Shown: positions 1-34,607 of the stretch, piece by piece | Layout of the letters: the number at the start of each line of letters is the position of its first letter | Numbering within the stretch: position 1 is the first letter of the stretch | Source of the DNA: Planctomycetaceae bacterium | GTDB lineage: Bacteria; Planctomycetota; Planctomycetia; Pirellulales; Pirellulaceae | NCBI GenBank assembly: GCA_002862205.1 | Contig: PKCN01000286.1 | Location: forward strand, 1 to 34,607 | Reading direction: 5' to 3' | Length of the DNA: 34,607 nucleotides | The notes under the pieces: generated by a model | What the model saw: the letters and a program-made list of their open reading frames with translations, nothing else | Databases searched by the model: none | What the model was told of the DNA's origin: nothing | Position numbers and translations under genes: made by a program

Positions 1-1265
1 CCCTCCGCAAGCACCCGTCGGGATGGGATGTACCCCGGCATTCCGTTGGTCCAGGCGGTAACCCATAATCGGTCCCAATCAAGCTCGCCGCTCAGCCTCA
101 GTGCATAATCAACCACCACTTCGCCCCCGAGGAAAACGATTGCCAGTTCGTTTCCAAAGGAACACAGGGAAATGGGATATTCAACGGTGGGTGGGAGATC
201 AGGCATCTGCTCTAGTTTTTTGAGCATGGATTTCGCAAGTTGATACTGGAAACCGGTGGTTTCTTTGATCCTTTTTTCCCAGTACTTTCGGGGCGGTGGC
301 GTCTGTAAGGGCAGTTGAATGTTCTGGCTCACGACGGTGGGTTCAGCATTCAGTGTTTGAGTGCTACCCGCCAACACATGGGCGACCTCCGCGGCAATGG
401 ACTGCCCGTGTTGTTGTGCCAGTTGCAAAGTCCCGGATGGTTGTGGGCCAACATCTGCCCCGCAGCCGATGGTCATGAGGGAGGTGGCGTTTGGGAACCG
501 TGATTCGATTTCGGCATTTGCATAACCGGCCCAGTCGCCGCCAACAGTATTGCGTGATCCGACCGTGGTGCAGTGGCATGCATAATTGGCCCAGACGAAC
601 CTTACTTTGCCTGAACGGTCTCTACCGGCCAAGACAGGAAGGCTGTGGTCAACCGGTCCATCACGTTGGAGCCCAAACCCCTGCCAGGTTGAATCGGAAA
701 GAACACGGCGGTTGGCACCAAAGGTCACCCGTCCACGACCCCATTCCACCGTCATCGCTTCTCGTTTGTCTAGCGCTGTGACGACAGCCGATTCCATTTG
801 CTGGACCGCGAAGTTCGTGTAATTGGCGGTTGCCTGTTCCATCGCGGAGGACGTGCGGCCCGCCCACACAATTGGCGCATAGCCAACCAACGTTGGCGCA
901 TTGTGCGTATGCGTCGCGGAAACCATCAGATGCGTCTGCTCAATTCCACGAGGCACCAAACGTTTTGCAAGCTGGTTCCGCACAGTTGCAGGCACTCCAC
1001 AATTATCAAGAACGACAATCACCACAGGGTTTTCGGTGCCCATCACGATCGCACGGGCCCACAGTTTTGAATCGACGCCCTGAAATGGCTGGGTTCTTCC
1101 GCCGTATCCGGCAAGGACCGCCGGCGAATGAGGTGTCACATCCACTTTGGCAACGCCAATCTGCATGAACCTCTGAGCATCGTCTGCAGCAGCGACAGAA
1201 TTCACGCCTGTGAATCCGATCAGGGTCACCAACAGAACGCTGATAAAGGCATCGTTTTTATTCAT
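1..1265 (-). CDS. Neutral/alkaline ceramidase-like secreted hydrolase (C-terminus off window)
   Basis: The reading frame is open from an ATG at 1265-1263 to the window edge, giving 421 codons with no stop. Residues 1-27 form a signal peptide (basic MNKN start, hydrophobic stretch, AAA cleavage region), so the product is exported. The sequence IGVAKVDVTPHSPAVLAGYG is the usual opening of the neutral ceramidase N-terminal domain family. ATHTHNAP (about residues 117-124) and NYACHCTTVG (about 225-234) match the two histidine blocks that hold the catalytic zinc in that family. Family members cleave the amide bond of ceramide, but many planctomycete paralogues have no tested substrate, so the exact activity is inferred. 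It is divergent from the gene at 1463. The C-terminal domain lies outside the window. Confidence 0.85.
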   Translation of the reverse strand, partial: MNKNDAFISVLLVTLIGFTGVNSVAAADDAQRFMQIGVAKVDVTPHSPAVLAGYGGRTQPFQGVDSKLWARAIVMGTENPVVIVVLDNCGVPATVRNQLAKRLVPRGIEQTHLMVSATHTHNAPTLVGYAPIVWAGRTSSAMEQATANYTNFAVQQMESAVVTALDKREAMTVEWGRGRVTFGANRRVLSDSTWQGFGLQRDGPVDHSLPVLAGRDRSGKVRFVWANYACHCTTVGSRNTVGGDWAGYANAEIESRFPNATSLMTIGCGADVGPQPSGTLQLAQQHGQSIAAEVAHVLAGSTQTLNAEPTVVSQNIQLPLQTPPPRKYWEKRIKETTGFQYQLAKSMLKKLEQMPDLPPTVEYPISLCSFGNELAIVFLGGEVVVDYALRLSGELDWDRLWVTAWTNGMPGYIPSRRVLAE

Positions 1266-1462
1266 GATCAATCTTTCAGACCCGCAGCACAACGACCTGA
1301 GTCTCCCGGGCATGATGACTCTGGCATTGCGGATTGAGTTCCTGAGGGTAAAGTTCCATGCGATTGTCGGTGCGTATCACAACAGGACTGGAACCGATTC
1401 ACGATCCAAACCAAAATACGATGCGATCCGGTTTCACATGATAACTTCTCCTGAGTCTCGAC

Positions 1463-2143
1463 ATGCAAATCCAACCACAGATTCCGTTCACAATGGTGAT
1501 GGCCTGCTGTTTCATTTCCTTCGCCAAAGGCGACGAATATGAGCCCCAACTGTTTCAAACAGTGAAACTCATCTATCAGGATTCGTTTGATAGGGATGGA
1601 CCGCACAAGGATGATCAGCAGTGGGTGATCCGCCAGAATACTCAATGGCATGTCAAGAATGGCGTGTTGACGGGCGGATTGGCTGACGCGGAATACCAGA
1701 AGATGATGCAGGCGAAAAAGGATGGACACGACGGCACGCGAACCGTCATCTTTCTAAAACCGGTTCCAAAGGCTTTTGTTCTGCAAATGCGTGTTCGTTA
1801 CAACGAAACCGCCAGAAAAGGACGCGACCGGGGTTCCCTGTTGGATCTTGGGCATCACGTCAACTCGTTTGTTTTCAAAGGAAACGAGGGTGCCTTGACT
1901 CTGCAGAAGAAAAAGAAAATCAGACTCCCCGATGGTTTCTTTCCTCTCAACCAATGGAATGACGTCACGATTGAAATCAAGGAGGGTGAATTGCTGATCT
2001 GTGTCAACGATACAACACTGAACTTCAAAGATCCTTTGATCACATTGAAGTCCGAGAACGACTTTCAACAAATCGATTTCAAAGGGCAGGATTTTGGGTC
2101 GGTGCAGATTGACTGGCTGAGGCTGTACCGTGGTAGCGAATGA
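1463..2143 (+). CDS. Small secreted beta-sandwich protein (DUF1080/concanavalin-like)
   Basis: This encodes 226 residues. A short hydrophobic segment (about residues 10-22, containing MVMACCFISF) suggests an export signal; in-frame ATG codons at 1493 and 1499 are alternative starts. The body has the character of the single-domain jelly-roll proteins related to the DUF1080 fold: an opening DSFDRDG, then WHVKNGVLTGG, a middle section of beta strands, NQWNDVTIEI, and a closing VQIDWLRLYRG. DUF1080-type domains are common in planctomycete secretomes, and some act on glycosides or bind carbohydrate. No catalytic residues can be assigned here. It is divergent from the ceramidase-like gene with 197 bp between them, and 419 bp separate it from the next gene. 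Its function is unknown; a carbohydrate or lipid-surface binding role is only a guess. Confidence 0.7.
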   Translation: MQIQPQIPFTMVMACCFISFAKGDEYEPQLFQTVKLIYQDSFDRDGPHKDDQQWVIRQNTQWHVKNGVLTGGLADAEYQKMMQAKKDGHDGTRTVIFLKPVPKAFVLQMRVRYNETARKGRDRGSLLDLGHHVNSFVFKGNEGALTLQKKKKIRLPDGFFPLNQWNDVTIEIKEGELLICVNDTTLNFKDPLITLKSENDFQQIDFKGQDFGSVQIDWLRLYRGSE

Positions 2144-2562
2144 GCTGATTGTAACTGCGAGGGCTCAAGATTCTGTTGTAACGGCGATGGGAGCGACAAT
2201 TTGTGACTCTCATTGAAGGAAATCGATTGCAGGGCCCGAAAAAATCGTTCACGCTTCATCTCCACGGGGATTACCAGTTTTGAAATTGGTGCCGACTTGG
2301 GGCAGGATGCCGTATGAAATTGTCTCCAAATCGGATGTTGTGAGTTAGATAAACTTGAAAAGCTGCTAAACTGGAGAGAGTGATTCGAGTGGCACCAGCG
2401 ATGGATGGATTATCCCATCATGGTGGTTGTCGCACCCGGTTCACTCCCACCTGCTTCCCCGACAATCGGGCACCGTGATTGAACGAGCTTCTGAGTGCCA
2501 ATTGCTCTTGGTTGCTATTGTGCGATTTCCGTTGGTCCCGATGCACCGAGCACGAGTACAGG
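2144..2562. other. Intergenic region, 419 bp
   Basis: No convincing gene is seen. The frame of the next gene is open back to a TTG at 2479, so up to 84 bp here could be coding if that start is used. A weak GATGG/CCATC dyad lies near 2405-2420. I could not identify a clear terminator or promoter. Confidence 0.4.
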
Positions 2563-5331
2563 ATGCCCGAGCCTGCTAAAAAAGCCGTTGACACACTGAA
2601 CGTTTCCGTTCACCGCGTCCCCCGAGCGACACGCCGTTGCACATCTCCGCATGCAAAGCGAATTGCTGGAATTTCCCGAGGACGGTCGGGATATGTGCGA
2701 ACCTGGCTGCTGACCGTTTCGGTTCTGATGTTGGCAATTGTTGCAAACGCAGCGGAGCCCGACTCTGGTGACCCGAAGTCGGCAACGCTGGAATCGCTCA
2801 AAATGGAAGGCCGCCGAAAGTCAAACTTTCTAAGCCAGAAGGCCACTAAGCCAGTGGTGGTAGGTGTGCCAACTGCTGATTTGAAGCAGTATCAGGACGT
2901 GATCCTGCCTTTGTTGAAAACCAAATGCATGGATTGCCATGGCCCTGATGAGGAGCATGCCAACTTGCGGATTGACCAGATCAATCCCGACCTGCTGTCG
3001 GGCGAGAGTGTGGAGCGGTGGCGTGAAATTTATAAAGTGCTTAGCAACTCCGAAATGCCGCCTGATGATGAGCCCACTTACGCGATCACTGACGATGATC
3101 GAAAAGTCATGGTTGCGTGGATAAGTGGAGAAATGAATAAGGCGTCGTTTGTGCGCCGTAATACGTCCGAACACACCTCTTTCCGTCGCCTGACGAAGCA
3201 GGAGTACAACTACGCAATTCAGGATCTTCTTGGCTTGCCTTACGCGATTGGAAACAGCCTGCCTACGGAAACTGCGTCCGAAGATGGATTCATCAAGAAT
3301 TCCGAAATGCTTCAAATGTCGGCCATGCAGTTTGAACGGTACCGTTCATTGGCATTGGACGCTCTCAAACGAGTGACGGTTCGGGGCCCCCGACCCCAGC
3401 CGGTTGTCTACGACATTTCCATGCAGCAGCAAATGGAAAAACTCGCGGCTGCAAAAAACGCCAAGGTTTTCAATCAGGCGGATGAAGACTTCAAGAACAA
3501 CCGGCGCAGGCAGCATTTTTTCAATACCGAGACGGGCGATGGCGTTACATTTTCCAATGGAAGCGTGAAGCCCCGTGGTGAGTCGGCAGACGTGCCAGCT
3601 ACAGCCTCTTCACCAGTAGTGCTTTCTCTTGGTGCTTCAAACGAGAGTAAGTGGAACCTTGACCGTTTTCTACCGGACGAAGGCATCATGCGGGTGAGTG
3701 TCCGAGTGGGCCGAACATCGATGCAAAGTGATGAGTATGCGAGTCTAAGGCTGATCTTCAGCGCTCATACAAGTAATAATGCGAACTTCAGCCAAATCAT
3801 CAGCGATCGTGATGTTCCGGTGACAAACGCTGCAACGGATCCACAATACATCCACTTCGATATCCCCTTGAGTGAGATCCAAAGGAACCCATTCCGAAAA
3901 CTGGAGACCACCTTCCCAAGGCGTGACGAGTTTCTTCACATTCGGAATGTGTCGAGCATCAGAAATAACAAGGAACGAATGCGACTGCATATTGACCACA
4001 TCAAGATCACTGCACCGTTTTACGAACAGTGGCCCCCGAAATCACACACCGAGATTTTTTTCCACAGTGGGAATCGAGCTGACGAGAATATCTACGGGCG
4101 CGAAGTCCTTGAGCGTTTTCTGCAACGGGCATGGCGTCGTTCGGTGTCGGCTCGCGAGCTTGATCAATTCATGGGTCTGTTTGCCAACTACCGCTCTCAA
4201 TTGCCAACGTTCGAAGAGGCAATGATCGAGGTGCTGGCAACAGCGTTAGCAGCTCCGGAATTCCTGTACTTGACCGAATATTCGGTCCAAGCCCAAGAGG
4301 ATGACCGTGCTCGGATTAGTGATTTCGAGCTAGCAAGTCGACTGTCTTTTTTTCTATGGTCGAGCGTCCCAGACGATGAATTACTTCAACTTGCAAAACA
4401 GGGGCAGTTGAGCAATACCACCAAGTTGCGGGAGCAAGTGGACCGGATGCTTGCGGACCCCAAAGCCTCGCGATTCCACAAAAGTTTCGTGGGTCAATGG
4501 CTGGGACTCGAAGGGCTTGAAAGCATTACACACATTAAAGACGTTGAGTTACTCTCTGCAATGAGGCAGGAGCCAATCGCATTCTTTGCGGATCTGTTAA
4601 GTCGAAACGGCAGTGTGCTTGAGTTCTTGCACTCTGATTACGTTGTGGTCAACGAGCGTCTGGCTTCGCACTACGGTGTTCGTGATGTGTTTGGACCGAA
4701 TTTCCAAAGAGTTAATGCTGACAAGATTAACCACCGTGGCGGGCTTTTGACGGGCGCAGCTGTGATGGCGATGAACTCGGACGGTAGCGACTCAAACCCG
4801 CTCAAGCGAGGTGTTTGGCTGCTTGAGCGAATTCTGGATGATCCACCACCCCCACCGCCACCCGATGTGCCAGAAGTGGATCTGACTGACCCAAGGATTC
4901 TGGAAATGACGCTGAAGGAACGCATCATTGACCACCGCAACAAGGCTGCTTGCGCCTCCTGCCATTCCCGGATTGATCCGTGGGGAATTGCGTTTGAAAA
5001 CTATGATGCACTGGGTGTTTTTCGAACCAAGGTGGGAGCACAGCCGGTGGATGCAAATTCAACGCTGTTCAATCAGCAGCCTTTAGCGGGAATTGATGGA
5101 CTCAAACGTTATCTGCTCAGCGATCGGCAGGACCAATTCATCAGGGCCATCGTGCACAAGATGACTGCCTATTCGTTGGGCCGACCGTTGACCTTTGCCG
5201 ACCGGTCTGACGTTGATAAACTAGCGATCAAACTCAGGCAATCCGGGGACCAATTGGAAGACCTCATCCACCTCATCATTGCCAGCGATATTTTTAATGC
5301 GAAACAAGCAACAGGATCAGATCATGAGTGA
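2563..5331 (+). CDS. Secreted cytochrome-type protein with DUF1587-1595-1592-1588-1585 domains
   Basis: This encodes 922 residues from the ATG at 2563. The frame is open back to a TTG at 2479. A GTG at 2695 would place the signal peptide (RTWLLTVSVLMLAIVANA) right at the N-terminus, so the start is uncertain. Domains in order: a planctomycete-type cytochrome c segment with haem motif CMDCH (residues 122-126) and a GPDEEHANLRID stretch; DUF1587 (FRRLTKQEYNYAIQDLLGLP); a beta-rich insert; DUF1595 (RAWRRSVSARELDQF); DUF1592 (ELASRLSFFLWSSVPDDELL); DUF1588 with a poly-proline run and a second haem motif CASCH (797-801); and DUF1585 at the end. This architecture is hugely expanded in planctomycetes and is thought to act in the periplasm or on the cell surface, possibly in redox-linked polymer degradation, but its reaction is not established. 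Its stop overlaps the start of the DUF1552 gene, its usual partner. Confidence 0.92.
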   Translation: MPEPAKKAVDTLNVSVHRVPRATRRCTSPHAKRIAGISRGRSGYVRTWLLTVSVLMLAIVANAAEPDSGDPKSATLESLKMEGRRKSNFLSQKATKPVVVGVPTADLKQYQDVILPLLKTKCMDCHGPDEEHANLRIDQINPDLLSGESVERWREIYKVLSNSEMPPDDEPTYAITDDDRKVMVAWISGEMNKASFVRRNTSEHTSFRRLTKQEYNYAIQDLLGLPYAIGNSLPTETASEDGFIKNSEMLQMSAMQFERYRSLALDALKRVTVRGPRPQPVVYDISMQQQMEKLAAAKNAKVFNQADEDFKNNRRRQHFFNTETGDGVTFSNGSVKPRGESADVPATASSPVVLSLGASNESKWNLDRFLPDEGIMRVSVRVGRTSMQSDEYASLRLIFSAHTSNNANFSQIISDRDVPVTNAATDPQYIHFDIPLSEIQRNPFRKLETTFPRRDEFLHIRNVSSIRNNKERMRLHIDHIKITAPFYEQWPPKSHTEIFFHSGNRADENIYGREVLERFLQRAWRRSVSARELDQFMGLFANYRSQLPTFEEAMIEVLATALAAPEFLYLTEYSVQAQEDDRARISDFELASRLSFFLWSSVPDDELLQLAKQGQLSNTTKLREQVDRMLADPKASRFHKSFVGQWLGLEGLESITHIKDVELLSAMRQEPIAFFADLLSRNGSVLEFLHSDYVVVNERLASHYGVRDVFGPNFQRVNADKINHRGGLLTGAAVMAMNSDGSDSNPLKRGVWLLERILDDPPPPPPPDVPEVDLTDPRILEMTLKERIIDHRNKAACASCHSRIDPWGIAFENYDALGVFRTKVGAQPVDANSTLFNQQPLAGIDGLKRYLLSDRQDQFIRAIVHKMTAYSLGRPLTFADRSDVDKLAIKLRQSGDQLEDLIHLIIASDIFNAKQATGSDHE

Positions 5332-6721
5332 CCTCTCTCAAGGATTGAATCGTCGCAACTTTCTTCGCGGGTCGGGATTGGCCTTGGCTTTGCCATGGTT
5401 AGAGTCTACTGCTGCGTCTGCAGGCGAAAGTGTTAGCACGCCTAAACGTTTTATGAGCGTGTACCATCCCGATGGGGTTGGGTTACCCCTCAAGTCGGAT
5501 CCTGCATGGAAAGACTGGAGCTGGTTTCCCAGAGGTGGTGAGCGTGATTTCGAACTGACCAAAGTACTGGACGTACTCGAACCGCTTCGCAATGAGATCA
5601 CGATCTATTCAGGGCTGTCGCATCCTGCCTCACGTAAAGTACACGGCCATTCCAACGCCGACCAATACCTCACTGGTGCTGCAACGGGAGGGCATGGAGC
5701 TTATCAGAACTCCGTGTCGGTGGATCAGGTGATCGCGCAACACACCGGCGATGCAACCAGGCATGCATCTCTGGTGATGTCAACCAATGGAGGTATCGGT
5801 GGTCCTCGCGGGGCGCAGACTCAATCGTTCAATCAGGAAGGACGCCCGATTCCTGCAATGAACAAGCCAAAAGAGATTTTCGACACCCTCTTTCTTGCCA
5901 AGGGCAAGGATGCGCAGGAGAAACTCGCACGTAGTAAAAGCGCATTGGACTTCCTGATTGAAAACACTCGTTCATTGGGAAGTAAAATCTCTCAGCAGGA
6001 TCAACACAAATTGCAACAGTATCTTGATGCGGTGCGTGATACCGAAGTGAAGCTGGAAAGAGCCCAAAAGTGGGTCAATACACCGGTTCCTGAAGTGGAC
6101 ACGCAGCGTCTGCATCTAGATGCCGGGCCCGAGGAGGCGCGACTTTATTTTCAAACCATGTATGAGTTGATTTACCTGTCGTTCTTCAGTGATTCGACCC
6201 GTGTTGCGACGTTTCAACTTGGGCGTGAAAATGGTGAAGGCCCGCATGACTTGCTCTCAAAAGCGGTTGACCTCGGAATGGCGCATGGATTGACGCACGA
6301 TGTAAAGAAACCCGATGGTTGGAAGAATCTCGGGACGTACAATCGCTATCAAGCAAGTGAGTTCGGTCGATTTGTCAAGCGTTTGAAAGATACAACCGAA
6401 CCGAATGGGCATGGAACGCTGCTTGACAATACGTTTGCCATGCATGGTTCAGCATCAAGCAGTTTTCATCTGTCTCGTAACTATCCGATCATTTCCGCGG
6501 GTGGTAAGAATTTCGGTTTCACAAATGGGCGTTATTTGAAGTTCGGGAAAGGAAATGAAGACAATCAGGCAGGCGCGGGAATTGTGAGTGATGCCGGTTG
6601 GCGGGGGAAGGTTTCGGCAGATGAAGAACCGCTTGCACTCCTGTTCACAACCCTGTTGCAACGATTCGGCGTGGAAACTGACACGTTCGCTGGGATCAGA
6701 GGAACTTTGGATCGCGTTTGA
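5324..6721 (+). CDS. Tat-exported DUF1552 protein, partner of the DUF1592 cytochrome
   Basis: This encodes 465 residues from the ATG at 5324, which overlaps the preceding stop by eight bases (ATGAGTGA). A TTG start at 5279 is possible but would add a 45 bp overlap and spoil the signal. The N-terminus has a twin-arginine signal, NRRNFLRGSGLALALPWLES, with arginines 10 and 11, so the protein is probably exported folded. The body matches DUF1552: RFMSVYHPDGVG near the start, SGLSHPASRKVHGHSNADQY, STNGGIGGPRGAQTQSF, and a C-terminal HGSASSSFH block. DUF1552 proteins are related to the DUF1501/sulfatase-like alkaline phosphatase superfamily, and their activity is unknown. Coupling to the haem protein suggests the two act together outside the cytoplasm. 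Confidence 0.92.
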   Translation: MSDLSQGLNRRNFLRGSGLALALPWLESTAASAGESVSTPKRFMSVYHPDGVGLPLKSDPAWKDWSWFPRGGERDFELTKVLDVLEPLRNEITIYSGLSHPASRKVHGHSNADQYLTGAATGGHGAYQNSVSVDQVIAQHTGDATRHASLVMSTNGGIGGPRGAQTQSFNQEGRPIPAMNKPKEIFDTLFLAKGKDAQEKLARSKSALDFLIENTRSLGSKISQQDQHKLQQYLDAVRDTEVKLERAQKWVNTPVPEVDTQRLHLDAGPEEARLYFQTMYELIYLSFFSDSTRVATFQLGRENGEGPHDLLSKAVDLGMAHGLTHDVKKPDGWKNLGTYNRYQASEFGRFVKRLKDTTEPNGHGTLLDNTFAMHGSASSSFHLSRNYPIISAGGKNFGFTNGRYLKFGKGNEDNQAGAGIVSDAGWRGKVSADEEPLALLFTTLLQRFGVETDTFAGIRGTLDRV

Positions 6722-6920
6722 CTCCTTGCGGTTCATCCGTTCAGGGAGTGGGGATTCTTCCAAACACAGGGGAGACTTGTGACTGTTCTCGAGCAGATGC
6801 TGGTAAACGGAATCACTTCCCATGCTCCGAGTCTTGCGAGACGTTGTGTCGGATCGAATGCACACCGTTTGTATGCACCGACGGTATCAGGCGAATAAAA
6901 ACATTGTGCCTGAGAACCGC

Positions 6921-6998
6921 TCTGGTCACTCTGGTCACTCGGGTCGCAATGCGGGGAGACGAGGGGCGCACTGCGGGGAGACTAGGGAAGACGAGGGG
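6921..6998. repeat. Degenerate short direct repeats (9-mers and GCGGGGAGAC copies)
   Basis: TCTGGTCAC occurs twice in tandem (6921-6929 and 6930-6938), followed by the variant TCGGGTCGC. GCGGGGAGAC occurs at 6951-6960 and 6973-6982, and GACGAGGGG at 6958-6966 and 6990-6998. The pattern looks like local slippage duplication in non-coding DNA. Confidence 0.6.
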
Positions 6999-7035
6999 TG
7001 TTGCGATCCAAAATTCCGCTCTGGGCTAAGGCAAG

Positions 7036-7063
7036 GAGCAGGGAGCAAAGAGCAGGGAGCAAA
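7036..7063. repeat. Tandem 14-mer GAGCAGGGAGCAAA x2, purine-rich
   Basis: Two perfect adjacent copies of the 14-mer are present at 7036-7049 and 7050-7063. They sit in a longer almost pyrimidine-free stretch (about 7031-7077) with further partial copies such as GGCAAGGGACAAG. Confidence 0.75.
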
Positions 7064-7164
7064 AGGCAAGGGACAAGTGCAGCACGCTTGCCCGATTCTC
7101 ATGCGGTGAAGCAGTCGCTGATGGAGAAAATGGGCAGTGCGGGGCCCCGGTTTCTTGAATGAGG

Positions 7165-7189
7165 GCATCCGATCACTTAAAACGGATGC
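7165..7189. promoter_or_regulatory. Dyad GCATCCG / CGGATGC upstream of the HEAT-repeat gene
   Basis: A perfect seven-base inverted repeat has arms at 7165-7171 and 7183-7189 and an 11-base AT-rich spacer. It lies about 135 bp before the preferred start of the next gene. It could be an operator or a leader hairpin; no T-tract follows, so it is not a standard terminator. Confidence 0.35.
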
Positions 7190-7323
7190 AGCGGTTCGCT
7201 GGCAAGTGAGCCCATTTCCGTTGCGCCCATCCCATGCCACTCTCCCCCATCACGGTCATTCCAGCCACCACGAACACCACCGTTCATGCTGCATTCCCAG
7301 TTCAAACGTTTTGTGCAGCGCTC

Positions 7324-8934
7324 ATGAGACGTATCCGGACAGCAGCATTCTGGCTGGTCCCGGTGATCGCTGCGTGCGGATTCGCGACTGAGTCAATGTT
7401 TGCAACCTCAGTGCTTGCTCAGGATTCTGTCCAGACGGACAGGGGCGTTTTACACCCGTCTTACCAGATTGTATTACTTGACGCAGGTGTCACGCCAGAT
7501 TCTCAGGGTGCAATCCGTCTGTTGAATCGCTTGACCACCTCAAACGCTACCGTCGATGAGATTGGGAAGTACATCAGGGAATTGGGAAGCGATAACTTTC
7601 ACGCGCGGCGAAATGCACGATTCCAGTTGCTTGGCATGGGCAGCATCGCAAACGCACAACTCTCTTCTGCGATCCACAGTCATGATTTCGAGACCGTTCT
7701 ACAAACGAAGAGTATCCTACGTTCCCTGAAGTCCAAGTCGAATGAGGCAGTTCGCGAAGAGCAGGTACTTGCCGCATTCCGTTTGCTGTCCACGGAGGTG
7801 AATCGAGCTTGTGTACCCTCAGTACTCGCGATTATCCCTGAACTGAAAAGTAAGACACTGTTGAAGCACGGTGCGATTGTCTTGTGGGCGTCTGTATCTG
7901 ATGAGCATCGCGATCAGATCGCTTCCGCGTTGCAGCACCCGAACGCGGAAGTGCGTATTGCGGCGATTCCTGCCTGGGAGATCATCGAGGGAGAGAAAGC
8001 GGTGGAGTTGGTGCGCCCACTGCTCTCTGACGTACAGTCAGCGATTCGATTGTCAGCAGCACGCGCATTATTTGATCACGCGCCTCGGGTGTGTATGGAA
8101 ACATTGATTGACTTGCTTGACAGCGAGGATCGGTCAACCAGGTTACAGGCAGCATGGCTGACAGCGGAGGCTTTTGATGAACAGCATGCCATCTCCAGTG
8201 ATCGTACGTTTGGCGAACAGGCTGAACTGTGGCGTGAAAAACTTCGCACGTCGGCGAATCAACCGAATCAATACAGGCTCGGTAACGCCCGTCACCAGAT
8301 CAGACCGTTTCTGGCTGGATTCAAGGAACAATTCGATCGTTCCATTTCCTCGCTGAAAACGCATTATGGGGACCTGCAATATGTCGACTCTGTGGGTGAC
8401 GCTGTTGCGTCGGTGAGCAACGGGATTGCCCGAATGCATGGTAGCGACAAAAAAGGCGAACAAAAACTGTTGATCAAAGCTGAGCAAGTTATTGGAACCG
8501 AACAGTTTTCCAAACCCTTCACCGTGGTGGCCGAGTTGGGGGGTGAGGCAAAGGGGATCGGAACTTATCACGTTGGAATCTCGATCGGTAATTTGCGTAT
8601 TCTTTTTTACCCCGGGCTTCGTAACGGTGGCTTTCGCATCGAATGCGTCGACAGCAAGGTGTTTAAGGTTTCAAAGCGCCCCATGCCTTTCACGCCCGGC
8701 CACGAAGTTCTTTGTGAGATGTGCATCGTGGTGACGCCGCTGCAGAACGGTGCCGTCCGTCTTGAGACAACAATCACCGATCCGAGAACTCCCAGTCGTC
8801 CATTCACGAACAACTATGTTGCGCAAGCGAAGGACATTAGGCGACTGGAAACGATTTGCCTGGAACGCAGTGGCGGGGCGGGTGGAGCGGCTCTGTTTGG
8901 CTCCTTTTCGGTTGAACCTGCGGATGCTCGTTAG
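7324..8934 (+). CDS. Secreted HEAT-repeat protein of unknown function
   Basis: This encodes 536 residues from the ATG at 7324, chosen because it starts a good signal peptide (MRRIRTAAFWLVPVIAACGF, cleavage near VLAQ). The N-terminal half holds helical HEAT-like repeats. One opens with LGSDNFHARRNARFQLLGMG, a form frequent in planctomycete exported HEAT proteins; further repeats are ALQHPNAEVRIAAIPAW, LLSDVQSAIRLSAARALF and LLDSEDRSTRLQAAWLTAEA. The C-terminal part (about residues 385-536) is beta-rich (FTVVAELGGEAKGIGTYHVG, FTPGHEVLCEMCIVV) and resembles a jelly-roll or LamG-like fold. HEAT repeats usually mediate protein contacts, so a scaffold or binding role outside the cytoplasm is likely. 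It stands alone between two long intergenic regions. No enzyme motif is visible. Confidence 0.75.
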   Translation: MRRIRTAAFWLVPVIAACGFATESMFATSVLAQDSVQTDRGVLHPSYQIVLLDAGVTPDSQGAIRLLNRLTTSNATVDEIGKYIRELGSDNFHARRNARFQLLGMGSIANAQLSSAIHSHDFETVLQTKSILRSLKSKSNEAVREEQVLAAFRLLSTEVNRACVPSVLAIIPELKSKTLLKHGAIVLWASVSDEHRDQIASALQHPNAEVRIAAIPAWEIIEGEKAVELVRPLLSDVQSAIRLSAARALFDHAPRVCMETLIDLLDSEDRSTRLQAAWLTAEAFDEQHAISSDRTFGEQAELWREKLRTSANQPNQYRLGNARHQIRPFLAGFKEQFDRSISSLKTHYGDLQYVDSVGDAVASVSNGIARMHGSDKKGEQKLLIKAEQVIGTEQFSKPFTVVAELGGEAKGIGTYHVGISIGNLRILFYPGLRNGGFRIECVDSKVFKVSKRPMPFTPGHEVLCEMCIVVTPLQNGAVRLETTITDPRTPSRPFTNNYVAQAKDIRRLETICLERSGGAGGAALFGSFSVEPADAR

Positions 8935-9471
8935 GCTGTTTCCAGACCGTTAACCTCGCTCATCGAATCGTCAGTGCAGCGGTGGTCCAATCCCGGTCCG
9001 GGACGTTAGCGAATGGTTATTCAGAGCAAGCCGCGAAACGCCCGGCTAAGCATCCCACTTCACGATCACGCTTTTGTATTTCAGGCTGTCCGCGGTAGGG
9101 GGATGACTCCAACTGGAACGATGTGCTTGTAGCGATGATGTGAAAACCTGATTTCATTCAATGACAGCAAGCAAACCCCTACAGGGCTGAGGTCTGCCGG
9201 TGAACCACGTTTGCTGGATAGCTCATCCCGAAGCAGAGGGGCATGACCCGAGAGACGGTAGAATTCATCCGTTTTCTCAAATCAGGTTCAGGTGAAACAC
9301 GATAAACAGGTCAATTTGCGACGGAATTGTCAGAAACACCGCCCTGAATAGTCTGGTAAAGGGCACTGATTCGTAATTCAATCGTGAATGTAGATCGCCA
9401 TTGGCAAACACGCGAAAGATGTGAACTCTTGTTTAGAAAGCCATTTCTCAATGCAAAACGTGAAGACGGTC

Positions 9472-9480
9472 TGATACGAT
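9472..9480 (+). promoter_or_regulatory. Possible extended -10 (TGATACGAT) for the NHL/PhnD-PQQ operon
   Basis: The sequence TG-A-TACGAT resembles an extended -10 element. It lies about 36 bases before the ATG at 9517, leaving a short leader that carries the ribosome binding site. The -35 region is poor, so this is tentative. Confidence 0.3.
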
Positions 9481-9502
9481 GAACCCGCATTCAACCAACT
9501 AC

Positions 9503-9511
9503 AAGGAAAGG
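9503..9511 (+). promoter_or_regulatory. Strong ribosome binding site AAGGAAAGG
   Basis: The purine-rich AAGGAAAGG lies five bases before the ATG at 9517. It fixes the start of the NHL-type protein and is the strongest Shine-Dalgarno sequence seen in the window. Confidence 0.7.
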
Positions 9512-9516
9512 TAATC

Positions 9517-10878
9517 ATGCGATCAGCACTATTGGCACTACCCTTTTTTTTAATCGCTTCTGCTGTGTTTGCTGACGATGTCAAAAGCATCGACGATCAA
9601 TCGACTCATGCACAATCGGGACTGATTCAGTTTTCCGGGGCTGCTTCAGCGTTGAAAATCAATGCGTTTTGCTTGAATAACAAAGGCCAAATCATTGCCG
9701 TATGCGGGAATGGGCCCGGTGAGGTCCGCGTGGCTAACGATGCAGGAAAGATCCTGCATTCATGGGAATTGGATGTCAAACCCGAATCCGTTGGAGTTGC
9801 AGACGATGACACGATCCTTGTGGGTGGCGAAGGGAAGCTGTTTCGCTTCGCAACCGATGGGCAATTGTTGAATGAAGTAGCTTCACCGCACGCCACACGG
9901 TTGCGGGACAGTCGGGAAAAGTTGCGTGAGGATGCGATCGCGCAGCTCAAGCGGAGTTTCGCCGCAAGGGACCCTTTGGCAATGGCAAAGAGTCGGGTGA
10001 CTTCGTACGAGACGATGTTGACACAGTTGAAAAGCCGCCAAGCCGCAGGCACGCTGAATCCATCTGAGGCACGCTTGATTCAAATGCTCCCAGACTTGAT
10101 GGAGCGTTACCAGAAACAGGTTGATGATCTGGAACTCGCGGCCGCAGCCAAGGGCGCAGGTGAAGAAACGCAGACAGCTGGCGAACCCAGTGAGTCACAA
10201 ATCAACAACCTGATTGACAGCACGATTCGTACGAAGATGCGAGTCTCTTCGATCAGTTCGACGGGAAACCACCTGTTCGTCACCACTCGAGGTGTGACTG
10301 GCTACGGCTATGATGTTTGGAAAATGAATCTCCGATTTGAAAATCCCGAGGTCATCGTGAAAGGCCTCAGCGGATGTTGCGGGCAAATGGACGTTCAATG
10401 CTGCAAGGATGGCCTGTTTGTAGCGGAAAACTCGCGAGACCGTGTGGTTCACTACGACATCAACGGTACGGAGATCAATAAATGGGGCAAGTCCGACCGC
10501 ACTGGACTCAACGGATTTACCAGCTGTTGTAATCCAATGAATGTCTGTTTCGATAACGAGGGCTACATCTACACGGCGGAATCTGGCTCGGGTCGGATCA
10601 AATGTTTCGATGCCAGCGGCAAACTGATTTCTTACGTCGGCGATGTTGATCTCGTGCCAGGCTGTAAGAACGTTTCCATTGCCGTTTCTCCTGTGAGTAA
10701 AAAGATCTACATGCTGGACTTGACCCGCAATCACATCAAGGTCATGGAACCCAAGCCAGCAGCGCTAAAAGCTCAGAAACAGAACAACAATGGTAACGAA
10801 GCGAAAGAGGCCAGCCGGCAGGTCGGTGTATTCGGCATAGGGGTGACGGGTCCCATCGCAAAAGAGGCAACCAAATGA
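9517..10878 (+). CDS. Exported NHL-type beta-propeller with repeated CC motifs
   Basis: This encodes 453 residues. A signal peptide (MRSALLALPFFLIASAVFAD) directs export. Propeller-like blades begin near residue 45 (INAFCLNNKGQIIAV). They are interrupted at about 120-230 by a charged helical insertion predicted to be coiled coil (LRDSREKLREDAIAQLKRSF), and resume near 238. The C-terminal blades read like NHL repeats, for example DNEGYIYTAESGSGRIKCFD. Cysteines recur at the same blade position: GCCGQMDVQCC (C287, C288, C295, C296), SCCNPMNVC (C337, C338, C344) and GCKNV (C383), spaced about 46-50 residues apart. In NHL propellers this strand lines the central channel, so a metal or disulfide cluster at the axis is plausible but inferred. 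Its stop overlaps the next start by four bases (ATGA), so the two genes are probably translated together. Confidence 0.8.
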   Translation: MRSALLALPFFLIASAVFADDVKSIDDQSTHAQSGLIQFSGAASALKINAFCLNNKGQIIAVCGNGPGEVRVANDAGKILHSWELDVKPESVGVADDDTILVGGEGKLFRFATDGQLLNEVASPHATRLRDSREKLREDAIAQLKRSFAARDPLAMAKSRVTSYETMLTQLKSRQAAGTLNPSEARLIQMLPDLMERYQKQVDDLELAAAAKGAGEETQTAGEPSESQINNLIDSTIRTKMRVSSISSTGNHLFVTTRGVTGYGYDVWKMNLRFENPEVIVKGLSGCCGQMDVQCCKDGLFVAENSRDRVVHYDINGTEINKWGKSDRTGLNGFTSCCNPMNVCFDNEGYIYTAESGSGRIKCFDASGKLISYVGDVDLVPGCKNVSIAVSPVSKKIYMLDLTRNHIKVMEPKPAALKAQKQNNNGNEAKEASRQVGVFGIGVTGPIAKEATK

Positions 10879-12944
10879 TCAGTACAGTTTTTAAATATTG
10901 CAGCGCACTTTGCCTGTCGGTAGCGGTCGTTGCGTTGGCCGCATCGTCGGCCTCGGCTGACGAAAAAGACTCTCCTCTGACAATGGTGGTCATGGATCCG
11001 CTCGCGGCGCCGTTGTCGTGCCCGTGTGTTGAGGGCTACGCACAACGCGACTACACCGTGCTGGCGGAGCATCTGTCAAAATCCACTAACCGTAATGTGA
11101 AGGTGGTGTTTGCTGAATCGTTGCCCGCTGCTTTGAAGAAGACCAGGGGCAAGGTCGATCTTGTCATTGGCAAACAGTCGATTGTTCGCGCCGATGCCAA
11201 GTTAGCCAAGGTGCAAATGTCCCCGGTAAGCCAATTGACTGACCAGAAAGGGAATACGACCCAGTATGGAATGATTGTCGTGAACAAAGAGGATCCCGCG
11301 AAATCTGTCGGGGATCTTGCGGACTACACCATTATCTTCGGTCCATCCGAAGCGGAAGAAAAACATAGTGCGGCAATCCAGTTGCTCGAAGCCGCAGGTG
11401 TGCAAATTCCGTTGGAACGGCAGAAAATCGATGACGCATGTAGCGATGGTGCATGCAAAGTGATTGATCTTGGACCTAAGTCCAAAACCGCTGCCGTTAT
11501 ATCAAGCTACGCGCAACCGCTGCTGGAGGGTTGTGGCACGATCAAGAAGGGTGATCTCCGGGTCGTGGGTAAAACCACACCCGTTCCATTCGTGACGGTC
11601 TTTCTGGCTGGTTCTCTTGCTGCGACGGTCAAAGTTCAGCTCACAGAAGGTTTGGCGGATGCGGCACTCCAACCGCAGGTGCTGCAGGCACTCGAATCGT
11701 TGGTGGGATTCATTCCGATGGCGGATGCCCCCAAGTTGGTAAAAAAAAAAGTAGTTGAGCCAACTAACACGTGGCCCGGATGGCTCGGACCACTGCGAAA
11801 CGGCCATGTCGCCTGGCTGCCTTCAAGCTTGCCCACGGAACCCGACGTGGTATGGGACTTTCCACTTGTGCACGCGGGTTTGGGGGGCATCGCTGCCACA
11901 GAAAAATACGTCATCTTTGGTGATCGAGATCAGGATGATTTTCAGGACGTCTTTCGCTGCCTCGATGCAAAGACTGGGGCTGTGCTGTGGGAGGTCCAGC
12001 GTCTGGCCGCAGCAGCTCTTGATTATGGGAATTCTCCGCGTTCCACGCCTCTCATCTTCGAGTCGACCGCGATTTGCCAAGGCGCATTAGGGAATCTGCT
12101 GTGCATTGAACTTTCCACGGGAAAGGTTCGTTGGGAAATTAATTTGCGAGATGAGTTTCCGTTGCAGACAGAGTTGCCCTGGGGTTATTGCGGTTCCCCT
12201 CTCATTGCGGATGGAAAGCTAATTGTGGCGCCTGGTGCTCCGGATGCCTCTTTGGTCGCATTGAATCCGCGAAATGGAGAGCTTTTGTGGAAAACCCCGG
12301 GACTGCAGCCCTCGCATGGATCCATGATTTCAGTGGTTCTGGGTGGTGTCCAGCAAATTGTGGGGCACGACCAAAGGACCTTGGGCGGCTGGGATCTCCA
12401 GACGGGGAAGCGGCTATGGACGGTTGAACCTCGTGCGAGCGGAGATTTCAACGTACCGACACCCGTGGTTCGCACAAACAAGCAGGGACAACGGGAACTT
12501 CTGGTCGCAACCAAGAATAACGGGATTCGGTCCATGCTGTTTCAGTCTACTGACGGCACTCCCTCGGCTCAGGTCGCGCACTCGATGAAACTGAGAACGA
12601 CCATGAGTACTCCGATCGTCATCGGGAATAAAATTTTCTGCGTAAAAGACTTTCTGTTCTGCCTGAACGCGGCGGATCTGTCGGAGCGTTGGCGATTACG
12701 GGACCGTGCGTTTGGTGACCATGCGGCGACGTTTGCGACAGAAGAATACCTGCTGGTGATCGGGAAGGGCGAGCTTTTATTGATGGCGATTGATGGAAAG
12801 AAAATTCTGTCGCGGTGCACCGTCTTTGATCAACCGCAGGTGTTGTATTCTCACCCTGCCCTCCTTGGCAACAGACTTTTTATACGTGGCGAACATGGAC
12901 TCAAGTGCATCAACCTCAACTCAACTGAAAATTCCCCTCATTGA
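10875..12944 (+). CDS. PhnD-like substrate-binding domain fused to a PQQ-like beta-propeller
   Basis: This encodes 689 residues. After a signal peptide (residues 1-29), residues 35-288 resemble the phosphonate/phosphite-type periplasmic binding fold (PhnD family): YTVLAEHLSKSTNRNVKVVF, KVDLVIGKQSIV, YGMIVVNKEDPAKSVGDLAD. They carry unusual cysteines (SCPCVEG C49/C51, ACSDGACK C189/C194, C220). Residues 298-680 form a PQQ-like propeller: WPGWLGPLRNG, CLDAKTGAVLWEV, CIELSTGKVRWEI, ALNPRNGELLWKT, GWDLQTGKRLWTV. No permease or ATPase gene is nearby, so classical import is unlikely; a sensing, electron-transfer or metal-handling role fits better. The joint lies at an A10 run (11741-11750) where any single-base slip truncates the protein after the first domain. 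It is coupled to the NHL gene by an ATGA overlap and ends 34 bp from the convergent TPR gene. Confidence 0.82.
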   Translation: MISTVFKYCSALCLSVAVVALAASSASADEKDSPLTMVVMDPLAAPLSCPCVEGYAQRDYTVLAEHLSKSTNRNVKVVFAESLPAALKKTRGKVDLVIGKQSIVRADAKLAKVQMSPVSQLTDQKGNTTQYGMIVVNKEDPAKSVGDLADYTIIFGPSEAEEKHSAAIQLLEAAGVQIPLERQKIDDACSDGACKVIDLGPKSKTAAVISSYAQPLLEGCGTIKKGDLRVVGKTTPVPFVTVFLAGSLAATVKVQLTEGLADAALQPQVLQALESLVGFIPMADAPKLVKKKVVEPTNTWPGWLGPLRNGHVAWLPSSLPTEPDVVWDFPLVHAGLGGIAATEKYVIFGDRDQDDFQDVFRCLDAKTGAVLWEVQRLAAAALDYGNSPRSTPLIFESTAICQGALGNLLCIELSTGKVRWEINLRDEFPLQTELPWGYCGSPLIADGKLIVAPGAPDASLVALNPRNGELLWKTPGLQPSHGSMISVVLGGVQQIVGHDQRTLGGWDLQTGKRLWTVEPRASGDFNVPTPVVRTNKQGQRELLVATKNNGIRSMLFQSTDGTPSAQVAHSMKLRTTMSTPIVIGNKIFCVKDFLFCLNAADLSERWRLRDRAFGDHAATFATEEYLLVIGKGELLLMAIDGKKILSRCTVFDQPQVLYSHPALLGNRLFIRGEHGLKCINLNSTENSPH
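11741..11750 (+). other. A10 slippage-prone run at the domain junction
   Basis: Ten consecutive A residues encode the end of V-K-K-K at codons 289-292. In the zero frame the PQQ-like propeller follows. With nine A residues the frame reads GTA AAA AAA AAG TAG and stops. With eleven it reads three lysines, two serines and TGA. Either change gives a protein limited to the PhnD-like domain. Confidence 0.7.
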
Positions 12945-12978
12945 GCATGCTGCTTCTTGCCACAACGCATGACGACTG

Positions 12979-14133
12979 TCAGGCCGCGCTGGAAGTGTCA
13001 TCTTCCTTTCGTCGTCTGAAGATGATATTCATGCAAACGATCGCTGTCAGAACGACTGCGAGTAACGATCCAACGACGGCCATCGACGAAACTGTACCGA
13101 TGGCCGCAAATGGGCCTGAGCCGACTGCCGGCAGAACTACTGGGGTCGCGTAGTATTTTTTTTCAAACGCTGCTTCAACATTCACGCCGGTATCGATCCA
13201 CGACTTTTCGTCTCGGGCCACCGTTCCATACCAGGCCTGTGCATCGTTCAATTCTTCTTTGAATTGCTGTTCCAATTCCGCCAGAGTTAATTCGTCATTG
13301 GATCCTGTGGTCCGGGTCTGGTACTTGAGGGCATCGTCTGCCTTTCTCCGGTAAGCTGCTTTCGCGTTCGGATCAGTTGCCTCATAAGAGGCTTTCAAAT
13401 AAGCCCGCGCAGCCAACTGTTTCGCATCTGAACCTGGTTCGCAACTCACGAGAAGATCACCGAGGACTTCGAGCAAAACTGGCGAATCGTAATGCCCAAA
13501 TTTCATCATTCCCAGTACACCCTGAAGTGCATCATCAACGACTTGCGTTGTGTTTTTTTCAGTGCTCTTTGCTGGGGTTTGTTCAATCACGAAGACGCCG
13601 AAGCCAGTAGGGGAAAATTGACTGGGGCGGTCATTCGATAGCGGGAGAATTGATTCGCCGTCTGCACGCGTGCTGAGCAGGTACTCCACCAGTCGTTTCT
13701 GATAAACCTCGCGTCCAAAATGCGCATCGGGATTGATCGCAAGTGCTTTGTCAATCTCCTGTAATCCGCGGTCATATTTGCCTGAGTGAAAGTAAAACGT
13801 GCCCAAATTGGCATGGGTGGAATACAAGCCCGGATACAGGCTTGCCTTCTTCTCAATGACGCGGATTGCTTCATCCGTGTTTCCAAGTTTCTCGTAGGCT
13901 ACCGCGAGATCATCGTAGAGTTCGGGCGTCGGGTTCAACTCGATTCTGGCCGTCGTGTCCTCCACTCTCCATTGATAGAAGTCGCTGGAATGGCGTAAGA
14001 ACTTTCCTGTGATTAACTCCAGGGCAGTCGGGAACCGCTGACGCTCCATGGCTAAGGTGTCGCGATCCCACAGACAGGCGAGTGCGGATACACAAAAGCC
14101 TGTGACTAGAAAAATTGTCAAGAAAAATCGCAT
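12979..14133 (-). CDS. Membrane-anchored TPR protein
   Basis: This encodes 384 residues. An N-terminal hydrophobic segment (MRFFLTIFLVTGFCVSALAC) is followed by CLWDRDTLAMERQRFPTALE, a conserved opening of a planctomycete/verrucomicrobial exported family. TPR units follow at about residues 65-150: PELYDDLAVAYEKLGNTDEA, YSTHANLGTFYFHSGKYDRG. A C-terminal transmembrane helix (about 345-368, SSMAVVGSLLAVVLTAIVCM) precedes a basic tail RRRKEDD, consistent with a single anchor and a periplasmic body. SALAC resembles a lipobox, but the -3 residue is not canonical, so lipidation is uncertain. TPRs mediate protein contacts; the partner is unknown. It lies 273 bp downstream of the GH81 gene on the same strand and is convergent with the PhnD-PQQ gene. 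Confidence 0.75.
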   Translation of the reverse strand: MRFFLTIFLVTGFCVSALACLWDRDTLAMERQRFPTALELITGKFLRHSSDFYQWRVEDTTARIELNPTPELYDDLAVAYEKLGNTDEAIRVIEKKASLYPGLYSTHANLGTFYFHSGKYDRGLQEIDKALAINPDAHFGREVYQKRLVEYLLSTRADGESILPLSNDRPSQFSPTGFGVFVIEQTPAKSTEKNTTQVVDDALQGVLGMMKFGHYDSPVLLEVLGDLLVSCEPGSDAKQLAARAYLKASYEATDPNAKAAYRRKADDALKYQTRTTGSNDELTLAELEQQFKEELNDAQAWYGTVARDEKSWIDTGVNVEAAFEKKYYATPVVLPAVGSGPFAAIGTVSSMAVVGSLLAVVLTAIVCMNIIFRRRKEDDTSSAA

Positions 14134-14406
14134 CGCATCAAATCCTCGTTGGCGGCAATACTACCAATCTAATCGAGTTAGATGAATTATGCGAGTTCGG
14201 TGGCATTGCTCCCGAACTACTTGCCAGGGTTTGCGTGTTTCAGGCGTTGAGGTGCAACGGGCCTTGGTTGCGCCATCACACTCGATCGTCCGTTTTCACC
14301 GGTGCAGTTTTGGAATACTGAAACTGGGGAAAAACACACTTGGTCAATGTTGCATCGACAATGTGAAACAACCCTTCAGTACCATGACAGCAGGTCAGGA
14401 AGACCA

Positions 14407-16626
14407 CTATTTGGTGGTGCGCTGGGTGACAGTAAGCTCACCGGGTTTCGCAATGAGGGTTGTGCCGTCGGAGAACGCAACACGTTTGGGGGACTGTTCG
14501 AAATTATACGCGGCGTAAGTGGTCTTGGTGTCCTTGATAAACACGTTCACAAAAGGATGAGTTGAAGTGACTTGGGGTTGATTGCGGCCGTAACGGTCGA
14601 GTGCCTGCAACCAGTGGCACATGAACGCGTGGGTGTTCCCCTCTTCGATTTTACATTGTGGTTTCTGTTTTAAATGGACTAAGCCGAGGGAAGGGTCCTG
14701 CAGGCCGCCAAACATCAAAACCAGGTCTCCCCAGCCATTGTTGTAATTGTTGCCTTTTTCACGCTTCTCGGTGATTCGGTCGAAATTCCTTTTTACATAA
14801 TTCGGGTGCCGACCCATGTAGATCGAAGCGGGCGTGAAAGGCAGCCAGTTGATTCCGTGGATGCAGTCAATGTCGGGCGAAAACCAGGTAGCAAAGGCGC
14901 CTTTGCCACCCCACACCATGCCGAGAGCGACTTCCGGAAAGTCGGCAGGGAAGTTCGTTGACGAGACATCAAACCAATATTCCTCTACCGCAATACGTTC
15001 CGTGTTGTAGAGGTACATCCCGGTATCACGCAAGTTTTCATTACCGGTGGCTGCACCCCATAGCATCATCCCGTACCACGCGTTAATCGCTTCGGATGAA
15101 GACTCTTGATTGTTGCCATCACCGAATTTTGCATGTCCTGAAGCCCACGAATGCCCCGCGTACACATCAAAACAACGCAGTCGTGGGAACAACTTTTCTT
15201 CATCGACAGTCGACGCGATGTCACGTACCAGTAGATTGACCATTTTGGCCCACGTGGCACCCCATTTCGGATCGCGTCGAGCGACCTCTGCCGCGGCACG
15301 AATGAAGTAACCATAATGAAAGTGGTGATCATTGAGGTCCTTGTCGCTTCCGTAGGATGCCGGACTTCCAATCAGGGTGCCCCAGTTCTGGTCATAAAAG
15401 AACAGGCCCTCCGTTTCACCGGTTGAGGCAACGAACCAATCTTCAAGCCGTTCACGCATTTCATTGACAAACCTTGCTTCCAATCGAGGTTGCCCCATCT
15501 GCTCGGCGATACCAGCCAAGCTCGCGAGTTTGCCAAGGTGTTTCCCTTCCCAGTAAGTGTCCGCAGTTTTTGGACGGGGACGCGCAGATTCCTGTTTCAA
15601 GTAACCAATCACTGGTTTCGCATCGGCATGATCATCAACCGGTAACATCGGTAACACGCCTTGCAAGGGGACCCGTGTCCGGAATGAGTTTCCAAGGCCA
15701 ACTCGCATTTCACCGCGAACTGACTTGTACGTGAGATCGGACAACGGTGTGACAAGGTATTTCCACTGGTGAGGATAGGTGGCAAATACGGTCCCATCAT
15801 TTCCATCACGGTCCAAATCCTCGCACGTGAACTTGTAGTCGGTGATCAGATGCCCATCCTCAAACACATATTGGGCCCGTGTGTCAGTGACATGGTTGTG
15901 AGCAACGTTGGCAAATTTCTTCAACGTTTCAGCGGTGCTGTCAGGGAGCAGCGCGACACTGAAATACCCCGCATCGTTCTCGTTGACCCACCTGGCCGTA
16001 CCCTCACCGCTCCATTTCGAACCAGCTGCACCGAAAATGCCGTAATGATTACCCCGCACCATCAAGCCGAGCACCTCGTCGCTGATTCGTTTGTAGACAT
16101 TGGGTACATGGGCGAAAGTCAGATTGGGATTGCCACCTGAGATCCGACAGAACACAAAGGGGCTGCCATGGCCCACCGTCATTTGCAGCGTTGCATCGCT
16201 GGTTTGCTGTTGTGCAGTGATGAACCAATCCGAATTGGAGTCCAGCCTCGTTGTTTCCGCGTTCTCAATCGCGCTATTGCCGATGACGATGTCGCCGTCA
16301 CTTGATACGCCGCCACCCATGATTGCATCCTTACTACTGACCAGTGCCGCACCGGGGTAGGCAATCGAAACACCAGCATCACAAAACACCAACCCCATGG
16401 GATGGGGAAACATATTCTGCGAGTGCTTTTCCCAGACCAGCGAGCTCCACCATTGATTGGTCGGGGTCGCGTTTCGAAAGGCGTCTGTTTTGTAGATTGT
16501 GGTCTGGAGCGGCTTGCAAATATCAGGTCGCACCGTGGTGTAGCCACCTTTCGTTTGTGCACCTGCAACCGATCCAAACAAACACAAGACGCAAAACAAG
16601 GAAGACGCGAACGTTGATCGGAGCAT
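14407..16626 (-). CDS. GH81 endo-beta-1,3-glucanase
   Basis: This encodes 739 residues with a signal peptide (MLRSTFASSLFCVLCLFGSV, cleavage after AGA). The mature protein opens with NATPTNQWWSSLVW and FPHPMGLVF, the N-terminal beta-sandwich signature of glycoside hydrolase family 81. The catalytic domain carries DHHFHYGYF (Asp433) and HSWASGHAKFGDGNNQESSS followed by E512, matching the acid and nucleophile-activating blocks of GH81. GH81 enzymes cut beta-1,3-glucans such as laminarin or callose internally by an inverting mechanism. No carbohydrate-binding module or anchor is visible, so the enzyme is probably soluble in the periplasm or secreted. The length fits a single-module GH81. No transporter or other glucanase gene lies next to it, so it is not part of a classical polysaccharide locus here. 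Confidence 0.92.
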   Translation of the reverse strand: MLRSTFASSLFCVLCLFGSVAGAQTKGGYTTVRPDICKPLQTTIYKTDAFRNATPTNQWWSSLVWEKHSQNMFPHPMGLVFCDAGVSIAYPGAALVSSKDAIMGGGVSSDGDIVIGNSAIENAETTRLDSNSDWFITAQQQTSDATLQMTVGHGSPFVFCRISGGNPNLTFAHVPNVYKRISDEVLGLMVRGNHYGIFGAAGSKWSGEGTARWVNENDAGYFSVALLPDSTAETLKKFANVAHNHVTDTRAQYVFEDGHLITDYKFTCEDLDRDGNDGTVFATYPHQWKYLVTPLSDLTYKSVRGEMRVGLGNSFRTRVPLQGVLPMLPVDDHADAKPVIGYLKQESARPRPKTADTYWEGKHLGKLASLAGIAEQMGQPRLEARFVNEMRERLEDWFVASTGETEGLFFYDQNWGTLIGSPASYGSDKDLNDHHFHYGYFIRAAAEVARRDPKWGATWAKMVNLLVRDIASTVDEEKLFPRLRCFDVYAGHSWASGHAKFGDGNNQESSSEAINAWYGMMLWGAATGNENLRDTGMYLYNTERIAVEEYWFDVSSTNFPADFPEVALGMVWGGKGAFATWFSPDIDCIHGINWLPFTPASIYMGRHPNYVKRNFDRITEKREKGNNYNNGWGDLVLMFGGLQDPSLGLVHLKQKPQCKIEEGNTHAFMCHWLQALDRYGRNQPQVTSTHPFVNVFIKDTKTTYAAYNFEQSPKRVAFSDGTTLIAKPGELTVTQRTTK

Positions 16627-16826
16627 GGACGAGGCCTCGGTGAAGATGACGGATTGAATCCACAGGAAGTGAAAAAAACTCGCTGGAGAGCGTCAGGATA
16701 AATAGTCTTCGTTTGGTGGCACCCCGCTGAACACCGGATGCATTGGGACCTGGCCAATTGTGAGCACTGCTCTGCGGGGGTGCCAGTACAAATGGTAGTA
16801 CCATCTCGAGGAGCATGAATTGGGCA

Positions 16827-19800
16827 CTATTGTCGACCGCGTAAACAACTGCATCCTACTCCGTGCTCTCGAGTGTGTTGCCGCAAGGTGATCGTAGATC
16901 CGGTCCCCTCCCAGTAAAACGGACGCCTGGGCTCAGGGCTGCCAAAGCGGTTCATTCGATTGGCGTCATAAACCTCTCCGTTGGCAACCACGTATTGGAT
17001 ACGCTCTGTATCGCGGATATTTGCCGATGGATCTGCACCTGTTTGGAAAATCACAAGGTCGGCGAGTTTTCCCTTTTCGATCGAGCCCAAGTCCCCGTCG
17101 AGGCCAAGGTATTTAGCGCCGTTGAGTGTCCCACAGTTCAGCGCCTGCATCGGAGTCATTCCACCCTGAACGAAGCTCCACATTTCCCAGTGTGTGCAGA
17201 TACCATTCAACTGTCCATGGCCGCCCGCCTGCACCAAACCGCCCTGCTCGACGACCTGACGAGCGATTTCGGCAACCTTGATGTGGTTGTAATCCTCATC
17301 TGGGGACTTCTGGCGCCGTCTTGAGCGTGGATTGAGTACATGCGGAGGGATGTAAGTTTGCAAACGAGGGTGCAGCCACAGATCCTCGATTTGGTACCAG
17401 TACTGCTCGCCAGAGATTCCACCGTAGGCGACGTTCAGCGTGGGGGTGTAGCCCACTTGGGTACCCCGCCACAGGTCCATCACATCGTCATACGCAGTCT
17501 GCACCGGAAGGGTGTGCTCAATCCCCGTGTGGCCGTCGACAATCATTGTCATGTTATGCATGAAGGTAGACCCGCCCTCGGGTACGACCATCATCTCCAA
17601 TTCACGGGCGGCTTGTAGTACTTGTTGACGCTGATCGCGTCGTGGTTGGTTGTAACTTTTTACAGTAAATGCGCCGACAGCTTTCATCCTGCGGAGGTGA
17701 AAACGTGCATCGTCGATGCTATCGATTTCAGCTTTGGTCGCGCTGGTGGCTCCATATAAAATGGTGCCAGTGGAGAGGGTGCGCGGGGCAGTGATTAATC
17801 CAGCTTTCGCCAATTCACTTGCGGCAAATATACTGTGTGTTTGGTTGCTGGGATCGTGAATTGTAGTAACCCCAAAAGCGAGTCGCGCGAAATCAACCCA
17901 GTTCTGCTGCGGTGTAATTCCGTTGACCGCCTGTGATCCGTGCGCGTGAGTGTCGATGAAACCAGGCGACACCACTTGTCCCTTGGCGTCAATCTGATAG
18001 GCATCCTCAGGAACGTGTACCTTGTTGGTTTCGCCAACATCAACGATTCGGTTTCCGCTGATTAAAACGGTCCCCGATTCGATCGTACCGGCCGGTCCCA
18101 TTGTGAGAATCTTTGCGTTGACAATCGCTACGGTACCGGCGGGTTGGGCATGTTTGTACTTGAAGCCTATTCCTACCTTGGTGGCTTCCTGTTCCTTCGC
18201 ATCAAGTTCGCAAGTGTAGAGATCCGGTCCGAGGCTCCAATGCACTTTTTTGGAGTCGGCGGAAAAGTGAATGAAGTCTCCAGCCTCTGCACTCACACGT
18301 TTGGTGGGCAAACCCTTCGCATCCGGTCCTACTTTGATTGCACGACCCGACTGCACGAACGGTGATACATGGACGTGAAAGCGCTCAATGAAAGCGATGC
18401 TGCTTGAATCGGGTGAGATGCGAAAATCCGTCGCCCAGACGCTTGTGTAATGAACGCGTTCCTCGTTCCCGCTGAGGTCGATGGAACAGAGTTGCAAGTT
18501 GTCCGCTTCCTTTTCGGTATTGCGTTTTTGATAAAAAACCCGAGCACCGTTTTGTCCGAACTGGGGACGAATACCGGTTTTTGAGATTTTTTTTCCTTCA
18601 CCATCACGTGTAGCGATGGTGTACAGACCTGACTCACGTGACCAAAGCGGACTGGTAATGCCACCGCCACTTTGTTTTCGATAAACAATCAGTTGGCCGT
18701 CGGGCGAAAATACGGGATCGACGTAGTGGCCTGGCTCAGGTGTAACGATCCAGTTCTCATTCAAGCTCTGGTCAACTGAGGCAACCCGAATGCTTCCGAG
18801 AGTTTGATCGTTCCAAGTCGTATAGACCACATACCTGCCATCACGAGAGAAACTTGGGCAGAATTCAAAATCTGTTTCTTGAGATGTAAGTCGCTTTGGA
18901 ACGCCGTCAGGCAGCGTCTTGATGTAAAGGTGGCCAAGCGCCTGGTACAACACTTTATCGCCAGCAGGTGAGACCGCGACCCACCGCAACATTTTTACAT
19001 CAAACTCATCCTCAGCTACTTTCTGGGCAAACCGAACGGCGGGCTTGATGTCCCGCTTGTCTTTGATGTGGAACGGGATGGTCGCCGCTTCTCCGGACTC
19101 AATATTGATTCGGCGGATTTTTCCCTTCGCCCACGCGACCACTGATTTTCCATCTGGCATCCAGGCAAAGTTTGGATACACACCATGAATCGCCCACGCT
19201 TCCTGCATGTCGCGTTCAAGCATGTCATAGACCAATTTCACTGCGCCTGATTTGAGATCAAACACGTGCAAACCAGTTTTTGCGCCAACGCGACGCACGA
19301 ATGCGATTTGTTTGCCATCCGGTGAAGGATTTGGTCGGCACGCGCCACCTGCACCACGCAGCAAGGTTTCTGTCTCACCTGTCGATAGCTGCAAACGTTT
19401 GATCGCATAAATTCCTGCGATTGAGTCTTTGTCGTATTCGAAGTCCGTTCCGGGAGTGACGTCTTGGGAATAGTACAGGTATTTCCCATCAGGTGAAAAC
19501 ACTGGCTCGTTCACATCCTTCTGATCGCTCTCTCGTGTTGTCAGGGGAACTCCCGCAGTTGATTTCAAGGCTACCGAGTTTCGGTGGTACATCCACATCT
19601 CGCCTGCGCCCAGTGAACGGCGACTTGTGAAATGTTTTCGGCCTACGAGATAATCACCATCTGGAGACCACGTCCCGCCATTGATCAGTCGATATGATTC
19701 TTGAGTTACCTGTGTGACTTGCTTCCCATCGGTGCTGGTGATCCATAAGTTGTCACCCGCTTTGTGATCACTTCCATTCCTATCGCTTGTGAAAGCAATT

Positions 19801-20177
19801 TGTTTTCCATCAGGGCTATACGTGGGCTGCATGTCCCACGCGACGCCAGAAGTCAATTTGGAAGGAAAACCTCGTCCCTGTTTTCCATCGGCACCCGATA
19901 TTGGCATTTCATACAGGTCGCCCAAAAGATCGAAGACCAGGGTGGTGCCATCAGGGTGCACGTCGACCGTGATCCACGTACCTTCCGTGGTGTCGATGGG
20001 TTGAACGTGCGTCTTGCCAGGCGTTTTCTCAATGTTCCAATCGGGCTCCTTCTGGTCGGTGTCTGTTGCGGCCTGGCTCTTCGGCTTATCTGCAGCGACC
20101 ACTGTGGGAAAGTTCCCAAGAAGAATGAGGATGACAATACAAGTAACAGGGAACACTTTTATAGCCACGGGTTTCAC
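16827..20177 (-). CDS. TolB/WD40-like propeller fused to an amidohydrolase
   Basis: This encodes 1116 residues from a GTG start, with a signal peptide (residues 1-29). Residues 70-660 hold repeated PD40/TolB-type blades with the SPDGKQIAF signature (121-129, 285-293, and variants such as SPDGKYLYY and SPDGQLIVY). Residues 680-1075 form a metal-dependent amidohydrolase: SPGFIDTHAHG gives the HxH pair (H744, H746), VKSYNQP may give a bridging lysine (K840), and GHTGIEH (H883, H887) and GGHGQLNG (H987) supply further ligands. ALNCGTLNGAKYLGLDGDLG and GKLADLVIF close the barrel as in imidazolonepropionase-like enzymes. The combination is known in bacterial exported amidohydrolases and may cleave peptides or cyclic amides; the substrate is unknown. 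Residues after about 1090 look like a short extra tail. It lies 200 bp upstream of the GH81 gene on the same strand. Confidence 0.88.
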   Translation of the reverse strand: MKPVAIKVFPVTCIVILILLGNFPTVVAADKPKSQAATDTDQKEPDWNIEKTPGKTHVQPIDTTEGTWITVDVHPDGTTLVFDLLGDLYEMPISGADGKQGRGFPSKLTSGVAWDMQPTYSPDGKQIAFTSDRNGSDHKAGDNLWITSTDGKQVTQVTQESYRLINGGTWSPDGDYLVGRKHFTSRRSLGAGEMWMYHRNSVALKSTAGVPLTTRESDQKDVNEPVFSPDGKYLYYSQDVTPGTDFEYDKDSIAGIYAIKRLQLSTGETETLLRGAGGACRPNPSPDGKQIAFVRRVGAKTGLHVFDLKSGAVKLVYDMLERDMQEAWAIHGVYPNFAWMPDGKSVVAWAKGKIRRINIESGEAATIPFHIKDKRDIKPAVRFAQKVAEDEFDVKMLRWVAVSPAGDKVLYQALGHLYIKTLPDGVPKRLTSQETDFEFCPSFSRDGRYVVYTTWNDQTLGSIRVASVDQSLNENWIVTPEPGHYVDPVFSPDGQLIVYRKQSGGGITSPLWSRESGLYTIATRDGEGKKISKTGIRPQFGQNGARVFYQKRNTEKEADNLQLCSIDLSGNEERVHYTSVWATDFRISPDSSSIAFIERFHVHVSPFVQSGRAIKVGPDAKGLPTKRVSAEAGDFIHFSADSKKVHWSLGPDLYTCELDAKEQEATKVGIGFKYKHAQPAGTVAIVNAKILTMGPAGTIESGTVLISGNRIVDVGETNKVHVPEDAYQIDAKGQVVSPGFIDTHAHGSQAVNGITPQQNWVDFARLAFGVTTIHDPSNQTHSIFAASELAKAGLITAPRTLSTGTILYGATSATKAEIDSIDDARFHLRRMKAVGAFTVKSYNQPRRDQRQQVLQAARELEMMVVPEGGSTFMHNMTMIVDGHTGIEHTLPVQTAYDDVMDLWRGTQVGYTPTLNVAYGGISGEQYWYQIEDLWLHPRLQTYIPPHVLNPRSRRRQKSPDEDYNHIKVAEIARQVVEQGGLVQAGGHGQLNGICTHWEMWSFVQGGMTPMQALNCGTLNGAKYLGLDGDLGSIEKGKLADLVIFQTGADPSANIRDTERIQYVVANGEVYDANRMNRFGSPEPRRPFYWEGTGSTITLRQHTREHGVGCSCLRGRQ

Positions 20178-20370
20178 TCGTTAAAAAAAGCTTTCGGGAT
20201 CGATGGATCGTCGTCCTCCAGTCTAGTCGATTCCGTAAATCCGTCGATGTGTGCCTCGTTGCGACGAAAGCAGCAAGTATCCGACCGAACTTCGAAGGTA
20301 AGTCCACGAACTTATTGAAATGCGGATACAAAAGCTGAGAAGCTTGCATTGAAATACACGTTGGCGCACG

Positions 20371-20403
20371 GAAAAAGCCCACCCAAACGGGCAGGCTTTT
20401 CCC
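20371..20403 (-). terminator. Intrinsic terminator after the coiled-coil gene
   Basis: An eight-base-pair hairpin with two G-U pairs has arms at 20377-20384 and 20389-20396 and a four-base loop. On minus it is followed by TTTTTCC, about 70 bases past the stop of the gene at 20469. On plus it is followed by TTTT, so it may act in both directions. Confidence 0.65.
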
Positions 20404-20468
20404 TCTTTTGAACGCCGGGCATCACCCAGTCGCCTCAGGCAGTCCATCGTGCTCAATGGTTTTGGCAT

Positions 20469-21056
20469 TCAGAATCGGATAGTGAACCGTGAACTTCCGC
20501 CACCGATTGTGATTCCACGAGTCGGGTACACGGGCACAGAGCGGTAGTAGCTACTGTGAACACGATCCAGAGTTCTCCCTCGGTAAACTCGCGAATCGTA
20601 GTGATTTACGCGATTCAAATCTTGAATATCATCTCGCAAGTAGCGGATGTTATCTTCTAAAGAGTTCATCAGCCTGCCGACTTGGACGGTGCCTCGATTC
20701 AGGTGCCCATACCCACGAAACGCATTGTCTTCGATGCGTTCAAGCGTCCGCTCCAGGCGATGGAAGGCCGAATCCAATTGGCGTAAATCGCACTGCAGTT
20801 GCGAGAGTGAGCCATGATGTTGGGCTACGTCACGAACATGTTCCGCCAATCTGGTCAACTGGCGAGTTTCAGCAATGAGAAGACCGTACTCGGGAGTATG
20901 TCGGTAATGCGATACCTCGCATTGCAGTTGGCGGGCCTGACGTTCAATTGTGACCGCAAGTTGGTCGATGTGACGATACGTGTCACCGAAGGCTGCTCCT
21001 GAAAAAGCGGTGCAGGTCAGAGTGAGTGCAGCAACGGTTTTTGCAAGGAGGTTCAT
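20469..21056 (-). CDS. Small exported coiled-coil protein, unknown function
   Basis: This encodes 195 residues from the ATG at 21056, preferred because AAAAGG lies just upstream and the signal peptide MNLLAKTVAALTLTCTAFSG follows directly; an earlier in-frame start at 21089 adds 11 residues. The mature protein is rich in His, Arg, Leu and Gln and almost wholly helical (HIDQLAVTIERQARQLQCEV, LRQLDSAFHRLERTLERIED, LMNSLEDNIRYLRDDIQDLN), suggesting a coiled-coil bundle. It ends in a short Tyr/Ser/Arg-rich tail (HSSYYRSVPVYPTRG) and GGGSSRFTIRF. Short helical periplasmic proteins of this type are common in planctomycetes and unassigned. It appears to be a single-gene unit with its own terminator downstream. 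Confidence 0.7.
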   Translation of the reverse strand: MNLLAKTVAALTLTCTAFSGAAFGDTYRHIDQLAVTIERQARQLQCEVSHYRHTPEYGLLIAETRQLTRLAEHVRDVAQHHGSLSQLQCDLRQLDSAFHRLERTLERIEDNAFRGYGHLNRGTVQVGRLMNSLEDNIRYLRDDIQDLNRVNHYDSRVYRGRTLDRVHSSYYRSVPVYPTRGITIGGGSSRFTIRF

Positions 21057-21633
21057 GGGAAGGCCTTTTCGATTCAGGGAGCGGGTCATGTCTGGTTACC
21101 TACTTCGCAGTTGATGTGCCAAACAACCCAAGTCAATCGAAACGCATACGAGTGTGCGTGAAACACGCCGTTTTCTGGCCTTGAGTTAACACTTTCCGCT
21201 ATGCCTCGCGTGTCACCGAAATGATGACAGACTTCGTATTTGTGTGCTCAAATCGACTTCAGGGTTAGGTGAGCGGGGATGACCAATGAAGCCAACCTAA
21301 ACGTTCCTGTACCCTCCGTGGTTTGATCCCACTGCAAGCGGATACGGTTTACTCAGGCCTTCATTGCGGTTCTTCTGCCAAGCGAAGATGCAGTCCCCAA
21401 ACCATGGATGAGACCACTGCTTGCGATGCTGCTCAAGCAAGTTGCAGCGGGGATGCTATGCGCGAGTCAACGTCCAGCCAGGGTATTGGCGGGTTTACGC
21501 ACAGATCGCCAGCGTGGTGTGTTTCACTAGAGCGGTGAGGTGATCCTGGAGCAGTCGCATTCCTCGGCCATTCGGTTCCACGTCGTCGTCGTGTTGGGTC
21601 ACGCTTTCCTGCTATTTAAGTGGATGCCTTGAT
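21057..21633. other. Intergenic region, 577 bp
   Basis: No supported gene, tRNA or strong terminator is seen. A small GCGTG-AAA-CACGC hairpin lies at 21156-21168. The region should hold the promoter of the coiled-coil gene and the 3' end of the DUF1549/PPC/DUF1501 transcript. Confidence 0.4.
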
Positions 21634-23058
21634 TCACCCAATGAGTTCCTTGATTGGCCGTCCATGATCAACAATGGGAGTAGGTCGTCCGTTGAAATCA
21701 TTCAAGAAGACCTGAGAGGAGTCGATTCCCAAGTGATGATAGATCGTTGCCAGGAAGTCACCGGCACCACAGTGCCGTTGGATAACATCCTCGCCGCGCG
21801 GATCCGTTGCGCCGATGAACCGCCCAGTCTCGATACCACCACCGAACCAAATGTTGCTAAACGCTCTGGGCCAGTGATCTCTGCCGGGTTGCTTGGTGCC
21901 AGCAGCGGCACTTGCGTTACCGGCGCCGGTGCTGGGCTGATAATTGATTTTGGGGGTTCGTCCAAATTCACCGGTCACGACCACAAGAACCTGTTCATCA
22001 AGTCCCCGCTCGTAGATATCTTCGATCAAAGCCGCAACGGCCTGGTCGTATGCTTCGGAGCGGAAACGTAGGGCATCGAACACGTGATGGTTGACTGCAT
22101 GATCATCCCAATTACTCACTCGTCCACAAAGCGGTCCGCGGAGGCTTGTTGTGAGGACTTCGACCCCGGCTTCGACGAGTCGGCGTGCCATCAATAACTG
22201 CTGTCCCCACGAATTCCGGCCGTATCTGTCCCGAGTGGCGTCATCTTCACGTGTCAGGTCAAACGCTTTTTTGGTCTCAGGATTTGTCAGCAAAGTCATT
22301 GCTTGCGACTCGAATTGGTCGAGTGCCTCGAGTTCGCCATAGGTGTCAAACGCACGTTGCAGATTATCCAGATTCTTCCGCAGGGCAATACGACGGTCCA
22401 ACCGCTCGACTTCCTTTGTGTTGGTCAGACCGATATTGGGCACCGAGAAGTTTGGTTGACTGGGATCGCCGGTCACAGCAAACGGCGCATAAGCATCACC
22501 AAGATAAGCAGGTCCGTTGTACGTGGTCGGTGGGTTCACGCCGACATAGCGTGGAAGGGGATTGCTTCTTGCCCCCTGCTTTGAGCGTAAATGGTTGACC
22601 ACCGACATCCAGTCCGGGAGACGCGGCTTTGGTTTGTCGCGAGTATCCGAGTCTCCGGAAAACATCTGCATTGATCCGGCGGGATGTCCACCAGCACCTT
22701 GATGCATGGAGCGAAGTACTGTGAATTTATCAGCAAGTGCGGCCTGTCGCGGCAGCAATTCTGTGAATCGCATCCCGGTGACTTTGGTCGGGATCGTACC
22801 AAAAGGGCCTCGGTATTCGCTTCCAGCATCTGGCTTGGGATCGTATGTATCGATATGCGAGCACCCACCCGGTTTCCAAACAAGGATCACAGATTTGGGT
22901 TTCTTTGAGGCTTCGGGATTGGCGGCTCGCAAACGCAGCAACCCGGGCAGACTCAAACTTGTGAAACCTGCCAAACCAAATCGCATGAACCCGCGGCGGT
23001 CCAAAATCCCAGGCCCCGGGCAGAACAGGGAGGATGCATGAAACGGATTGCTGCTCAT
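21634..23058 (-). CDS. Tat-exported DUF1501 protein
   Basis: This encodes 474 residues. The N-terminus carries a twin-arginine signal with arginines 21-22 (LDRRGFMRFGLAGFTSLSLP). The body has DUF1501 landmarks: KSVILVWKPGGCSHIDTYDP, SEYRGPFGTIPTKVTGMRFT, SMHQGAGGHPAGSMQMFSG, EQVLVVVTGEFGRTPKIN and GRDHWPRAFSNIWFGGG. DUF1501 belongs to the alkaline-phosphatase/sulfatase-like superfamily; the GEFGRTP and GRDHWP blocks resemble its metal-binding loops. No reaction is known. It is the last gene of the operon and overlaps the PPC-domain gene by four bases. It is almost always found with DUF1549/DUF1553 cytochromes, as here. Confidence 0.93.
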   Translation of the reverse strand: MSSNPFHASSLFCPGPGILDRRGFMRFGLAGFTSLSLPGLLRLRAANPEASKKPKSVILVWKPGGCSHIDTYDPKPDAGSEYRGPFGTIPTKVTGMRFTELLPRQAALADKFTVLRSMHQGAGGHPAGSMQMFSGDSDTRDKPKPRLPDWMSVVNHLRSKQGARSNPLPRYVGVNPPTTYNGPAYLGDAYAPFAVTGDPSQPNFSVPNIGLTNTKEVERLDRRIALRKNLDNLQRAFDTYGELEALDQFESQAMTLLTNPETKKAFDLTREDDATRDRYGRNSWGQQLLMARRLVEAGVEVLTTSLRGPLCGRVSNWDDHAVNHHVFDALRFRSEAYDQAVAALIEDIYERGLDEQVLVVVTGEFGRTPKINYQPSTGAGNASAAAGTKQPGRDHWPRAFSNIWFGGGIETGRFIGATDPRGEDVIQRHCGAGDFLATIYHHLGIDSSQVFLNDFNGRPTPIVDHGRPIKELIG

Positions 23059-25334
23059 TTTATTTCCCGTGGATGGACACGAATCCTGATCGGCTCCGAA
23101 ACAACGATATCAACGATATCCTTTACCGAGGCCGAAGAGGTTGCAGATTTGAGTTTGCTGTTGGCGGTCTTGACTCTGGCTGCTGTCTGTTCTTCGTTCA
23201 AGTTCGCCGCTTTCAGTTTCTCTGCCAGGCTGACTTGCAATTCGGCTGCCGCGGATGCCATTTCTTTTTTCAGCCTCGCAATTTCAAGCTTGGCCTCAGC
23301 GTTTGCAGCCGTGGCTTGCTGGAGTAGGTCGGTGGCTATTTGAATGCCCTCTGGATGGTGTTGGTATTTTGCAACTGCACCTCCGTAGAACGCAATCAGG
23401 TATTCACCAGGCGGTGTCTTTAACGCAGCGAGGTCGACGACAGCATCAGACGCATCTTGATCCAACGGCAAATCGAAAGTGAATTTTTCGAAACCCTCAC
23501 CAAGGGTCTTCGCTGCCATGATGGATCCCGAGAATTCACTGCGCCGCATGTGGATCAAGGGGATCGTGAGTTTTTCACCCTCTGTGGCTTCCCATACTTT
23601 TGCTTGTCGCGGTGCGATGGAAATTGGTGCCGGTTCATCACCGCCAACCGATACAAGAGTGTCGGCAAGTAGTCTGGGGCTGGGTACCTCATTCCAGTGG
23701 TTCGGTACAGGCCACGCCATTGATGCCAGCTGACAGCGTCGTTGCAACTCCTGGCCACCAATGGATGCCACCCCATGGATCTTGGCGACGGTTACGGCGC
23801 GAGGTGCACCTTCACTTGCAGTAACCAGCAAGACTCCGCGGCTTTTTCCGGCGGGGATGGTGAGTCCACTGCAAGTGACTCCATCTGGAAGATTCTCCAT
23901 CGAGAGTTCAATCGCGCCGGCAAAACCGTCTCTTCGCACAGCAACCACCTCAAGTGCCATGGTTGCTCCGCCCCGCAGGGCGATTGGCTTCGATAAGGCG
24001 TTGCGATCGCCGTTGCGAAGTTGCATGTGCAGGCCCCAAGCCACCAACGCGAAGTCGGGTTTGGCTTGACGGATGATCAAGCGATAAATATTGGCTGGAT
24101 CCGTTCGCGTTCCGCCGAAAAGATCGGAGATTCTGAGACGATGAAGCCCGTCTTGCTTGACTTCAAATTTTCCCAACACATCTGATGAGCCTGCATTGTA
24201 GGGTGGACCATCGTAGGCGTAACCATTGGATGAAACCTTGATGGGACTGGGAATATCATTCAGCTCAGCTATGTCGGTAAGCACTGGGATTTCCCCTGAC
24301 ATGTTCAGATGCTGGACAATGACTGTCGGGTCCGTTGGACGGCCCAGACGTTCCGAGGCAACCTCCACCCACCAAGTTTCCCCTTTGGACGCGTTGAACT
24401 CGAATACATCCGTATCGGCTGCCGTTGCGAAAGCACCTGCAAGGTCGCAGGGGAGTTGTATCTGCTGTGGTGACTTACTGTCGTTGGGCTCGATTTCCGT
24501 GCCAGATGGAATTGCTGGTAATCCATCGGGAGGCCAGGAAAAGGCATTCACTTTCTTCGTGGTTGCATGTCGTTGCACTTGTTGCCCCTCGGGTAACTCC
24601 GTCACGTTCAACCGGTAGAAGTAATGGTCTCCTCCTTTGAAGGTCAGGTCGTGCACCTTGATGATATAGCTGCCGTCTTCTGGCACTTGAAAATCAATCG
24701 CCCCACCACGACGTTCCACATTCAGATCCTGGCCTTCAGCGTCAGCCACAATCACCACGGGATTGAGTTTTGAATCAATTCCTTTCGCTGCACAATCAAC
24801 AAGGATGTGTTGGTTTTTCTTGGCCTCAAAACGATAGAAGTCAATGGCTCTTGCCGTCATCACAGCGTTGCCGACAGTATTCAGTTCGATCGGCATTGCC
24901 TTTTCAAGTGTCTGGTTTCCTGTGTCCTGGACGAACTCGTTCAGTTGACCGACGGTGAATACACGCGACGCTGAAAGTCCCAAACGGGTCATCAAACTGG
25001 CTTCAACCAGGCCAAGCTTGGTGTCGGACGCGACTCGCACGAGGTACCGGCCTTCCACAGCGACACCTTCAGCATTGATTGCCTGGACTGCGGTGATTCC
25101 GGGGTCAGAGAAACGCAATTCCTCGGCTTGTTCTGCAAATTGCCCGGTCACCACAATTTCAAATTCGCTGCCGAGTTGTCCACCCATGGGGAAGGTCGTC
25201 AGGAGCCTCGGTGCCGGCAGGCACACGGATTGCGCAACCGCTTCTGTGCATAGCAGCAAACCACACAGCGTGCACAGGATCACCAGACATTGCAGTCGTG
25301 GAATATGTGTTGACTTGTTTGTTAACACGATCAT
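23055..25334 (-). CDS. Exported PPC-domain protein with C-terminal coiled coil
   Basis: This encodes 759 residues with a signal peptide ending near TEAVAQ. The N-terminal Ig-like part begins LLTTFPMGGQLGSEFEIVVT. Two pre-peptidase C-terminal (PPC-like) beta domains follow: one around IDFYRFEAKKNQHILVDCAA to GSYIIKVHDLTFKGGDHYFY, and one after GTEIEPNDSKSPQQIQLPCD with DTDVFEFNASKGETWWVEV. The C-terminus (about residues 665-745) is a long charged helix (AEAKLEIARLKKEMASAAAE) followed by a short strand ending VHPREIK. No protease catalytic triad is visible, so it is a binding or structural protein rather than a peptidase. It sits between a DUF1549/DUF1553 cytochrome (six-base gap) and a DUF1501 protein (ATGA overlap), implying a three-protein exported complex. 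Confidence 0.85.
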   Translation of the reverse strand: MIVLTNKSTHIPRLQCLVILCTLCGLLLCTEAVAQSVCLPAPRLLTTFPMGGQLGSEFEIVVTGQFAEQAEELRFSDPGITAVQAINAEGVAVEGRYLVRVASDTKLGLVEASLMTRLGLSASRVFTVGQLNEFVQDTGNQTLEKAMPIELNTVGNAVMTARAIDFYRFEAKKNQHILVDCAAKGIDSKLNPVVIVADAEGQDLNVERRGGAIDFQVPEDGSYIIKVHDLTFKGGDHYFYRLNVTELPEGQQVQRHATTKKVNAFSWPPDGLPAIPSGTEIEPNDSKSPQQIQLPCDLAGAFATAADTDVFEFNASKGETWWVEVASERLGRPTDPTVIVQHLNMSGEIPVLTDIAELNDIPSPIKVSSNGYAYDGPPYNAGSSDVLGKFEVKQDGLHRLRISDLFGGTRTDPANIYRLIIRQAKPDFALVAWGLHMQLRNGDRNALSKPIALRGGATMALEVVAVRRDGFAGAIELSMENLPDGVTCSGLTIPAGKSRGVLLVTASEGAPRAVTVAKIHGVASIGGQELQRRCQLASMAWPVPNHWNEVPSPRLLADTLVSVGGDEPAPISIAPRQAKVWEATEGEKLTIPLIHMRRSEFSGSIMAAKTLGEGFEKFTFDLPLDQDASDAVVDLAALKTPPGEYLIAFYGGAVAKYQHHPEGIQIATDLLQQATAANAEAKLEIARLKKEMASAAAELQVSLAEKLKAANLNEEQTAARVKTANSKLKSATSSASVKDIVDIVVSEPIRIRVHPREIK

Positions 25335-25340
25335 TTTTCC

Positions 25341-27602
25341 CTAGTGGTTGAACAGAAACTCTTTGGTATTGATCAATGCCCAAATCAGATCTTCAAATTG
25401 TTGGCGGGAAACCTTCGACGCAGCATCAGATCCAGCAGCGTGTTTATTTCCTGCTCTTAGAAACTCAAGTGCTACGTTTGTTTCACTTTCGTTTGGTGCG
25501 CGTGAAAACGCAGCATAGTACAGTTCGGAGACCCGCTCATTCAGCGGCGTTGTGTCATCTGCAAGTTTTTGTGCAGTGCCCCCGGTTACGGATAGTTTTG
25601 ACTTAAGATCGGTGGCATTCATCAAATGCAGGCTCTGAGCCAGACTTGCTGACTGTACCCGCTCACATTCGCAGACACTCAAGCTTTCTGGACGGCCAAA
25701 CACTCTTAGAAATGGTGACGATTTGTTGTAGCTATTGTCAGGTAGCGCGATGGCTTTTGTTCCCAACGGCAGATTGGCAAAGTTTGTCGTGGCGCCGGTA
25801 AGTTCATCGATAGCATCGAGCAGGACTTCGGCCTGCAGTCGGCGGGGATAGAATCGCGAATAATTCTGCCGGTCAACGAGATTGCCGTCGGCAGGGATCG
25901 CTTTGAGTTGATAAGCGCGAGAATTAGTGATGGCACGAATCAGTTCTTTCAAATCGAAACCACTGGAGAGAAAATGATCCTCCAGGGCAGCCAGCAATGC
26001 TGGGTTGGTGGGAGGGTTTGTGTCGCGGATATCGTCTTCAGGCTCAATGAGCCCACGTTTGAAAAAATGTTTCCAATATCTGTTCACCAGGGCTTTGGCA
26101 AAGAATGGGTTGTTCTTATCACTGAGCCATTGGGATAGCGTCAGTCTTGGATCGTCGTCAGGTGCGATGTTCCCCACCAGATCTCCTAACGCTGCCGGAG
26201 GGATCATTTTTCCCGTCTTGATATTCTTGGCTTCTGCTGTTCCGCGATTGTGAAAGATGAGGTCTTCGCCTTGGATGCCTGTCGGTTTTCTTCCCACGCG
26301 TGTAAAGAAGGCCGATAGCCCGTAATAATCATCCTGACTCCAACGCTCAAATGGATGGTGGTGACACTGCGCGCACTGCATTCTCACACCAAGAAAGAGT
26401 TGTGCCACATCCTCCATCTGCTGTTTGGGTTCCTTCACTCGCTTGTACCAGGCAACAGCAGGATTCGCGATCACGGTACCAGTAGCAGCCAATAACTCCT
26501 TGACCAACTGATCGTAAGGCACGTTGGCAAGCAGACTGTCCCGGACCCAGGCGTGGAAGGCAAAGTTTGACGTGATGTCACTGGCATCATCACGCCTGTT
26601 TTTCAGCAGTGCAGTCCATTTGTTGGCGAAGTAGTCCGCGTAGCTGGGACTACGTAACAAACGGTCAATCCATTTCGCACGCTTCTGCGGATCATCATCA
26701 TGTAAAAAAACCTTTGCTTCTTCCCCACTGGGCAAGCGACCTGCGATATCAAGCGTCACCCGTCGCAGAAATGTTGCATCATTGCAGAGCTCTGAACTGG
26801 GGACACCAATCTGCTTTAGATTGCTGAAAACATGATCATCAATGAAGTTGTACGATGTCGGTGCTTCGAAATCAGCTCCCAAAGGAATCGCTGCATTGAA
26901 GATGCTGACCAACCCTTGGTACCTGACCATCACGCCGACACGTCCGGGCACATTGAACGCAGTCACCAAGCCGCCCGCGGTCACGGTAGCCATGCCTGAA
27001 TCATTGGTTTCGAACAGGGCCAGGCTGGTAACATCGCGCGTACTGCCATCCTTATAGTGTGCAATCGCGCTGAGCTGCTGTGTGGTTCCCGCTTCCAGAC
27101 GGTGCTCACCGGGCACCACTCGTAAAGCTTGTAGCTGGACAGACGTGTCACCACGGGGAGTCCCTTGGGCAATCCAGCGTTTCAATACGCGGTAACCCGT
27201 TGAATCTGGCGGTAATGGGATACCACCCCGGTGCGGTGTCCTGCCTGACACTTTTCGCAACAGCAGACTTTGCTCTGGGGCCGCAGGAAATAAACGGCGC
27301 CCTCTGCCTTCCAGCACCAGATGGTCATAATCTTCAAGTGGCTCAAAACCGAGCAACGACAGCTGAAAGCCATTTTGCCCGCCACCAGCCTTCGCATGGC
27401 AAACACCGGAGTTGCAGCCTGCCTTGGTCAAGACAGGAACAACGTCATTGACGAAGCTGACCGGGGAGTCCTCGCTGACCGGGGAAGCCTCTGCTCCGCT
27501 TGCAGTTCCCACGGTTCCGCCCACACATGCCCCCACATAGATACACCACCAAGCAAGCGTTAACGCTGCATGCGCGAATCGTCTACGATCTTGATGGACC
27601 AT
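25341..27602 (-). CDS. DUF1549/DUF1553 cytochrome with Big2-type domain
   Basis: This encodes 753 residues with an N-terminal signal segment (about residues 10-37). The first haem-like motif, GCNSGVCHAKAGGGQNGF, has C63 and C68-H69, i.e. four residues between the cysteines instead of the usual two. A bacterial Ig-like Big2 domain spans about 160-240 (RLEAGTTQQLSAIAHYKDGS, DSGMATVTAGGLVTAF). DUF1549 follows at about 253-435 (FLRRVTLDIAGRLPSGEEAK) and contains a second motif, CAQCH (410-414), in MQCAQCHHHPFERW. DUF1553 fills about 485-735 (ALVNRYWKHFFKRGLIEPED, NSRAYQLKAIP, LSVCECERVQSASLAQSLHL, ALINTKEFLFNH). These proteins are exported and are thought to be redox proteins of polymer breakdown, but this is unproven. 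It is the first gene of a three-gene operon; no clear Shine-Dalgarno precedes the ATG. Confidence 0.92.
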   Translation of the reverse strand: MVHQDRRRFAHAALTLAWWCIYVGACVGGTVGTASGAEASPVSEDSPVSFVNDVVPVLTKAGCNSGVCHAKAGGGQNGFQLSLLGFEPLEDYDHLVLEGRGRRLFPAAPEQSLLLRKVSGRTPHRGGIPLPPDSTGYRVLKRWIAQGTPRGDTSVQLQALRVVPGEHRLEAGTTQQLSAIAHYKDGSTRDVTSLALFETNDSGMATVTAGGLVTAFNVPGRVGVMVRYQGLVSIFNAAIPLGADFEAPTSYNFIDDHVFSNLKQIGVPSSELCNDATFLRRVTLDIAGRLPSGEEAKVFLHDDDPQKRAKWIDRLLRSPSYADYFANKWTALLKNRRDDASDITSNFAFHAWVRDSLLANVPYDQLVKELLAATGTVIANPAVAWYKRVKEPKQQMEDVAQLFLGVRMQCAQCHHHPFERWSQDDYYGLSAFFTRVGRKPTGIQGEDLIFHNRGTAEAKNIKTGKMIPPAALGDLVGNIAPDDDPRLTLSQWLSDKNNPFFAKALVNRYWKHFFKRGLIEPEDDIRDTNPPTNPALLAALEDHFLSSGFDLKELIRAITNSRAYQLKAIPADGNLVDRQNYSRFYPRRLQAEVLLDAIDELTGATTNFANLPLGTKAIALPDNSYNKSSPFLRVFGRPESLSVCECERVQSASLAQSLHLMNATDLKSKLSVTGGTAQKLADDTTPLNERVSELYYAAFSRAPNESETNVALEFLRAGNKHAAGSDAASKVSRQQFEDLIWALINTKEFLFNH

Positions 27603-28243
27603 AAAACGCTTTGGGGGTAGGACATGCCGGTATCTGCATACGGCATGAGGAAAATGTGTGGGGAGGGAGCCTCGGGGTGCTCCTTACAAGGATAATCCAT
27701 GGCTGGGTGAGGGTCCAGCTAGATCCGTCTCAATCGCTGCTGAACATGGATCTCAAATGCGAGTGTTCTGCTTCGATTCCAATTCGCACTTGAATAACGG
27801 CTCAAAACAACATGGTGTCCGAGATGCGGGGGCTTCGCAATGCAGTGCAACCGCCTGCATCTGGGACGGCAGAATCGGCAGCCAATGCACCTGAGAAGCA
27901 AAAACAATCAACTTTAGAGGACCAGTGGACGTGGTATATTTCCAATTGGAGGTTGTTCTCGGGTGGGCCTGATCGATCTTGACGGGCAATTCGGATCGGA
28001 TTCCCGAAGCAGTTCCTACCGACCGCGTCCCGTCATCAATTCTGCCTGATGCTCATGGTCCATGAAGTCAGGCGTCGAAAGTATTCAAGTCAGGGATAGC
28101 TTGCTTCGAAAAACTGTTAATATCGACTGATCACTTCGATGGCGATGGCGATTGATGGCTGCCATTTGTACCCAGAGAATTCCGTCGTCTCCATGCTGAT
28201 CAAAAGCATATCCCACCTTTTGCGTCTTTTCGCAGGACCATAG
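27603..28243. other. Divergent intergenic region, 641 bp
   Basis: This region separates the minus-strand cytochrome operon from the plus-strand DUF6288-like gene and should contain both promoters. A near-perfect palindrome at 27623-27647 is listed separately. No gene or RNA is recognised. Confidence 0.4.
27623..27647. promoter_or_regulatory. Palindrome CATGCCG..TAT-ctgc-ATA..CGGCATG upstream of the cytochrome operon
   Basis: The arms CATGCCG (27623-27629) and CGGCATG (27641-27647) are perfect, and TAT/ATA extends them inward with one unpaired G on the left arm. It lies 21 bases before the ATG at 27602 of the minus-strand operon. That position suits an operator or a 5' leader hairpin. Confidence 0.45.
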
Positions 28244-30754
28244 ATGAAATCGACCTCATTCCTCATCGCTGTGGTTGTCGCAGTCTGGCTTTTCTCGGAT
28301 GCCGCACAGTGCATTGCGCAAACACTGAATCCCCAGCGTGTTTATCCCGTCTTTGCAATGGGAGCCACAGGAGTTCATGTGTCCATTGAGAAGGAGATGA
28401 AAGTGACAGTGAATGGGCTGGAGAAGGAATCTGCCGCGGCAAGTTCGGGCTTGGAAGTTGGCGATGTGGTGACGTCGATTGGTGGACGCAGTTTGGCGGT
28501 AAAAGACCCACGTTTACCTTTGGGCGAAGCGATCAGCGCAGCGGAAGCAGGCGATGGGAAACTGGATGTGACTGTGAAGCGTGAAACGCAGATTTTGGAA
28601 TTCCAATTTCGCGTGCCAGTGTTGGGTCCGTATTCTGATCAATGGCCGGCCCGCTGTTCCAAATCTGCGGCGATCATTGACTCGACGGTGAGATACATCA
28701 TCAAGAGCCAGAAGCCCGACGGTAGTTACCAATTCCAGAATGGCCGTGGAATCCGGGACAACCTGCAGGGCTGCCTTTCAAGCTTATTTCTACTGTCCAC
28801 CGGCAATGATGCTTACCTACCAAATGTGCAGCGACATGCGCAACAACTTGCAAAGCTCGCTGAGTCCAGAAGAAATGCGGGAGGCCACGTGAACTGGCAA
28901 CTGGGCTATCAGGGAATCTTGCTCAGTGAATATTTCCTGCGTACAGGTGACCGCAAGGTGCTGGCTGGTTTACAGGAGCTATGCGACTGGTGCATTGATA
29001 ATCAGGCAGCCGGTGGTTGGGGACACGGCGAAGGGGTCGGGCCTGGTTATGTGCAAAGCGGACTCATGAACCACGCCGGACTACCGATCGTGATCACACT
29101 CATTCTGGCACAGGAGTGCGGGATTGATGTTGATTCAGTAGCCTACGCAGAGGCAGTGAAGTTGATGTATCGCATGGCGGGGCATGGTTGCATTGCCTAC
29201 GGAGATCATCGTAGTGAATTGTGGTGGTCCAATACCAACGGACGTAACGCGATGCTTGCATGCGCTTTTTCGTTACTGAGCCAATACCCACAATATAGCT
29301 CTGCATCCGAACACCTTGCTGTGCTTGTCACGGATTCTTACTTTCAACATGAGTTCGGTCACACCGGGGGCGGGTTTAACGTCATTTGGCGTGGTATCGC
29401 ATCGGTCCACGTTCCCGAAAGCCGACAGATCCACTACCAACGCCAGATGAATACATTGGCGTGGTACTACGACTTGTGCCGTCAACCTGCGGGCGGTTTT
29501 TCCATTCTGCCAACTCCACCCGACAATAGTCGGTATTCAGGTTTGGAATGGGGTACCGGGGCGATTGGATTGACGTACACGGCGCCGCGACGAGCACTGC
29601 GAATCACGGGTGCGCCACGATCGCCGCACAGTGTTTCCGCCGACCCACCGCGGTTTCAATGGGGAAATTCAAATGATTTGACGTTTTTGTCAACGCACGA
29701 CGCCGACGATTTCGGAACCGAATCTGACACGCCTCACCAACTCTATGAGGCTCTTCTTTTGAAGGGCGACGCTCCTCCCTCGATCGAATTATGCAGCAAA
29801 CACCTTCGGCATTACAGCCCATTGGTGCGGACATGGGCCGGCAGGCGACTGGGTGAAATGAATGATCCACAAGCCATCAACGCCTTGCACACAGCCAGCC
29901 TGCATTCTGATGCACGTGTGCGGAGGGCGGCATTTGATGCGATCTCGGGCTATGACAACTGGCGACGTCCAATTCGAGGTCGGCTACCTGCCAAGGTCGT
30001 TTCAGAGCGGTTCCTAAAACAGATTTTAAGCACAATTCAAGATGAGGAATCCGCATGGTGGGAACTGGATGGCGCGTTGTTCGCACTCGGGCAGGCCGAG
30101 CCCAACGATATTCGTCAGGCACTACCCCTCGTTCGCAGATTCATGACGCATGAAGACTGGTATCTGCGTGAAGCAGCATTCTGGGCAATCGTCGGTCTGC
30201 ATGCTGATATCAGTGGTGAAGAATTCGACCTTCTGACCAAGATGTATGAACAATCAAGAAACGTTTTCGAGCGGGCATCCTTTGACTCAGGATTCCAGAT
30301 GATCCTCAAAAGCGATAAGGCGGCGTTGGATCGTGCAACACTGGCCAACTCCGCAAAACGATTCGGTAAAACAACCCATCACCCCAAAGTAATGCTCGGT
30401 TATGGTGTGGGAGGAATACACGAAGCTACCCATCGCACCATGATGGTCCTGAAGCATTTTGATTCTGAAATCTATCCACTCATGATCGATGACTTTGCGT
30501 TGTATCTCAAAAACTGGGAGCCGTATTACCAACACAGCATTTGGCTGATCAAGGGAAGCAAATGGCAACCTGGAATTCTGGAAATTCTCAAGGATCTGGG
30601 CCCCGAGGGTCAGCCCATTGCCAACCAGCTTGACAGAATCACGCGCGGGTACGAGCAGTTTCAAACCAGCCGGATTCCCAATGATGCAAAAACATTGCGG
30701 AGCCAAATGATCACTGCAGTGCAGCAGTGGAAGGCGAAACAATCGGCGAAGTGA
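28244..30754 (+). CDS. Exported PDZ / helical toroid / HEAT protein (DUF6288-like)
   Basis: This encodes 836 residues with a signal peptide (MKSTSFLIAVVVAVWLFSDA, cleavage near CIAQ). Residues about 30-125 form a PDZ-like domain (VNGLEKESAAASSGLEVGDV, SIGGRSL, DVTVKRETQILEFQFRVPVL). Residues about 145-480 look like an alpha/alpha toroid (TVRYIIKSQKPDGSYQFQNG, GGHVNWQLGYQGILLSEYFL, AAGGWGHGEGVGPGYVQSGL, WWSNTNGRNAMLACAFSLLS), the arrangement seen in DUF6288 proteins. Residues about 530-800 hold HEAT-like helices (SLHSDARVRRAAFDAISGY). Toroid folds with G-W-G-H motifs are used by polysaccharide lyases and prenyl or terpene enzymes, but no catalytic set can be named. It is preceded and followed by long intergenic regions and seems monocistronic. 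Confidence 0.8.
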   Translation: MKSTSFLIAVVVAVWLFSDAAQCIAQTLNPQRVYPVFAMGATGVHVSIEKEMKVTVNGLEKESAAASSGLEVGDVVTSIGGRSLAVKDPRLPLGEAISAAEAGDGKLDVTVKRETQILEFQFRVPVLGPYSDQWPARCSKSAAIIDSTVRYIIKSQKPDGSYQFQNGRGIRDNLQGCLSSLFLLSTGNDAYLPNVQRHAQQLAKLAESRRNAGGHVNWQLGYQGILLSEYFLRTGDRKVLAGLQELCDWCIDNQAAGGWGHGEGVGPGYVQSGLMNHAGLPIVITLILAQECGIDVDSVAYAEAVKLMYRMAGHGCIAYGDHRSELWWSNTNGRNAMLACAFSLLSQYPQYSSASEHLAVLVTDSYFQHEFGHTGGGFNVIWRGIASVHVPESRQIHYQRQMNTLAWYYDLCRQPAGGFSILPTPPDNSRYSGLEWGTGAIGLTYTAPRRALRITGAPRSPHSVSADPPRFQWGNSNDLTFLSTHDADDFGTESDTPHQLYEALLLKGDAPPSIELCSKHLRHYSPLVRTWAGRRLGEMNDPQAINALHTASLHSDARVRRAAFDAISGYDNWRRPIRGRLPAKVVSERFLKQILSTIQDEESAWWELDGALFALGQAEPNDIRQALPLVRRFMTHEDWYLREAAFWAIVGLHADISGEEFDLLTKMYEQSRNVFERASFDSGFQMILKSDKAALDRATLANSAKRFGKTTHHPKVMLGYGVGGIHEATHRTMMVLKHFDSEIYPLMIDDFALYLKNWEPYYQHSIWLIKGSKWQPGILEILKDLGPEGQPIANQLDRITRGYEQFQTSRIPNDAKTLRSQMITAVQQWKAKQSAK

Positions 30755-30990
30755 TGCCTTGGATTGCTGATCCGTAACGCATGGATAATCTCGCGCGGAG
30801 CATTCTTCGTTTCGCACTTTATGTTCTCTGCAGACACCACCGAACTGGTGTGCGCTGCGTTTGCTTGCACTTGCATTGCAGGTTGCCAGGATCGAGTTCT
30901 GGGGGTCCCTGGAAGTCAGATCATTCAGAGATAAATGAGACTCCCGTCCCATATCTAGACCAAATTGTGGGGGAATCAGGGTGCTGACGC

Positions 30991-31079
30991 TTCCTGAGGG
31001 GAGCGGAATGTACTTGATTGTGTTACCTGAGGAGTCGTTTCACTGATTCCGAGCGGCGGGCCTCAGGAACGGGTTTTTT
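30991..31079 (+). promoter_or_regulatory. Competing inverted repeats followed by a T6 tract
   Basis: TTCCTGAGG (30991-30999) is a perfect nine-base inverse of CCTCAGGAA (31061-31069). CCTGAGG at 31026-31032 can pair with the same right arm, so two exclusive hairpins are possible. T6 occurs at 31074-31079. It may terminate the upstream gene or act as an attenuator-like leader for the downstream operon. Confidence 0.35.
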
Positions 31080-31318
31080 GGCGAGAATAACGGGTTGAAA
31101 CGCCGTTCGCGGTGATGAAGTTTGGGTCAGCCCTGCGACTTTTCCACGCGGCTTCGGCTCGAGGTGCATGGAGGAGCATGGGGGTGCAGGTCGGCCGATT
31201 GCGTTTTGGCGCAGCGTTTGCTCCCTAGCTAGTCAACGCAACACGGTCGCGGTTTCGACAACCTGTTGTTTTGGTCCGCCAGAAATTCGAGTCCCGCGAA
31301 CTCGTTCATTCTCGACTC

Positions 31319-31323
31319 AGGAG
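31319..31323 (+). promoter_or_regulatory. Ribosome binding site AGGAG for the di-iron protein
   Basis: AGGAG lies ten bases before the ATG at 31334. It supports that start over an in-frame TTG at 31271. Confidence 0.55.
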
Positions 31324-31333
31324 TCCGCCGCGC

Positions 31334-32080
31334 ATGTTGATCCACCAACCCAAGAATATTGATAGCTTACAGAACCGCGCCCGCCAGCACAGGGCTATTA
31401 ACCACCCCTATCTGAAAGCTTTGGCCGCCGGTGACTTGCCGGATCCGCGACAGGCGATTGTTGACTTCGCCGTTCAATATCAGGGGTACACAAGTTGGTT
31501 CCCCAAGTATCTCAATTGCGTGATGAGTAAATTGGACAGTGAACAGCACCGCGCCTATTTTCAAGAAAATCTGGATGAGGAAAGTGGACATCTCGATGCA
31601 GAAACGATCCGGGATCTCAAAGCCATGGGGATTGAAGAGGAGTGGGTACAAGGAGTACCGCACCCGATTCTATTTCGTCGGTTTCAATTAGCTGTTGGTA
31701 TTGATGCCCGATTGCAACCATTGTTCCCCGGGGCGATTCGATGGCGGAAGAATTTTCTTGCAATGCTTCAGCAGGCAACGCCAGCCGAGGCGATTGGTGC
31801 GATGGGACTGGGCACTGAATCAATGGTCAAATATATCTATCGGCCGATTACAGAAGCAATCAGAAAGTTCACCAAAGTGAGCCAACGCGATTATGTCTTC
31901 TTTGAGCTTCATTCTGAGGTTGATGACGAGCACGCCGAACTGATGATGCGCGTCGCTGATGAATTGGCACACGGCGATGCGGAGAAAATTGAAGAGATAC
32001 AGCGGGGAATGGAGTCGGCCCTTGATCTACGAGCATTGTTTTGGGATCAGCTTTACGCTCGTGCAAAGGAAGTGAAATGA
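31334..32080 (+). CDS. Haem-oxygenase-like di-iron protein (HDO/PqqC-TENA superfamily)
   Basis: This encodes 248 residues with no signal peptide, so it is cytosolic. The all-helical sequence matches the iron-containing PqqC/TENA/haem-oxygenase-like fold: FAVQYQGYTSWFPKYLNCVM, ENLDEESGHLDAE, GLGTESMVKYIYRPI and ELHSEVDDEHAELM. Likely ligands are E82 or E83 and H86, E162, and the HxxxDxxH set H193-D197-H200, the spacing seen in haem-oxygenase-like di-iron oxidases such as CADD and SznF. Members of this family oxidise amines, fatty acids or amino acids with oxygen, often cutting C-C or C-N bonds. Which of these this protein does cannot be read from the sequence. Its stop overlaps the methyltransferase start (ATGA), so it is co-translated with it. 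It is the first gene of a three-gene operon. Confidence 0.85.
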   Translation: MLIHQPKNIDSLQNRARQHRAINHPYLKALAAGDLPDPRQAIVDFAVQYQGYTSWFPKYLNCVMSKLDSEQHRAYFQENLDEESGHLDAETIRDLKAMGIEEEWVQGVPHPILFRRFQLAVGIDARLQPLFPGAIRWRKNFLAMLQQATPAEAIGAMGLGTESMVKYIYRPITEAIRKFTKVSQRDYVFFELHSEVDDEHAELMMRVADELAHGDAEKIEEIQRGMESALDLRALFWDQLYARAKEVK

Positions 32081-32838
32081 CCACTGCCGAATCAACCCGT
32101 GAAATTTATAATGATCAGGCCGAAAAATGGCAGCGCGATCGACCCACTCTTTTGTCTGATTTCTCGGCAAGACCTTTCCTGCTGGAATTGTGTGATCCAA
32201 TTCAAGGCAAGAGATGCTTGGACCTGGGTTGTGGTGAAGGATATGTGGCAAGAGAACTCATGAAGCGAGGTGCAGCAAGCACGCTTGGCGTCGATATCTC
32301 TGAAAAGATGATTGAGTGCGCAAACCGCCAGCAGCAATCGGCACTCCAGGAAGGCCTTGAATATCGTGAATGCGACTTACGGAACGGTGCGGAAGACATC
32401 GGCAATTCTTATGATCTCGTTGTAGCGGTGTTTCTTTTCAATTACATGAGCATCGAGGAGATGCACCGCACCATGCGTCTGGCGCATGAAAAACTCACTT
32501 CGACGGGGCGTCTCATCTTCTCCGTTCCCCATCCGTCGCTTCCTTTCCTCAAACGCGACAAGTTTCCGTTCTACTTCGCTCCATCCGGGGGTTATTTCAG
32601 TGGACGCGACCAATGTTTCCCGGGCGAGATCTGGAGATTGGATCGAACCCCAGTAAAAGTACAGTGCGTTCATAAGACATTCGAAGATTACTTTCAGGGA
32701 CTCAAAGCGGCGGGTTTCGAGACGATGCCGAATGTTCACGAGCTCAAAATAAATCAGGCCCACGTCGATCTCGACGCCGAGTTTTTTGAGCCACTACGTG
32801 ATTTACCACTGCATCTTGCCATCGAGGTAACAAAATAA
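32077..32838 (+). CDS. Class I SAM-dependent methyltransferase
   Basis: This encodes 253 residues from the ATG at 32077, which overlaps the preceding stop by four bases. The Rossmann methyltransferase motifs are clear: motif I CLDLGCGEGYVARELM (about residues 47-62), GVDISEKMIECA (71-82) for the SAM ribose contact, YRECDL for the adenine pocket, YDLVVAVFLFNYMS for motif IV, and a post-methyl-transfer block GRLIFSVPHPSLPFLKRDKF. The C-terminal region (GGYFSGRDQCF, TFEDYFQGLKAAGF) is the family's usual lid and helix. It is a small-molecule type; the acceptor is unknown. The gene lies between two oxygen-dependent iron enzymes, so it may methylate their substrate or product. The stop TAA shares one base with the next ATG. 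Confidence 0.9.
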   Translation: MTTAESTREIYNDQAEKWQRDRPTLLSDFSARPFLLELCDPIQGKRCLDLGCGEGYVARELMKRGAASTLGVDISEKMIECANRQQQSALQEGLEYRECDLRNGAEDIGNSYDLVVAVFLFNYMSIEEMHRTMRLAHEKLTSTGRLIFSVPHPSLPFLKRDKFPFYFAPSGGYFSGRDQCFPGEIWRLDRTPVKVQCVHKTFEDYFQGLKAAGFETMPNVHELKINQAHVDLDAEFFEPLRDLPLHLAIEVTK

Positions 32839-33854
32839 TGTCCACATCACAACTTGAACCACGTCTGTCAGGAGCATGGCGTTCGCATGTTCCAACCGCC
32901 AGTGAATCCAGCTTGCGAATCCCTGACGAAATTGTTCACGCCTGCCTTGACTTCGTCTCGTGTGAGCCTGAAACGTTTGGAAGTGGCGAGAAGGTATTAC
33001 GATGGACATTGGCATTGAAACAAAGAATGCTCGCCACTCCGGGATTTGTTTGTCTTAAAGTTGGTGATGCCGGATATACAAACAATGATTTAAGGAAAGT
33101 GTATTCTGCAGTGTCGCGATCGTTCGGGGATTTGAACACACGATACGGGGAATTCTTTGACGTCAAGGATCGAGGACTTGATCATACAAAGGAAGCGATT
33201 CCGGTGTCGAAGACTCGTGCGTCGACGGGTTTTCACACGGACAGTTCTGCGGCGAACTACTGCCCCGAGATCGTTGGATTGCTGTGCCTGCAACCAGCGC
33301 AATCCGGCGGCGAGTCACTGCTTGCCAATGCCGTGAATCTGTATTCCTGGCTCGCTGAAAACCATCCGATGAGCCTGAAGGTGCTGTCGCGACCAATCAA
33401 GCGAGACGTGATCACGCCGGGAACAAAGCAAGACGTGGAAGCAATTCAAAGCAATTCCTTTCCGATTTTTACTCGAACACAGTCCACCGTTCAATTCCGC
33501 TACATGCGGTACTGGATTGAGACGGCCTACAAGAAACTCGCACAACCCCTACCAGGTGGACTTCGTAAGGCGATGAATCTCATCGACAGTTACTTGATGG
33601 ACCCGGCAAACACGTATTCACGCATGCTGCTGCGAGGTGAAATGCTATTTGTGAACAATTGCCATCTGTGTCACTCACGGACTGCGTTCACGGATTCTTT
33701 GGTTCCGGGACAAAAACGGGTGCTGGTTCGAACGTGGATTGATCGCATGCACGCCACCCCTGCACGTACGGATCTGAGTTGCAGTTCTACCCATGATTCC
33801 ATCAGCCGAGATGGTGTGTTGGATAGTGCGTTTGATCCAGCACTTGCCTCCTGA
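32838..33854 (+). CDS. TauD/TfdA-type Fe(II)/2-oxoglutarate dioxygenase
   Basis: This encodes 338 residues with no signal peptide. The facial triad is visible: GFHTDSSA supplies H133 and D135, and NNCHLCHSRTAF supplies the distal histidine (H279). R298 in VLVRTW is the likely 2-oxoglutarate carboxylate contact. LLCLQPAQSGGESLLANAVN is typical of the TauD/TfdA core. Family members hydroxylate, desaturate, halogenate or cleave small molecules. The aspartate in the HxD motif indicates hydroxylation-type rather than halogenase chemistry. The substrate is unknown. The start shares one base with the methyltransferase stop (TAATG), and a hairpin begins five bases after its own stop. The C-terminal tail (about 310-338) is Ser/Thr/Asp-rich and looks disordered. 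Confidence 0.9.
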   Translation: MSTSQLEPRLSGAWRSHVPTASESSLRIPDEIVHACLDFVSCEPETFGSGEKVLRWTLALKQRMLATPGFVCLKVGDAGYTNNDLRKVYSAVSRSFGDLNTRYGEFFDVKDRGLDHTKEAIPVSKTRASTGFHTDSSAANYCPEIVGLLCLQPAQSGGESLLANAVNLYSWLAENHPMSLKVLSRPIKRDVITPGTKQDVEAIQSNSFPIFTRTQSTVQFRYMRYWIETAYKKLAQPLPGGLRKAMNLIDSYLMDPANTYSRMLLRGEMLFVNNCHLCHSRTAFTDSLVPGQKRVLVRTWIDRMHATPARTDLSCSSTHDSISRDGVLDSAFDPALAS

Positions 33855-33858
33855 GTTT

Positions 33859-33883
33859 GTTCGCGGCGGCAGCCGTCACGAAC
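33859..33883 (+). promoter_or_regulatory. Hairpin just after the dioxygenase gene
   Basis: GTTCG-CGGC pairs with GCCG and CGAAC around a GGCA loop, with a three-base bulge (TCA). It starts five bases after the operon's stop. No T-tract follows, so it is more likely an mRNA 3' structure than a standard intrinsic terminator. Confidence 0.4.
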
Positions 33884-34220
33884 GCACTCAAAGGTGCACA
33901 CATCAGGCATGAATTGGGTCACGGTGCCTGCCCGGCCACTCCGTTGGTTCACGCGACTGGGTTAGTGTTGAGCTTGCCAAGCTGCCTTTGGGTTTCTGCT
34001 GGTTTTTTTGAAGCCCGGCACACGCGAAGTCTATGCGTTACTTGGGCGGTCGCCCTGAAGCTTGAAGCTCTGGAATCAGAGGGGCATAGGGATCTTTCTG
34101 GGCGTCGCATTAGAAGTGTTGAATCTTACGGAAACGCTTGAAGACGCCGGGCATACTGCTTCTAATGTGCATTCTGCAATGAGAAATCACCATTGATCTT
34201 CAACGCATCACCACGTTGGG

Positions 34221-34227
34221 AGAGGAA
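34221..34227 (+). promoter_or_regulatory. Ribosome binding site AGAGGAA for the esterase-like gene
   Basis: AGAGGAA lies eight bases before the ATG at 34236 and fixes this start. Confidence 0.65.
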
Positions 34228-34235
34228 CTGCAATC

Positions 34236-34607
34236 ATGTCCAAGCTGTCGGTTACTTTACAAATTTTCGCATTAATGAGCGTGTTCGGCATCATCAGCAA
34301 CTCCGAGTGCGCACCTCCCACACGAGCATTTGACGCTGCGGGTGCCCCGGAGTTCGAACGTCTTGACGGCAAAACTGGTGTAAATCCGCCGCTCAATTCG
34401 GATGGCAACTTTCTGATTGGACCGGTTTATGAATCAGCACCGGAGCGAGATTTGGTAGCGGGCGTTCCGCAGGGACGGGTTGAACAATTCACCATGGATT
34501 CCCGCAACGGAAAACTATTCAATCCAGGAATCGCAAGGAAAGTATTCGGGAGGGTCGACCCCGGAAACCCGAAAACATTGCTCGTTGACACTCACGAGAT
34601 TGACTAC
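34236..34607 (+). CDS. Secreted esterase-like protein, N-terminal part (3' end off window)
   Basis: The frame is open from the ATG at 34236 to the window edge, 124 codons. A signal peptide (MSKLSVTLQIFALMSVFGII) is followed by a spacer and then DGNFLIGPVYESAPE, VPQGRVEQFTMDS, FNPGIARKVFGRVDPGNPK and LVDTHEIDY. From memory of the family, this is the lead-in to secreted putative esterases of the alpha/beta-hydrolase class (enterochelin-esterase-like, PF00756), where a catalytic domain follows. The catalytic serine lies beyond the window, so the activity is inferred only. Confidence 0.65.
   Translation, partial: MSKLSVTLQIFALMSVFGIISNSECAPPTRAFDAAGAPEFERLDGKTGVNPPLNSDGNFLIGPVYESAPERDLVAGVPQGRVEQFTMDSRNGKLFNPGIARKVFGRVDPGNPKTLLVDTHEIDY

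Follow-up and report, generated by a model that had tools for sequence, protein, structure and literature searches.

Three adjacent genes in the window (the whole 34,607-nucleotide stretch of planctomycete DNA analysed here) almost certainly constitute one conserved functional unit, to judge from their recurrence across genomes, and they are somewhat better than evenly placed to be a self-contained, three-enzyme cytosolic pathway that would oxidise and methylate a small molecule. All three lie on the forward strand and encode, in order, a predicted haem-oxygenase-like dimetal oxidase/oxygenase (HDO; 31334-32080, 248 aa, ATG at 31334, TGA at 32078-32080), a methyltransferase (MT; 32077-32838, 253 aa, ATG at 32077, TAA at 32836-32838) and a TauD-type dioxygenase (32838-33854, 338 aa, ATG at 32838, TGA at 33852-33854). 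The stop codon of the HDO gene and the start codon of the MT gene overlap by four bases (ATGA, 32077-32080), and the MT stop codon ends on the base with which the TauD start codon begins (32838). An earlier, sequence-only reading had the coordinates, the strand and both overlaps right to the base, and the families that it named are borne out by matches above the Pfam cut-offs for PF14518, Methyltransf_25 and PF02668. The overlaps might also let the three enzymes be made in a fixed ratio, as that reading inferred from them. Four-base overlaps are found elsewhere, at both junctions of two other loci (L010 and L012), at the HDO-MT junction of L016 and at the MT-TauD junction of L018. Upstream of the first gene, a GGAG (31320-31323, forward strand) ends 10 bases before the ATG and may serve as a ribosome-binding site.

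The case for a functional unit is carried by comparison between genomes. An HDO match better than 1e-100 is present in 6 of 60 relatives (the window's own genome included), and MT and TauD genes follow it in all six, which is the conservation in related genomes that the sequence-only reading had proposed to look for. Beyond these relatives, the trio is found again in another planctomycete family as well as in metagenome-assembled genomes (MAGs) of Flavobacteriales and Saprospiraceae; six planctomycete loci and the Bacteroidota loci share the three genes and have unrelated flanks. Across the 27 loci inspected, only HDO, MT and TauD recur between groups, apart from a single ORF family seen at two of them, and no ligase, carrier protein, NRPS, PKS or transporter recurs beside them. 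The distribution is patchy among planctomycetes and Flavobacteriales-order genomes. Over 32 genomes, the three proteins yield correlated pairwise distances (Pearson 0.93-0.96, Spearman 0.75-0.84); this correlation and the Fisher p values (about 1e-19 and 4e-21) are inflated by the shared history of related genomes. The idea that the genes are chance neighbours in one genome can be virtually dismissed: nothing was found in its favour, and the same trio stands in different families and phyla between unrelated flanks. Literature searches found no description of an HDO-MT-TauD trio, in agreement with the earlier statement that no described pathway was known to have exactly this trio.

Some matches were set aside. 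A verrucomicrobial contig (L013), which would have added a further phylum, was treated as a probable mis-binning and left uncounted; it is 3,961 bases long with a stated coverage of 0.08, it is the sole match in 111 genomes of its verrucomicrobial order, and in the HDO tree its protein groups within the planctomycetes (support 100/100 for the 7-row group and 98/84 for the sister relation to a Pirellulaceae row). Two TauD matches (G166, E 1.3e-33, and G440, E 2.9e-31) have no HDO or MT match within the surrounding 12-14 kb and were taken as other dioxygenases; a genome with a 25% HDO match (G852) was not used. Plasmid records yielded four distant HDO relatives (27-32% identity), while viral contigs gave no relative and phage records none at E<=1e-5.

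The first protein scores 69.5 bits against PF14518 (Haem_oxygenas_2; cut-off 28.9) and also exceeds the cut-off of PF03070 (TenA; 29.9 bits vs 22), although the former match is far stronger; no haem-oxygenase Pfam family matches at E<=0.01. Its AlphaFold2 model (pLDDT 90.9, pTM 0.88) has the haem-oxygenase-like helical fold of the HDO class. The fold ranking places HrmI first (Z 26.0, rmsd 2.5, 224 residues), followed by CADD (24.5), BesC (23.1) and SznF (17.4), with TenA proteins lower, and the best Foldseek match is CADD (TM 0.73/0.84); as HrmI scores little above CADD and BesC, this likeness leaves the reaction of the HDO unfixed.

A site of three histidines and three carboxylates is predicted from an alignment of 54 HDOs. 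The first carboxylate would come from either E82 or E83 (31577-31582), placed by alignment with CADD and BesC, E83 being present in 54 and E82 in 53 of the 54 rows. The other positions are invariant in all 54 rows: H110 (31661-31663), aligned with a histidine that is a metal ligand in CADD and BesC; the carboxylate E162 (31817-31819); and, on the last core helix, the three ligands of H193-x3-D197-x2-H200 (31910-31933). In the clade to which the protein belongs, the whole set (E82/E83, H110, E162, H193, D197, H200) is invariant in 47/47 rows and E82 and H110 are always 28 residues apart, as against 11-18 in the 7 other HDOs; the clade is thus marked by an extra segment between the first Glu and the first His ligand (residues 86-108, 31589-31657), partly helical in the model. 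Absent from the alignment are a locus with HDO and TauD broken across frames (L020), a gene split over contigs (G687), G860, a partial G002 copy (L019/L026), the Burkholderia and second Pantoea plasmid matches, and the rest of the distant HDOs and tandem copies from planctomycetes; at loci with long shadow ORFs, some ORFs were recovered by frame (seven genomes). Two further residues were considered as ligands and discarded. E83-x-x-H86 resembles the Glu86/His89 pair reported for MboA in passages of PMC13185094, but H110 is preferred because clade relatives have K, T, I, N, M, Q, R or L at position 86; D88 is replaced by E (L016) or P (L018). The first protein is very probably a dimetal HDO, predicted to bind two metals and activate O2. 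The sequence-only reading would have been undone by clustering with haem-degrading or thiaminase proteins or by missing ligands; instead, all six ligands occur in 47/47 rows and the nearest folds are HrmI, CADD and BesC, so that, with the trio also conserved, its overall account is supported.

The second protein matches Methyltransf_25 (60.4 bits, cut-off 27) and Methyltransf_11 (56.9, cut-off 21.2) and carries a glycine-rich SAM-binding motif, DLGCGEG (residues 49-55, 32221-32241), of which D49 and G51-C52-G53-E54-G55 are invariant in 11/11 sequences; it belongs with the class I SAM-dependent methyltransferases. Its best solved relative, ToxA (8rdl, E 1.4e-25), is alike in the common SAM domain, the match covering profile positions 35-159, but leaves the conserved C-terminal half of the MT (YFS, HK, DYF) uncovered. 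The third protein matches PF02668 (94.1 bits, cut-off 27) and displays the HxD...H triad and arginine of TauD/TfdA Fe(II)/2-oxoglutarate (2OG) enzymes in 9/9 sequences: H133-T-D135 (33234-33242) would supply the first two iron ligands, H279 (33672-33674) the third, and one of R294 and R298 (33717-33731), both invariant, is expected to bind 2-oxoglutarate. Its best solved relatives are FrbJ and TtnM (7n7v; a literature search found no paper on this structure), which, like gamma-butyrobetaine dioxygenase, are TauD-superfamily Fe/2OG hydroxylases, but the identity is only ~18-19% and gives no evidence of a common substrate. The fold ranking of this protein is only indicative because its model (mean pLDDT 74.1) loses confidence near the active site, with residues 112-134 below 50, and the NCBIfam equivalogs for gamma-butyrobetaine, trimethyllysine and TmpA dioxygenases are missed (39.9, 37.2 and 40.1 bits vs 414.75, 268.3 and 400).

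The gain and loss of the genes suggest an order of action. In genome searches in which the best 6 or best 10 candidates per genome were scored, MT (E<=1e-40) occurs in 11/392 planctomycetes, all within the 13 with HDO (E<=1e-70), and in 18/249 Flavobacteriales-order genomes, all within the 27 with HDO (E<=1e-15); at these thresholds, none of the 379 planctomycete and 222 Flavobacteriales-order genomes lacking HDO has the MT. Conversely, HDO stands without MT in 9/27 Flavobacteriales-order and 2/13 planctomycete carriers. TauD is missing from 9/9 of these HDO-only Flavobacteriales genomes (E<=1e-10) and found by the same search in 2/2 MT-bearing ones; of the two planctomycetes, G390 lacks TauD too and G271 has a truncated TauD match. 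Most of the named records being MAGs, absences may be gaps. MT and TauD thus appear to go together and to depend on HDO, and HDO probably acts first, since at these thresholds no genome searched yielded the MT in the absence of HDO, whereas some have HDO but neither MT nor TauD. The arrangement of the genes varies as well: the tight pair is MT-TauD, whereas the HDO may lie apart, carry a fused cyclic-nucleotide-binding domain, or be the only one of the three present. In one planctomycete genus the MT (and TauD) lie on a different contig from the HDO, and the set is kept in 4/5 genomes.

From this pattern we propose that the HDO would oxidise a primary metabolite and that the MT-TauD pair would methylate and hydroxylate the oxidised intermediate. 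By its nearest characterised relatives, the HDO step would be either an N-oxygenation, as in HrmI, or an oxidative cleavage, as in BesC; N-oxygenation in particular is less likely than not. The favoured substrate, at about even chances by analogy with these enzymes, is an amine-bearing amino acid or something closely derived from one, and a class III aminotransferase, found fused to a distant plasmid-borne relative of the HDO at 29.7% identity (E 9e-18), fits amino-acid substrates. Since the trio has no ligase, carrier protein or transporter as a recurring neighbour, what it makes is probably a free small molecule.

Each known HDO system resembles the trio in part. HrmI, a lysine N-oxygenase, works within an NRPS pathway and, to our knowledge, has no MT-TauD pair; it shares the fold but only 15% identity, and its match begins at residue 108, so that it has an extra N-terminal part. 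According to passages of PMC13108848, HrmI too has a 3His/3carboxylate site. CADD and NePabS, self-sacrificing p-aminobenzoate synthases, include the best PDB sequence match, with ligands aligned to those of the HDO, and BesC, the 4-chloro-allylglycine synthase, is a relative in sequence and fold; in both CADD and BesC, however, the Glu-His spacing is 7 rather than 28. In another system, SznE is a methyltransferase acting before the HDO-cupin SznF. SznE and SznF thus offer, like the trio, a short route combining a methyltransferase and an HDO with a second non-haem iron centre (for SznF, in passages of PMC13108848), but there the second centre is a fused cupin and not a separate TauD-type protein, and the fold likeness of SznF to the HDO is low. 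HDOs of the SznF type (3His/4carboxylate) also have an extra Glu ligand on an auxiliary helix, in the same passages.

These comparisons raise the question as to whether another reading would serve better than an oxidising and methylating pathway opened by the HDO. The HDO might cleave or desaturate a lysine-like amino acid as BesC does, leaving MT and TauD to decorate the unsaturated product; BesC (7twa) is among the nearest relatives (sequence E 2.1e-05), H110 aligns with its corresponding histidine, and in the bes cluster BesC works beside Fe/2OG enzymes. This is unlikely, as the protein reaches 18.9 bits on the equivalog model NF042919, whose cut-off is 500, HrmI and CADD are a slightly better match to the structure model, and the HxD motif of the TauD protein presumably excludes a BesD-type halogenase. 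Somewhat less likely again is a catabolic or detoxifying unit that would degrade an amine, betaine or phosphonate, or render it harmless, without making a product. The patchy distribution, the lack of a recurring export gene and the gamma-butyrobetaine, trimethyllysine and TmpA dioxygenases among the TauD relatives would suit it, but the equivalog cut-offs of those enzymes are missed by far, a methyltransferase is odd in catabolism, and neither an uptake transporter nor a further enzyme recurs.

An amino sugar or glycan precursor as the substrate is improbable. It is suggested by the alphaproteobacterial Indioceanicola profundi, whose adjacent HDO (32% identity) and MT (46%) genes belong to a locus of flagellar and amino-sugar genes: FlgK, a flagellin-domain protein and a glycosyltransferase precede them, and a dTDP-4-amino-4,6-dideoxygalactose transaminase that exceeds its cut-off is encoded close by. 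This HDO, however, falls outside the 28-spacing clade (spacing 14), the locus has no TauD match, and no sugar gene recurs across groups at the other 26 loci. Finally, CADD is the best relative of the HDO both in PDB sequences and by Foldseek, which would allow a self-sacrificing p-aminobenzoate synthase with unrelated neighbours, but TIGR04305, with a cut-off of 200, gives 55.9 bits and the residues that CADD sacrifices, Tyr27 and Lys152 (in passages of PMC11965152), are replaced by L27 and I172 in the alignment; this reading is very improbable and was rejected.

Taken jointly, the observations may, tentatively, describe a minimal pathway, so far unrecognised, for a natural product or a signal, passed laterally among planctomycetes and Bacteroidota, in which HDOs of the 28-spacing subfamily would turn an amino acid into a reactive (e.g., N-oxygenated) intermediate and the obligately paired MT and Fe/2OG dioxygenase would trap a stable free product. 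The cyclic-nucleotide-binding domain fused to the HDO in one planctomycete family would switch it on, suggesting a link between HDOs and cyclic-nucleotide sensing, and a Flavobacteriales branch would instead pass the same intermediate on to a cupin protein, joined in some genomes by an MFS exporter. According to passages of PMC13108848, function has been validated for only about a dozen HDOs. Because the trio consists of three soluble enzymes only, with no recurring NRPS, PKS or carrier, rebuilding the whole pathway in one tube could be possible, and would name the reaction of an HDO subfamily present in 27/249 sampled Flavobacteriales-order genomes. As to the DNA itself, a tRNA search found none; promoter-like sites (3 vs 2.3 expected) and terminator-like sites (6 vs 3.3 expected, sd 1.8) are uninformative, and the GC content of the trio region, 0.50-0.52, lies inside the range of the whole window and so bears no compositional sign of recent transfer.

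The window carries, on the forward strand, genes for a haem-oxygenase-like dimetal oxidase/oxygenase (HDO, 31334-32080), a SAM methyltransferase (MT, 32077-32838) and a Fe(II)/2-oxoglutarate dioxygenase (TauD, 32838-33854), the first junction overlapping by four bases and the second by one; the compact three-gene operon proposed in the sequence-only reading is therefore upheld. The families named there are likewise confirmed, as all three proteins exceed the curated Pfam cut-offs (Haem_oxygenas_2, 69.5 bits; Methyltransf_25, 60.4 bits; TauD, 94.1 bits). A DUF6288 gene with HEAT and PDZ-like Pfam matches (28244-30754) ends 579 bases before HDO, and the next long ORF conserved among relatives begins downstream at 34236; the same DUF6288-HEAT gene is similarly placed in locus L010 and ahead of the partial HDO of L019. 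The assembly amounts to 7.8 Mb in 451 contigs.

Among 60 relatives, HDO is found at better than 1e-100 in six (window genome counted; three genera, one family), with MT and TauD directly behind it in all six; the closest named trio carriers are MAGs of Rhodopirellula sp. (HDO 73% identical) and Rubripirellula sp. (72%), and a seventh genome, G038, has a weak and partial match only (E 8e-4). A scan of genome contigs yields 11 loci, namely six planctomycete, four Bacteroidota (best segments 48-54% identical) and one on a contig binned as Verrucomicrobiales; MT is present at 10 and TauD at nine of them in unchanged gene order, the contigs of L019 and L013 ending within HDO and past MT, respectively, and the frames of HDO and TauD being broken in L020. 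The trio is thus conserved together in related genomes, as the operon reading had anticipated. The MAG G002, besides its full trio, carries part of another HDO gene where a contig ends (L019/L026). L013 is a planctomycete-like HDO and MT on a 3,961-base contig of a Verrucomicrobiales MAG, a contig that is probably mis-binned.

Across 392 genomes of the planctomycete phylum, scored on at most their best six candidates each, HDO occurs in 31 (E<=1e-10), 13 of which carry an HDO of the same clade as that of the window (E<=1e-70). MT (E<=1e-40) is found in 11 genomes, every one among these 13, and TauD (E<=1e-30) in 14, of which 12 are among the 13 and two, with weaker matches, lie outside. Two genomes have a clade HDO and no MT: in G271 the TauD match is truncated although it does not lie at a contig end, whereas G390, a genome 82% complete, has no TauD either. 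In another family of the phylum, tandem arrays of two or three HDO genes are seen (L061, L062, L043, L044). Other deep HDOs of the phylum lie near a glutamate-synthase-domain protein (L064, L065, L067; Pfam run only on that of L065).

The set is rearranged in a second planctomycete family, f37, whose HDO has a longer frame: that of L057 (7485-8666, minus strand; relatives L028-L039), the one scanned, is fused to an N-terminal cyclic-nucleotide-binding domain (cNMP_binding, 62.4 bits). This fused gene adjoins three genes that resemble AIM24, one of which was scanned with Pfam. MT-TauD faces HDO in all six genomes of genus g75; in genus g146, neither gene is near HDO, whose neighbours resemble the AIM24-family gene of g75, a likeness judged by eye with Pfam run on L057 only. 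MT lies on a different contig from HDO in four of five g146 genomes and is adjoined by TauD in three (G160, G304, G396); in G248, MT and TauD are in pieces at contig ends. Because the separated set is kept, a joint function of the trio is supported more strongly than by mere adjacency.

In the order of one Flavobacteriales MAG, HDO (E<=1e-15) occurs in 27 of 249 genomes and MT (E<=1e-40) in 18, all within the 27. Twelve of these 18 are arranged HDO-MT-TauD, one (G697) has HDO-MT before its contig ends, four have MT-TauD facing HDO (G634, G630, G685, G687, where contig breaks interrupt MT in G630 and HDO in G687), and one (G616) has the pieces on two contigs. Elsewhere, matches are found in three of 114 genomes of the order of a Saprospiraceae locus (G449, G860, with the trio too, and one remote) and in one of 111 of the Verrucomicrobiales-bin order. 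As predicted beforehand, TauD (E<=1e-10) is absent from all nine Flavobacteriales-order genomes with HDO and no MT, and both MT-bearing genomes included in that search have it; MT and TauD are therefore gained or lost jointly, and are observed only alongside HDO. G572 has flanking genes in common with G634, yet lacks both. These patterns are most simply explained if HDO supplies an intermediate on which MT and TauD depend.

Seven of the nine HDO-only genomes form one branch of the HDO tree (100/100 support). In all five sufficiently long loci (L145:9775-12448, plus strand; L146, L147, L150, L154), without MT or TauD, the gene next after HDO codes for a protein with a cupin domain at its C-terminus, as judged by Pfam for L145 and L154 and by eye for the remaining loci, which look like L145. 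An MFS-like gene comes next in three of the five, and a class IV aminotransferase is located farther along (both Pfam on L145). Since all seven HDOs keep 39 of the 43 residues invariant in 37 other clade rows (P25, R73, G99 and G122 are not kept throughout), this branch has probably kept the reaction of the other clade HDOs.

ORFs of >=90 aa lying up to 8 kb from HDO were compared at 27 loci, of which 19 are from Bacteroidota, six are planctomycete, one is from f37 and one is alphaproteobacterial (L165, without TauD). Only HDO, MT and TauD recur across groups, apart from one further ORF family at two loci; such counts are lower bounds, as true genes under longer shadow ORFs are partly missed and several contigs are short. 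NRPS, PKS and transporter genes, which the sequence-only reading had noted as missing beside the trio, are not among these recurring families. Over 32 genomes, pairwise distances in one protein of the trio track those in the others (Pearson 0.93-0.96, Spearman 0.75-0.84), a correlation to which shared ancestry contributes.

A structure model of HDO built from 10 relatives (pLDDT 90.9, pTM 0.88) places CADD and BesC on top in Foldseek; in VIA-align, HrmI (26.0), CADD (24.5) and BesC (23.1) lead, followed by CADD-like proteins, PqqC, FlcD, UndA and HamA, with TenA proteins lower. Of the residues predicted to supply the six expected metal ligands, with E82 or E83 as the first carboxylate, E83, H110, E162, H193, D197 and H200 are conserved in all 54 aligned HDOs and E82 in 53. 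H86 was rejected as first His ligand, as alignment to CADD and BesC places H110 there. Between E82 and H110 the spacing is 28 in every one of the 47 clade rows and 11-18 in the seven other HDOs, as against an aligned Glu-His spacing of 7 in CADD and BesC, counted from what we take to be their ligand Glu. The 3His/3carboxylate set of the window HDO is that described for most HDOs in PMC13108848. The sacrificial Tyr27 and Lys152 of CADD (PMC11965152) are replaced by L27 and I172.

In its SAM half, MT is similar to ToxA and phosphoethanolamine N-methyltransferases. Many residues of the C-terminal half are invariant, but this half has no specific match, and the methylation may be on N, on O or of another kind. 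TauD has the HxD motif, with H279 and R294/R298 invariant in nine of nine; judged by the HxD motif, it is not a halogenase. Among solved structures it is closest to FrbJ, TtnM and gamma-butyrobetaine dioxygenase.

From the pattern of gain and loss, HDO would probably act first, using O2 and either Fe(II) or Mn/Fe, and MT and TauD would then complete the product. An amino sugar would be a less likely alternative for the substrate because of an Indioceanicola profundi plasmid on which, in a flagellar locus close to an amino-sugar transaminase (L165:3007-9463, plus strand; without features in the sequence collection's annotation), adjacent HDO and MT follow FlgK, a flagellin-domain protein and a glycosyltransferase. 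A protein encoded some 1.3 kb downstream resembles Fe/2OG oxygenases by eye (HxD...H...R), with no match in Pfam, NCBIfam or PDB. An amine-bearing amino acid is the favoured candidate for the substrate, given HrmI, BesC and a 666-aa fusion of HDO to a class III aminotransferase on a Pantoea agglomerans plasmid (L166:9905-11905, plus strand). The gene families are known, and the pathway and HDO subfamily appear undescribed: open-licence literature yielded no description of HDO with TauD and a methyltransferase as a trio, in agreement with the sequence-only reading, which knew of no such pathway. The Pantoea fusion is annotated ectB, its HDO half having been overlooked.
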